48,158 bases of DNA. Origin: Ruminococcus sp. (GTDB taxonomy: Bacteria > Bacillota > Clostridia > Oscillospirales > Ruminococcaceae). Of the stretch, positions 1-48,158 are shown piece after piece. Below the pieces are notes generated by a model that was given only the letters and a program-made list of their open reading frames with translations, made no database searches and had not been told where the DNA came from. Position 1 is the first letter of the stretch; each line of letters begins with the position of its first letter. The position numbers and the translations under genes were made by a program. Location: the NCBI GenBank assembly GCA_017521805.1, contig JAFXDK010000001.1:1-48158 (forward strand), written 5' to 3'.

Positions 1-389
1 AAAAATTATCGTGCTAATGTGCATTTTCCAAAGCCCAAAATGTCAGCGGCGACACGCCGCCTCCCTTTTTCCCCTACGGTTTTCCTCTCTGGACTCTCCT
101 TTCCCTTTCCCCTTTTTCCCTCCCTTTGCCGACTTTTGACGAAGGGGATTGTTACATATACAAAAAGACAAATCTTTTTATAGGGGTCAGGTGGTCTTTA
201 CAGGAGCTTGTTATTATATTCTTCTACCAAATGCTTTGATTGAAATTTTGTTAATGTATAGTTTTAGTTATTACAAAGTACTATTTTTTCAACAGACTGA
301 TATTATGGGTTGCCCTTGATATTTATTGTTTTTATATTTGAGAAAATATGTTTTATACGTCTGATTAATTACGCATTACGAATTACGAA
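1..389. other. Intergenic region with pyrimidine-rich tract and short repeats
   Basis: No gene is supported here. It holds a GC-rich hairpin near 45-59 (GCGGCG acac GCCGC), then a strongly pyrimidine-biased stretch at about 58-130 made of runs of C and T (purine-rich on the minus strand), then AT-rich DNA. At 363-392 there is a tandem-like motif (GCATTACGAATTACGAATTA) just beyond the end of the minus-strand carrier gene. A related motif occurs at about 9311-9345. The role of the pyrimidine tract is not known. Confidence 0.5.
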
Positions 390-1343
390 TTAAATATACC
401 CCATGCTTTTCATCAGAAACAGCCATAATGTCATTGTAAATGCTGAACATATTGTTGTCAGCATTACCGAAAATGCGGTAATCGTGCCTTTATGTCCGAA
501 ATTTTTCGCCATAACAAAAGAACTGCTTGTTGTTGCACTGCCAAGCATTACAAGAATCGCCACAAGCTTTTCACCGCGGAATCCCAGTGAAATTGCGACG
601 GGCAGGAATATCGCGCATAACAGGACAAGCTTTATCAGGCATATCCCCACAGTTACTTTTACGCGGCGTCCTGCCTCACTTGTGCGAAATGACGCGCCTA
701 ATGCTATCAGTGAAAGGGGAGTTGCCATATTTCCCAGATACGACACGGTTTTCATCATAATCGCAGGTTGAGGAAGTGCAAGAAGCGACCATATCAGACC
801 GACTGCTATACCTATTATAATGGGATTCGTTACAATGCCTTTCAGCGTATCGAGAAATAGTTTCTTTTGTTCTGTACCTGTTTTTTCGGGAGATGTCGCC
901 GCAAGCACGGCTACGGCTATTACATTATACATAGGTACAGTTCCTACAATCATCATTGCCGCCATTGTGGATTCGCCGTATATATTCTTGATAAAAGCTA
1001 TGCCCAGAATTGCCGCGGAGCTTCTGTATGCTGCCTGAATTATCTCTCCGCGCTCTGCCTTATCCTTGTGGAAAAGGGAGTATATAACGGCAATTCCCAC
1101 GCTTAGCAGGGTGACGATTATGCAGAAAAGCAACATTTTTCCGTCCCATACGCCGTTGAAATCAGCTGTTGAAAGGTCGGTAAAAAGAAGTGCTGGAAGT
1201 GCGGCTCTGAATGTGAATTTGTTCAGCTTAGAGGTTGTGTGGTCGTCCAGAAGATTGATTTTTCTGCATATATAGCCGAATATCATCATCAGCACCACAG
1301 GCACGGTGGCATTGAGGCTGAATTGAAGATTATCTATAAACAT
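390..1343 (-). CDS. AEC (auxin efflux carrier) family transporter
   Basis: A 317-residue integral membrane protein of the AEC/Mem_trans family, which exports or exchanges small organic acids; the substrate cannot be read from sequence. About ten hydrophobic segments are visible in two halves of roughly five, separated by a polar loop near residues 150-165, which is the usual layout, and the length is typical. The N-terminus (MFIDNLQFSLNATVPVVLMM) fits the family. AAGGTG lies seven to eight bases before the ATG. It starts only 22 bp after the stop of the upstream cation transporter on the same strand, so the two are probably co-transcribed. Family assignment is firm, substrate unknown. Confidence 0.9.
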   Translation of the reverse strand: MFIDNLQFSLNATVPVVLMMIFGYICRKINLLDDHTTSKLNKFTFRAALPALLFTDLSTADFNGVWDGKMLLFCIIVTLLSVGIAVIYSLFHKDKAERGEIIQAAYRSSAAILGIAFIKNIYGESTMAAMMIVGTVPMYNVIAVAVLAATSPEKTGTEQKKLFLDTLKGIVTNPIIIGIAVGLIWSLLALPQPAIMMKTVSYLGNMATPLSLIALGASFRTSEAGRRVKVTVGICLIKLVLLCAIFLPVAISLGFRGEKLVAILVMLGSATTSSSFVMAKNFGHKGTITAFSVMLTTICSAFTMTLWLFLMKSMGYI

Positions 1344-1365
1344 TTTTACACCTTATATTCAATAT

Positions 1366-2535
1366 TTACACAAAAGGATGTTCCGCGTGAATAACAGCCT
1401 TATATGTGGGATTTTTTTCGCGGATTTTTTCAGCCACAAGCTCTGCCGCTTCTTCGTCCCTGAATTCTGAATCTACAGGAATACAAAGGTCAAACAGCAG
1501 AGTTGTGAAGCTTTCGCCGCAAACTATTCTGAAATCGTGGAGTGTAAATGATTTGTCAACCTCTGCCAGACATTCTTCTGCCAGCTTTTTCAGCGAATCA
1601 ACCTGCGCGTTGTTTACGGCTATGGGGTCAAGGTGTATTGTAACAATTGCCCCGAAATGTTCGTTCATATCCTTTTCAAGTATGTCAATTACCTCGTGGG
1701 CATGGTTGAACTCACATTCCTCGGAAACTTCCGCATGAAGCGTAATAATAAAACGTCCCGGACCGTAGTCGTGTATCATAAGGTCGTGAACGCCCTGTAC
1801 ATCGGGGTATTTTTTAATAAATTCGTAAACGCTTTCCACCAGTTCCGGAGAGGGCGCTGTTCCAAGAAGTAAGTCCACTGTTTCCTTTGCCGCCTTGAAG
1901 CCTGCAAATATAATCAGACAGGCAACAATCAGCGTTGCCCAGCCGTCAAGGCTTATGTCAATGAATTTTGCGGAAAGAGTTGTGAAAAATACAAGGGAGG
2001 TTGCTACGGTATCGGATATACTGTCTAATGCCGCCGCCTTTATTGCCGCAGAATCTATGGTATTGCCGATTTTTCGGTAAAAAAGATACAGCCACAGCTT
2101 GACGAGAATTGCAATTCCCAGAAGTATCAGCGTAATGGGGTGAAATTCGGGTTTATCGGGGTGAATAATCTTATCTATTGCCGTTTTGAAAAGCTCGATT
2201 CCCACAATCATTATCATTATATCAACGATAAATGCGGTGATGTATTCCATTCTGCCGTGTCCGAGGGGGTGCTTTTTGTCCGCGTGCTTTGAGGACATGC
2301 GGAATCCAAGCATAGTCACCACAGATGAACCTGCGTCGGAGATATTGTTGAAAGCGTCGGCTACAATTGCAACAGTTCCCGAAAATATACCCGTCAGGAG
2401 TTTGAGGATAAAAAGCATGATATTGGCAATTATACCTGTTGTTCCAGACAGCATGGCATATCTTTCACGCACTTCGGTTTTTTCTGTTTTTTCATAGTCC
2501 TTTACAAATGATTTTATAAGAAGATTGGTAAGCAA
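1366..2535 (-). CDS. Cation diffusion facilitator (CDF) family transporter
   Basis: A divalent-metal/proton antiporter of the CDF family that would export zinc, manganese or iron from the cytoplasm. The typical membrane part carries the metal-site motif with N..D..S (NNISDAGSS) and the HPLGHGR motif, followed by the second site segment (DSISDTVAT) and a C-terminal cytoplasmic domain (about residues 270-389 with HAEVS and HLDP). The start is a judgement: an in-frame ATG lies at 2586 without a ribosome site, while a TTG at 2535 has AGAAAGG nine bases before it and gives the N-terminus MLTNLLIKSFVKDYEK, close to the family pattern. DNA upstream of the TTG is not protein-like and runs into a repeat at 2607-2680. 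It is followed closely by the AEC carrier. Confidence 0.9.
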   Translation of the reverse strand: MLTNLLIKSFVKDYEKTEKTEVRERYAMLSGTTGIIANIMLFILKLLTGIFSGTVAIVADAFNNISDAGSSVVTMLGFRMSSKHADKKHPLGHGRMEYITAFIVDIMIMIVGIELFKTAIDKIIHPDKPEFHPITLILLGIAILVKLWLYLFYRKIGNTIDSAAIKAAALDSISDTVATSLVFFTTLSAKFIDISLDGWATLIVACLIIFAGFKAAKETVDLLLGTAPSPELVESVYEFIKKYPDVQGVHDLMIHDYGPGRFIITLHAEVSEECEFNHAHEVIDILEKDMNEHFGAIVTIHLDPIAVNNAQVDSLKKLAEECLAEVDKSFTLHDFRIVCGESFTTLLFDLCIPVDSEFRDEEAAELVAEKIREKNPTYKAVIHAEHPFV

Positions 2536-2611
2536 TATTTTCAGCCTTTCTGTAATTATTTTTTCGCTGTTCGCTGCCTTTTTCATTGGCTTTGCCAATA
2601 TAGGATGCTGC

Positions 2612-2680
2612 CCCACACCCTGCCTTGATGCCAGCGGGGGCTCCCCGCCTCTGCTAAAGGGCTTCGCCCTTTAGAATCCC
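2612..2680. repeat. Composite hairpin repeat, copy 1
   Basis: The block CCCACACCCTGC (2612-2623), then a variable hairpin (GCGGGG gct CCCCGC), then a 32-bp constant part at 2649-2680 containing CTAAAGGGC ttc GCCCTTTAG. The same frame with a different middle hairpin occurs at 47892-47954. It lies between the hybrid regulator and the CDF gene, and the last hairpin could act as a terminator for the regulator on the minus strand. Confidence 0.8.
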
Positions 2681-2682
2681 AT

Positions 2683-4899
2683 TTAAATAAGTTCAGCTTT
2701 TCTGTATCCGTTAGGACTGATTCCCGTCTGCTGTCGGAATTGGCGCAGAAAATATTTGTCGTCCTCATATCCGCATTTTAAGGCTATGGCAGGGAGGCTC
2801 AGAGCCGTCGTCATAAGCAGATATTTCGCAAGTGATATCCTGCTTTGTATTAAATCCTGATGAAAGCTTATGCCGAATAAATTTTTATATGCCGCGCGGA
2901 AATGTCCGCAGCTAAGGTGCAGGTCACGGCATTCATTTTCCGCGTCCCATTTTTTATCGGGATAATTGTACATTTCCGTTCTGAGCGCGGAAAATTCGGG
3001 GAATCCCGAAGTCTTGCGCTGTTTGCTGAAATTTTCTGTTTTTCTGTTTGTTTCCTCTATAAGTGACTTGAGTATTTCTTCTGCTGTTGTATTGCAGGAA
3101 TTTGAGGTGATTCCGCTTGTGATTACATTGTCAGTTTTGTTCATCAGCTTGTGATAAGGTGCGTGGTCAATGAGGATTTTCAGTCTGTCTGCCAGAGTTT
3201 CGTGAAAATTATCGGAATGATTGCCTATTACCGCATAAACGAAATGTTTATCCATAATTTTGGCGCATATCACCTTGCCGCCTGTATTAAGCTTTTTCAT
3301 TGCCTCCGCGATTTCCATATCAAGCTTGACAGACATACTTTTTTCGTCAATTCTGCTTTCGTCGCTGAATGTACGGGTTTTCAGCAGTACAGCGGATATT
3401 TTTTCACTTTTCTCTGCTTTTGAAAGAGCGTTTTCAACTTCACGGATAAAGCCTGCTTTGTTATAGATGCCCGTTGCCGTATCTCTGAATGCGGAAAGAT
3501 TGCTGTATTCCAGAAGTACGTTGATATCGTTCTTCATTCGCAGAACGTTCAGGGCATTTACAGCAGCGTTTATCCAGTCAACAGTTGAGGGATCGTAGCC
3601 GTCAGGGTTGGTGTACTGGAATATAAAATATCCAATTTCAATACCGCTTATGAACATGGGGACAAAGTACAGGTGCTTTTTATCTCCTGCGCCCGGCAGC
3701 TTATCGGGGAAAAGCATCTTTCTTATGTAATGGTGGGGCTGAGATGAAACCTGAACGGGACTGATTATACGGTAAAGAGTCATCATTTCATCGTTGGAGC
3801 TTTTTTCAAGATTGGATTTCTCCTTTAAATCAGCCCAGTTTTCGTAAAGGCAGAGATACAGACCGCTGAGATCTCTTATAAGGTAAGAATAATCCTGTAA
3901 TGCACGGATATATTCGCTGAGTGAACGGCACATTGCAAGCTGATGTTCAAAATTTCCGCATATGGTCATACTGTTGTAAAACTGCACTTTTCGCACATTT
4001 TCAAGCTCTTTCATCAGAAAAGTCTTGTCACTTCCGCAGGGACAGCTTCCGCCTGTTACCATACAGCCTTTGACGGAGATATCCTCCTCGGGTGCGCCTG
4101 TAATCATGCTGTTGAGTATGCTTACAGCCTTTGCGCCTACGTTGTATCTGTTTCGGAAATATGTTGTGAGAATCGGGTAATGGTAATATCTTTCTCCTAC
4201 GTATTCATATCCTACAACGGTAATATCTTTGCCGACTTTTATGCCGTTTTCGAACAGCCTGTCAATAAGACCGTAAGCCATAAAATCGTTGGCACATATC
4301 AGTGCTTGAGGAATACGGCGTTTTCCGCTGATATATTCTTCGGCAAGTTCTTCGCCTGTGTTAGTCCAGTAGTTGCCGTAGATTATATTTTCCGTCCCGA
4401 AAGGTATGCCCTTTTCCTCCAGAACATCCATTACTCCCTGAACGCGCTCATGAGATGTGGGGAATTTGTATTGTCCGGTCAGAATATCAATATTGGTAAA
4501 TCCATGAACTTCTGTAAGATGTCGGGCAATTTCACGGAAATCATCCCGTATATCATTATTTACGCAGATATAGCCCTCAATATTCTCGCCTGCCACAACA
4601 ACGGGGATTTCAAGATTTTTCAGTCTTTCAAGAATCATGGGGCGGAGATCGTATTCCGAAAGAGTTTCTGCCATAATAACAACGCCTGCGAGCCGCGGGG
4701 ATTCCAGAAGCTCATATATCTTGTTTTCAACTTCTATATTTGCAAAATATTCCATATAGGAAAGATTATGGATATTTGAAATAACTGCTGTATCCATTCC
4801 GTATTTTTCAGCCTGCGAAATTATACCGTCAAGCATAACTCTCTGTACAGCTTCAGAAGCTCTGCCTAAAACTATGCCTATAATTTTTTTATCATCCAT
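2683..4899 (-). CDS. Hybrid transcription regulator: LacI-type sensor, degenerate GGDEF, AraC DNA-binding domain
   Basis: A 738-residue cytoplasmic regulator. Residues about 5-290 resemble the sugar-sensing domain of LacI/GalR repressors (Peripla_BP_3: IIGIVLGRA, GVVIMAET, ICANDFMAYGLIDRL, VVGYE) but the LacI helix-turn-helix is absent. Residues about 470-600 start like a GGDEF domain (DTATGIYNKAGF), yet the GGDEF signature itself is not there, so cyclase activity is unlikely. Residues about 640-738 form an AraC/XylS helix-turn-helix pair (SLPAIALKCGYEDDKYFLRQ, GISPNGYRK). It is divergent from the GH10-GH43 xylanase gene with a 334-bp shared intergenic region, so control of that gene by a sugar ligand is the natural inference. 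The ribosome site before the ATG is weak. Confidence 0.9.
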   Translation of the reverse strand: MDDKKIIGIVLGRASEAVQRVMLDGIISQAEKYGMDTAVISNIHNLSYMEYFANIEVENKIYELLESPRLAGVVIMAETLSEYDLRPMILERLKNLEIPVVVAGENIEGYICVNNDIRDDFREIARHLTEVHGFTNIDILTGQYKFPTSHERVQGVMDVLEEKGIPFGTENIIYGNYWTNTGEELAEEYISGKRRIPQALICANDFMAYGLIDRLFENGIKVGKDITVVGYEYVGERYYHYPILTTYFRNRYNVGAKAVSILNSMITGAPEEDISVKGCMVTGGSCPCGSDKTFLMKELENVRKVQFYNSMTICGNFEHQLAMCRSLSEYIRALQDYSYLIRDLSGLYLCLYENWADLKEKSNLEKSSNDEMMTLYRIISPVQVSSQPHHYIRKMLFPDKLPGAGDKKHLYFVPMFISGIEIGYFIFQYTNPDGYDPSTVDWINAAVNALNVLRMKNDINVLLEYSNLSAFRDTATGIYNKAGFIREVENALSKAEKSEKISAVLLKTRTFSDESRIDEKSMSVKLDMEIAEAMKKLNTGGKVICAKIMDKHFVYAVIGNHSDNFHETLADRLKILIDHAPYHKLMNKTDNVITSGITSNSCNTTAEEILKSLIEETNRKTENFSKQRKTSGFPEFSALRTEMYNYPDKKWDAENECRDLHLSCGHFRAAYKNLFGISFHQDLIQSRISLAKYLLMTTALSLPAIALKCGYEDDKYFLRQFRQQTGISPNGYRKAELI

Positions 4900-5075
4900 G
4901 ATAATTCACCACGCTTAACCAAATAATAAAAATACCCAGAGATATTTCGTTTCCAAAAATTAATAAAATCAATCACTTTTTGCCATAATTCAGCCATATA
5001 TTGCTATTGTTTAACCATATATTGCTGTTTTCTCTTATATTATATCATAAATAAATAAAAAAAGCAAGAAAAACA

Positions 5076-5093
5076 TCTTCAAAAAATCCACCA
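5076..5093 (+). promoter_or_regulatory. Shared upstream box, xylanase copy
   Basis: TCTTCAAAAAATCCACCA, ending 17 bases before the -35 hexamer of the GH10-GH43 gene. The GH30-CE1 gene has the same 18-mer with one mismatch at 9698-9715, again exactly 17 bases before its -35. Same sequence at the same spacing suggests an activator site, plausibly for the adjacent AraC-type regulator. Confidence 0.6.
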
Positions 5094-5110
5094 TTTCTGC
5101 AAATTGTGGG

Positions 5111-5139
5111 TTGTTAATATTGTGCTAAAGGTGTATAAT
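5111..5139 (+). promoter_or_regulatory. Promoter of GH10-GH43 xylanase
   Basis: TTGTTA (5111-5116), a 17-base spacer and TATAAT (5134-5139). The -10 is perfect and the -35 is weak, which fits an activator-dependent promoter. Confidence 0.7.
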
Positions 5140-5233
5140 TGTGATAAAGAGTACGAAATTAACAAAACAAGTCGGATATATGGTGATAAAATAACATCAT
5201 TGCTGACAAAAAATTATGGAGGGATGATTTAGT

Positions 5234-8200
5234 ATGAACAAGAAAAAACTGATTTCAGCCGCTGTTTCAGCTGCTGTATTTGTAAGCAATTTCGCTGCTA
5301 TGCCTCAGCTTGCAGGTATGCAGTCCTGCACAGTGAAAGCTGTATGCGATACCTTTGATGAAAACTATGACGGTTGGCATCACACAGAAGCAGAAGAAAT
5401 ACTTGTTCCGTCCGAAGGTATAAACGGAACAAGAGGTCTGCTTGTAACAGGAAGAAATACTTCCGCAGAGGGTGCTGCTTCATCTAAAGGTTTTTATCTT
5501 ATCGGCGGTGAAAAGTACAAATACAGCATAAATGTAAAGGCTGACACAGCTGAGACATTCCACCTTTCGCTTACTTATTTAGATGATGAAACTCATGAGG
5601 AAACAACAGTTGAGCTTGATTCAGCAAAAGCAAAAGCAGGCGAATGGACAGAGCTTTCAGCGGAATTTAAAGCTCCAAAGGGTTCATATGAGTTTGAAAT
5701 GAAAATCACAACAGACAGCACTGCTGATTTTATAATTGATGAGTGCGTCGTTACAGGTAAGGAAACTGCAGCTGTAAAGGCTGCCGGAAATGGTCTGAAA
5801 GAGGCATTTGCAGGCTATGGTTTCCGTGTAGGTAATATCCTTAACTATAAAACAGTAAATGATTCTGCTATCAAGGCAAATTACATCAAGGATTTCAACG
5901 CAATTGAGGGCGAGAATGAAACAAAACCCGATGCTACATTGGTTAAAAACGGTTCTACAAATACAGATGTAAAGGTTTCTCTTAACAGTTCAGCCGCAAT
6001 TGCTGACTTCTGTATAAAGAATGGTATGGGATTCCGTGGTCATACTCTTGCTTGGCATAGCCAGACTCCTCAGTGGTTCTTCAAGGATAACTGGCAGGAC
6101 GACGGAAGTTGGGTAAGCGAAAGCGTTATGAAACAGCGTCTTGAAAGCTATATCAAGAATATATTTGCTGCATTCAAATCCCAGTATCCCACCCTTGACC
6201 TTTACGCATATGACGTTGTAAACGAAGCTGTATCGGATGATTCAAACAGAACAAAGAACAACGGCGGTGCAAGAGTTCCAGGTTACGGCAATGGTGCTTC
6301 ACCTTGGGTACAGGTTTATGGCGACAACGGATTTATTGAGGACGCATTCACATTCGCAAGAAAGTATGCTCCTTCAACTTGTAAGCTTTTCTACAACGAC
6401 TATAACGAATACTGGGATCACAAGCGTGATTGTATTATCAATACAATTCTGAAGCCTCTTAAAGCAAAGAATCTTATTGACGGTATGGGAATGCAGTCCC
6501 ACGTTCCCGCAAATGCAACAGGCTTTGCAGGAACTGATTCTTACTTACAGGCAATGGATATGTATCTGGCTCTCGGTCTCGAAGTTCACGTTACAGAGCT
6601 TGATATTTCTGTTGAAAGCGGAAAATACAGCTATACAGATCAGGCTAACAAGTACAAGGCTATCTTCCAGCACGCTATGCAGGTAAACACAAGCGGCAGC
6701 ACTCCCGGAAAGGTTACACTTATTCAGATGTGGGGACCAAACGACGCTAACTCGTGGCTTAGCGCAGGTTCAAACGCTCTCCTTTACGATTCAAGCAATC
6801 AGCCCAAGGAAGCTTATAAAACACTTATGAATCTCGGTGATGGAAACGGACCTCTTGAGGGCGTAGGCGGTGAGCCTGTTGAGATTAAGCCTAATGATTT
6901 TGGCTGGTACTATCAGTGCGGTTTTGAGGACGGCACAAGCAGTTGGTCTGACCGCGGCGGAAATACAGTTGCTCAGAGCTCAGATGAGCATTATACAGAG
7001 TGGGGCAGCAATTCACTTTACGTTTCCGGCAGAACGGAAACATGGCAGGGTGCAATTTATACCCTCAATTCCGGTGCTTTCAAGGCTGGTGAGGCATACA
7101 GCTTCAGCGCTCACGTAAAGCAGAACTCAGGCGAGAACGTTAAGTTCATGATGAAGATTGAGTATACTGACGGAAGCGGCGAAACAGCTTATGATGAAGT
7201 TGCAACAGTAATCGCCCCTAATGATACATGGGCACAGCTTGTAAATACATCATACACAATCCCTGCTGACGCTTCAGGCGTAAAAATCTACATTGAAACA
7301 GAAGAATCGCTCACAGATTTCTATATTGACGAGGCAATCGGTGCAGTTGATAAAACAGGAATTCAGGGCGAAGGACAGCCTGAGATTCCGAATCAGCCAA
7401 GTACTCCCGGAAATCCCTCAACATCAATGATTCTCGGCGATACTGACGGCGACGGAGCAATCACAGTATTTGATATGATTTGCGCACGTAAGGTACTTCT
7501 TGGAGATATTACAGATTCCACAATCGTAAAGTGCGCTGACGTTGACCAGAGCGGCAAGGTTGAAGTAAATGACCTCGTTCTCTTACAGGAGTTCCTCTTA
7601 GGTATGATTAACGAATTCCCAAACAACAGACCACCCGTTGATACAGCGGCTATGGAAGCTATCTTCAAGAATCTTTCAATAAACAGCAGCTGGAAGAATG
7701 ACGGTGAAAATAACGTGCTCTGGACGCATCGTTTCGGAGCAGACCCCGGATTTATGGTATACAAGGACAGACTTTATGTATATACAACAAATGACGCTCC
7801 CGAATACAGAAGCGACGGAAAAATCCAGGTAAATACTTATAACTCAGGTACTATTAACTGTTTCTCAACTGCTGATATGGTAAACTGGACAGACCACGGT
7901 CCTATTCCTGTTGCAGGCAGAAACGGCAGAACAACGAACGGTGCGGCAAAGTGGGCAACATATGCATGGGCTCCCGACGCAGCATGGAAAACAATCAACG
8001 GCAAGGATAAATTCTTCCTCTACTTCGCAGACAGTGCTGGCGGTATCGGTGTACTTACAGCTGACAGCCCCGAAGGTCCTTATACTGACCCTATCGGCAA
8101 GGCACTTATCAACAAGAGCACATCCGGTTTCGGCGATGTAACATGGCTCTTTGACCCCGCTGTTCTCGTTGACGACGACGGCTCAGGCTATCTCTACGTA

Positions 8201-9085
8201 GGCGGCGGTGTGCCTGACGGCAAGGCTGCTGACCCCGGTACAGCAAGAGCTGTTAAGCTTGGCGCAGATATGACATCCCTTTCAGGTTCAGCTGTAAGAA
8301 TGAATCCTCCTTATCTCTTTGAGGATTCAAGTATACTCAAGGTAGGTAATACATACTATTACTCATACTGCACAAACTGGAATACAGGCGGAAATCCCTA
8401 TGGATTTGCAAATGCAGAAATCGCAGTTATGACTTCCACAAATCCCCTTGGACCTTTCACTTACAAGGGAATCGCATTCAAGAACCCTGCTTCATTCAAG
8501 CTTGACGGCGGCGGAAATAACCACCACTCAATCGTTGAGTTCAAGGGCAAGTACTATATGCTTTATCACAGCCGTAACCTTTCAAGAGAAATGAACATTC
8601 AGGCTCTCAATACAGACGGTTCAATCGACCTTGGCGGTAACTACCGTTCACCCCATGTTGATGAGGCAACATTCTCAAATGGTATGTTCTCCGCAACAGG
8701 TACAATGAAGGGCGTTTCGCAGATTGAAACTCTCAATCCATACACAACAGTTCAGGCTGAGACAATGTCTAATCAGTCAAAGGGAATTACAACAAGCGGT
8801 CTTTGCGATACAAAGGTTATCGGTAAGAAGGGCGAATGGACTAAGGTAAGCGGTGTCAACTTCAAGAACGGTACAGATACTCTCACAATCAAGGCTTCCT
8901 CTTCAAACGGCGGCGCTGTAAAGGTTTGCGTAGGTTCACCTACAGGCGATGTTATTGGTTACGCTGAGCTTTCATCAACAATGGAGAATGTAACAGTTCC
9001 CGCAGTAACAAATATGACAGGTACAAAGGACGTTTACTTCGTATTCAGCGGCGACGTTGAATTCGATTCATGGAGCGTCAAGTAA
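5234..9085 (+). CDS. Cellulosomal xylanase/arabinofuranosidase CBM22-GH10-CBM22-dockerin-GH43-CBM6
   Basis: A 1283-residue exported bifunctional xylan-degrading enzyme. Signal peptide about 1-35; CBM22 about 38-175; GH10 endoxylanase about 185-535 with acid/base E331 (YDVVNEAV) and nucleophile E455 (VHVTELDIS); second CBM22 about 557-705; dockerin about 733-795 with two calcium loops (GDTDGDGAITVFD and ADVDQSGKVEVND); GH43 about 810-1150 with likely catalytic base D837 (GADPGFMVYKDRLYVY); CBM6-like about 1168-1283. The GH10 cuts the xylan backbone and the GH43 should remove arabinose or xylose, though exact specificity cannot be read. The dockerin lies inside the chain rather than at an end. 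ATG preceded by GGAGGGATGATT. It is monocistronic, ending at hairpins 9117-9144 and 9265-9287. Confidence 0.96.
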   Translation: MNKKKLISAAVSAAVFVSNFAAMPQLAGMQSCTVKAVCDTFDENYDGWHHTEAEEILVPSEGINGTRGLLVTGRNTSAEGAASSKGFYLIGGEKYKYSINVKADTAETFHLSLTYLDDETHEETTVELDSAKAKAGEWTELSAEFKAPKGSYEFEMKITTDSTADFIIDECVVTGKETAAVKAAGNGLKEAFAGYGFRVGNILNYKTVNDSAIKANYIKDFNAIEGENETKPDATLVKNGSTNTDVKVSLNSSAAIADFCIKNGMGFRGHTLAWHSQTPQWFFKDNWQDDGSWVSESVMKQRLESYIKNIFAAFKSQYPTLDLYAYDVVNEAVSDDSNRTKNNGGARVPGYGNGASPWVQVYGDNGFIEDAFTFARKYAPSTCKLFYNDYNEYWDHKRDCIINTILKPLKAKNLIDGMGMQSHVPANATGFAGTDSYLQAMDMYLALGLEVHVTELDISVESGKYSYTDQANKYKAIFQHAMQVNTSGSTPGKVTLIQMWGPNDANSWLSAGSNALLYDSSNQPKEAYKTLMNLGDGNGPLEGVGGEPVEIKPNDFGWYYQCGFEDGTSSWSDRGGNTVAQSSDEHYTEWGSNSLYVSGRTETWQGAIYTLNSGAFKAGEAYSFSAHVKQNSGENVKFMMKIEYTDGSGETAYDEVATVIAPNDTWAQLVNTSYTIPADASGVKIYIETEESLTDFYIDEAIGAVDKTGIQGEGQPEIPNQPSTPGNPSTSMILGDTDGDGAITVFDMICARKVLLGDITDSTIVKCADVDQSGKVEVNDLVLLQEFLLGMINEFPNNRPPVDTAAMEAIFKNLSINSSWKNDGENNVLWTHRFGADPGFMVYKDRLYVYTTNDAPEYRSDGKIQVNTYNSGTINCFSTADMVNWTDHGPIPVAGRNGRTTNGAAKWATYAWAPDAAWKTINGKDKFFLYFADSAGGIGVLTADSPEGPYTDPIGKALINKSTSGFGDVTWLFDPAVLVDDDGSGYLYVGGGVPDGKAADPGTARAVKLGADMTSLSGSAVRMNPPYLFEDSSILKVGNTYYYSYCTNWNTGGNPYGFANAEIAVMTSTNPLGPFTYKGIAFKNPASFKLDGGGNNHHSIVEFKGKYYMLYHSRNLSREMNIQALNTDGSIDLGGNYRSPHVDEATFSNGMFSATGTMKGVSQIETLNPYTTVQAETMSNQSKGITTSGLCDTKVIGKKGEWTKVSGVNFKNGTDTLTIKASSSNGGAVKVCVGSPTGDVIGYAELSSTMENVTVPAVTNMTGTKDVYFVFSGDVEFDSWSVK

Positions 9086-9116
9086 AAAGAATACAACTTA
9101 TTATCCCTCATAAAAA

Positions 9117-9144
9117 GTTCATCGGGAGGCAGCTCCCGATGAAC
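9117..9144 (+). terminator. Hairpin downstream of xylanase
   Basis: Perfect 12-bp stem GTTCATCGGGAG / CTCCCGATGAAC with a GCAG loop, 31 bp after the stop. There is no T-run, so it may be an mRNA-stabilising or weak termination hairpin. Confidence 0.5.
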
Positions 9145-9264
9145 ACTCTTCCTCGTCGCATGAGCGATGAATCTCTCAACAGATTATAACTTGTCTGCTA
9201 TCAGCACAATTGCAGACATGGTATAATAAAGAAATATAATGTAAGGGCAAGACAAATCAGAAAA

Positions 9265-9299
9265 CCGGTCGTTTGGGTTACGACCGGCTTTTTGCTTTT
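9265..9299 (+). terminator. Rho-independent terminator
   Basis: CCGGTCGT ttgggtt ACGACCGG (9265-9287) followed by CTTTTTGCTTTT. This is the likely final terminator of the GH10-GH43 transcript. Confidence 0.8.
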
Positions 9300-9416
9300 A
9301 GAGGTTAGAAAAATTAAGAATTATGAATTATGAATTAAGAATTGATGTGGGCGGTTGATTTTTAATAATGCGTAATTATATGTAGGGGCTGCCTTTGGCA
9401 GTCCGCTGATGAAATT
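9300..9416. repeat. Intergenic repeat fragments
   Basis: AT-rich repeats of the type GAATTATGAATTATGAATTA (about 9321-9340) are followed by TGTAGGGGCTGCCTTTGGCA with its GTCCGC tail at about 9380-9405, a hairpin also found at 33124-33150 and 45085-45110. No gene. Confidence 0.6.
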
Positions 9417-9624
9417 CTAATCATTATATTCCGCAGATGCAGCAATGTGCAGTGCGGTGTTCTTGTCCTTGGCTTTTACCATGAAGCAGTATTCAAAATT
9501 TTCACTTGGCATTACATTTATCCAGTAGTTTGAATCATCTCCGTACTGATGAATAAATATATGAGCTGTATCGCTTTCAAGAATATATGCATTCTGATAT
9601 GGCAATAAGTAATAGTTTTTTCAT
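9417..9624 (-). pseudogene. Small hypothetical gene, probably frameshifted
   Basis: A reading frame of about 62 codons (9417-9605) encodes a plausible soluble stretch (YGDDSNYWINVMPSENFEYC) but opens only at a TTG with no ribosome site. Just upstream, in another frame, AGGTG precedes an ATG at 9624 that gives MKKLLLIAISECIYS and then stops. One missing or extra base near 9600 would join a signal-peptide-like start to the longer frame. I read it as a broken small exported protein. I do not recognise the family, and it may be noncoding. Confidence 0.35.
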
Positions 9625-9697
9625 AAACAGCACCTAATATATTTATTAGTTTTAATTATACAGCTTATATAAGAAAAAGTCAAGAGTGGGTAATAAT

Positions 9698-9715
9698 TCT
9701 TCAAAAAGTCCACCA
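9698..9715 (+). promoter_or_regulatory. Shared upstream box, GH30 copy
   Basis: TCTTCAAAAAGTCCACCA, one mismatch to 5076-5093 and at the same 17-base distance from the -35 element. Confidence 0.6.
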
Positions 9716-9732
9716 AATCTTCATATTTTAGG

Positions 9733-9761
9733 TTGTAAAAATATATTTAATATGATATAAT
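9733..9761 (+). promoter_or_regulatory. Promoter of GH30-CE1 gene
   Basis: TTGTAA (9733-9738), 17-base spacer, TATAAT (9756-9761). The layout matches the GH10-GH43 promoter. Confidence 0.7.
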
Positions 9762-9810
9762 GTTAATATGGGAAAAACGTTAATAAATTCATAGAAAGGG
9801 ATGATTAATA

Positions 9811-12711
9811 ATGAATTTAAAATTAATTATCAGCAGAGCAGTATCTGCGGTAACGGCTTCGGCTATGCTTGTTACAGCATTTGCTGTAATGCCGACGGAG
9901 GAAAATTTCCTCGAAACATCAGCGGCAAGTGCTGTTGTAGTCGATACAACCACAGAATACCAGACTATCCGTGGTTTCGGCGGTATCAACCACCCTGAAT
10001 GGACAGGTCAGGACCTTACAGAAGCACAGAGAAAAACAGCTTTCGGTAACGGCGATAATCAGCTTGGTATGTCTATACTCCGAGTGTTCGTAAACCCCGA
10101 CAAGAATCAGTGGAACAAGGCGGTTGCAACTGCGAAATATGCGCAGTCACAGGGAGCTACAATCTTTGCTTCACCATGGGAACCACCCTCGAATCTCGCT
10201 GAAAAAGGCTCAGGCGGCGCAAGAGGAGGAAAACTCCACCTGCCGAAATCAAACTATGCGGCATACGCTCAGCATCTTAACGATTTCGGTACATACATGA
10301 AAAATCAGGGCGTTGAGCTGTATTCTATCTCAGTTCAGAATGAGCCAGACTACGCTGACGAGTGGACAGCATGGTCATCGGACGAAACTACCGACTTCCT
10401 TGCAAACTATGCGGACAAAATCACAAGTACCCGTGTAATGTCTCCCGAAACTTTCCAGTATACAAATAAGGACTATTATACAAAAATTCTCAACAACTCA
10501 AAGGCTATGGCAAACTGTGACCTCTTTGCAACTCATTTCTACGGCACACAGAGAAGCCAGATGGATTTCCCTGCTCTTGAAAACAGCGGCAAGGAAATCT
10601 GGATGACTGAGGTATATGTTCCAAACAGTGAAGCAAACTCCAACAACATCTGGAGTCAGGCTATTCAGGTATCTGAAAATATCCACAATGGTCTTGTTGT
10701 AGGAAATATGAGCGCTTATGTATGGTGGTACATCAGAAGAAGCTACGGTCCCATGAGCGAGGACGGTTCAATTTCCAAGCGCGGATACAATATGGCTCAT
10801 TATTCCAAGTGGGTTCGCCCCGGAGATATCCGTATTGAAGCAACTGAACAGCCTGCAAGCGGAGTTCTCGTTTCTGCGTACAAAAACGATAATAAGCAGG
10901 TAACTATCGTCGCTATCAACAAGGGTACAGAGGGCTATGCTCAGGAGTTCAAAATCGGCAGCGGAGAAAAAATCATTGACGTTGACCGTTGGAGAACAAC
11001 TGCAAATGAAAATCTTGCACTTACAGAAGATCTCGAAAACGACGGCAGCAGTTTCTTTGCACAGCTTCCTGCAAGCAGTGTTACAACATTTGTTGTAAGC
11101 CTTGAGGGCAGCGGAGTTACTCCCGGCTCACAGCCTGACGAAAACGGTTACTACTATCACGATACATTCGAAGGAGATTCATCCGACTGGACAGGCAGAG
11201 GCGACGCTACAGTTATGACAAGCGGCCGTACTTTCTATGAGGGAGCAGAAGCGCTTCTCGTTCAGGAAAGAACTGCTACATGGAACGGTACAGCGAAATC
11301 CCTCAATTCTAAGGTGTTCAAGCCCGGTGAAACTTACAGTTTCAGTACACTTGCAACATATTTTGACGGCGAAGCTTCCACAAAGTTCTTTATGAAGTTA
11401 CAGTATGTAGGCTCCGACGGCGAAACTCATTACGATTCTATTGCAGAGGGCGAGACAATCCCTGGTTCATGGGTACAGCTTGCAAATGCGAATTATACTA
11501 TCCCTGCCGATGCAACGGAGATGCAGATTTATGTTGAAACAGAAGCAGGAACAGAGAATTTCTATATCGACGAGGCAATTGGTGCTGTTGCAGGTACAAA
11601 GATAAGCGGTCCTGAAGCTCCCGAGATTCCAGACCCCACAGTTCCCGTTACTCCTCCCTCAGCAGATGATTTCTATGCAGGCGATGTAACACTTGACGGC
11701 ATTGTTGATGTGTTCGACCTTATCGCTATGAGAAAGGGCGTTGTAGGCAGCTTTGGCAGCGATATTGCAAAATGTGCCGCTGATGTAAACGCTGACGGCG
11801 AAAATAATGTATCTGACCTTGTTCTTCTCAACAAGTATCTCCTTGGTCAGAAAGTTGAACTGAAAAAAGCAGAGCTTCCAATGGCAGAGATGAAAACAAT
11901 TTCCGTTTATACTCCTGAGGTTGCAAAGCTTGTTTCTGAGTTTGAACCTAACGATTCCAAAACTGAAAAGTCAGGAGTACAGTACGGTACACTTGTATCA
12001 AAGAAATATTATTCAGATTTCTGTAAGCGTGAGAAGCCCTATAATGTACTTCTCCCCGCAGGGTACACAGAGAGCAAGAAATATCCTGTAATGTATGTAA
12101 TGCACGGCTACTGGGAGAATCAGGACAGAATGATTATCAAGGGCAACAGTACAATGTATACTCGCCAGATTATCGGTAATGCTATTGCCGAGGGTGCGGC
12201 GGAAGATATGATTGTTGTATTCCCATACATCTATTCAAGTCAGACGCAGGATGACTGCTCAGGAATGGACGACGCAAACAATATCGCATACGATAACTTC
12301 GGAACTGTTCTTACAACAGAGCTTATGCCCCTTATTGAAAAGGAATACAGCGTAGCTACAGGCAGAGAAAATACAGCTATTACAGGCTTCTCCATGGGCG
12401 GCAGAGAGTCACTTCTCATTGGTATGAAGTATCCCGATAAGTTCGGTTATGTTGGTGCAATATGTGCGGCTCCCGGAGTAACGGGTTCATTCAACTTTGC
12501 TTCCGAAGAAGCAGCTCCCTCACTCATTTTCCTTACAGCAGGAAGTAACGACGAGGTAGTTTATACAACTCCTGAGGGCTATCACAATAACTTCACAAAG
12601 AACAACGTTCCTCACATCTGGCACTATGTAAACGGTGGATATCACGGTGAAAACTGTATTCACGCTCACATTTACAACTTTGCAAGATTTGCTTTCAAGG
12701 CAGATAATTAA
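9811..12711 (+). CDS. Cellulosomal glucuronoxylanase/esterase GH30-CBM22-dockerin-CE1
   Basis: A 966-residue exported enzyme. Signal peptide about 1-42; GH30 about 45-430 with acid/base E178 (SVQNEPDY) and nucleophile E267 (IWMTEVY), and the segment YVWWYIRRSYG that in GH30 subfamily 8 xylanases reads the glucuronic acid side group; CBM22 about 445-595; dockerin about 621-685 (GDVTLDGIVDVFD, ADVNADGENNVSD); CE1 esterase about 705-966 with nucleophile S861 in GFSMGG and a likely Asp/His pair in AGSNDEVV and YHGENCIHAH. It should cut glucuronoxylan and release feruloyl or acetyl esters. The dockerin is again internal, between two catalytic domains. Start follows AAAGGGATGATT. Esterase substrate is uncertain. 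Confidence 0.95.
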   Translation: MNLKLIISRAVSAVTASAMLVTAFAVMPTEENFLETSAASAVVVDTTTEYQTIRGFGGINHPEWTGQDLTEAQRKTAFGNGDNQLGMSILRVFVNPDKNQWNKAVATAKYAQSQGATIFASPWEPPSNLAEKGSGGARGGKLHLPKSNYAAYAQHLNDFGTYMKNQGVELYSISVQNEPDYADEWTAWSSDETTDFLANYADKITSTRVMSPETFQYTNKDYYTKILNNSKAMANCDLFATHFYGTQRSQMDFPALENSGKEIWMTEVYVPNSEANSNNIWSQAIQVSENIHNGLVVGNMSAYVWWYIRRSYGPMSEDGSISKRGYNMAHYSKWVRPGDIRIEATEQPASGVLVSAYKNDNKQVTIVAINKGTEGYAQEFKIGSGEKIIDVDRWRTTANENLALTEDLENDGSSFFAQLPASSVTTFVVSLEGSGVTPGSQPDENGYYYHDTFEGDSSDWTGRGDATVMTSGRTFYEGAEALLVQERTATWNGTAKSLNSKVFKPGETYSFSTLATYFDGEASTKFFMKLQYVGSDGETHYDSIAEGETIPGSWVQLANANYTIPADATEMQIYVETEAGTENFYIDEAIGAVAGTKISGPEAPEIPDPTVPVTPPSADDFYAGDVTLDGIVDVFDLIAMRKGVVGSFGSDIAKCAADVNADGENNVSDLVLLNKYLLGQKVELKKAELPMAEMKTISVYTPEVAKLVSEFEPNDSKTEKSGVQYGTLVSKKYYSDFCKREKPYNVLLPAGYTESKKYPVMYVMHGYWENQDRMIIKGNSTMYTRQIIGNAIAEGAAEDMIVVFPYIYSSQTQDDCSGMDDANNIAYDNFGTVLTTELMPLIEKEYSVATGRENTAITGFSMGGRESLLIGMKYPDKFGYVGAICAAPGVTGSFNFASEEAAPSLIFLTAGSNDEVVYTTPEGYHNNFTKNNVPHIWHYVNGGYHGENCIHAHIYNFARFAFKADN

Positions 12712-13004
12712 GTAATCCTCTAATTTATCCCTCAGCGAGAGCCTCGCAGGCAATTCGCGTTGTAATTTCTGCAAAAGGTAGAATAGCTCCGCGATTCATA
12801 AAAATGAAATCCTCTAATTTATCCCTCAGCGAGAGCCTCGCAGGCAATTCGCGCTGTAATTTCTGCAAAAAGGCAGAATAACTCCGCGATTCATAAATAA
12901 GTAATCCTCTAATTTATCCCTCATAATGCGGTTGCACAGAAAGTGCGGCCGCATATTTATTTATGGGTATATTATTGCTATTTAGAAAATTTTCAAAATA
13001 CCTC
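12712..13004. repeat. 94-bp tandem repeat (2.2 copies) and hairpin
   Basis: Units begin with AATCCTCTAATTTATCCCTC at 12714, 12808 and 12903 (periods of 94 and 95 bp). The first two are full length and differ at a few positions; the third stops after about 23 bp. Each contains GCGAG agc CTCGC. The array starts three bases after the GH30-CE1 stop. The third copy leads into an imperfect hairpin ATGCGG...CCGCAT (12926-12954), a possible terminator. No gene is visible. Confidence 0.8.
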
Positions 13005-13033
13005 TTGACAAACCCGCGAAGATATGATATTAT
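13005..13033 (+). promoter_or_regulatory. Promoter of sdpR-sdpI-like operon
   Basis: TTGACA (13005-13010), 17-base spacer, TATTAT (13028-13033): a strong vegetative promoter directly abutting the operator. Confidence 0.8.
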
Positions 13034-13035
13034 AT

Positions 13036-13071
13036 ATTTAGAGAAAATTCTAAATAGAAAATTCTCTAAAT
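13036..13071. promoter_or_regulatory. Operator for the ArsR/SdpR-like repressor
   Basis: A perfect 10-bp inverted repeat ATTTAGAGAA / TTCTCTAAAT (13036-13045 and 13062-13071) with an internal related half-site (TTCTAAAT). Another related stretch, ATTTAGAAAATTTTC, is at about 12980-12994 upstream of the -35. Placement around the transcription start fits autorepression. Confidence 0.7.
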
Positions 13072-13104
13072 AGTACGTACTAAAATTATAAAAGGAGGGA
13101 GTCT

Positions 13105-13419
13105 ATGGGGTTTCCTGAAACATTTAAAGCCTTGTCAGACCCCGCAAGGCGTGAAATATTGACAATGCTCCGAAGCGGACGGAAATCCGCAGGGGAAATA
13201 GCGGCGCAGTTTGATATGACAGGGGCAACAGTATCGTATCACCTGAAACAGCTGAAAAATGCGGAGCTTGTATACGAAACAAGAGAAAAAAATTTTATTT
13301 ATTACACGCTTAATACCTCGGTGTTTGAAGAAATAATGATGTGGACGGCACAGTTCATATCTCATTCAGAGGGCAAAGAGGGAGAATTGGAGGATAATTA
13401 TGAAAAAGATGTTGACTAA
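13105..13419 (+). CDS. sdpR: ArsR-family autorepressor, SdpR-like
   Basis: A 104-residue winged-helix repressor of the SdpR type. Residues about 5-85 carry the ArsR fold (LSDPARREILTMLRSG, then the recognition helix MTGATVSYHLKQLKNAELV). No metal-binding cysteines are present, which argues against a metal sensor and for the SdpR branch. In Bacillus subtilis SdpR represses the sdpRI operon until SdpI sequesters it at the membrane. Here the gene overlaps the next frame by 20 bp, the next gene is an SdpI homologue, and an inverted repeat operator lies at 13036-13071. AAAGGAGGGAG precedes the ATG. Confidence 0.88.
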   Translation: MGFPETFKALSDPARREILTMLRSGRKSAGEIAAQFDMTGATVSYHLKQLKNAELVYETREKNFIYYTLNTSVFEEIMMWTAQFISHSEGKEGELEDNYEKDVD

Positions 13420-14017
13420 AACAGATATATTTGCTGCTATTCTGACGCTCTGTGCAGTAATTCCGGGATTTGTGGTATACAATAAGCTGCCCGAAAAAGT
13501 TGCAACTCATTTTAATATCTCAAATGAGCCTGACAGCTATATGCCGAAACTGGCGGCTATTGTGGTATTGCCCGTTGTGCTGGCAGTTATGGAAATTGTC
13601 TGCTGTCTGATTACAAGTACCGACAAACGCACGGAAAACAGCAGAAAAGCCAACACAATGGTACGTTTTATTATACCTGTGCTTGCATTTGTAATGGAGG
13701 GAATGATAATCCTCTATGCACTTGAAAAGCTGACGAATGTAGGTGCAGTTACAGGACTTCTTATTTCTGTTTTACTCATTGTAATCGGCAATTATATGCC
13801 TAAAACAAGACAGAACAGTTTCCTTGGAATAAAAACGCCCCGTACCCTTTCCGATGAAAGAATATGGGACAAGACACATCGTTTTGCAGGCTTTGTCTGG
13901 ACAATCGGCGGAATTGTTCTCCTGCCCGTTTCCCTCCTTGGTATGTATATTCCTGCCTTGATTTTGATGTCAGTTTTTGTAATGATTCCTGTTGTTTATT
14001 CATTCGTTGTCAGATAA
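13400..14017 (+). CDS. sdpI: SdpI-family membrane immunity/signal protein
   Basis: A 205-residue polytopic membrane protein with an N-terminal DUF1648-type segment (KLPEKVATHFNISNEPDSYM) and a C-terminal SdpI domain (NYMPKTRQNSFLGIKTPRTL). About six membrane helices are visible. The family includes the B. subtilis immunity protein to the SdpC killing factor, which also recruits its repressor SdpR. No SdpC-like toxin is present here, so its job may be resistance to a toxin from another cell or a general envelope role. It is translationally coupled to the upstream repressor and ends 4 bp before a terminator. Confidence 0.88.
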   Translation: MKKMLTKTDIFAAILTLCAVIPGFVVYNKLPEKVATHFNISNEPDSYMPKLAAIVVLPVVLAVMEIVCCLITSTDKRTENSRKANTMVRFIIPVLAFVMEGMIILYALEKLTNVGAVTGLLISVLLIVIGNYMPKTRQNSFLGIKTPRTLSDERIWDKTHRFAGFVWTIGGIVLLPVSLLGMYIPALILMSVFVMIPVVYSFVVR

Positions 14018-14021
14018 CAAT

Positions 14022-14047
14022 AAATCTCCCGATTTTTCGGGAGATTT
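14022..14047. terminator. Terminator hairpin, left copy
   Basis: AAATCTCCCGA tttt TCGGGAGATTT, perfect 11-bp stem directly after the sdpI-like stop. An identical 26-bp copy is at 14188-14213. Confidence 0.85.
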
Positions 14048-14187
14048 CAGTCTGTAGAAAAAGGCATATTTTATTTAAGGGCGAGCAATGCTCGCCCCTA
14101 CAATTGGCTATATTGCGATATTTTGTGTAGGGGCGACCATTGGTCGCCCGCAATTTCGGAACGAAATTCAAGTTTTTCGACACGTTC
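14048..14187. mobile_element. MITE-like repeat, copy A, between duplicated terminators
   Basis: A noncoding element bounded by short inverted ends, GTCTGTAGAAAAA (14050-14062) and GTTTTTCGACAC (14172-14183), about 134 bp end to end. Inside are two hairpins (GGGCGAGCAATGCTCGCCC and GGGCGACCATTGGTCGCCC) and the constant part CGCAATTTCGGAACGAAATT. The flanking 26-bp terminator hairpin is exactly duplicated on both sides. Related copies are at 33152-33286 and 45008-45142. Confidence 0.8.
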
Positions 14188-14213
14188 AAATCTCCCGATT
14201 TTTCGGGAGATTT
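14188..14213. terminator. Terminator hairpin, right copy
   Basis: Identical 26 bases to 14022-14047, followed by TTGATTTTG. It now also lies downstream of the minus-strand phosphate symporter gene. Confidence 0.8.
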
Positions 14214-14265
14214 TTGATTTTGCAAAAAAATCCCCTCGCCGAAACGAGGGGGAAGATAAAGAGGT

Positions 14266-16014
14266 TTAAACAAATGAAAGATATTTCGAGGTATATTCTT
14301 CAAATTGTTTTCTGTAGTGTTCATCATTACTGCGGAGCTGTTTCAGTGATTCGTGGAGATTCATATTCTGCTCCTTAACGTCAATCACACATCCTGCAAT
14401 ATTGGAGCAATGGTCGGAAACGCGCTCCATATTAGTGATAAGGTCATTCCATACAAATCCTGCCTCAATGCCGCAGCCGCCTACACGGAGACGCTCAATA
14501 TGTCTTGAACGGAGAAGTTCTTTCATTTTGTCGATAACCTGCTCAAGAGGTTCAACAAGCTTAGCCTGTTCAGCGTCAGATTTTTTGAATGAAGCATGCG
14601 AAAGATTAACAATTTCAGTTACAGCATTTGCAAGGGAATCCATTTCAATTTGTGCATCATTGGAAAATTCAATTTCCTTATCGCGCATTTCCTCTGCGGA
14701 TTCAAGAATATTTACCGCATGGTCGCTGATACGCTCAAAATCTCCGATAGCTTTAAGGAGCATTGAAGCTGTAGCTCCTTCTGTCTCGTTAAGCTGATAT
14801 GTGCTGAGCTTTACGAGATATGTTCCGATGATATCTTCCATATGGTCAGTTTTATCTTCGGATTCGCGGATATCATTTGCAGATTCCTTGTTGTATTCTG
14901 TAAGACATGATATGCTTGATTTGAGAGCATTTGCGGCGATTTCAGCCATTTCATGAGTAAGATTATATGCACATTCAAGGGCGATTGCAGGAGTTGCAAG
15001 AAGTCTTTCATCAAGAATGGTTGTTTCTTCCTGTGTATCTGTATCGGGAACAAGCTTATATGCAAGCTTTTCAAGAAGTCCCGACATTGGCAAGAGTATT
15101 GCTGTACAGGCAATGTTAAAGATTGAGTGGCATATAGCGATACCTGCAAGACTTGCTGATTCATCGAATATTGCAGGAGAAATCAAAAGATTTACTATAG
15201 AAAATACGCTGAGGCAGATAACAGTGCCGATTATATTGAATGAGAGGTGTACAAGAGCAGCACGACGGGCATTTTTAGCTGTTCCGACTGAGGAGAGAAG
15301 CGCTGTAACGCAAGTACCGATATTCTGTCCCATGATAATCGGAATAGCCGCGCCGTAGGAAACAGCTCCCGTGGCCGCAAGAGCCTGTAATATACCAACG
15401 GAAGCGGAACTTGACTGGATAATACCTGTCAGAATTGCACCTGCAAGAACTCCGAGAATAGGATTCTTGAACATGATGAACATATTCTGGAATGCAGGAA
15501 CTTCTTTAAGTCCCGATACAGCATCTGTCATAGTGTCCATACCGAACATAAGCGTTGCAAATCCAAGGAGAATCATACCAATATCCTTTTTCTTTGCCCC
15601 TTTTGTAAACATATACAGAATGATTCCCACAAGGGCGAGAACAGGGGTAAAAGATGTAGGTTTCAGCAGCTGCAAAACGATATTATCTCCCGAAATTCCG
15701 CCGAGACTGAGAATCCACGCTGTTACAGTAGTGCCGACATTCGCACCCATGATAACGTGGATAGCTTGTTTAAGGCTCATAAGACCTGAGTTTACAAAAC
15801 CGACAACCATAACTGTTGTTGCAGATGAACTCTGAATAATTGCGGTTACACCAAGACCTGTGAGAAATCCTGTAAACTTTCCTGTGGTGAGTTTAGCAAT
15901 CATAGTTTCAAGCTTGCTGCCTGCACTTCTTTCAAGGGATTCACCCATGATATTCATTCCAAAAAGGAACAGGCACAAGCCTCCGATAAGGGTTAAGACG
16001 TTAAAAATATCCAT
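14266..16014 (-). CDS. Na/Pi cotransporter family protein with PhoU-like domain
   Basis: A 582-residue inner-membrane phosphate transporter or exporter of the NptA/YjbB type. The membrane part (about 1-310) holds two inverted repeats with the QSSSATT and QSSSAS motifs that form the sodium/phosphate path. The C-terminal part (about 345-560) is a helical PhoU-like domain with MEDIIGTYLVKLS and ERISDHAVNI, and a second such motif (ERVSDHCSNI). Length is usual. Start is fixed by GGAGGAAAATGT before the ATG. It stands alone on the minus strand. PhoU-type domains usually tie transport to phosphate status; direction of transport is not certain. Confidence 0.93.
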   Translation of the reverse strand: MDIFNVLTLIGGLCLFLFGMNIMGESLERSAGSKLETMIAKLTTGKFTGFLTGLGVTAIIQSSSATTVMVVGFVNSGLMSLKQAIHVIMGANVGTTVTAWILSLGGISGDNIVLQLLKPTSFTPVLALVGIILYMFTKGAKKKDIGMILLGFATLMFGMDTMTDAVSGLKEVPAFQNMFIMFKNPILGVLAGAILTGIIQSSSASVGILQALAATGAVSYGAAIPIIMGQNIGTCVTALLSSVGTAKNARRAALVHLSFNIIGTVICLSVFSIVNLLISPAIFDESASLAGIAICHSIFNIACTAILLPMSGLLEKLAYKLVPDTDTQEETTILDERLLATPAIALECAYNLTHEMAEIAANALKSSISCLTEYNKESANDIRESEDKTDHMEDIIGTYLVKLSTYQLNETEGATASMLLKAIGDFERISDHAVNILESAEEMRDKEIEFSNDAQIEMDSLANAVTEIVNLSHASFKKSDAEQAKLVEPLEQVIDKMKELLRSRHIERLRVGGCGIEAGFVWNDLITNMERVSDHCSNIAGCVIDVKEQNMNLHESLKQLRSNDEHYRKQFEEYTSKYLSFV

Positions 16015-16110
16015 ACATTTTCCTCCGTTTCATTTTTCATACAGATTATATCATAGCAATGTTAAATTTGAAACGGGCGAAATGTAAAATCTATTTAAAA
16101 TTATGGCGAA

Positions 16111-16142
16111 AAAACAAGTCTCCCTCGCTAACCAACAAACGA
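16111..16142. repeat. Islet left direct repeat (32 bp)
   Basis: Perfect 32-bp copy of 17560-17591. It contains the left arm and loop of the 17565-17600 hairpin (AAGTCTCCCTCG ctaaccaacaaa) plus three bases of the right arm, so the left copy is a truncated hairpin. Confidence 0.9.
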
Positions 16143-16227
16143 TATTTATATAATTGTTGTAAATGTACAAGATAGACGGGCAAAATGTGTGCAAAATGCT
16201 AATTTTACAAAATTTAATACTACACTA

Positions 16228-16256
16228 TTGACTTATCACTACTTTTTTGTTATAAT
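16228..16256 (+). promoter_or_regulatory. Islet promoter
   Basis: TTGACT (16228-16233), 17-base spacer, TATAAT (16251-16256): a near-consensus vegetative promoter 33 bp before the first islet gene. Confidence 0.85.
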
Positions 16257-16288
16257 ATAATTAAAGAAGCTTATGAGGAAGTGAAGTA

Positions 16289-16783
16289 ATGAAAACATAT
16301 ACAGTAAAAGAAATAGCAGAAATGCTTAAAACAAACCCGGAAACAGTTCGAAGGTGGATTAGATTGGGAAAACTTGAAGCGGAACAATATTCAAGAAAAG
16401 GAGGGAATGTAATAACTGAATACAATTTAAAAAAGTTCCTTGAAACCACGACCAAATATGCCGGAATTGCAGGTGCATCTATTGGTGCATTAGGAGTAAG
16501 CGGTGCTGTAGCGGGGATAGCATTTAATATCTTTCTTCAAAAGGTTATGGAGGATATTAAAAATAACAATTCTCAAATTTCAAAAGAGGATATTGTAAAA
16601 TTTATTGATGCTTCAATTGTGGAAGCAAAGAAGTTGATAATCAAAAAGGAGGAATTGATTGCTAAGAAAAAAGAGGAAATAAAAAAGCTTGAAAAGGAGA
16701 TGTTAGAAGAAAACAAAAGAATAAAAGAATATTTGGCAAGTAAGCAAAAGCTTCTTGAAACGGAAAGTCCACAAACTGATTGA
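16289..16783 (+). CDS. Excisionase/MerR-type HTH protein with glycine-rich hydrophobic segment and coiled coil
   Basis: A 164-residue protein of unknown function. Residues 1-55 are a helix-turn-helix of the excisionase/MerR kind (TVKEIAEMLKTNPETVRRWI, then GNVITEYNLKKFLE). Residues about 58-85 are a small-residue hydrophobic stretch (GIAGASIGALGVSGAVAGIA) able to form a membrane or glycine-zipper helix. Residues about 100-160 are a charged coiled coil rich in Lys and Glu. A DNA-binding head tethered to a membrane-like helix is unusual. GAGGAAGTGAAGTA precedes the ATG. It is the first islet gene, so it may regulate the islet or help its movement; both are inference. Confidence 0.8.
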   Translation: MKTYTVKEIAEMLKTNPETVRRWIRLGKLEAEQYSRKGGNVITEYNLKKFLETTTKYAGIAGASIGALGVSGAVAGIAFNIFLQKVMEDIKNNNSQISKEDIVKFIDASIVEAKKLIIKKEELIAKKKEEIKKLEKEMLEENKRIKEYLASKQKLLETESPQTD

Positions 16784-16799
16784 AAGGGGTATTTCTTTT

Positions 16800-17117
16800 A
16801 TGGCATGGAATCCAGAGGAAAAAGGCAATTACGCATGGTTATCACAGCAGGCTAAAGAACATGGTGGAGTAGACAAGTATATTGACGATATTCATAATGC
16901 TGGTTATAATGAAGGTCATGATAAAGGAGTTGTACAAGGAGCCGTGGGGGTAACAGGAGCTATAGCTGCAATATTTCTTATAGTTGAAGGCGTTAAAAAA
17001 ATTATAGAAAAACACATAAAAAAGAAAAAAGAAGTTCATCAGCAGGCGGAAAATTCTAAAGAAGTAATAAAAGAAATTTGCAAAGAAGAAGCTATAGAGG
17101 AGGAATTTTATTTATGA
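16800..17117 (+). CDS. Small single-helix membrane protein of the islet
   Basis: A hypothetical protein of 105 residues. The frame opens earlier at a TTG (16755), but the ATG at 16800 has GAAAGGGG upstream and is preferred. The N-terminal part is polar and aromatic (MAWNPEEKGNYAWLSQQAKE), then a glycine-rich membrane helix at about residues 42-65 (GAVGVTGAIAAIFLIVEGV) followed by Lys-rich and Glu-rich sequence. The hydrophobic segment resembles in style that of the upstream HTH protein, so the two may interact in the membrane; this is inference. Its stop overlaps the next gene's ATG. I do not recognise a family. Confidence 0.75.
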   Translation: MAWNPEEKGNYAWLSQQAKEHGGVDKYIDDIHNAGYNEGHDKGVVQGAVGVTGAIAAIFLIVEGVKKIIEKHIKKKKEVHQQAENSKEVIKEICKEEAIEEEFYL

Positions 17118-17296
17118 GCGAGCGTTTTCCTGATACTGATTGGTGGTGCGATAGGTGCGGAGCATATCTGAATGACCAAGATGATTTTGATGACAATAAT
17201 TACACGCATAGATGTACAGAGTGTGGGCATAAAAACAGCATTTCAAAAGATAACATTTACGATTCACATGAAGATTTCTTAAATGGGTGGCATTAA
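17114..17296 (+). CDS. Small zinc-ribbon protein of the islet
   Basis: A 60-residue protein with two CxxC knuckles (WWCDRCGAYLN and HRCTECGHKN) spaced as in a zinc ribbon, in an otherwise acidic chain. Zinc ribbons of this size often bind nucleic acid or protein partners; no specific role can be given. The frame opens earlier, but GAGGAGG before the ATG at 17114 and the 4-base overlap with the previous stop fix the start. It is third in the islet operon. Confidence 0.75.
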   Translation: MSERFPDTDWWCDRCGAYLNDQDDFDDNNYTHRCTECGHKNSISKDNIYDSHEDFLNGWH

Positions 17297-17297
17297 T

Positions 17298-17501
17298 ATG
17301 AACGAAGAATATATCATTCACACTAATAATACTTAAATACATGAAATAGAGAAGAAAATATCTGATTTTTCTAAAAAGCATAAGTTACCTTTATCAGAAG
17401 AAGAACGTAATGAATTAGGAGAGTTACTAAACAAAAGAGCAGGGGTGCTTTCAGATATTTTAGGTGTAAAAATAGGTTCTGTAGTAGGAAATAATAAATA
17501 A
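17298..17501 (+). pseudogene. Small islet gene with an in-frame stop at codon 13
   Basis: An ATG at 17298 lies one base after the previous stop with GGGTGG upstream. It reads MNEEYIIHTNNT, then TAA (17334-17336), then in the same frame continues for 54 codons (HEIEKKISDFSKKHKLPLSE ... VKIGSVVGNNK) to a TAA at 17499. The downstream part is a convincing small helical protein and has no good internal start. Simplest view: a nonsense-broken gene of 67 codons. Alternatives are stop-codon readthrough or a start at a non-ATG codon after the stop. Family not recognised. Confidence 0.55.
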
Positions 17502-17504
17502 TGA

Positions 17505-17546
17505 TAGAAGCTCATTGCAAAAATAATATAATGCAATGAGCTTCTA
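17505..17546 (+). terminator. Islet terminator
   Basis: Perfect 14-bp stem TAGAAGCTCATTGC / GCAATGAGCTTCTA with a 14-base loop, four bases after the last islet frame. The T-run after it is poor. Confidence 0.7.
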
Positions 17547-17559
17547 TATACAATCTTAT

Positions 17560-17600
17560 AAAACAAGTCTCCCTCGCTAACCAACAAACGAGGGAGACTT
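17560..17600. terminator. Target hairpin and right direct repeat of the islet
   Basis: AAGTCTCCCTCG (17565-17576), 12-base loop, CGAGGGAGACTT (17589-17600). Bases 17560-17591 are the 32-bp direct repeat also found at 16111-16142. It lies downstream of minus-strand xylA. Confidence 0.8.
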
Positions 17601-17644
17601 TATAATTAAGAAGGATAGTAAAAATTCAAAATAATAGAGAGGGT

Positions 17645-17686
17645 TTGTTAAGGAAACTCTGAATAATTCAGGTGTTTCCTTAACAA
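17645..17686 (-). terminator. xylA terminator
   Basis: Inverted repeat TTGTTAAGGAAAC / GTTTCCTTAACAA (13-bp stem) 20 bp beyond the xylose isomerase stop on the minus strand. Confidence 0.65.
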
Positions 17687-17705
17687 TTTAACTTGAAATC
17701 ATTAA

Positions 17706-19031
17706 TTAAAGATTGAACATAATGTTGTTCAGAACAGCTTCCAGCATTTCCTGTCTGCCGCTGGAGAGGGAATCAGTAACCTCGTCCTTTTCAAGAGCGT
17801 ATTTTTCAAGGTCAGCAAGATTAACCTTGCCGTCGATGATATCCTTACCGATGCCTGTTGTCCATGAAGCATAACGGTCATCAACGAACTTGTCAATACG
17901 TCCGTCAGAGATAAGCTTATCAGCAATTCTCAGACCGAGTGCAAATGTATCCATACCAGCAATATAGCTGTGGAAGATATCTTCAGGTGTGAAGCTTCCG
18001 CGTCTTGCCTTTGAATCAAAGTTAAGACCGCCGTTTGTGAAACCGCCTGCCTTGAGAACCTCGTACATACAGAGAGCAGCCTCGTAAACGTTTGTGGGGA
18101 ACTGGTCAGTATCCCAACCGAGAAGTGTATCGCCCTGGTTAGCGTCGATTGAACCAAATGCACCGTTCTCACGAGCAACACGGAGCTCATGCTGGAATGT
18201 GTGCTGTGCAAGAGTAGCATGGTTAGCCTCAATGTTCATCTTGAAATCCTTGTCAAGACCGTACTTGCGGAGGAAGCCGAGAACAGTAGCTGTATCGAAA
18301 TCGTACTGGTGCTTTGTAGGCTCCTTGGGCTTGGGCTCAATGTAGAAATCGCCTGTATAACCGATAGAACGAGCATACTCAACAGCCATTTTCATAAGAC
18401 GAGCCATGTTGTCAAGCTCAAGACCCATATTTGTGTTGAGGAGAGTTTCGTAACCCTCACGTCCGCCCCAGAATACATAGCCGTTACCGCCAAGCTTTAC
18501 AGTAGCGTCAATAGCCTTTTTGATCTGTGCACCTGCGTATGCGAAAACGTCAGCAGAGGGAGATGTGCCTGCACCGTGCATGAAGCGTGGGTGGTCGAAG
18601 CACTTAGCTGTACCCCAGAGAAGCTTCTTTGAAGGGTCAGCAGCCATTTTTTCTGCTACATAATCAACGATAGCGTCGAATTTCTCATTTGTCTCAGCAA
18701 GTGAGCCATATTCAGGAGAAAGGTCACGGTCGTGGAAGCAGAAATAGTCAATGGAAAGCTTATCCATAATCTCGAAAGCAGCGTCAACCTTAGCTTTAGC
18801 GCGTGCCTCGGGGTCGGATTCGCCCCATGTCTTATCTGTTGTGCCGCAGCCGAACATATCAGTACCGTCGCCGCCCATTGTATGCCACCATGAGAGAGCG
18901 AACTTGAGCTGCTCCTTCATAGTCTTGCCGCCGATAACCTCATCGGGATTGTAGTATTTGAAAGCAAGGGGATTTGTGCTGTCCTTTCCCTCATAGGGAA
19001 TCTTGCCTATATTGCTGAAAAATTCACTCAT
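17706..19031 (-). CDS. xylA: Xylose isomerase
   Basis: Converts D-xylose to D-xylulose in the cytoplasm, the entry step of pentose metabolism; needs two divalent metals. At 441 residues it is a class II (long) enzyme with the N-terminal extension seen in gut Firmicutes and Bacteroidetes. Visible signatures: catalytic [27 protein letters not shown], metal-ligand region [15 protein letters not shown] and [18 protein letters not shown]. The ATG follows GGAGGTTTTTAAA. No xylulokinase is adjacent. The 5' leader carries a hairpin at 19066-19089, and an AraC regulator lies upstream on the same strand. Confidence 0.98.
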
Positions 19032-19065
19032 TTTAAAAACCTCCGTAAAATAAATTTTAATTCTA

Positions 19066-19089
19066 ACAGCAATTTTCGGTCATTGCTGT
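19066..19089 (-). promoter_or_regulatory. Hairpin in the xylA leader
   Basis: ACAGCAAT (19066-19073) pairs with ATTGCTGT (19082-19089) about 35 bases before the start codon. It could be an operator or mRNA hairpin; only the inverted repeat is seen. A possible -10 (TATAAT) lies further upstream at 19153-19158 without a good -35. Confidence 0.4.
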
Positions 19090-19285
19090 CATAAATTTGA
19101 GAGCTTTATTTCCTGTGCTGATGAAGAAATTGTGCATCTCTAAGATAACTAAATTATAACGCTTTCTGTAAAAAACGACTAATCATTTATTGCTTTCTTA
19201 AAAACAAAATTTGCTAACTTGTTCAGAAAAGTTTAAAATTATTTTTTTAGTAAGCCTTAAGTAACGTAATATAGCGGTTTGGGCG

Positions 19286-20155
19286 TTAATCAGAATTATC
19301 TGAAATCTTGAAAAGCTTTCGGAACTCCGAGGGGGTGCAGTTTTTGTGAGCCTTAAATATACGGTTGAAAGTTGTCAAACTTGAAAATCCCGAACGCATA
19401 GCAATATCTGTTATAGATATTTCGGGGTCACAGAGAAGCTGCTCAGCCATTTTTATGCGTTTACAGCTTATGTAGTGAACGCAGGACATATTATTATACT
19501 TCTTAAAAAGACGCGAAAAATGGAATTTACTGTAGCCTGCAATGGCGGCAAGGGTATCAAGTGAAAGCTCCTCTGTAAAATTATGGTTGATATAATTCAT
19601 AACATATTTCAGTTTTGCGCTGTCGTCTGAGCTGATATTTTCGCCTATTTCGCTGTTTCCTGCGTCTCTCAGCTGGGATTCGCGGACTGCGGTGAGGATA
19701 TTCAGCAGATTCATATAAATGCGCGCGTCTGCTACAGGGGATTTTGAGTAGTAATCGGAATAAATATCGAGAATTCCCTTTCTTGCAATGAGATAGAGCT
19801 CTCTGTCCGGTTCGGGCGTGATATACACAGAAGAACTGAAAACAGGCAGCAGGGAATCAAGGATAGAATTGCCGCCAAGCTGGGAATTATCGCACTGGAA
19901 GAAGATTCGCCGTCCCTCTCTTGCAGGCATGGAATGAAGTTCTCCGGGAGGAATAATCAGTATTTCCTTTTCTTTAAGGACGTATTCCTTTTCTCCTGAA
20001 ACTACGGTGAAATCGTTGGTGAGGGGGATAATAATTTCCACAGCGTTGTGCCAGTGTATCGGATAGGCTTCGGTTTCGACGTTGTCGTGGAGCATAACGA
20101 CGCGTTTGTTTTCATATTCAACGGTTTCATAAACTCCTGTGAGATTTTTAATCAT
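19286..20155 (-). CDS. AraC-family transcription regulator
   Basis: A 289-residue regulator with an N-terminal cupin-like sensing domain (about 15-130, with the metal/sugar-pocket-like HWHNAVEIIIPL and PPGELHSMPA) and a C-terminal AraC DNA-binding domain (about 185-285: LDTLAAIAGYSKFHFSRLFK and ITDIAMRSGFSSLTTFNRIF). Such proteins activate sugar-use genes when a sugar binds. It lies between xylA and the divergent mutarotase-like/GH3/ABC operon, so it is a likely regulator of one or both. The 235-bp divergent gap to the next operon would hold its sites. Confidence 0.93.
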   Translation of the reverse strand: MIKNLTGVYETVEYENKRVVMLHDNVETEAYPIHWHNAVEIIIPLTNDFTVVSGEKEYVLKEKEILIIPPGELHSMPAREGRRIFFQCDNSQLGGNSILDSLLPVFSSSVYITPEPDRELYLIARKGILDIYSDYYSKSPVADARIYMNLLNILTAVRESQLRDAGNSEIGENISSDDSAKLKYVMNYINHNFTEELSLDTLAAIAGYSKFHFSRLFKKYNNMSCVHYISCKRIKMAEQLLCDPEISITDIAMRSGFSSLTTFNRIFKAHKNCTPSEFRKLFKISDNSD

Positions 20156-20429
20156 AATAATACCGCCTTTTTAGTGCTATAGTGATTTTGACGAAAAAGA
20201 TATGTTACCATATCTTAACCATTTTATCTCCATTATTATTATACAACAAAGTGATATATTTTGTAAATACTGTTTGAATAATTTGTGAAAATTCAGCAAT
20301 TGATGAACAGAGTACCGCAATTTTTGGTTAGTGATAAAAGAAGAAAAGATATATAATTGAAATATAAGATAGAAAAAAGCGCAATGTTCAATGGATTATG
20401 TTGGATTTGCAAAAGTGGGTGTGGAAATG

Positions 20430-21278
20430 GCGGTAAAATTTTCCGAGATAATCTATGGCAGCTTCGGAAACTGCGTTTGCCTTGAAAATGGCAGAATAAA
20501 GCTGATAGCAACTGCTGAGGCAGGTCCGAGAATCGTATATTTCGGCGCTGTTGACGGCGAAAATATGCTTTTTGAGGATAACGACCGTAATTTTTACGAG
20601 ATAAACCGCGGATACGGCGTGTGGTATGCTTACGGCGGACATAGAGTATGGACTGCTCCTGAGAAAATGCCTGAAACATATCTCCCTGATAATTCGGGGG
20701 TTGTATACAATTTTTGCAAAAACACTCTCACGCTTACTGCTCCTGTAACAATATTTGGCAAACAGATAAGCATGGAGATAACCATGGATGAGGGAAACAG
20801 TATAACAATTCTGAACAAAATTGAGAATTGTTCGGGAAAACCTGCAATTTTTGCTCCGTGGTCGATTACAGGGCTTGCGGCAGGGGGTACTGAATACATA
20901 CCTTTATGTAAAGAAGATAAAGGATTTCTCCCGAATAGAACGATGGCTCTGTGGAGTTATTCCGATATCAAAGATGAACGCTTTACGCTTACGAATGATT
21001 ATGCAAAGCTTCGTCAGGATCCCAATAACAAAAAAGCTTTCAAGGTCGGTTTCAATGCGACCGACGGATATATAGAGTATGAAAAGGGCGGCTGTATTTT
21101 CAGACTTACCTTTGATGATTACAAAAATATGAAATACCCTGATTTCAGTTGTAACTTTGAGACTTACACCAATCACCTGTTCCTCGAATGTGAACTGCTG
21201 GGCGAGATGAAAAGCTACGCTCCTAATGAAACAGCGGTTATACGCGAAAAATGGGAGATTATAAAAGGAAACGTCTGA
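20430..21278 (+). CDS. Aldose-1-epimerase-fold protein (DUF4380-like)
   Basis: A cytoplasmic protein of 282 residues with no signal peptide. Sequence such as AGPRIVYFGAVDGENMLFED, YGGHRVWTAPE and GNSITILNKIENCSGKP recalls the galactose-mutarotase-like beta-sandwich, with conserved His and Arg in GGHRVW. It probably acts on the anomeric form of a sugar or oligosaccharide; the substrate is not known. The frame opens at 20391 with an ATG lacking a ribosome site; the ATG at 20430 has GGGTGTGGA upstream and I prefer it. It heads the operon with the GH3 enzyme and the ABC importer. Confidence 0.75.
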   Translation, partial: AVKFSEIIYGSFGNCVCLENGRIKLIATAEAGPRIVYFGAVDGENMLFEDNDRNFYEINRGYGVWYAYGGHRVWTAPEKMPETYLPDNSGVVYNFCKNTLTLTAPVTIFGKQISMEITMDEGNSITILNKIENCSGKPAIFAPWSITGLAAGGTEYIPLCKEDKGFLPNRTMALWSYSDIKDERFTLTNDYAKLRQDPNNKKAFKVGFNATDGYIEYEKGGCIFRLTFDDYKNMKYPDFSCNFETYTNHLFLECELLGEMKSYAPNETAVIREKWEIIKGNV

Positions 21279-21330
21279 GGGTATTTCAAAAAATAAGGAT
21301 TTGATGAATCCGAAAGAAAGGACGGTTAGA

Positions 21331-23415
21331 GTGGAAAAATATAAAAATGAAGCATTAACCGCACAGGAGAGAGCCGAAGATATAGTAGAAAGGCTCTCAG
21401 TAACAGAAGCAGCGTCACAGTTGAAATACGACGCTCCCTCAGTGGAAAGTATCGGCATTCCCGCATACAACTGGTGGAGCGAAGGCCTTCACGGTGTTGC
21501 AAGAGCCGGAGTTGCTACAATGTTTCCGCAGGCAATCGGTCTTGCGGCAATGTTCGATGATGAGCTTCTTGAAAAGGCAGCAGACGTAATTTCCGATGAA
21601 GCAAGAGCGAAGTATAATGAATATTCCGCTCACGGCGACAGGGATATATACAAGGGACTTACCCTTTGGTCGCCGAATATAAATATATTCCGCGATCCGC
21701 GCTGGGGCAGAGGTCAGGAGACCTACGGCGAAGACCCTTACCTTACAGCACGTCTCGGAGTTGCTTTCACAAAAGGACTTCAGGGAAACGGAAAGGTTCT
21801 GAAAACTGCCGCTTGTGCAAAACATTTTGCGGTTCATAGCGGTCCTGAGGCTTGCCGTCATGAATTTGACGCAGTTGCAGACAAAAAGGATATGGCTGAA
21901 ACCTATCTCCCTGCTTTCGAGGCTCTTGTAAAAGAGGCTAAGGTCGAAAGCGTAATGGGTGCATACAACCGAGTGAACGGAGAGCCTGCCTGTGCAAGCA
22001 AGGAGCTTATGGGCAAGCTTGCAGAATGGGAATTTGACGGTCACTTCGTTTCAGACTGCTGGGCGATACGTGACTTTCACCTTAATCATAAGGTGACAAA
22101 AACAGCTCCCGAATCAGCGGCTTTGGCATTGAAAACAGGCTGCGACCTCAATTGCGGCAATACCTACATTCATTTGCTGATTGCACTGAGAGAGGGACTT
22201 ATTACCGAGGAGGACATCCGCAAAGCTTGCGTAAAGCTTATGAGAACAAGAGTTCGCCTTGGTATGTTTGATGAATCAACAGAATACGACAGCCTTGACA
22301 ACGAAATCGTTGCCTGCGAAAAGCATAAGGAGTTGTCCCTTGAATGTGCAAGACGTTCAATGGTTCTGCTGAAAAATAACGGTATACTTCCTCTTGATAA
22401 GAGCAAGATAAAAACAATCGGAGTTATCGGACCGAATGCGGACAGCCGTGCAGCTCTGGAGGGCAACTATAACGGCACAGCTGACAGATATATAACATTC
22501 CTTGAGGGAATACAGGACGAGTTTGAGGGCAGAGTAATGTACTCACAGGGCTGTCATCTCTACAAGGACAGATGTATGAATCTGGGCATGGCTGATGACC
22601 GTATAGCAGAAGCGGAAATAGTTGCTGACCATTCTGATGTGGTTATCCTCTGTCTCGGTCTTGACGCTACAATTGAGGGCGAGGAGGGAGATACAGGAAA
22701 CGAATTCTCCTCAGGCGATAAAAATGACCTGTTCCTCCCCGAATCACAGCGCAAGCTTGTAAAGGCAGTTATGAAGCGCGGAAAGCCTGTTATCATCGTG
22801 ACAGCGGCTGGAAGTGCAATAAATGTTGACGCTGACTGCGACGCAGAAATTCATGCATGGTATCCCGGACAAAGCGGCGGTAAGGCACTTGCGGAAATAC
22901 TTTTCGGCAAGGTTTCACCCTCAGGAAAGCTTCCTGTAACATTCTACAAGAGTGCAGAGGGGCTTCCCGATTTCGAGGATTACAGCATGAAAAACCGTAC
23001 ATACCGTTATGTTGAGAATAATGAAAATATTCTCTATCCTTTCGGATATGGACTGACTTATTCAAAAGTAAGCTGCACCGACCTGAAATACAGCGACGGT
23101 ACAGCAGCAGTAACCGTTACAAATAACGGTGAATATGATACAGAAGATGTAGTTCAGCTCTACATAAAGGGCTACAGCGAAAATGCTGTGCTGAATTACA
23201 GCCTTTGTGGATTCAAGAGAGTTTCTCTTGCAAAGGGAGAGACAAAAACAGTTGAGCTGAAAATAGCGGAAAGCGCATTTGAGGCTATTAACAGTGAGGG
23301 CGAAAGAATAAGCGGAGGAGATAAATTTACTCTTTACGCTGGAACAGCTCAGCCCGACGCATTAAGTGAGAATCTGACAGATACCAAAAGTGTATCTGTT
23401 GATATTAAATTTTAA
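21331..23415 (+). CDS. GH3 beta-xylosidase/beta-glucosidase
   Basis: A cytoplasmic GH3 glycosidase of about 695 residues, without signal peptide, that should remove xylose (or glucose) from imported oligosaccharides. Visible: (beta/alpha)8 domain with YNWWSEGLHGVARAG and KTAACAKHFAVHSGPE, nucleophile D242 in HFVSDCWAIRD, the alpha/beta sandwich domain with VILCLGLDATIEGEEGD and a C-terminal fibronectin-III-like domain. YNWWSEGLHG is typical of xylosidase-type GH3. The frame allows ATG 21304, but GAAAGGACG before the GTG at 21331 and the family N-terminus (EKYKNEALTAQERAEDIV) support the GTG. It is 52 bp after the mutarotase-like gene and 30 bp before the binding-protein gene. Confidence 0.95.
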   Translation: MEKYKNEALTAQERAEDIVERLSVTEAASQLKYDAPSVESIGIPAYNWWSEGLHGVARAGVATMFPQAIGLAAMFDDELLEKAADVISDEARAKYNEYSAHGDRDIYKGLTLWSPNINIFRDPRWGRGQETYGEDPYLTARLGVAFTKGLQGNGKVLKTAACAKHFAVHSGPEACRHEFDAVADKKDMAETYLPAFEALVKEAKVESVMGAYNRVNGEPACASKELMGKLAEWEFDGHFVSDCWAIRDFHLNHKVTKTAPESAALALKTGCDLNCGNTYIHLLIALREGLITEEDIRKACVKLMRTRVRLGMFDESTEYDSLDNEIVACEKHKELSLECARRSMVLLKNNGILPLDKSKIKTIGVIGPNADSRAALEGNYNGTADRYITFLEGIQDEFEGRVMYSQGCHLYKDRCMNLGMADDRIAEAEIVADHSDVVILCLGLDATIEGEEGDTGNEFSSGDKNDLFLPESQRKLVKAVMKRGKPVIIVTAAGSAINVDADCDAEIHAWYPGQSGGKALAEILFGKVSPSGKLPVTFYKSAEGLPDFEDYSMKNRTYRYVENNENILYPFGYGLTYSKVSCTDLKYSDGTAAVTVTNNGEYDTEDVVQLYIKGYSENAVLNYSLCGFKRVSLAKGETKTVELKIAESAFEAINSEGERISGGDKFTLYAGTAQPDALSENLTDTKSVSVDIKF

Positions 23416-23445
23416 AACAAAAATGTATTATGGAGGTTTTTTACT

Positions 23446-24855
23446 ATGAAAAAGGTATTATCTATGCTTGCAGCAATGTCTATGCTTCTTTCCATGACAG
23501 CTTGTGGTACTGAGAAGGAAGAGGAAAAGACAAACACAGGCAACGACACAAACGTTTCCGACGAGAACAAGGAAGAGTCCAAGGACAGCGGCAAGAAGGA
23601 AACTCTCAATGTTTGGGCATTCACAGACGAAGTTCCAGGCATGGTAGACAAGTACATCGAGCTTAACCCTGAGTTCGGCGAGAAGTACGAAATCAAGAAG
23701 ACAATCATTCCTACAACAGACGGTCAGTATCAGCCTGCACTTGATCAGGCTCTTATCGCCGGCGGCAACGACGCTCCTGACATCTATGCTGCTGAGGCTG
23801 CTTTCATCCTCAAGTACTCACAGGGCGAGTGTGCTAAGTATGCTGCTCCTTACGAGGATCTCGGCATTGACGTAGCTAACGCTATCTCTGCTGCTGAAAT
23901 CGCACAGTACTCCGTAGATATCGGTACAAATCCCGATGGTAAGGTTGTAGGTCTTGGATATCAGGCTACAGGTGGTGCATTCATCTACCGTCGCTCAATC
24001 GCTAAGGATGTATTCGGAACAGATGATCCTGCAACAATCAAGGATAAGATCGGACCCGGCTGGGATAAGTTCTTCGACGCTGCTGAGGAACTCAAGGCAA
24101 AGGGCTACGCTATCGTTTCCGGTGACGGCGATATGTGGCACGCTGTTGAGAACAGCTCTTCAAAGGGTTGGCTCGAGAACGACAAGCTCGTTATTGATGA
24201 CAAGCGTGCAGAGTTCATGGACTTCTCTATGAGGCTTATGGAAAATGATTACCACAACAATACAGAGGACTGGGGCGATGCTTGGTTTGCTGATATGAAG
24301 GGCGAGGGTGATACACCTGCATTCGGTTTCTTCGGACCTGCTTGGCTCATCAACTACACAATGGCTGACAACTCCGGCGGTAAGGCAGTTGGCGAAGGCA
24401 CATACGGTGACTGGGCTGTTTGTGAGCCTACAGTTGGCTTCTTCTGGGGCGGTACATGGGTACTTGCTAACAAAGATACAAAGCATAAGGAAGCTGTTGG
24501 CGACTTCATTGAGTGGGTAACTCTTGATACATCTGAAACAGGTCTCCAGTACATGTGGGCTAACGGAACATACAATCCTGATTCACCTACAAAGGACTGT
24601 GTTGCTTCAGGCGTTGTAATGGCTAAGTCTAACGGTGAAGTTGACTTCCTCGGCGGTCAGAATATGTTCGACGTATTCGTTCCTGCTAACCAGTTCGCAA
24701 ACGGTAAGAACCTCACTCCTTACGATGAGAAGATCAACTCTCACTGGAGAGATCAGGTTCGTCAGTACACATCAGGTCAGAAGACAAAGGAACAGGCAAT
24801 TGCTGACTTCAAGACAGCTGTAAACGATGATCTCGCTATCGAGGCTGCTGAATAA
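23446..24855 (+). CDS. Sugar ABC transporter substrate-binding lipoprotein
   Basis: A 469-residue extracellular binding protein of the family 1 (carbohydrate) type, anchored by a lipid on the cysteine in LSMTAC (residue about 20). An acidic, Glu/Lys-rich linker (about 21-52) leads to the binding domain starting ETLNVWAFTDEVPGM. Tryptophan-rich stretches suit sugar stacking. Codon use is much more biased than in neighbouring genes (repeated GCT, AAG, CTC), which suggests very high expression. Its place between GH3 and permease genes makes xylo-oligosaccharides the likely ligand, but cello-oligosaccharides cannot be excluded. Confidence 0.95.
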   Translation: MKKVLSMLAAMSMLLSMTACGTEKEEEKTNTGNDTNVSDENKEESKDSGKKETLNVWAFTDEVPGMVDKYIELNPEFGEKYEIKKTIIPTTDGQYQPALDQALIAGGNDAPDIYAAEAAFILKYSQGECAKYAAPYEDLGIDVANAISAAEIAQYSVDIGTNPDGKVVGLGYQATGGAFIYRRSIAKDVFGTDDPATIKDKIGPGWDKFFDAAEELKAKGYAIVSGDGDMWHAVENSSSKGWLENDKLVIDDKRAEFMDFSMRLMENDYHNNTEDWGDAWFADMKGEGDTPAFGFFGPAWLINYTMADNSGGKAVGEGTYGDWAVCEPTVGFFWGGTWVLANKDTKHKEAVGDFIEWVTLDTSETGLQYMWANGTYNPDSPTKDCVASGVVMAKSNGEVDFLGGQNMFDVFVPANQFANGKNLTPYDEKINSHWRDQVRQYTSGQKTKEQAIADFKTAVNDDLAIEAAE

Positions 24856-24880
24856 TTAATTTAAAATTTCAATATGCAAA

Positions 24881-24982
24881 CCGCACAGGGTATTATACCC
24901 TGTGCGGAATTGCCATAAGGGGTTCTCTGAAAACCGGAACACGAGCGAAATCAAGCTGTGAGGGAGGTTTTTAGAGGTTCCC
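24881..24982 (+). promoter_or_regulatory. Two intercistronic hairpins between binding protein and permease
   Basis: First, CCGCACAGGGTA / TACCCTGTGCGG (24881-24907), perfect 12-bp stem with a 3-base loop and no T-run. Second, a 17-bp long-range stem pairing 24919-24935 with 24966-24982 with one mismatch and a few G-T pairs. Such structures usually protect the 3' end of a binding-protein mRNA and lower permease expression. Confidence 0.65.
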
Positions 24983-25007
24983 ATAACAATAAGGTGGTGG
25001 CGAAAGC

Positions 25008-25991
25008 TTGAAAACTAAATTAAAGGGTGTCAGCTACGCTAAGTGGGGTTATATATTCAGTATTCCTTTTATTGTTACATTCCTCCTCTTCTCGCTGTAT
25101 CCTACATTCTACACATTACTTCTCGGTTTTACTGATTGTGTCGGACTTAACAATACCGAGTGGAAATTTCTTGAAAATCCTTTCGATAACTTCAAGACAA
25201 TTTTTGAAAACAATTCATTTAAGAAATCTTTGAAGAATACCGTTCTTATCTGGGTGCTGAACTTCACACCACAGATTACAATGGCACTTCTTCTTTCAGC
25301 TATTTTCACATCTCACAGAAATGAGATTAAGGGAAAAGGCTTCTTCAAGGTAGTATTCTATATGCCCAATATCATTACTGCGGCATCAGTTGCTATCCTC
25401 TTCAATGCACTTTTTGCATATCCTGTAGGTCCTATCAATGACCTTCTTGTATCATTCGGATTCCGTGATGAAGCATACAACTTCCTTGTGTATAAAACAC
25501 CTGCACAGCTTATTGTAGCGTTTATCCAGTTCCTTACATGGTACGGAAATACAATGATAGTTCTTATTTCCGGTATCCTCGGTATCAGCCCCGACATCTA
25601 TGAAGCAGCTGAAATCGACGGTTCCAACGGTTGGCAGACATTCTGGCAGATTACAGTTCCAAACCTCAAAACAGTTCTTCTGTACACACTTATCACCAGC
25701 CTTGTAGGTGGTCTTAATATGTACGATATTCCTAAGCTGTTCAACGAGGGCGGTCCTGACGGTGCAACTCTGACAACCAGCGTATTTATCTACAATCAGG
25801 CGTTCAGCGGAAGATATCTCTACAACAGAGCCGCTGCCGCAAGTATGATTCTTTTCGTTCTCATTTCTATCCTTTCAGCTGTCCTCTTCTGGCTCATGCG
25901 TGATAAGGACGAGGCTAAGATTGAAAAGGAAAAGAGAGAAGCTCGCCGTGCGGCGAAGAAAAAGCAGAAGGAGGCAATGAGATGGCAGTAG
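25008..25991 (+). CDS. Sugar ABC transporter permease (MalF type)
   Basis: A 327-residue inner-membrane permease with six helices. The EAA loop is visible as YEAAEIDGSNGWQTFWQITV, which contacts the ATPase. The C-terminus is a charged cytoplasmic tail (KEKREARRAAKKKQKEA). Start is a TTG at 25008 with AAGGTGGTGG nine or so bases upstream; no ATG is better placed. It overlaps the next permease gene by 10 bp. It belongs with the binding protein at 23446 and the MalG-type partner. No ATPase gene is found in the window, so a shared MsmX-like ATPase is inferred. Confidence 0.95.
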   Translation: MKTKLKGVSYAKWGYIFSIPFIVTFLLFSLYPTFYTLLLGFTDCVGLNNTEWKFLENPFDNFKTIFENNSFKKSLKNTVLIWVLNFTPQITMALLLSAIFTSHRNEIKGKGFFKVVFYMPNIITAASVAILFNALFAYPVGPINDLLVSFGFRDEAYNFLVYKTPAQLIVAFIQFLTWYGNTMIVLISGILGISPDIYEAAEIDGSNGWQTFWQITVPNLKTVLLYTLITSLVGGLNMYDIPKLFNEGGPDGATLTTSVFIYNQAFSGRYLYNRAAAASMILFVLISILSAVLFWLMRDKDEAKIEKEKREARRAAKKKQKEAMRWQ

Positions 25992-26836
25992 TAGCAGGAA
26001 AGAGCAAAGGAAATCTTGCTTTTAAAATATTCGGCTATGCGCTTTGCATTTTCCTTGCCATTATAAGCTTGTTTCCTTTTGTAATTATGATCATCAACTC
26101 AACAAGAAGTACAACACAGATTCAGCAGCACGCTGTATCTCTTATTCCATCATCGTACTTCTTCAGTAACCTTGATGTACTTTTAGACAAGTCTTTTGAC
26201 CCATTAAAGGGATTCTTCAACTCCCTTATTATTTCCTCATGTTCAACAATCTGTACAGTTTATTTCTCAACAATGACTGCATACGCTGTTGTAGCTTATG
26301 ACTGGAAATTAAGAAAGCCTTTCTTCACACTTATTATGTGCGTACTTATGATTCCTGCACAGGTATCAAGTATCGGTTTTTATCAGTTTGTATATAAGAT
26401 TGGACTGACAAACAACTTCCTCGCACTTATTCTTCCATCAATTGCAGCTCCTACTGTAGTATTCTTTATGCGACAGTATATGATACCTGCACTTCCTATG
26501 GAAATTCTCCAGTCCGCACGTATTGACGGCGCAGGAGAAATCAGAATTTTCAATCAGATTGCTCTGCCGATGATGAAGCCTGCTATGGCTACACAGGCTA
26601 TCTTCGCCTTTGTAACAAGCTGGAACGCATTGTTCCTCCCTCAGATTCTTCTCATCGACAATGACAAGCACACATTGCCAATCATGGTAAGCCAGCTCAA
26701 CGGTGATATTTACCGTACAGAGTTCGGTGCAATCTATCTCGGACTTTTCCTGACAGTATTGCCCGTACTTGTGATATACTTCCTCCTTTCGAAGCATATT
26801 ATTGCAGGTGTTGCCCTTGGTGGTGTAAAGGGTTAA
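25982..26836 (+). CDS. Sugar ABC transporter permease (MalG type)
   Basis: A 284-residue membrane permease, partner of the preceding gene. Six hydrophobic segments, with the EAA loop LQSARIDGAGEIRIFNQIAL near residue 180 and the family motif MRQYMIPALPMEI just before. The ten-base overlap with the upstream gene points to coupled translation. It closes the operon, which ends at the terminator 26882-26916. Confidence 0.95.
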   Translation: MAVVAGKSKGNLAFKIFGYALCIFLAIISLFPFVIMIINSTRSTTQIQQHAVSLIPSSYFFSNLDVLLDKSFDPLKGFFNSLIISSCSTICTVYFSTMTAYAVVAYDWKLRKPFFTLIMCVLMIPAQVSSIGFYQFVYKIGLTNNFLALILPSIAAPTVVFFMRQYMIPALPMEILQSARIDGAGEIRIFNQIALPMMKPAMATQAIFAFVTSWNALFLPQILLIDNDKHTLPIMVSQLNGDIYRTEFGAIYLGLFLTVLPVLVIYFLLSKHIIAGVALGGVKG

Positions 26837-26881
26837 TCTATCGTTTCACAGGCGATACACACACACTTTCAAATAAAAAAG

Positions 26882-26916
26882 CGATGACCTTTAGTACTGA
26901 GGTCATCGTTTTTTTT
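26882..26916. terminator. Bidirectional terminator
   Basis: CGATGACCT ttagtactg AGGTCATCG (26882-26908) followed by eight T on the plus strand; the minus strand also has a T-run from the AAAAAA at 26875-26880. It ends both the ABC operon and the anti-sigma gene. Confidence 0.9.
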
Positions 26917-26919
26917 GTT

Positions 26920-27966
26920 TTATCCGAAGAAGTTATACAGAGCTTCTTCCAGTTCGGGAGTGCAGTTGTCGGTATAGACGTTTATTGTGTCCTTTTCGGG
27001 TGGGATAAAGCCAAGGTAGTCATAATAGAGCCGTGTTGTCAGAATAGCACTGCCCTTATCGTCAGAGGCTTCAACTGCTACTTCGTAGTAAAGCATATTT
27101 TTTTCTTCATCAAAAAATTTATCGCTATAATATAAATTATCTTCTGCAAATCCTGCGTTAAGGAATTTTTCCTGATTTTCTATATAGCTGTCGTAATACT
27201 CAGCCTTAAAATTATTTGTTCCAAGAATTTTAGCGTCATGATAAGATAAATAATATAGAGCAGGAATAAATGTAGAATCACTTTCTTCCATTTCGTCTGA
27301 TGCGCTTACTAATTTGTATAATCCGTCTGTCTCCTTTAAAAACCAAAATTCAAGTTTTCGATTATCTTCAAATTCAATAGTAGCAAGATTTGCGACTGTA
27401 TAAGATTCAGCACTATATATCTGCATATATTGGGATTTAACATGAATTTTTTTTACCTTTGTATTTCCGTAATCTTTTTCATATGCCTCTTTTAGATTTT
27501 GTTTGTCTATTTCTAACATTGAATCTAAAAGAGAATAATAATCAAAAATATATTCTTCAACACCATGCCCTTGTGCCTCAACAAAGGAATCAAAATCCTT
27601 ATCGGCTATATATTTTGCTAATTTACGTACTTCAAAGGATTGTATTATCGTTTCAAAGCTGTGAAGTCCGTTCATTTTGGTAATCTGCCCGAATGTGAGA
27701 TACCCCAGACCGCCCAGAATTGCCAGCAGGATAACACCGCATATCCAGAATTTCCACGTAAGCTTTTTCATTTTGCGGTTGACTTTTTTGAAAGTCTCCT
27801 TTTCATCGGGAACAGGTGCGGATTTACTATCCACAGGCATTTTTTCGCAGAGCATACGGCAGCTTTCGCAGTCCTTGATATGCTCCTCAATCATTGCTTT
27901 GCTTTCTTCGCTGCACAATCCCTCCTCAGAAAGTGGGATAAGGTCTTTTATAATTTTGCAGTTCAT
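26920..27966 (-). CDS. Anti-sigma factor with zinc-binding N-terminus
   Basis: A membrane protein of 348 residues that should bind and hold the sigma factor encoded just upstream. The N-terminal zinc-finger anti-sigma motif H..CxxC is seen as EEHIKDCESCRMLCE (residues about 29-43), followed by one membrane helix at about 70-93 (FWICGVILLAILGGLGYLTF) and an extracellular domain of about 250 residues with no family I recognise. The ATG at 27972 overlaps the sigma stop, but the GGAGG is only one base from it; the ATG at 27966 (MNCKII) has normal spacing. The outer domain presumably senses an envelope signal. Confidence 0.85.
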   Translation of the reverse strand: MNCKIIKDLIPLSEEGLCSEESKAMIEEHIKDCESCRMLCEKMPVDSKSAPVPDEKETFKKVNRKMKKLTWKFWICGVILLAILGGLGYLTFGQITKMNGLHSFETIIQSFEVRKLAKYIADKDFDSFVEAQGHGVEEYIFDYYSLLDSMLEIDKQNLKEAYEKDYGNTKVKKIHVKSQYMQIYSAESYTVANLATIEFEDNRKLEFWFLKETDGLYKLVSASDEMEESDSTFIPALYYLSYHDAKILGTNNFKAEYYDSYIENQEKFLNAGFAEDNLYYSDKFFDEEKNMLYYEVAVEASDDKGSAILTTRLYYDYLGFIPPEKDTINVYTDNCTPELEEALYNFFG

Positions 27967-27968
27967 CT

Positions 27969-28460
27969 TCATTCCTCCGTTTCGTCTTTCATAAGTTGTA
28001 TAATTTTTTCCTTTGCCCTGTAGAAAGTTACTCTTGCCCAGTTTTCGCTTTTGCCGAAAATATCTCCTATATCGGCAAATTTCAGTTCAGCAAAAACACG
28101 CAGGGTGAATATTTCCTTGTAGGGCTCATCGAGATTATGGAGAAGCTTATGTATTTCCAGAGCTTGAAAGCGGTCGCCGAAGCTATGCTCAATATTTTCA
28201 TCAAGGGCATTTGCGGCATGGTCAAGGGGCAGATTATTATTGTCCGCACGTTTTGCATTGTTGAGATGCTCATTTTTAGCAATACCGAAAAGCCACGTTT
28301 TCACAGAGCAGTCACCGCGAAATTTATCATAGTGGGTAAAAGCTTTCAGCATGGTATTCTGTAGTATATCTTTTGCCGTGGCTTCATTCATACACAGGCT
28401 CAGAGCGTAGTGGTAGACATCGGCGGCATAAAGCTCGTATATCTTGTCAAAGTTCTCCAT
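27969..28460 (-). CDS. ECF-type RNA polymerase sigma factor
   Basis: A 163-residue sigma-70 family factor with region 2 (about 5-70, including AKDILQNTMLKAFTHYDKFR) and region 4 (about 105-160, with FAELKFADIGDIFGKSENWA as the -35-binding helix-turn-helix). It would direct RNA polymerase to a small regulon. It is translationally coupled to its zinc-finger anti-sigma partner. AGGTGAACC precedes the ATG. A TGTAAC...GTCTAAT pair upstream (28521-28551) looks like an autoregulated ECF promoter. Confidence 0.92.
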   Translation of the reverse strand: MENFDKIYELYAADVYHYALSLCMNEATAKDILQNTMLKAFTHYDKFRGDCSVKTWLFGIAKNEHLNNAKRADNNNLPLDHAANALDENIEHSFGDRFQALEIHKLLHNLDEPYKEIFTLRVFAELKFADIGDIFGKSENWARVTFYRAKEKIIQLMKDETEE

Positions 28461-28520
28461 TGGTTCACCTCGGTTCGTAAAAAAGTTTCAGAGAATAACG
28501 CGTTATTGTGTTCTCTGATA

Positions 28521-28551
28521 ATTAGACAATCGGGAAGTACAAAACGTTACA
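28521..28551 (-). promoter_or_regulatory. Candidate ECF promoter of the sigma/anti-sigma operon
   Basis: On the minus strand TGTAAC (28546-28551) is followed 18 bases later by GTCTAAT (28521-28527), resembling ECF-type -35 and -10 boxes. Between it and the gene is an inverted repeat TCAGAGAA / TTCTCTGA (28488-28518) around AATAACGCGTTATT. Confidence 0.5.
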
Positions 28552-28571
28552 GGAATTTGAAAATTTTTCTT

Positions 28572-29228
28572 TTAATTTTTTTCAGATACTTTTATGGCAG
28601 AATGATAAAGTGATACAAGTGTAAGACTTATCAATATTCCGCCGATTATATCCGTAAACCAATGTACTCCAGAAATAAGTCTGCCAATAATTGTAACTGT
28701 AATAATGGCATAGGAAATGATTTTAACTACTGTATTGATTGTTTTACTTTTGATAAGCCTGCTGCATTGGTCAATGCATACGGACATAAGACAAATAGTC
28801 ATAAGTGTATGCGATGAGGGATACGAGGCTTCAAGCCTGCCATTCATCAGTACAGGGCGGTAGTTGATAATATAACTTTCGAAAAAGAGATATACCGCAA
28901 TAACAAGTATGTAAAAAATTCCAAGAATTATAATGCTTTTATCAACCTTAAAAAGGCTTTTTCTGCGGATAAGCTGTGTAACACCAACGGCAAAAAATAC
29001 AAACGTGGTAAATACGGGAATAAGTCCCAGCCAGTCGGTAATATGATACCATATCATATTTACTCCGAAAAGATTGTGGATAAAACCGTTGACAGCTGCA
29101 AATCCTATTTCCGATTTCTGCGGTCCGATTGGCTGTACGTCTGCAAGCTTTGTCAGCAGAGTGAATATCACAGAGGATATGCAAAGCAGAACGGTGATAA
29201 AAAATGTGTGTTTGTTTTCCTTTTTCAT
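28572..29228 (-). CDS. PAP2-family phosphatase
   Basis: A 218-residue membrane phosphatase, likely acting on a lipid phosphate such as undecaprenyl pyrophosphate or phosphatidic acid. Motif elements are visible: YPSSHT (PSGH-like) and the C-terminal SRxxxxxHxxxD-like GRLISGVHWFTDI. The first Lys/Arg motif is weak (NYRPVLMNGRLEASYPSSHT). About five or six helices. AAGGAGAATTTATT fixes the start. It stands alone on the minus strand; substrate not known. Confidence 0.87.
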   Translation of the reverse strand: MKKENKHTFFITVLLCISSVIFTLLTKLADVQPIGPQKSEIGFAAVNGFIHNLFGVNMIWYHITDWLGLIPVFTTFVFFAVGVTQLIRRKSLFKVDKSIIILGIFYILVIAVYLFFESYIINYRPVLMNGRLEASYPSSHTLMTICLMSVCIDQCSRLIKSKTINTVVKIISYAIITVTIIGRLISGVHWFTDIIGGILISLTLVSLYHSAIKVSEKN

Positions 29229-29368
29229 AATAAATTCTCCTTAAAAGATATTGGCGTTATTGCCTGAATTTATTATAATACAGAAAATTACGACACACAA
29301 GAAACGGTCGGTAACATAGTGATACCAACCGTGTCATATGGCTATATTTCGCAATGTTACCCTTCGTG

Positions 29369-29971
29369 TCAGGACTTTTTCACAAGCAGAAAAACTTTGA
29401 AAAGCAGGATAAAAAGCGTTAAAGCTACGGCATAGGGAGAATGCCATAAAAGCAGAAAAATCAAAGCAGCTGACAGACAAAGTGAGCCGTATCTAAAAAA
29501 ATTGTTGAGCTTTTCTCTTTGAAGCAAGACGTATGAAAGATAAGCAATTCCAAATAATCCGCAAAGGCAGATAAGTGCAATGTAAATTATTTTCATATAC
29601 GGCATTATACTCGTAAGTGAGAAAAGCGACACAGACAGAAAAGCACCCTCAGATTCCTGTTTGAAAACAGGCAGAAATAAAATCAGCAAAGTCATAATAT
29701 CAAGAATGGCAAACACGGCTGATTTTAGCTGCAATACCTTTGTTGCGCTTTCTTTTTCGCATACTTCAATCAGTTCATCGCTTGAAAGAAGTTCGTCAAT
29801 TGAAACATTGAAAAACTTTGATATTGCCTTTAAGGAGTCGATATTTGGGCAACCTCTGTCAGATTCCCATTTTGAAATTGCAGTACGTGATACAAAAAGT
29901 TGCTGTGCAAGTTGTTCCTGTGTAAGACCTTTAGATTTTCGCAGTTTTTGTAATTTCTCGGAAAATTCCAT
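29369..29971 (-). CDS. XRE-family regulator with membrane helices
   Basis: A 200-residue protein with an N-terminal Cro/CI helix-turn-helix (residues about 6-62: LRKSKGLTQEQLAQQLFVSR, AISKWESDRGCPNIDSLKAI) and a C-terminal membrane part of about four helices from residue 80 on. Membrane-bound XRE regulators of this form are common in Firmicutes and sense envelope or immunity signals in a way not known. It begins 14 bp after the (p)ppGpp synthetase stop on the same strand, so the two probably form an operon. Confidence 0.88.
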   Translation of the reverse strand: MEFSEKLQKLRKSKGLTQEQLAQQLFVSRTAISKWESDRGCPNIDSLKAISKFFNVSIDELLSSDELIEVCEKESATKVLQLKSAVFAILDIMTLLILFLPVFKQESEGAFLSVSLFSLTSIMPYMKIIYIALICLCGLFGIAYLSYVLLQREKLNNFFRYGSLCLSAALIFLLLWHSPYAVALTLFILLFKVFLLVKKS

Positions 29972-29985
29972 AGTTTTTCCTTTCT

Positions 29986-30696
29986 TTATTTTTTCTCCGC
30001 AACAGAAATTTTATTTTTCACCGTCTGCATACGCTCGTCAAGTTCCGCGCTCATCTGTGAGCATATAAGCAGTTCATTTCCGAGAAGTTCAGCGTCTGCG
30101 TCGGAAATATTCTTTTTATATCGGAGTTTATGTTCAAGGCTCGCCCAGAAATCCATAGCAATAGTGCGGAACTGCACCTCAGCTTTCATATGGCGTGTTT
30201 CATTCTGTAGAAAAATTGGCACTTCAACAATAAGATGCAGACTTCTGTAGCCGTTGGGCTTTGGATTTTTTATGTAGTCCTTTTTCTCGATAAGCTTCAC
30301 ATCGTCCTGACGGAGAAAACTTTCCGCAAGACGGTAAATATCCTCCTGAAATGAGCATATAACGCGGATTCCAGCCACATCGTAAATATTTTCTTCAAGG
30401 GATTTCAGATTCATCGGCAGATTTTTATTCCGCATTTTCTTGATAAGGCTGTCCCATGATTTAAGACGGGTTTTAATAGTCTCAATGGGATTTCTGTCAT
30501 ATTCAAGGGAGAGTTCCTCATTCAAAACGAAAAATTTAGTTTCAATTTCCATAATCACACAGCGGTAATAAGCCATAAGTGTTTCGATTGGCAGAGTTTT
30601 TTCTTTTGCAAGGTCAAGAAATTCGTCCGACAGCAGTTCACGCTTGATTTTCTCATGCTGTACAGGTGATAATTGTGAATGTAATTCTAATGGCAT
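29986..30696 (-). CDS. Small alarmone ((p)ppGpp) synthetase, RelA/SpoT domain
   Basis: A RelQ/YjbM-type single-domain GTP pyrophosphokinase of about 236 residues, with no hydrolase domain. It makes (p)ppGpp from ATP and GTP or GDP. Synthetase-domain signatures: RLKSWDSLIKKMRNK, DVAGIRVICSFQEDIYRLAE, YIKNPKPNGYRSLHLIVEVP and EVQFRTIAMDFWASLEHKLRY. The C-terminal helices (SAELDERMQTVKNKI) are the usual tetramer part. The frame opens at 30711, but the ATG at 30696 has GGGGGATTTCATT spacing and is preferred. Promoter at 30729-30756. Likely co-transcribed with the XRE regulator downstream. Confidence 0.92.
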   Translation of the reverse strand: MPLELHSQLSPVQHEKIKRELLSDEFLDLAKEKTLPIETLMAYYRCVIMEIETKFFVLNEELSLEYDRNPIETIKTRLKSWDSLIKKMRNKNLPMNLKSLEENIYDVAGIRVICSFQEDIYRLAESFLRQDDVKLIEKKDYIKNPKPNGYRSLHLIVEVPIFLQNETRHMKAEVQFRTIAMDFWASLEHKLRYKKNISDADAELLGNELLICSQMSAELDERMQTVKNKISVAEKK

Positions 30697-30728
30697 AATG
30701 AAATCCCCCATAAATAGTTTATACTATA

Positions 30729-30756
30729 ATTATACCAGTTTCAAGGGAAAAGTCAA
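30729..30756 (-). promoter_or_regulatory. Promoter of the alarmone synthetase gene
   Basis: Minus strand TTGACT (30751-30756), 16-base spacer, TATAAT (30729-30734). Confidence 0.7.
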
Positions 30757-30810
30757 GGAAAATCGCGGCATTTTCATATAGCTTTCATTTTGTGAAAAAC
30801 AGAAAAAAAT

Positions 30811-30831
30811 ATGGGCGGTCAATGACCGCCC
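30811..30831. terminator. Hairpin after the anti-sigma-like gene
   Basis: GGGCGGTCAATGACCGCCC, a short perfect palindrome about 10 bp beyond the 30839 stop. It resembles the hairpin arms of the MITE-like repeats, so it may be a repeat remnant used as a terminator. Confidence 0.5.
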
Positions 30832-30838
30832 GTAATTG

Positions 30839-32482
30839 TTATCGTAACCGTTCTCTGCCGTATTTTGATTCATACCATACCGCAGGCTGTTCTAAAAATA
30901 TGATTATTTTCTCGCTGCCCGAATTATCGCCTAACCAATATTCATAGCGTGTAATTCCGCTTCCGCCGATAATATCGGGACAATCGCAGATTTCGTTGAA
31001 TGCTTCAATAATTCTGTCTGCATATGCCGAATCATATATATCATTTGGTGTGCCGTTTTCTTTGATTATTTTCTCTGCCTGTTTAAATGTAAGGCGGTTT
31101 ACATCTGCCATTTCGCCGTTGAGAATTGCCCTTTCACGCACCATTGTGCAGATGTTCTGACGCTCATACTCCTCTATTTCTTTCATGCGGATATTATAAT
31201 ATTCCTCATTTTCATCGGCGATATTCCAGTTAATCGGCTGTTCAACATACATATGCTTTGGAATCTCAAGCTTTACAAGGTTGATTGACATGACACATTC
31301 CGCAACCTCAAAATTTTTCCACTTGGCTGTAAGCTTGATTTCGCTGCTATTTACGGCAAAATCCTCGATTTCCAGCATACTTCTTGCTCCTGCACTCTGC
31401 TGAACTGCATTGAGTGCAAGCACGTTGCTGCGGAAATAGCTGTCGTTGTACTGATTGAGATATTGCTCAACCTTGTCATCACGGTAAATTTTTTCAAGAT
31501 ATTCACGGAGTTCGTAAGTATTTGTAATTACCTCAGAATAACCCGAATAAGTAACACCCCATACATTATCCGTGAAATCGCCAAATGACCAGTCAATCTC
31601 AGCCTTTGCATTATGATCCTTGACTTTATAAGGCTCACCGTATTTCTTAACCCATTCGAGGATTTCGGGAGTTATATCGGCTTCCTCGCTGCCATTTCGC
31701 CATACGTGCTTACAGCCCACAAGAATCTGATATATTGTGCCGTCCTCTGCTGTAAGGATATAATCAGCTATACCGTCGCAGGTGTAGGGGCTGTAGCTGA
31801 GATTTGCCAACATATCGAAGATATCGCCCTCTGATATAGCAGGCGGTGCAGGTGGAACTGTAACAGGCTTAGTTGTCGTTACAGGTGTGCTGACAGCAGG
31901 GGCAGATGTAGGAGCAGGCGGAGCTTGCGGTACAGTTGTACGCAATGCCTTTGTAGTTGTCCTTTTCTCCTTAGTAACAGGCGGAGGCGGTGGCGCTTCC
32001 GTTTCTTTTGTTTTCTCCGGATTTTCGGAAGATGTGGGGAGTACGATTGTAGTTTCGTCTGTAGGTGGTTGGGGAGCTGTAACCTCCGCGATTATATCGG
32101 ATTCCCCAATTTTAGTAGTAACAGCCGCCGTTGATTTTTCCTCATCTTCCACAGGCGCAGTAGCCATATCCACAGCAGGTGGTCCCTGTATATTTTCCGG
32201 ACCATCGGGAGCGTTTTTCAACGCCTTGAATGCAACAGGAATAACAGCAAGTGCAAAAACAGCAGCAGCAGTTCCGAATATATAGCGGAAAACAGGCTTT
32301 TTAGCAGTTTCAACACCGCTTACAACATCGGCAGGAGTGAAATCCTCCGCGGTATTCAGTCTTTGACGGACTTTTTTGCAGATTGATTTCTGCTCCGACT
32401 TATCCATATCGGGATATTTTTCGGAGATATTCTCAACAATATTGTCATCTAAATCCGAAAATCTAAATAAATCCTTTTTCAT
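30839..32482 (-). CDS. Putative membrane anti-sigma partner with Pro/Thr-rich stalk
   Basis: A 547-residue protein with a cytoplasmic N-terminus of about 68 residues, one membrane helix at about 69-90 (YIFGTAAAVFALAVIPVAF), a stalk rich in Pro, Thr and Ala at about 100-220, and an outer domain of about 320 residues (from EGDIFDMLANLSYSPYTCDG on) without a family I recognise. It follows the sigma gene by 19 bp, and its N-terminal size and topology fit an anti-sigma factor, although no zinc motif is present. In Clostridium thermocellum RsgI-type anti-sigma factors carry outer carbohydrate-sensing domains; a similar role is possible but not shown. AGGAGG precedes the ATG. Confidence 0.75.
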   Translation of the reverse strand: MKKDLFRFSDLDDNIVENISEKYPDMDKSEQKSICKKVRQRLNTAEDFTPADVVSGVETAKKPVFRYIFGTAAAVFALAVIPVAFKALKNAPDGPENIQGPPAVDMATAPVEDEEKSTAAVTTKIGESDIIAEVTAPQPPTDETTIVLPTSSENPEKTKETEAPPPPPVTKEKRTTTKALRTTVPQAPPAPTSAPAVSTPVTTTKPVTVPPAPPAISEGDIFDMLANLSYSPYTCDGIADYILTAEDGTIYQILVGCKHVWRNGSEEADITPEILEWVKKYGEPYKVKDHNAKAEIDWSFGDFTDNVWGVTYSGYSEVITNTYELREYLEKIYRDDKVEQYLNQYNDSYFRSNVLALNAVQQSAGARSMLEIEDFAVNSSEIKLTAKWKNFEVAECVMSINLVKLEIPKHMYVEQPINWNIADENEEYYNIRMKEIEEYERQNICTMVRERAILNGEMADVNRLTFKQAEKIIKENGTPNDIYDSAYADRIIEAFNEICDCPDIIGGSGITRYEYWLGDNSGSEKIIIFLEQPAVWYESKYGRERLR

Positions 32483-32501
32483 TAGTCATACCTCCTGTGT
32501 T

Positions 32502-33026
32502 TTATTCATAAAAGCCCTGATTTACAAGAATTTCCTTGATTTTTTTCTCTGCACGCTGAGCTCTCTTATGTACTGCGGCAGGGGATAAACTAAGGATTTT
32601 TCCGATTTCATGGGCTTTTCTGCGGTAGAAATAGCGGTATATAATAATAGCTGAATCAGGTTCACCCAAGGATTGCACTGCATTCCAAAGGGCAGTATTA
32701 AGAGCCTTTTTGTCCGATTCTTCTTCAATATTTGTTTTATCTGGGGTAAGGATTATATCCTCATCAGTACCGCCGCAGTTGTTATTTTTGCAGGAAATAC
32801 GGCGGAAATAGTCCACAGCACGACGTTTTGCGATAGTGCCTATAAAATACTTCATTTCATTATCAGAAGCAGGAAGATTATCGGGATTTTTACAGACTTC
32901 CAGAAAGACATCGCTGATACAATCTTCGATATCCTCATAAGAGGCAACACTGCCGATTTTATTTACAATTATAGCTTTAACATATCCTCCAAATTTTTCA
33001 ACAAGCATTTCTAGTTTGTCCGCCAT
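32502..33026 (-). CDS. Sigma-70 family RNA polymerase sigma factor
   Basis: A 174-residue ECF-like sigma factor. Region 2 at about 8-75 (YEDIEDCISDVFLEVCKNPD, GTIAKRRAVDYFRRI) and region 4 at about 115-165 (PDSAIIIYRYFYRRKAHEIG, LSLSPAAVHKRAQRAEKKI). GGAGGTGATAAT precedes the ATG. It is the first gene of a two-gene operon with the large membrane protein, which is presumably its inhibitor. Targets are not visible from sequence. Confidence 0.9.
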   Translation of the reverse strand: MADKLEMLVEKFGGYVKAIIVNKIGSVASYEDIEDCISDVFLEVCKNPDNLPASDNEMKYFIGTIAKRRAVDYFRRISCKNNNCGGTDEDIILTPDKTNIEEESDKKALNTALWNAVQSLGEPDSAIIIYRYFYRRKAHEIGKILSLSPAAVHKRAQRAEKKIKEILVNQGFYE

Positions 33027-33400
33027 ATTATCACCTCCTGTTATAACAATCGTTTTAAAAGAAAAAAGTGGACAAAAAATGCGTAATTATTTTGTTTTCA
33101 GATATTTTACTATAATTATCACATTGTAGGGGCTGCCTTTGGCAGTCCGCAGTCTGTAGAAAAAGCCAGTTCTATGCACGGGCGCACAGGAATGCGCCCC
33201 TACAGATTGGCTATTTTGCGTCGTTTCGTGCAGGGGCGGATATTATCCGCCCGCAATTTCGGAACGAAATTCAGGTTTTTCGATAACCTCGGGACTGCCT
33301 TTGGCAGTCTGAAAAAATTTTTTCAGAAATTTTAAAATAAATGCAACGTTTTTTATTTCTCAGGTGTGTTATTTATAGAAGCCTATAAATTCCATATAAT
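33027..33400. other. Intergenic region holding MITE-like copy B
   Basis: No gene. It contains the leader of the sigma gene (AAAACGATTGTTATAAC at about 33040-33056 on the minus strand, a possible promoter) and the repeat element at 33124-33310. Confidence 0.6.
33152..33286. mobile_element. MITE-like repeat, copy B
   Basis: Ends GTCTGTAGAAAAA (33152-33164) and GTTTTTCGATAAC (about 33275-33287). Internal hairpins GGGCGCACAGGAATGCGCCC and GGGCGGATATTATCCGCCC and the constant CGCAATTTCGGAACGAAATT. It is flanked by two copies of CTGCCTTTGGCAGTC (33133-33147 and 33295-33309), so it again lies between repeated hairpins. Confidence 0.75.
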
Positions 33401-33429
33401 TTGACATATTGGTATATTTATAGTATAAT
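33401..33429 (+). promoter_or_regulatory. Promoter of membrane protein gene
   Basis: TTGACA (33401-33406), 17-base spacer, TATAAT (33424-33429): a full consensus promoter. Confidence 0.85.
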
Positions 33430-33468
33430 ATAAATGCATTGAAAATGCAAGAAAAAGGGGATTTTATC

Positions 33469-34188
33469 ATGAATGAAAACAATTCAAAAACAATCAGCGC
33501 AAATGAAACTGATTATCAGGAAACAAAAGGGGAGATAATTAGCAAGCTTTTATGGTGGCTTATAGGTCTTACAGCGGCAAGATTAGTATTCCATATATAC
33601 GAATTAACAGGCGGTTATGTGCCTGTGCCGAATATGGGAAATCAGGCTGTATATCTGCTTTTCTCTGCTGCTGCGACAGTTATTCTAATTTCCCTTGGCA
33701 AATACGGTAAATTATATAAAATCTGCGGTATACTTGCGGCGGCATCATGTGTTACAAAGCTGATATTGCCTTTTACACGGGGGTTGTTTTCAAATTCCAT
33801 TTCTAATGCTGATGCAGATAACTTTTTAGAGATGTTAAATGGTTTGACACAAGCAGGTCCGATATATAAATTGCTCAGCCAAATAAGTACATGGCTGCCT
33901 ATAATTGCCTCTGTGCTTGTGGGTATCGCCCATATGAAATTTTCAAAGCCTATGGATGAAAAAATCAGCAAGGGTTGGAAAATTGCCTTAATAGCGTATA
34001 TTGCTATATTTCTTATATCGGAGATTTATTTAGTATATAAATTATATTTCCCGCCCTATCATACGGATTTTTCAATGTTTCTTTATAAAGCTGTAAACGG
34101 ACTGGCAGAGACTGTAATTCTGGCAGAATATGCATTCCAGACTTTTTTACTTTACCGTATGGCAAAGAAAGTTAAAGTAATTGAATAA
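33469..34188 (+). CDS. Hypothetical polytopic membrane protein
   Basis: A membrane protein of 239 residues with about six hydrophobic segments (for example LLWWLIGLTAARLVFHIY, AVYLLFSAAATVILISLG, IALIAYIAIFLISEIYLVY). I do not recognise the family. The frame opens at a TTG (33439), but AAAAAGGGG before the ATG at 33469 decides the start. It has a consensus promoter and ends at a bidirectional terminator shared with typA, so it is a single-gene unit. Confidence 0.8.
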   Translation: MNENNSKTISANETDYQETKGEIISKLLWWLIGLTAARLVFHIYELTGGYVPVPNMGNQAVYLLFSAAATVILISLGKYGKLYKICGILAAASCVTKLILPFTRGLFSNSISNADADNFLEMLNGLTQAGPIYKLLSQISTWLPIIASVLVGIAHMKFSKPMDEKISKGWKIALIAYIAIFLISEIYLVYKLYFPPYHTDFSMFLYKAVNGLAETVILAEYAFQTFLLYRMAKKVKVIE

Positions 34189-34192
34189 AAAT

Positions 34193-34234
34193 AAAACCGC
34201 ACAATACCGATAATACGCGGTGTTGTGCGGTTTT
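34193..34234. terminator. Bidirectional terminator
   Basis: AAAACCGCACAA / TTGTGCGGTTTT (34193-34204 and 34223-34234), 12-bp stem with A and T runs on both sides, between convergent genes. Confidence 0.85.
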
Positions 34235-34291
34235 GCTTATCAAGAATTTTTACAGGGAGCAATAATTATATGCCCGTGGGGGATGTCTCGC

Positions 34292-36112
34292 TTACTGCTT
34301 AGCTCTTACCTTAGCTCTCTGGCTGTTGTTGAGAATTCTCTTGCGGATTCTCAGGCTTTCGGGAGTTACTTCAAGAAGCTCGTCATCAGCAAGGAATTCG
34401 AGGCAATCTTCAAGGCTGAGAATACGATGAGGAACAAGACGGAGAGCGTCATCGCTTCCGCTTGCACGGGTATTTGTAAGGTGCTTTCTCTTGCACACGT
34501 TTACAACAAGGTCATCGCTCTTGGGAGACATACCAACAACCATACCCTCGTATACAGGAGTACCTGCCGGGATAAACAGCTGTCCTCTTTCCTGTGCGTT
34601 GAAAAGACCGTATGTTACAGCCTCGCCGGTTTCAAAGGATACAAGTGAACCCATGCTTCTGCGGTCGATATCGCCCTTATATGGCTGATATTCTTCAAAT
34701 ACGTGGCTCATAATGCCCTCGCCCTTTGTGTCGGTAAGAAATTCGCTTTTATAGCCGAAAAGTCCGCGGGCAGGAACGAGGAATTCGATTCTCATACGGC
34801 TTCCCTGTGGGTGCATGGAAACAAGCTCACCCTTGCGGCTTCCCATTTTCTCCATAACAGAGCCTACGCAGTCCTCAGGAACGTCAATAACAAGTCTCTC
34901 AATGGGTTCAAGCTTTCTGCCGTCCTCGCCCTCTTTGAGAAGTACACGGGGAGTTGAGACGGAGAGCTCATATCCCTCACGGCGCATATTTTCAATGAGG
35001 ATTGAAAGGTGCATTTCTCCGCGTCCTGCAACTCTGAAAGCGTCGGTATTCTCGGTTTCTTCAACTCTGAGAGAAACGTCTTTCAGAAGCTCCTTGAAAA
35101 GTCTCTCACGAAGCTGACGGGAGGTTACAAATTTACCCTCCTTGCCTGCAAAGGGACTGTCGTTTACAGCAAAAGTCATTTCAACAGTAGGCTCAGAAAT
35201 CTTAACAAAGGGAAGTGGCTCAGGAGCATCTGTAGCGCAGATAGTGTCGCCGATAGTGATACCCTCAATACCCGAAATCCACACGATATCGCCTACCTGT
35301 GCTGTTTCAGCAGGCACACGCTGTAATCCCTGAATCTGTAAAAGTGAAACGATTTTGGAGTTATAATTCTTCTTAGAGCCTGTGTAATCGCAGACAGTAA
35401 CCTGCTGATTAACCTTGATAGAGCCGCGGACAATACGTCCGATACCGATTCTTCCCACGTATTCGTTGTAGTCGATAGAGGAAATAAGCATCTGGAGTGG
35501 CTCATCTTCCTCACCCTTTGGAGGCTCAATGTAGTTGATAATTGTATCGAAAAGAGGCTTTAAGTCTGTGCCTGCCTCGTACTGGCTGATTGAAGCTGTA
35601 CCGCTTCTTCCTGAACAGAAGAGCAGGGGAGATTCAAGCTGTTCCTCGTTAGCGTCGAGGTCAAGGAGAAGTTCAAGAACTTCATCGCCGATTTCATCAA
35701 GACGAGCGTCGGGACGGTCAATTTTATTTACAACAACAATGATTTTATGTCCCATTTCAAGAGCTTTTGAGAGTACGAAACGAGTCTGGGGCATAGGACC
35801 CTCAGCAGCGTCAACGAGGAGAAGAACGCCGTCAACCATTTCGAGAACTCGTTCAACCTCACCGCCGAAGTCAGCATGTCCGGGAGTGTCAATGATATTT
35901 ATTTTTGTACCGTTGTACATAACGGAAGTGTTTTTCGCAAGGATAGTGATACCGCGCTCACGCTCAATGTCGTTGGAGTCCATAACACGCTCTGCAACAG
36001 CCTGATTTTCGCGGAAAACGCCGCCCTGCTTAAGCATTTCGTCAACGAGGGTAGTCTTACCGTGGTCAACGTGGGCGATAATGGCAATGTTTCTCAAATC
36101 TTCTCTTATCAT
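34292..36112 (-). CDS. typA: Translational GTPase TypA/BipA
   Basis: A 606-residue ribosome-associated GTPase of the EF-G/LepA superfamily, involved in 50S assembly and stress or cold adaptation. GTPase motifs: AHVDHGKTTLVDEM (G1), ERGITILAKNTS (G2), DTPGHADFGGEVERV (G3), VVNKIDRPDAR (G4). Later domains carry RVAGRGEMHLSILIENMRRE and the TypA-specific C-terminal region (LFNAQERGQLFIPAGTPVYE, KRKHLTNTRASGSDDALRL). Length is normal. GGAGAGATAAAT precedes the ATG. Confidence 0.98.
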   Translation of the reverse strand: MIREDLRNIAIIAHVDHGKTTLVDEMLKQGGVFRENQAVAERVMDSNDIERERGITILAKNTSVMYNGTKINIIDTPGHADFGGEVERVLEMVDGVLLLVDAAEGPMPQTRFVLSKALEMGHKIIVVVNKIDRPDARLDEIGDEVLELLLDLDANEEQLESPLLFCSGRSGTASISQYEAGTDLKPLFDTIINYIEPPKGEEDEPLQMLISSIDYNEYVGRIGIGRIVRGSIKVNQQVTVCDYTGSKKNYNSKIVSLLQIQGLQRVPAETAQVGDIVWISGIEGITIGDTICATDAPEPLPFVKISEPTVEMTFAVNDSPFAGKEGKFVTSRQLRERLFKELLKDVSLRVEETENTDAFRVAGRGEMHLSILIENMRREGYELSVSTPRVLLKEGEDGRKLEPIERLVIDVPEDCVGSVMEKMGSRKGELVSMHPQGSRMRIEFLVPARGLFGYKSEFLTDTKGEGIMSHVFEEYQPYKGDIDRRSMGSLVSFETGEAVTYGLFNAQERGQLFIPAGTPVYEGMVVGMSPKSDDLVVNVCKRKHLTNTRASGSDDALRLVPHRILSLEDCLEFLADDELLEVTPESLRIRKRILNNSQRAKVRAKQ

Positions 36113-36300
36113 ATTTATCTCTCCTTATATTTATAGCTATTAGCTTTTAGCCTTTAGCTGTTAGCTTTATTTGAATTTCTTTCCTAAGTTGCTTTTCAGC
36201 AGATTTCTTAAATCATCTGCTGTACCCTCGGTGATTTGACTTTCTCTCGGGCTTAGTTGTCTAATTTCTAACCTCTGAACATCTAACTTCTAATAGGGCA
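36113..36300. repeat. Short AT-rich intergenic repeats upstream of typA
   Basis: Repeated TTAGC words at about 36133-36170 (TAGCTATTAGCTTTTAGCC, TTTAGCTGTTAGCT) and CTAATTTCTAACCTCTGAAC at about 36260-36292. These look like simple junction repeats rather than genes. The typA leader and promoter must lie here, but no clear boxes are seen. Confidence 0.45.
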
Positions 36301-36301
36301 T

Positions 36302-36328
36302 AAAAAAATCCGCTTTCTTTGCAGCGGA
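36302..36328 (-). terminator. tRNA operon terminator
   Basis: On the minus strand TCCGCT gcaaagaa AGCGGA is followed by TTTTTTT, about 25 bp beyond tRNA-Tyr. Confidence 0.85.
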
Positions 36329-36353
36329 GTAACGTGGGATATTTAAGGAAAAT

Positions 36354-36439
36354 TGGTGGGAGAGGGTGGATTCGGACCACCGAAGCTGAAAAGCAACAGA
36401 TTTACAGTCTGCCCCCTTTGGCCACTCGGGAACTCTCCC
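36354..36439 (-). tRNA. tRNA-Tyr (GTA)
   Basis: 86 nt including encoded CCA. Acceptor stem GGGAGAG / CTCTCCC, anticodon loop CTGTAAA with GTA, a long variable arm as expected for bacterial tRNA-Tyr, and T-loop GGTCCGAATCC. Third in a three-tRNA cluster read on the minus strand. Confidence 0.96.
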
Positions 36440-36477
36440 TTACAATTTCTGATATTTACCGACTATTGCCGATAAAA

Positions 36478-36553
36478 TGGAGCTGGTGGACGGACTCGAA
36501 CCCCCGACCTGCTGATTACAAATCAGCTGCTCTACCAACTGAGCTACACCAGC
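36478..36553 (-). tRNA. tRNA-Thr (TGT)
   Basis: 76 nt including CCA. Acceptor GCTGGTG / CACCAGC, D-arm AGCTCAGTTGGTAGAGC, anticodon stem-loop CTGATTTGTAATCAG with TGT, T-arm GGGGGTTCGAGTCCGTC. Second in the cluster. Confidence 0.97.
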
Positions 36554-36652
36554 TTAACTGACTTATTAATTATACCACAACTTTTTTGATTTGTCAACCC
36601 TTTTTTGAAATTTTTTTCAAAAAATTTTTTCGGTTGATTTTCTGTGGTAATT

Positions 36653-36729
36653 TGGTCGAGGCGACAGGACTCGAACCTGCGGCATCTTGGTCCCAAACCA
36701 AGCACTCTACCAAACTGAGCTACGCCTCG
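36653..36729 (-). tRNA. tRNA-Pro (TGG)
   Basis: 77 nt including CCA. Acceptor CGAGGCG / CGCCTCG, D-arm AGCTCAGTTTGGTAGAGT, anticodon stem-loop CTTGGTTTGGGACCAAG with TGG, T-arm GCAGGTTCGAGTCCTGT. First in the cluster, just after the promoter at 36763-36791. Confidence 0.97.
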
Positions 36730-36762
36730 GACTATTTTTGGACTGTCCTTGACAGCTTTTAT

Positions 36763-36791
36763 ATTATACCAGACATTTTCGGAAAAGTCAA
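36763..36791 (-). promoter_or_regulatory. Promoter of the tRNA cluster
   Basis: Minus strand TTGACT (36786-36791), 17-base spacer, TATAAT (36763-36768), about 33 bp before tRNA-Pro. Confidence 0.85.
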
Positions 36792-36866
36792 GCTTGTTTT
36801 GGTAGTTTTGTATACTTGCACAAAAAATACGTGAAGTTTGAAATGTGATTTGACAGTATGAAAAAC

Positions 36867-36888
36867 GGACGGCATATGCCGTCCGCTG
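36867..36888 (-). terminator. Hairpin after small acidic protein gene
   Basis: GGACGGCATATGCCGTCC with the GCTGATTACG tail, directly beyond the minus-strand gene that ends at 36899. The same hairpin-plus-tail style appears in the dispersed repeats (for example GTCCGCTGATG at about 9400). Confidence 0.55.
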
Positions 36889-36898
36889 ATTACGTAAA

Positions 36899-37201
36899 TT
36901 ATTCGTTGATAGCGTCCTTGATTTCTTCAACAACGTCCTCAACAACAGTTGCTGCTTCTTCAGCAACGTCTTCAACTGCTTCCTTAACGTCCTCGATAGC
37001 TTCTTCAGCATTTTCAGCAACTTCTTCAGCTGCCTTTTCAGCATCATCAATGATTTCTTCGCTGTCGAATTCGGAATCGTCGAAATCATAGATATCGTCG
37101 AAATCTTCGTCAACGTCCTTGCCTTTAAGAATTTTTGTTACTACAACACCTGCGAAAGCTGCTGCGCCTGCAATAAGAAGTCCTGTTAATAATTTGCTCA
37201 T
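36899..37201 (-). CDS. Small acidic membrane-anchored protein (YtxH-like in style)
   Basis: A 100-residue protein with an N-terminal membrane helix (MSKLLTGLLIAGAAAFAGVV) followed by a highly acidic, low-complexity helical tail of Asp/Glu/Ala repeats (residues about 30-100). The form recalls YtxH/late-embryogenesis-like small proteins but the function is not known. GAGGATTTTAAT before the ATG at 37201 decides the start; the frame opens further upstream without a ribosome site. It lies between rsmE and the tRNA cluster on the same strand. Confidence 0.8.
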   Translation of the reverse strand: MSKLLTGLLIAGAAAFAGVVVTKILKGKDVDEDFDDIYDFDDSEFDSEEIIDDAEKAAEEVAENAEEAIEDVKEAVEDVAEEAATVVEDVVEEIKDAINE

Positions 37202-37341
37202 ATTAAAATCCTCATTTCTCCGCAGTTTTAAAATCATCTGCAAGGCTTTGCTGCCTGTCAGTTTGCGTTATCGGAAAGCTTGCGGAAACTTCGATAATCA
37301 TATTAGATATTATAACACATTTTTTCCAGAATTTCAAGTGT

Positions 37342-38064
37342 TTACATATTTTTTGTTAAAAACATCAAAATTGTTAATGCAGAAATTGGTGCTGTTTCAC
37401 AACGAAGGATTCTTTTTCCCAGCCAGATGCACTCGCATCCTGCCAAAACAGCTTCCTCAACCTCAGCGGCTTCAAATCCACCCTCACTGCCGATAAGGAT
37501 TCCTGCGGTTTTTATGCCCTCAACATTCACATCGCCAAAGGGCTTGCCGCCCTCGCCCTCGTAGAGAATAACATTCTTATCAAGACTTTTCATCATGTCG
37601 AGGCACTGTTTATAGCTGACAATGGACGATATTTCGGGAATTATGCCTCGTCCTGACTGTTTTGCCGCTTCCTCTGCAATCTTTGCAAGCCGTGGGAGCT
37701 TTTTTGCAAAATCTTTTTCATTCGGTCGGGATATGCAGCGCCTTGTCAATACAGGCACAATTCTCGATACGCCTAATTCCGTGGATTTTTGTATAATGTA
37801 CTCCAGCTTGTCAAGCTTCGGCACAGCCTGAAACAGCGTGACTTTCACCGTTGGTTCGGCATAGCAGGGGTGCTTTTCAAGCAGGTCGAGATATACGGAA
37901 TCCTCTGTAATCTGCCGTATTTCGCAGTCGTAGTCAATGCCGCCGCAGCATACCGTCACTTCCTCGTGGGGACGCATACGCAGGGAACGTCCGATATGAC
38001 GTGCGTTTTCGCCGTCTAAAACTATATCGTTTTCATTTATATTATCCGCAAAAAATCGTGGCAT
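37342..38064 (-). CDS. rsmE: 16S rRNA m3U1498 methyltransferase RsmE
   Basis: A SPOUT-family methyltransferase of 240 residues that methylates U1498 of 16S rRNA. N-terminal PUA-like part (MPRFFADNI, ARHIGRSLRMRPHEEVTVCC) and C-terminal knotted domain with KLDKLEYIIQKSTELGVSRI, GILIGSEGGFEAAEVEEA and GKRILRCETAPISALTIL. AAAGGAGTATACAT directly before the ATG at 38064 fixes the start; the longer frame to 38121 is not supported. Often found with prmA; here it stands alone. Confidence 0.97.
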   Translation of the reverse strand: MPRFFADNINENDIVLDGENARHIGRSLRMRPHEEVTVCCGGIDYDCEIRQITEDSVYLDLLEKHPCYAEPTVKVTLFQAVPKLDKLEYIIQKSTELGVSRIVPVLTRRCISRPNEKDFAKKLPRLAKIAEEAAKQSGRGIIPEISSIVSYKQCLDMMKSLDKNVILYEGEGGKPFGDVNVEGIKTAGILIGSEGGFEAAEVEEAVLAGCECIWLGKRILRCETAPISALTILMFLTKNM

Positions 38065-38340
38065 ATGTATACTCCTTTGCATTTTATACCTTATTATAAC
38101 ATTATAAAATACAGATGTCAAATTTTTTCAGACGCAGTGCGCTAAAATACAATTTTGGGAATTGTTAATCTGCACAATAATGAATAATCGGAATTGATAA
38201 ATATGCTGATTTTTATGTGGATATGGCAAAAATACACAAAAATTTCACAATCTGTATTTCTGTTTGTGATATAATAAGTATACAATAGAGGGATAATATC
38301 CATTTTAAAAAACACATCAATATTGAAAGGATGATTTATC

Positions 38341-40125
38341 ATGAAGATTACAAAAAAAATCGCCGCTGCTGCTGCCTCTGCGGTTATGGCGGTTTCATCA
38401 ATTCCCGTGGCAGCGCTGAATACATCTGCCGCTGACCATAACTACATGGAGGCACTGGCAATGTCCCTGTACTTCTTCGATTCCAATGCCTGCGGAACAG
38501 GTATAACCGACGGTCCGCTCACATGGCGCGGCGACTGTCATACTTACGATGCAACGGCTTCTGTAGGCTCTCTTGACGGCTCTGCAAAATCTGTAGTTGA
38601 CCCGGACGGTGACGGAAAAGTTGATGTATCTGGCGGCTGGCACGATGCAGGCGACCATATCAAATTCAATCTGACTATCGGATTTGCTCTTTCAAGTCTT
38701 GGTATATCCGACTATCTCAATCCGGGGATATACGAAAAGGCATACTGCCGCGACCACTTTGAATATGAAATGCGCTGGGGTGCTGATTACCTTATGAAAA
38801 CAACTTTCCTCGATAATTCGGGAAATGTTGCGGCTGTAGCTCATACCGTTGCGGAAGGAGGCACAGACCACTCATTCTGGTCCGCTCCCGAGGTTCAGAC
38901 ATATGACCGCCCGATTTTCTGGCTGACAGCTTCGGACAATAACTCCTCTGTAAGCTGTGAAATGGCGGCAGGTCTTGGTGCGGCGGCTTATGTATTCAAG
39001 GATTCAGACCCTGAATATTCCGCAAAATGTGCTAAATATGCAAAAGCGCTCCTTGAATTCGGTACAAAGCACGTAGGCAACAATACGGGCGGAATCGGCG
39101 GTTTTTACAGCACTGACGCTCAGTATCAGGACGAAGAAGCTATCGCTCAGGCTTGGCTCTGGATTGTAGGTGAGGGCGATAAGCCTACCCGTGTTCCCAA
39201 GAATAAGGACTACGGCGGAAGTCAGTATGACGGTTGGGTTTACTCATGGGATAAGGTATGGCAGGGCTATGCGGCTCTGATGTACAAGGCTACAGGTGAT
39301 ACAGCTTTCAAGGATGAGCTTATTGTTGAAATTCAGGGACAGAATGGCATGAAAGTCGGCACATATAACACTAACGGCTGGGGTACTTCACGTATCAACT
39401 GTGCAATACAAATGGACGCATATGTTGTTGCTGACGGTGACCCCAACAGCGAGTACGCGCAGGGCGCAAAATGGCAGCTTGACTATATGCTTGGCGACAA
39501 CAATCTCGGTTACAGCTTCCTGTTAGGTTTTGGCGAAAAGTGGCCTGTACATATCCACCACCGTGCCGCAAACCCGGGCGGTGAGGGTATAACATCGGCG
39601 CAGAATCCTTCGGCTAAGTATACCAATTATGGTATGCTTGTAGGCGGTATTGACGCTAACGGCTATGAGGATCACGCTGACAGATACCAGTATACAGAGG
39701 GCGCGCTGGACTATAACGGCTGTTTTGCCATTGCAAGTGCTTGTGCGTCAACCCTTTTCGGCGGAGATGCAACAACATTTGATGATATAAAGAAATCTGC
39801 GGCTGAAATCAATGCTGATTTTAAGTTTGCTGATGAATCAACAAATCCCACGGAGCCTCCCACAGAGCCTTCCACTGTTATTCCCTCAGATAATCCCTCT
39901 GATACTCTTTATGGTGATGCAAACTGCGACGGCAATGTTACTATTGCAGACGCTACCGCAATACTTCAGGCTGTAGGAAATCCCGATAAATACGGACTTT
40001 CCGAGCAGGGTACTATAAATGCAGATATCAACGGTGAAGTTGGTATAACACCTGACGATGCAATTATAATAAAGAAAATAGACGCTGGCATGTTATCTAT
40101 CGAGGATATAAATCCTGCAAAGTGA
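38341..40125 (+). CDS. Cellulosomal GH9 endoglucanase with dockerin
   Basis: A 594-residue exported cellulase. Signal peptide about 1-30; GH9 catalytic domain about 33-480 with the catalytic-base motif GGWHDAGDH (D102, D105), the HHRAANPGG segment and general acid E453 in YQYTEGALDYNGCF; Thr/Pro/Ser-rich linker about 500-520; C-terminal dockerin about 522-590 (LYGDANCDGNVTIADATAIL and ADINGEVGITPDDAIII). No extra binding module is seen. It cuts cellulose or mixed-linked glucan. The dockerin is of the 'IADATAIL' class, unlike those of the two internal-dockerin xylanases. GAAAGGATGATT precedes the ATG. Confidence 0.95.
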   Translation: MKITKKIAAAAASAVMAVSSIPVAALNTSAADHNYMEALAMSLYFFDSNACGTGITDGPLTWRGDCHTYDATASVGSLDGSAKSVVDPDGDGKVDVSGGWHDAGDHIKFNLTIGFALSSLGISDYLNPGIYEKAYCRDHFEYEMRWGADYLMKTTFLDNSGNVAAVAHTVAEGGTDHSFWSAPEVQTYDRPIFWLTASDNNSSVSCEMAAGLGAAAYVFKDSDPEYSAKCAKYAKALLEFGTKHVGNNTGGIGGFYSTDAQYQDEEAIAQAWLWIVGEGDKPTRVPKNKDYGGSQYDGWVYSWDKVWQGYAALMYKATGDTAFKDELIVEIQGQNGMKVGTYNTNGWGTSRINCAIQMDAYVVADGDPNSEYAQGAKWQLDYMLGDNNLGYSFLLGFGEKWPVHIHHRAANPGGEGITSAQNPSAKYTNYGMLVGGIDANGYEDHADRYQYTEGALDYNGCFAIASACASTLFGGDATTFDDIKKSAAEINADFKFADESTNPTEPPTEPSTVIPSDNPSDTLYGDANCDGNVTIADATAILQAVGNPDKYGLSEQGTINADINGEVGITPDDAIIIKKIDAGMLSIEDINPAK

Positions 40126-40546
40126 AAAACAGGTCATGTTAATAGACAGGAGTAAAGTAACTTTTGAGTAACATTGTGGTAAAATGGTTTTGTTTGTGAT
40201 TGTTGTGATTGTATTAATACATTTTCTGATATAGAGTAAATTAGTTTGAAACTTATATAAAATATGCAAAATATACACTGATATTAATATTACAAATTCA
40301 CAAAAACTTAATAATGACGTATGTTTTGTATAGTTGCATAAAAATTTTACCGTGATTATATACAAATCCAACAAAGCATTTATAGTCAATATAGAGAAAT
40401 TGCTATTAGTTAAGGCGTTTTAACCACAATGTAACCTCTTTGTAACCGCTTTGTTACCAAAAGTTCGGGAAAATTATGTATAATAAATGTACAAACATAT
40501 TGTAGGCACAATTTATTTGAATTTTTAAGAAAGAAGTGTGATGTGA
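40126..40546. promoter_or_regulatory. Intergenic region between the two GH9 genes, with phased TGTAACC repeats
   Basis: No gene. Three 11-bp direct repeats, TGTAACCTCTT, TGTAACCGCTT and TGTTACCAAAA (40430-40462), lie one helical turn apart, and a TATAAT follows at 40479-40484. The last repeat overlaps the expected -35 position, suggesting activator or alternative sigma control of the second GH9 gene. There is no clear terminator for the first GH9 gene. GTAAC words also occur at about 40156-40176. Confidence 0.55.
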
Positions 40547-42778
40547 ATGAATTTCAAGAAAATCAAGTCAGTCGTACTTAGCGGAATGCTCGCTGCTGCT
40601 TCTGTAGCAGGTTCATTCTCAGCATCTGCCCCCTCTCTCAAGGCAAGTGCAGCCAGTGACGACTACGCAAAACTCCTCCAGTATTCTCTCTATCTCTACG
40701 ACGCTAATATGTGCGGTAGTGAGGTAGGTGAAAAGTCAGGTCTGTCCTGGCGTGATGACTGCCATACTGACGATGAAGTACAGGGCGGTTTCCACGATGC
40801 AGGTGACCACGCAATGTTCGGTCTTCCTCAGGGCTATACAGCTTCATCTCTCGGCTGGAGCTACTATGAGTTCAAGGACGCTTATGAGGCAACAGGTCAG
40901 GGTGAACACCTTAAAATGATTACTGACCATTTCTGTGATTTCTTCAAGAGATCCACAAAGCTCAGCGGAAACAGTGTTTCAAACTTCCTCTATCAGAAGG
41001 GTGACGGTACTGTTGACCACAGCTACTGGGGACCTCCCGAGAATCAGGGCAGCGGCAGAAAGATGTTCTGGACATCAGGCGGCGCTTCTGATATCGCTGC
41101 TGACTACGCTGCAGCTCTCGCACTGAACTATATCAACTTCGGCAACAAGGAGGACCTTACATACGCTGAGGCTCTCTACAACTTCTCAACACAGCACAAC
41201 GCTGTTGCTACTGACGGACCTAACGGCTTCTACAAGTCAAGCGGATGTCAGGATGAGCAGGCTAACGCTGCAGGCTGGCTCTACATTGCTACCAAGAATG
41301 AAAAGTACAAGAATGACTGTGCTTCCAAGCAGACACAGTACCTCGGCTGGGTTGACGGCTGGGATAACAGAGGTCTTGGTGCAGCTTGCGTTTACGCTCA
41401 TATCACAGGCGACTGGGGTAAGGTAAACAGCTACATCGGCGGTCAGGCTTCAGGTAGCAATTATCTCTTTATGGATAAGTGGGGCAGTGCTCGTCTTAAC
41501 ACAACAATGCAGTTCTGTGCTCTCGCAGCTACAAAGAACTCAAACGCTGATTACACAAGCTGGGCTAAGGGTCAGATGGATTACATTACAGGCAGCAACC
41601 CTGCAAATACTTGCTTCGTTGTAGGATTTGCAAGCAATTCTGCTAAGAACCCCCACCACAGAGCAGCTTCCGGCTATACAAGCTATGAGCAGTTCAATAT
41701 GAACAACTGGAATCCAGACGGCGACCACATGAGCCCCTACAGCTCATTCGGTTCTAACTCACACACTCTTGTTGGTGCTCTCGTAGGCGGTCCTTGCGAC
41801 GCAGGCGGTTCATACCACGATAATATGGGTGACTACATCTGTAACGAGGTTGCTATCGACTACAACGCTGGTTTCGTTGGTGCATCTGCTGGTCTCTATC
41901 ACTTCTACAAGACAGGTAAGACAGTTTCTTCTATCGACGGTGTTGACAAGATTTACAGCGGCGGCGGTTCTTCTTCCAGCACAACAGAAAAGCCTCAGGA
42001 CGGTACAACTACAAAGACAACTTCAAAAACTCCTTCTGATACAGTTACAACTCCCGTAGGCGGTGATAAGGTTCTTCTCCCCGATGACATGAAGGTTGGC
42101 GTAGAAGAGGGCGATGACGGCGAGATGAACAACTACGCTGAATTCAACGCAAAGGGCTATAAGACAGCTACTCTCTACTACACAGTAAACACAAACGATA
42201 CAGAAAGCTCAGGCGGTTTCGGTACATGGACAGGTGAGTGGGAGCAGGAAGACTTCAAGGTAAACGTAAAGAACGGTAAGGTTGAAGTTTCTTACGACAT
42301 TCCTGCTAACGTTGGTGCAACTGTTAAGGCTATGATTTGGTGGCCTCACGATGACGGCGTAACAATTGAAAAGGTTGTTCTTAGCGGCGGTTCTTCCTCA
42401 GGTACAACATCCAAGACAACTTCCAAGACTACATCTAAGACAACTTCCAAGACTACATCTAAGACAACATCAAAGACTACTTCCAAGACTACATCTAAAA
42501 CAACATCCAAGACAACTTCAAAGAACGAAAACGACGGCAACACAACTACAACAGTTACACTTTACGGTGATGCTAACAACGACGGCAGAGTTTCAATCGC
42601 TGACGCTACAGCAATTCTCCAGAGCCTCGGTAACCCTGATAAATATGGTCTTTCCAAGCAGGGTGCAGCTAATGCTGATGTAACAGGCAACGGCAACGGT
42701 GTAACAACAGATGATGCTATCGTAATCCAGAAGATTGATGCAGGTCTTATCAATGTAAGCAGTCTTCCTATCAAGTAA
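40547..42778 (+). CDS. Cellulosomal GH9 cellulase with CBM-like module and dockerin
   Basis: A 743-residue exported cellulase. Signal peptide about 1-36; GH9 domain about 38-460 with GGFHDAGDH (D84, D87) and general acid E434 (CNEVAIDYNAGF); Ser/Thr linker; a beta-sandwich-like module about 507-613 (DDMKVGVEEGDDGEMNNYAE ... AMIWWPHDDGVTIEKVVL) that resembles a carbohydrate-binding module of no family I can name; ten exact TTSK repeats (about residues 620-659); dockerin about 672-740 (LYGDANNDGRVSIADATAIL). Its sequence is strongly codon-biased, suggesting high expression. The ribosome site (AAGAAAGAAGTG) is poorer than in neighbouring enzyme genes. Confidence 0.95.
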   Translation: MNFKKIKSVVLSGMLAAASVAGSFSASAPSLKASAASDDYAKLLQYSLYLYDANMCGSEVGEKSGLSWRDDCHTDDEVQGGFHDAGDHAMFGLPQGYTASSLGWSYYEFKDAYEATGQGEHLKMITDHFCDFFKRSTKLSGNSVSNFLYQKGDGTVDHSYWGPPENQGSGRKMFWTSGGASDIAADYAAALALNYINFGNKEDLTYAEALYNFSTQHNAVATDGPNGFYKSSGCQDEQANAAGWLYIATKNEKYKNDCASKQTQYLGWVDGWDNRGLGAACVYAHITGDWGKVNSYIGGQASGSNYLFMDKWGSARLNTTMQFCALAATKNSNADYTSWAKGQMDYITGSNPANTCFVVGFASNSAKNPHHRAASGYTSYEQFNMNNWNPDGDHMSPYSSFGSNSHTLVGALVGGPCDAGGSYHDNMGDYICNEVAIDYNAGFVGASAGLYHFYKTGKTVSSIDGVDKIYSGGGSSSSTTEKPQDGTTTKTTSKTPSDTVTTPVGGDKVLLPDDMKVGVEEGDDGEMNNYAEFNAKGYKTATLYYTVNTNDTESSGGFGTWTGEWEQEDFKVNVKNGKVEVSYDIPANVGATVKAMIWWPHDDGVTIEKVVLSGGSSSGTTSKTTSKTTSKTTSKTTSKTTSKTTSKTTSKTTSKTTSKNENDGNTTTTVTLYGDANNDGRVSIADATAILQSLGNPDKYGLSKQGAANADVTGNGNGVTTDDAIVIQKIDAGLINVSSLPIK
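42404..42523 (+). repeat. Ten 12-bp tandem repeats encoding TTSK
   Basis: Ten in-frame units encode the Thr-Thr-Ser-Lys linker between the CBM-like module and the dockerin. Third codon positions vary between units (ACA/ACT, TCC/TCT/TCA, AAG/AAA), so the protein repeat, not just the DNA, seems kept. Confidence 0.95.
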
Positions 42779-42787
42779 ATAATTATT

Positions 42788-42820
42788 ATCGCCGCAGATT
42801 TGATTCTGCGGCGATTTTTT
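42788..42820 (+). terminator. Terminator of second GH9 gene
   Basis: ATCGCCGCAG atttgatt CTGCGGCGAT followed by TTTTTT. Confidence 0.92.
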
Positions 42821-42880
42821 CACGATTTTTGGTCAGAAATTGCGGTTGGTTTCAAATATTGTGAAGTTTGTCAAGGTTTA

Positions 42881-42909
42881 TTGACATATCCGCTTTATTG
42901 TGGTAAAAT
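42881..42909 (+). promoter_or_regulatory. Promoter of CBM22-GH10 gene
   Basis: TTGACA (42881-42886), 17-base spacer, TAAAAT (42904-42909). Downstream, CACTTGATCAGTG at about 42918-42930 forms a small palindrome in the leader. Confidence 0.75.
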
Positions 42910-43004
42910 TTTAATAGGCACTTGATCAGTGTCAATATTATGGATTTGTTTGCGGAATATAGGCATTCCGATGGTGCAGAATCCAAAAAAGAGGGATGAT
43001 TACA

Positions 43005-44954
43005 ATGAAAAAATCACACATCACAAAGGCAATGGCACTTGCTTTTGCCGCATCAATTGCTGTTGGCACTGCTCCTGCCGTATACGCGGCAGACGGCACT
43101 GCTGAGCCTAAAGTCGTTTACAGCTTCGATTTCGAGGATGGCGACGTTTCCGCATTTACAAACCGCGGCGGCGACGACACAACAGAGCTTTCAGCGTCAA
43201 CAGACGCTTCCGTAAGCGGCGATAGTGCACTTCTTGCAAGTGGCCGTACAGAAAGCTGGAATGGTCCTGCTTTCCGTCTTGACGACAAGCTTGAACCGTT
43301 CACAGAATACTACATTAGCGCCAAAATCAAGGGCAGATACTACACAGGCGCTATGATGAGCTTCCAGTATACCGTTAAGGGCGAGACTGAGCCTAAGTAT
43401 CAGAATCTTGTACAGAATCTCAACGGCAGCGACTGGATGTCTGTTGAAAGAATAAAGGTAAGCTTTACCGACGAAATGGAAGGTGTTTACGTATACTTCG
43501 AGGGCGGAAGCGACGACCTTTTCATTGACGATTTTGTCGTTGAGGAAGTTCCCGCTGTTGAAATCGAGCAGGATATCCCAGGACTTGCACAGGTGTTCGG
43601 ACATGATTTCAAGGTTGGTACATCACTTGTACCCAACAATTTCAGTTCACGTGCCACAATGGATATTGTTGAAAAGCACTACTATCAGAGCCTTACATGC
43701 GGAAATGAAATGAAGCCCGACGCTGTTCTCAATAAGGCTGCTTGTCAGGCTTACGTTGAGGAGACAGGAGACGATACAGTTCCGCAGATTTCATTCAGCG
43801 CTGCAAAGCCGCTTCTTAACTACTGTAAGAAGAATAATGTTCCTGTAAGAATTCATACTCTTGTATGGCATTCACAGACACCCGACTGGTTCTTCAAGGA
43901 GAACTATGCCGATGACGGCAAATGGGTAAGCAAGGAAAAAATGCTGCTCCGTATGGAGAATTATATAAAGGCTTTCTTTGAAGAGCTTGTTGCGTTATAT
44001 CCCACAATTGATTTCTATGCCTGCGACGTTGTAAACGAGGCATGGCTTGATGACGGTAAGCCCCGTTCACCCGGAGAGCAGGGTTCAGGCGGTTCACAGA
44101 ATTCCGCATGGGTACAGGTTTTCGGCGATAACTCATTTATCGAGCCTGCTTTCACATATGCAAGAAAGTATGCTCCCGAGGGCTGTAAGCTTTACTATAA
44201 CGACTTCAATGAGTACATGGACGGCAAGATGAATGCTATTATCGAAATGGCTAAGGATTTCAAGGAAAAGGGTATTATCGACGGTATCGGTATGCAGTCT
44301 CACCTTGACGCGCGCCAGAGCCTTGACGCAGCATTCCCCTCTGTAAATATGTACAAGAACGCTCTCAAGAAGTATTCTGAGCTTGGACTTGATATTCAGA
44401 TTACAGAGCTTGACGTTACAACTCCCGAAAATCCCAAGTCTGGTGATTTTGATGTTCAGGCTGCATATTACAAGGGTATCTGGGACGCTATATATGAGTA
44501 CAAGGATTATGTATCCGCAGTAATTCTCTGGGGTGTAACAGACGACCAGAGCTGGAGAGGAAAGCAGTATCCGCTTCTCTTTGACGCTGATTACAAGGCA
44601 AAGAAAGCATTCCACTCTATCATAGAGGGATATGAAGTACCTGCTGAGCCTCCTACGAATCCCCCTGTAACTCCTACAGAGCCACAGCCCTCTGAGCCAA
44701 CTGACGATCCTGTTGATAATCCCGATGTTGAAGTAACACTTCTTGGTGACGCTAACTGCGACGGCAAGGTAACGATTGCCGATTCAACAGCAATTCTCCA
44801 GTCTATCGGAAATCCTGACAAATACGGTCTTTCCGATGAGGGTACGGCTAATGCCGATGTAGACGGAACTAAGGGTATAACAGCTAACGACGCACTTGGA
44901 ATTCAGAAATACGATGCAAAGCTTATTTCAGATTTTTCTGAGCTTTCAAAGTAA
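43005..44954 (+). CDS. Cellulosomal xylanase CBM22-GH10-dockerin
   Basis: An exported endo-beta-1,4-xylanase of 649 residues. Signal peptide about 1-28; CBM22 about 37-185; GH10 about 190-540 with acid/base E345 (CDVVNEAWLDDG) and nucleophile E468 (IQITELDVT), and RIHTLVWHSQTPDWFF typical of the family; Pro/Thr linker about 543-575; dockerin about 579-645 (LLGDANCDGKVTIADSTAIL, ADVDGTKGITANDALGI). The frame opens at ATG 42996, but GAGGGATGATTACA points to the ATG at 43005, as in the other enzyme genes. It differs from the 5234 xylanase in having a terminal dockerin of the other class and no second catalytic domain. Confidence 0.96.
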   Translation: MKKSHITKAMALAFAASIAVGTAPAVYAADGTAEPKVVYSFDFEDGDVSAFTNRGGDDTTELSASTDASVSGDSALLASGRTESWNGPAFRLDDKLEPFTEYYISAKIKGRYYTGAMMSFQYTVKGETEPKYQNLVQNLNGSDWMSVERIKVSFTDEMEGVYVYFEGGSDDLFIDDFVVEEVPAVEIEQDIPGLAQVFGHDFKVGTSLVPNNFSSRATMDIVEKHYYQSLTCGNEMKPDAVLNKAACQAYVEETGDDTVPQISFSAAKPLLNYCKKNNVPVRIHTLVWHSQTPDWFFKENYADDGKWVSKEKMLLRMENYIKAFFEELVALYPTIDFYACDVVNEAWLDDGKPRSPGEQGSGGSQNSAWVQVFGDNSFIEPAFTYARKYAPEGCKLYYNDFNEYMDGKMNAIIEMAKDFKEKGIIDGIGMQSHLDARQSLDAAFPSVNMYKNALKKYSELGLDIQITELDVTTPENPKSGDFDVQAAYYKGIWDAIYEYKDYVSAVILWGVTDDQSWRGKQYPLLFDADYKAKKAFHSIIEGYEVPAEPPTNPPVTPTEPQPSEPTDDPVDNPDVEVTLLGDANCDGKVTIADSTAILQSIGNPDKYGLSDEGTANADVDGTKGITANDALGIQKYDAKLISDFSELSK

Positions 44955-44976
44955 TTTACAGGATTTATAAGATATA

Positions 44977-45005
44977 TCAACCGCCGCTGTAATATGCGGC
45001 GGTTT
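44977..45005 (+). terminator. Terminator of GH10 gene, copy 1
   Basis: ACCGCCGC tgtaatat GCGGCGGT, 22 bp or so after the stop. Further copies of the same hairpin are at 45145-45173 and 45802-45830. Confidence 0.85.
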
Positions 45006-45007
45006 CC

Positions 45008-45142
45008 GTCTGTAGAAAAAGGTGTATTGCATAATGGACACGGCACGCCGTGTCCCTACAAAACGGCTATTCTAAGCTGTTTTGTGTAGGGGCTGCCTTT
45101 GGCAGTCCGCAATTTCGGAACGAAATTATAGTTTTTCAACAA
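45008..45142. mobile_element. MITE-like repeat, copy C
   Basis: Ends GTCTGTAGAAAAA (45008-45020) and GTTTTTCAACA (45131-45141), 135 bp. Internal hairpins GGACACGGCACGCCGTGTCC and GGGCTGCCTTTGGCAGTCC, constant part CGCAATTTCGGAACGAAATT. It is flanked by two copies of the ACCGCCGC...GCGGCGGT terminator. Confidence 0.8.
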
Positions 45143-45147
45143 TCTCA

Positions 45148-45260
45148 ACCGCCGCTGTAATATACGGCGGTTTTTGCGTAATGAACAAATTTCATTGAAA
45201 ATATCACAAGAAGAACATAATATGCACTTGAATTTATAATAAAAAAGTAGTATAATAAAT
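45148..45260 (+). repeat. 113-bp promoter/terminator repeat, left copy
   Basis: About 95% identical by eye to 45805-45917. It contains the terminator hairpin and a promoter TTGAAT (45228-45233), 17-base spacer, TATAAT (45251-45256). Confidence 0.85.
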
Positions 45261-45340
45261 TGTGAAAAGATTTTAGGCGACTTCCCACATTTTTACGGCT
45301 GAGATTGGACATAAAAACTACCGATATTGAGGAGAATATA

Positions 45341-45784
45341 ATGGATTTTTGCGAGATTAATACCGATTATGATATAGAACAGCTTATGAATAATTTTGGT
45401 TCGTTTCATGACAGCTGTATTAAAGAAATAGTATATATTAGTGGCGGATATGTAGAAGAAGACGGGGCGATGAATCCATTTGACTCCGAAAAATGTGTGA
45501 TAATTGTTTTTCAAAGTCAAGATGCCAAATATCGAACGATTGAAGTAAAATTTGAAGGTGTTGTTCAAATGAATCTTGTCCCTAAGCCTGATTATTATGA
45601 TAATATAATTTATGAGGCTTCTTTAATAAAAAATAATGAATTGTTTTATTGGGCAGAATGGGGGAATTTCCAAGTTAATGATTCTAATAATAGTTCAGGC
45701 ACTTGGATTTCATCCACAAAAGTAAGTTGGCGCCCTATGGAATTTAAAATGGGAAATCATCCAATTTACTTTCCTACAGCATAA
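45341..45784 (+). CDS. Hypothetical small soluble protein in a duplicated cassette
   Basis: A 147-residue acidic protein, no signal peptide or membrane helix. Segments such as NNFGSFHDSCIKEIVYISGG and a Trp-rich end (GTWISSTKVSWRPMEFKMGN) suggest a small alpha/beta immunity- or DUF-like protein, but I do not recognise the family. GAGGAGAATATA before the ATG at 45341 fixes the start. Its codon use is more AT-rich than that of the flanking genes, and it lies exactly between two copies of a 113-bp promoter/terminator repeat, both signs of separate arrival. Confidence 0.75.
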   Translation: MDFCEINTDYDIEQLMNNFGSFHDSCIKEIVYISGGYVEEDGAMNPFDSEKCVIIVFQSQDAKYRTIEVKFEGVVQMNLVPKPDYYDNIIYEASLIKNNELFYWAEWGNFQVNDSNNSSGTWISSTKVSWRPMEFKMGNHPIYFPTA

Positions 45785-45804
45785 TTATTCTATAATACAA
45801 ACCG

Positions 45805-45917
45805 ACCGCCGCTGTAATATGCGGCGGTTTTGGCGTAATGAATAAATTTCATTGAAAATATCACAAGAAAAACATAATATGCACTTGAATTTATAATAAA
45901 ATTATAGTATAATAAAT
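45805..45917 (+). repeat. 113-bp promoter/terminator repeat, right copy
   Basis: Starts 657 bp after the left copy. Its hairpin terminates the orphan gene, and its promoter TTGAAT (45885-45890), 17-base spacer, TATAAT (45908-45913) drives the lipoprotein operon. Confidence 0.85.
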
Positions 45918-45942
45918 ATAAGAACGAATTTCGGAGGTTTTT

Positions 45943-46698
45943 ATGAAGTTTAATAAATTAGCGGCATTTGTTCTTGCCGCTGTCTGCGCCGCTTCATGCG
46001 TTTCCTGCGAAAAGGAAAAGAGCGCGGACAAAGAAAATATATCACAGATTATTGAGAATATAGGCGAAAATGAGGCTGGTGAGCTTATTACTCCCGCTGA
46101 GGACAGCGAGGAATATGAGCTTGGCGCATACCGTTACAGCTCCCATGGTGTAAAGCTTTACGCAGGTGATGACACTGTTACAACTGATGTATTGCTTGCC
46201 CTTGAAAAATATTTTCTTACAATTCAGAACAACGATTTTGAGGGATACAAAAATTCGCTATATCCCGACTATGCAGAACGCTATGATAAGTATCTGCGTG
46301 AGGAATACAGCAAGACCGTAGGCAAAGACTATAGTCTGCAAAATTCCTTTGAAATGCGTTACAATATGATTCGCGATGATGTTAAGGATATGCTGACTTA
46401 TGAATCCGCCGAAGAAAAGGAGTTTACAGGAGATTATAAAATTACACGTATCAGAGCCGAACAGCCTATTTACGAGGAGGGCACGACAGAGGAGACTTTA
46501 ATACAAAGCTTTTTTGATAGCTACAAGGATATCTTTGATATTGACTACAGCGAATTTGTGAAGAATGACATTGACAGCCTTATGCCATTTACACTTTTTG
46601 TTATGGCTGAAACCGAGGACGGAAATGAGCATAAAATTATCAGCGAGGTAAATATTATTCTTGCTGAAAAAGACGGAAAATATTATACCTTCGGATAA
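45943..46698 (+). CDS. Hypothetical lipoprotein, first of a paralogous pair
   Basis: A 251-residue lipoprotein with signal peptide and lipid-attachment cysteine in CAASCVSC (about residue 22). The mature part is acidic and contains LEKYFLTIQNNDFEGYKNSLYPDYAERY, split here as LEKYFLTIQNNDFEG and YKNSLYPDYAERY, followed by a mixed alpha/beta region ending ILAEKDGKYYTFG. The layout matches the next gene product (helix, NN, SLYYPGYLEY, C-terminal DGKIYLL), so the two are probably old duplicates. Function not known; an NTF2-like fold is possible. First gene of an operon with 12- and 13-bp gaps. Confidence 0.82.
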   Translation: MKFNKLAAFVLAAVCAASCVSCEKEKSADKENISQIIENIGENEAGELITPAEDSEEYELGAYRYSSHGVKLYAGDDTVTTDVLLALEKYFLTIQNNDFEGYKNSLYPDYAERYDKYLREEYSKTVGKDYSLQNSFEMRYNMIRDDVKDMLTYESAEEKEFTGDYKITRIRAEQPIYEEGTTEETLIQSFFDSYKDIFDIDYSEFVKNDIDSLMPFTLFVMAETEDGNEHKIISEVNIILAEKDGKYYTFG

Positions 46699-46710
46699 GG
46701 AGCAGAGAAT

Positions 46711-47394
46711 ATGAAAAAGATTATATGTGCGGCTCTTGGTGTGATTCTCCTTGGCGCTTCCATGACCTCCTGCAATGATGAAGAAAAGCATCAGATGATG
46801 AATACATCAATGGACAAGAACGCCAATGCAACACAGGACGAAATGCCCTATGGTGCAACAATTTATCAGCTTCTTCCAAGAAACGATTCAAATATCAAAT
46901 ATGGTATTGAGTTCGATAAACGTTATTTCGGCGGTGACGGTGAGGAAGCGGATTTGCGTGAAATCTATCTGATTCATGACTATATTGCAGCACTGAACGA
47001 GAATAATCACGAAAAAATAAAAAGCCTTTACTATCCCGGATATCTTGAATACATGTGCGCTATGGGCGGATATCTGAACGCTGAACAGTATCTTAACAGC
47101 ATGAACGGAGCACTTACAGAAGCGCTCGGTGAGGATTTTGAGATTGACTATATCAATGTTTCAGACTGTCTTACAGAAGAGGACGAAAAAGGCGTATCGT
47201 ATTTCATACAGGCTGAATCAGTATTGTATACCATAGACGATTCCCTTGAGGAAAAAATCACATCGAAAAAGGCTGTGGAAATCGGCGGTTATACCAGTTA
47301 CAGCACCCCTGAGGGGAAATATGTATTTGTAAATCACGCAGAGCCACTTACACTGCTGGTTTATGAAATAGACGGAAAAATTTATTTATTATAA
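46711..47394 (+). CDS. Hypothetical lipoprotein, second of a paralogous pair
   Basis: A 227-residue lipoprotein: MKKIICAALGVILLGASMTSC gives the signal peptide, written here as ALGVILLGASMTSC, with the lipid cysteine at residue 21. The mature part has IHDYIAALNENNHEKIKSLY and ends in a YEIDGKIYLL strand, matching the order of elements in the upstream lipoprotein at low identity. Function not known. AAGGAGCAGAGAAT precedes the ATG. Confidence 0.82.
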   Translation: MKKIICAALGVILLGASMTSCNDEEKHQMMNTSMDKNANATQDEMPYGATIYQLLPRNDSNIKYGIEFDKRYFGGDGEEADLREIYLIHDYIAALNENNHEKIKSLYYPGYLEYMCAMGGYLNAEQYLNSMNGALTEALGEDFEIDYINVSDCLTEEDEKGVSYFIQAESVLYTIDDSLEEKITSKKAVEIGGYTSYSTPEGKYVFVNHAEPLTLLVYEIDGKIYLL

Positions 47395-47407
47395 GGAGTA
47401 AAAGATT

Positions 47408-47749
47408 ATGCCATACATTAATGTTAAAACAAACAAAGAGATATCAAAGGAAACTGAAATAGCTTTAAAATCCGATTTAGGCAAGGCAATTTCCGTAATT
47501 CCTGGTAAGTCTGAGGCTTGGCTTATGGTTGGCATTGAGCCTGAGCAGATTCTCTATTTCAAGGGTGATGACGCACCAGCGGCTATGGTTGAGGTAAGCG
47601 TTTTCGGAAGTCCGAATCCTGCGGCATTTGACAGGCTGACAGGGGAGATATGTAATATACTCAATGCAAGGCTTGGAATTGAGCCTGCGAGGGTATATGT
47701 AAAGTATTCCGCAACAACTGATTGGGGCTGGAACGGCGGAAATTTCTGA
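47408..47749 (+). CDS. MIF/phenylpyruvate tautomerase family protein
   Basis: A 113-residue homologue of macrophage migration inhibitory factor. Pro2, which becomes the N-terminal catalytic base once Met is removed, is present (MPYINVKTNK). The C-terminus YVKYSATTDWGWNGGNF matches the MIF end pattern with Gly-Trp-Asn-Gly. These proteins form trimers and catalyse keto-enol tautomerism of phenylpyruvate; the bacterial role is not clear. It follows the lipoproteins by 13 bp with AAGGAG upstream and probably shares their transcript. Confidence 0.92.
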   Translation: MPYINVKTNKEISKETEIALKSDLGKAISVIPGKSEAWLMVGIEPEQILYFKGDDAPAAMVEVSVFGSPNPAAFDRLTGEICNILNARLGIEPARVYVKYSATTDWGWNGGNF

Positions 47750-47771
47750 GGAAATATAGAAAAATTTTTAA

Positions 47772-47800
47772 GGGGACGCTCTCTCTTGCAGAGCGTCCCC
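47772..47800 (+). terminator. Terminator of the lipoprotein/MIF operon
   Basis: GGGGACGCTCT ctcttgc AGAGCGTCCCC, 11-bp stem, 22 bp after the stop, followed by TCTTTCC only. Confidence 0.7.
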
Positions 47801-47802
47801 TC

Positions 47803-47954
47803 TTTCCAAACAGTCCACAGGACTGTTTGGAAATTCACCCCTTGCAGAGCGCTTGAACGCATCGCAGAGCTTTGCTCTGCGTGGGACCAGTCCCACACCC
47901 TGCAAGAGACGCTGTCTCTTGACTCTGCTAAAGGGTTTCACCCTTTAGAATCCC
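47803..47954. repeat. Chain of five hairpins with composite repeat, copy 2
   Basis: Consecutive perfect or near-perfect hairpins: TTTCCAAACAGTCC / GGACTGTTTGGAAA (47803-47833), CGCAGAGC ttt GCTCTGCG (47863-47881), GTGGGAC ca GTCCCAC (47881-47896), CAAGAGAC gct GTCTCTTG (47903-47921) and CTAAAGGG ttt..CCCTTTAG (47928-47948). Bases 47892-47954 share the frame of the repeat at 2612-2680. Confidence 0.8.
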
Positions 47955-48061
47955 GTTCTAATAATCTGGCATTGTTCTCTCTATTTTTTGAAAAGCCCTT
48001 TACAAACAAGCTAAAATATGATAAAATAAATATAACAAAACAAAGGAGAAACAGATATAAA

Positions 48062-48158
48062 ATGGATGAATTTATAAATGCTGATGAGCATAGAGCCGAA
48101 GTATCAGGCTTGATACAGGAAATATGCTCTTTGAAAAATACACTTGAAAGAAAAGAAA
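48062..48158 (+). CDS. Start of a gene cut by the window end
   Basis: An open frame from an ATG at 48062 runs to the window end (MDEFINADEHRAEVSGLIQE ... NTLERKE), 32 codons, with AAAGGAG upstream. The visible part is helical and charged. Too little is present to name a family. A possible promoter (TTTACA at 47999, TAAAAT at 48022) lies before it. Confidence 0.6.
   Translation, partial: MDEFINADEHRAEVSGLIQEICSLKNTLERKE

Follow-up and report, generated by a model that had tools for sequence, protein, structure and literature searches.

An AT-rich islet at a xylA-type terminator in Ruminococcus: a probable modular cargo operon with a predicted membrane-anchored autoregulator

What is the role of a compact block of genes that lies between two perfect direct repeats and runs opposite to both of its neighbours? 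The block is found in a 48,158-nt stretch of Ruminococcus sp. DNA (the window), and an initial annotation, made from the letters alone, described it as a four-gene islet that had integrated into a terminator hairpin and was perhaps phage-defence or toxin/immunity cargo. The reading that we favor, with a probability of roughly 0.6, is that the islet is an inserted modular cargo operon, in which a membrane-anchored autoregulator would work with plug-in effectors, probably in anti-phage defence.

The islet and its insertion site

The islet is bounded by a 32-bp direct repeat, AAAACAAGTCTCCCTCGCTAACCAACAAACGA, located at 16111-16142 and 17560-17591 (no strand assigned; spacing 1449 bp). The copies are identical at 32/32 positions, and the 27-bp core of the repeat, with up to 3 mismatches, has 2 matches in the window versus 0 in 100 shuffles. 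According to the repeat search and the empty-site alignment, the left copy, at the junction on the Na/Pi cotransporter side, is one half of the hairpin of the xylA terminator, broken off a few bases into its second arm, whereas most of the right copy lies within an intact hairpin on the minus strand (17565-17600), listed as terminator-like, 3' of the xylA-type gene. The content between the repeats is a 1.4-kb AT-rich operon, with a GC fraction of 0.32 versus 0.40-0.50 in five 500-bp intervals wholly outside. It is read from the plus strand, and the genes on either side from the minus strand: at the left a Na/Pi cotransporter with PhoU domains (14266-16014; Pfam), and at the right an open reading frame (17706-19031) that we take to be a xylose-isomerase-type gene (xylA).

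The neighbours of the islet are shared by the congener G068, in which a single terminator lies uncut; sequence comparison thereby supports insertion of the islet at the xylA terminator, as first proposed. G068 carries the same Na/Pi gene at the left (82% identity) and a single intact hairpin with an identical loop, and has no islet. In a second congener (G045), likewise islet-free, the Na/Pi gene and a single hairpin are separated by ~300 bp of other sequence. The islet shows two marks of an integrative element: att-like direct repeats without a mismatch, and a relative in which the site is empty. The expectation that the same repeat would be found at other terminators was not borne out. An exact copy of the 14-bp loop is present in 4 of the 125 genus genomes, at the xylA terminator each time and at no other terminator, with one further match inside a 115-aa ORF of G068. 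No second site for the islet's repeat was found in these 125 genomes, nor was an exact match to its 20-bp core found in viral contigs; movement in trans, as the initial annotation supposed, thus stays a conjecture.

Within the islet, a σ70-type promoter, TTGACT-17-TATAAT (16228-16256, plus strand), matches the consensus at 11/12 positions; over the whole region promoter-like matches are not above chance (10 versus a shuffle mean of 7.3). Three plus-strand genes have the features first ascribed to them. Gene 1 (16289-16783; ORF list, Pfam) encodes 164 aa with an HTH_17 domain, a Gly-rich hydrophobic segment (residues 65-83), and a coiled coil. Gene 2 (16800-17117) encodes 105 aa with one hydrophobic helix and belongs to partner type T1 (motif W..YA.L...A..GG[PV]). 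Gene 3 (17114-17296) encodes a 60-aa Zn ribbon (Cys 12, 15, 34, 37) with 88% identity to the protein at the same place in a related locus (L049). The fourth frame (17298-17501, plus strand), originally counted as a gene, is broken or non-coding, since it contains an in-frame TAA (17334-17336) and the ORF list holds no plus-strand ORF of ≥40 aa there. A 16-bp perfect hairpin (17504-17547, no strand assigned) is read, as before, as the terminator of the islet operon; the terminator scan does not list it, as its loop of 12 exceeds the limit of the scan.

None of the ORFs between the repeats encodes an integrase, in agreement with the initial annotation, and no recombinase was found for the integration site. 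It has to be asked, then, whether the islet is the remnant of a larger integrated element from which the integrase has been lost, the repeats being the old attL and attR. Relatives of gene 1 that lie directly 3' of large serine recombinases (L055, L056, and L124, read by eye) or within a prophage (L066, identical to an IMG/VR contig) are consistent with such an origin, as is the broken fourth frame. However, the two repeat copies have not diverged, and since the -35 box is 86 bp from a repeat and the last hairpin 13 bp, there is hardly any space for leftovers. Furthermore, identical ends of 32 bp are not expected from serine recombinases. An origin as a remnant is, on balance, somewhat unlikely.

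The gene-1 family and its predicted operator

Gene 1 founds a patchily distributed family, counted at 39 loci. Full relatives are present in 2 of 125 genus genomes, 2 of 396 sampled genomes of the family, and 3 of 391 of the class, with the source genome included in each count and two further weak genus matches dropped; thus, the islet genes are not core; core status was what the initial annotation had named as speaking against an islet. The weak genus match G117 was rejected as a relative because it reads as an IS607-type recombinase; the score and frame length of another, G108, equal those of G117. Matches in Staphylococcus and Marinitoga, which cover only about the first 52-54 residues, were rejected as full relatives, and peptide patterns built from the single gene 1 sequence retrieved nothing. 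Relatives are found on a plasmid and in virus-labelled contigs, and McrBC-like genes adjoin two of the operons (L047 and L048). Pfam Recombinase is present in 5/123 neighbours, in a neighbourhood scan that had no control set. Among the open-licence papers searched, no description of the family or of its operator was found, which is weak evidence of absence.

A hydrophobic segment is present in 35/39 relatives versus 3/35 HTH-only controls (two pooled sets, 26 + 9); the relatives at L071, L080, L081, and L085 have no clear segment. One of the next two ORFs encodes a membrane helix at 26/39 gene-1 loci, a count in which L057, at least, is a false positive and from which L054 is wrongly absent, versus 6/35 controls. 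A sequence search of the PDB returns coiled-coil, HTH, and other weak matches, together with the membrane protein 8qox (0.0021).

The DNA 5' of gene 1 contains a repeated element. At ≤2 mismatches, the family operator TAATACTACATTT has 61 sites in 5.9 kb of upstream DNA versus 36 in the remaining 464 kb of those loci, the consensus being derived from the very upstreams in which it was counted. A split-half test avoids this circularity: the best-ranked 9-mer from 20 upstreams is found again, at ≤1 mismatch, in 18 of the 21 others, versus 154/4087 random windows and 378/4200 shuffled sequences. At ≤3 mismatches, 37/43 upstreams have at least one site and 30/43 have two or more. Pairs on the same strand, 18-24 bp apart, are seen in 15/43 upstreams and pairs on opposite strands, 18-45 bp apart, in 13/43, with some upstreams having both. 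A degenerate core of the operator begins between the -35 and -10 elements in 23 of 35 callable promoters, a count made without a chance control. In the islet, the first copy, TAATACTACACTA (16215-16227, plus strand), has 2 mismatches to the family consensus, and the second, degenerate copy (16234-16246, plus strand), with 3 mismatches, lies inside the -35/-10 spacer. These comparisons provide solid grounds for a predicted operator that is conserved at gene-1 promoters, and gene 1 probably regulates its own promoter through it, by repression. As an operon finder the operator pair was rejected. Its loose form is found in 19/391 genomes (6 hits with the reversed control), with gene 1 at 0/19 of the loci, and fails to recover the gene-1 loci in the three known carrier genomes; in viral stretches, the pair occurs at 17 loci, with gene 1 adjoining at 0/17.

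The position of these sites bears on two other roles for gene 1. It could serve the islet as an excisionase (recombination directionality factor), with the recombinase supplied in trans and the other genes as passengers. Its HTH resembles TIGR01764 (4.3e-6, just below the cut-off), phrog_2907 (1.3e-5), and phrog_66 (1.4e-5), and recombination directionality factors reportedly can bind direct repeats and regulate transcription. However, an excisionase is expected to have sites next to the att core, whereas the operator-like sites within 16050-17700 are found only at 16210-16246, at the promoter, and none lies near the right repeat. In addition, relatives retain the promoter operator without such flanking repeats, and a hydrophobic segment and coiled coil would be unexpected in such a protein, making this role very unlikely. 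Flanking repeats were also rejected as a trait of the gene-1 family, as other family loci (several with short flanks) have no comparable pair. At those searched, where contig ends limit the flanks, no exact flanking repeat exceeds 19 bp; the longest (19 bp, L071) is part of a repeated terminator, and the next are 18 bp in L083 and 16 bp in L075, the latter beside repressor-like and integrase-like frames. Alternatively, gene 1 might anchor DNA to the membrane as a RacA-like or partition-like protein, which would make the operon structural or segregational. The combination of HTH and coiled coil and a weak NCBIfam RacA match (0.0086) are compatible with such an anchor, but within the loci examined operator sites concentrate at the promoter of gene 1 itself and some of its partners match defence families; we regard an anchoring role as highly improbable.

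Interchangeable partners and a proposed mode of action

Comparison of related loci indicates that the gene downstream of gene 1 is interchangeable. In two pairs of loci (L047/L048 and L050/L052), the promoter and gene 1 are kept and the second genes differ, and in a third close pair (L060/L062) the sequences diverge from within gene 2. On the gene-1 tree, at least 22 partner changes are seen. As judged by profile matches, the partners in some relatives are defence-like, with similarity to BnzB (1.5e-69), the C-terminus of UzuA (4.8e-46), PDC-M09B (5e-15), HEC-07 (2.1e-11), and the N-terminus of JukB (1.5e-8). Partners of type T3 (~360 aa) have no membrane helix. The original idea of phage-defence cargo thus fits the partner genes of relatives, but finds no match in the small membrane partner of the window itself. 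Since searches of Pfam, NCBIfam, PADLOC, and PHROGs with gene 2 return no match with E ≤ 0.01, its putative effector role is read from its position only. A BLASTP comparison of gene 2 with the JukB-like partner gives no meaningful match, and a search of plasmids gives none; its relative at L066 matches two plasmid records and no phage.

In the cargo-operon reading, gene 1, a predicted membrane-anchored MerR/BldC-like protein, would occupy the TAATACTACATTT repeats that overlie its promoter and keep expression of the operon low. Gene 2 would be a small membrane effector, restrained by or recruited through contact with the hydrophobic segment and coiled coil of gene 1, and gene 3 an accessory Zn ribbon. 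Infection by phage, we guess, might disturb either the membrane or the gene 1-DNA complex, lifting the restraint; the freed effector would then stop the infection, perhaps by killing or stalling the cell, which is likewise a guess. In relatives, the same regulator would be coupled to other effectors. A bolder proposal is that the family represents a new class of immune module, in which a membrane-embedded DNA-binding protein, serving as both repressor of its own operon and membrane sensor of infection, drives about ten types of plug-in effector and is spread as 1-2 kb cassettes. The types include small membrane proteins, GIY-YIG, PIN-like, and HNH-like nucleases, and Bunzi and JukB-type parts. 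This proposal is doubtful, and our estimate of it has been lowered because part of the arrangement may already be catalogued as PDC-M09.

The same organization would also be expected of a toxin-antitoxin-like addiction module on mobile DNA, with gene 1 as DNA-binding antitoxin and gene 2 as small membrane toxin, in which case selection would act on the stability of the element rather than on defence. The islet does have a trait of type II toxin-antitoxin systems: an operon of a DNA-binding protein, with a putative operator at its own promoter and an adjacent small partner, here a membrane protein. The promiscuous pairing, the relatives on plasmid and virus-labelled contigs, and a T1 partner in Streptococcus salivarius that sits 3' of a different, XRE-like regulator all agree with addiction. 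Against it stand several partners of large size or with matches to named defence proteins, and we consider addiction by itself unlikely. Many toxin-antitoxin modules also defend, so the two readings overlap.

If the cargo-operon reading is correct, one unnamed regulator joins separately described defence parts (Bunzi, Uzume, JukB-like) in a single modular scheme, and new effectors could be found by looking downstream of gene 1. The system could also serve to study how immunity is controlled by a membrane-anchored protein. The islet itself would be an example of minimal mobile cargo, 1.4 kb long and missing from the corresponding site in a relative, and the operator together with the swap pairs makes the regulatory part testable by ordinary binding and reporter assays.

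Comparison with known systems

The statement that the gene set resembles no named system goes too far: gene 2 of the window matches nothing, but relatives share partners with Bunzi and Uzume and, through a single N-terminal domain, with Juk. As a scheme, the gene-1 family is like the PanA-type hyperpromiscuous toxin-antitoxin network, which is said to combine one conserved component with many partners. However, a Pfam scan of gene 1 finds no PanA-type domain, and gene 1 has a hydrophobic segment. The HTH itself is widely matched: mad1 of MADS (PADLOC) matches 41/41 gene-1 members at E 0.01, but this is a 60-position HTH profile that in the window covers residues 1-39 of gene 1, and no other MADS genes are in the islet. 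The HTH is of the MerR/BldC type (NCBIfam HTH_BldC 6.6e-5, far below the cut-off; two BldC structures, 6AMK and 6AMA, also give weak profile matches, with E about 0.05), and BldC binds direct repeats (PMC5859096). BldC, however, is a protein of 68 residues that lacks a coiled coil, whereas gene 1 has both a coiled coil and a hydrophobic segment in addition to the HTH; moreover, the gene-1 operator pairs are direct in just 15/43 upstreams.

Other likenesses are found in the partners. In Juk (jumbo phage killer, JukA/JukB), as described (PMC13282480), one constant component is combined with diverse effectors and the target is the membrane. Among the partner proteins of gene-1 relatives, 3/44 match the N-terminal region of JukB (L047 and L064 identified), but the match spans 44-50 of 323 JukB positions and is absent from the partner in the window, and the constant component of the islet family is instead an HTH protein. 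No JukB match is present in the frames of the window; none to JukA is reported among these frames and the L010 genes, from a library that may hold no JukA model. For Uzume, a relative (L062) carries a 154-aa GIY-YIG protein that matches UzuA positions 161-310; the N-terminal half of UzuA is unmatched, a separate membrane protein precedes in that locus, and the match is absent from the window. In the case of Bunzi, gene 1 of another relative (L059) heads an operon with BnzB and a second protein that aligns with the middle part of BnzA (2.3e-7), although this protein has 185 aa versus a 544-position profile; neither BnzA nor BnzB was found in the window. Finally, in the PADLOC candidate PDC-M09, for which the open-licence papers yielded nothing on function, PDC-M09A matches 11/41 gene-1 members (best 5.6e-6) and PDC-M09B matches the L085 partner. 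Gene 1 of the window has no PDC-M09A match at 0.01, the matches elsewhere are weak and partial, and neither PDC-M09A nor PDC-M09B was found in the window. Nevertheless, PDC-M09 may be a related arrangement that has already been catalogued.

Insertion of the islet at the xylA terminator

As the initial annotation described, a perfect pair of 32-bp repeats (16111-16142 and 17560-17591) bounds the islet; the left repeat is a cut hairpin, and the right one lies inside an intact hairpin on the side of the xylA-type gene (17706-19031, minus strand). No second pair of this kind occurs in the window. The islet is AT-rich (GC 0.32) and runs, again as described, against both this gene and the minus-strand Na/Pi cotransporter gene to its left (14266-16014). 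Of the proposed four-gene content, the near-consensus promoter, three reading frames and the hairpin stand; the fourth frame does not, having an in-frame stop at its codon 13 (17334-17336). The three frames encode an HTH_17/Gly-rich/coiled-coil protein (gene 1), a one-helix membrane partner of type T1 (gene 2) and a Zn ribbon (gene 3).

The xylA-side flank matched 79 of 125 genomes of the genus, and the sequence adjoining xylA was read in 29 relatives with returned loci, own genome left out. A terminator hairpin with the loop AACCAACAAACG lies beside xylA in five of these 29 (G068, G046, G045, G058 and G073). In G068 the Na/Pi cotransporter occupies the same position as in the window (82% identity) and the islet is absent. 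The cotransporter is also present in G045, with ~300 bp of other sequence ahead of the hairpin, and in G058, where it is reversed; no match to it was found within the 1.5 kb compared in G046 and G073. Since the alignment displays both islet junctions and five islet-free sites, and G068 has the same Na/Pi neighbour, the islet is, by sequence comparison, an insertion relative to G068. The insertion duplicated 32 bp and left the xylA terminator intact.

Across related species (loci L012-L016) the terminator loop is constant and the stem variable. The ~300-bp stretch of G045 (L014, about 1205-1500) is unrelated AT-rich DNA, bordered by the Na/Pi-side flank and by the xylA terminator; its position equals that of the islet, but it has no repeats. 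Elsewhere in the window, about three ~94-bp units lie in succession at 12704-12954 (direct repeats of 73 and 56 nt with 91-93% identity), and a dispersed family (9376-9406, 14121-14151, 33120-33150 and 45080-45110; 74-94% identity to the first copy) resembles GTAGGGGC..CCTTTGGCAG..CCGC. On contig C31 of the same genome (L003, 1240-1850), inverted-repeat-like stretches with CCTCCCTCG-type ends enclose a segment that shares 84% identity with the window sequence immediately left of the islet.

Gene 1 and its operator

Within the genus, four of 125 genomes matched gene 1 at E 0.001; G030 holds the one full relative (55% identical), and two are distant matches, among them the rejected, IS607-like G117. 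Plasmid records added relatives from Butyrivibrio (pCY186) and Acetoanaerobium, and a four-sequence profile search returned 73 loci from genome contigs plus another 10 from viral ones. The family was counted as 39 loci besides the window, after removal of near-duplicates (L069, L120, L121, L122), HTH-only loci (L084, L088-L119, L125-L129), L078, L123, and L086 and L087, whose gene 1 is divided between two frames. The last two, from a Caldisericales MAG and Flexilinea flocculi, are 98.8% identical records in which two adjacent frames make up the gene-1 relative, with a Zn ribbon downstream. Going by record titles, Clostridia predominate among the members, and Coriobacteria and other groups make up the rest. 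With the window's own genome counted, gene 1 occurs (E 1e-20) in 2/396 sampled genomes of the bacterial family and 3/391 of the class; the remaining genomes matched carry loci already collected.

The HTH_17 domain (4.4e-10) is followed by a hydrophobic, Gly-rich segment and a coiled coil. ETVRRW is identical in all 41 aligned sequences, an invariance partly built in because the pattern N[PE]ETVRRW served for part of the search. On the Kyte-Doolittle scale (>=1.5 across 19 residues), the hydrophobic segment is present in 35/39 members, compared with 2/26 and 1/9 in two HTH-only control sets; by eye, that of L044, L079 and L124 looks to have room for two helices. At 6001 in L052, the family start position is an Ile codon, nonstandard as a start.

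An operator, TAATACTACATTT, is common to the 140-bp stretches upstream of gene 1. With up to two mismatches, 61 sites lie in 5.9 kb of upstream sequence, versus 36 in the other 464 kb of these loci. With up to three, 37 of 43 upstreams (the window and 42 loci, some outside the final 39 and one incomplete) have at least one site, and 30 have two or more. In a split-half test, whose upstreams are partly related and hence not fully independent, the top-ranking 9-mer of 20 upstreams (up to one mismatch) was found in 18/21 unseen upstreams versus 154/4087 random windows and 378/4200 shuffles. Pairs occur on the same strand, 18-24 bp apart, in 15/43 upstreams and on opposite strands, 18-45 bp apart, in 13/43, five loci having both. 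The window has one good and one degenerate copy. In 23 of 35 callable promoters the start of a degenerate core falls between -35 and -10, and in 23 of 35 it falls within 30 bp ahead of -35, both counts being without a chance control; its commonest positions are +7 and -13 from the -35 start. This placing suggests repression. Counting against the operator reading, the operator pair alone, used as a query, found no gene 1 at the other loci matched.

Exchange of partner genes

Partner types were assigned by reading the genes next to gene 1. L047 and L048 are 86% identical across promoter and gene 1 and have different second genes; identity then resumes in McrBC-like genes (82% along 4.66 kb). L050 and L052 share 78% identity across promoter and gene 1, and L060 and L062 82% reaching into the start of gene 2, each pair diverging afterwards. 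All three pairs are sisters on a quick gene-1 tree (98% SH-aLRT). The tree (37 rows, 36 labelled, 14/34 inner branches open) requires at least 22 partner-type changes, of which at least 16 are unavoidable given 17 labels assigned by reading.

T1 partners occur in the window, L048, L049, L050, L051, L054, L065 and L066. The Zn ribbon recurs as third gene, and L049 has the same gene trio as the window, since its ribbon is 88% identical and its partner is T1. A membrane helix is found in either of the next two ORFs in 26/39 members versus 3/26 and 3/9 controls (L057 likely a false positive, L054 missed). T1 also matches two Streptococcus salivarius records (38.7% over 69% of the L066 protein). 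In the one inspected, a megaplasmid (L176, 1520-3113), it sits behind an XRE-like regulator, with xerS adjoining; from this arrangement the regulator, like the partner, may be exchangeable.

By reading, a large serine recombinase precedes gene 1 in L055, L056 and L124, and by eye integrase-like and repressor-like frames flank it in L075. L066, where a portal-like gene lies downstream, has an identical counterpart among the virus-labelled contigs. Among 123 neighbouring ORFs (hand-picked from 138, two L075 frames added), Pfam Recombinase matched five and Phage_portal one. At 1e-10, 149 PADLOC families matched these ORFs, and the 25 listed include AbiE, HEC-06, E1-E2, JAB, mad2 and PDC-M26A; no enrichment in defence genes is claimed, because PADLOC also models common cell functions (helicases, methyltransferases) and there was no control set.

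The islet and known defence systems

The constant part, gene 1, is probably a regulator and anchor, and the variable part would be the effector, some effectors appearing defence-like. Because a constant regulator is paired with variable, partly defence-like effectors, the islet is read as putative mobile cargo for defence, whose effector would be a small membrane protein. The main rival, that these loci are toxin-antitoxin modules, overlaps in part with the defence reading.

Several partners bear on the defence reading through likeness to PADLOC models; the names Bunzi, Uzume, HEC and MADS follow those models. The partner of pCY186 has a weak PIN match (CARF_PIN, 5.6e-4), and that of Acetoanaerobium, HNH-like by eye only, has no PADLOC match. 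One type is marked by an LLPNQT-like C-terminus, and another, of ~360 aa, is found in L053, L055, L056 and L063; in L056 the gene behind it matches HEC-07 (2.1e-11). The JukB N-terminal type occurs in L047, L052 and L064, and by weaker likeness in L082. Given the weak PDC-M09A matches of 11 of 41 gene-1 members, the candidate name PDC-M09 may already cover part of the family; the L085 partner matches PDC-M09B. Partners in L059 and L124 resemble BnzA of Bunzi, with BnzB also in L059, and the next gene in L062 encodes a GIY-YIG protein like UzuA of Uzume.
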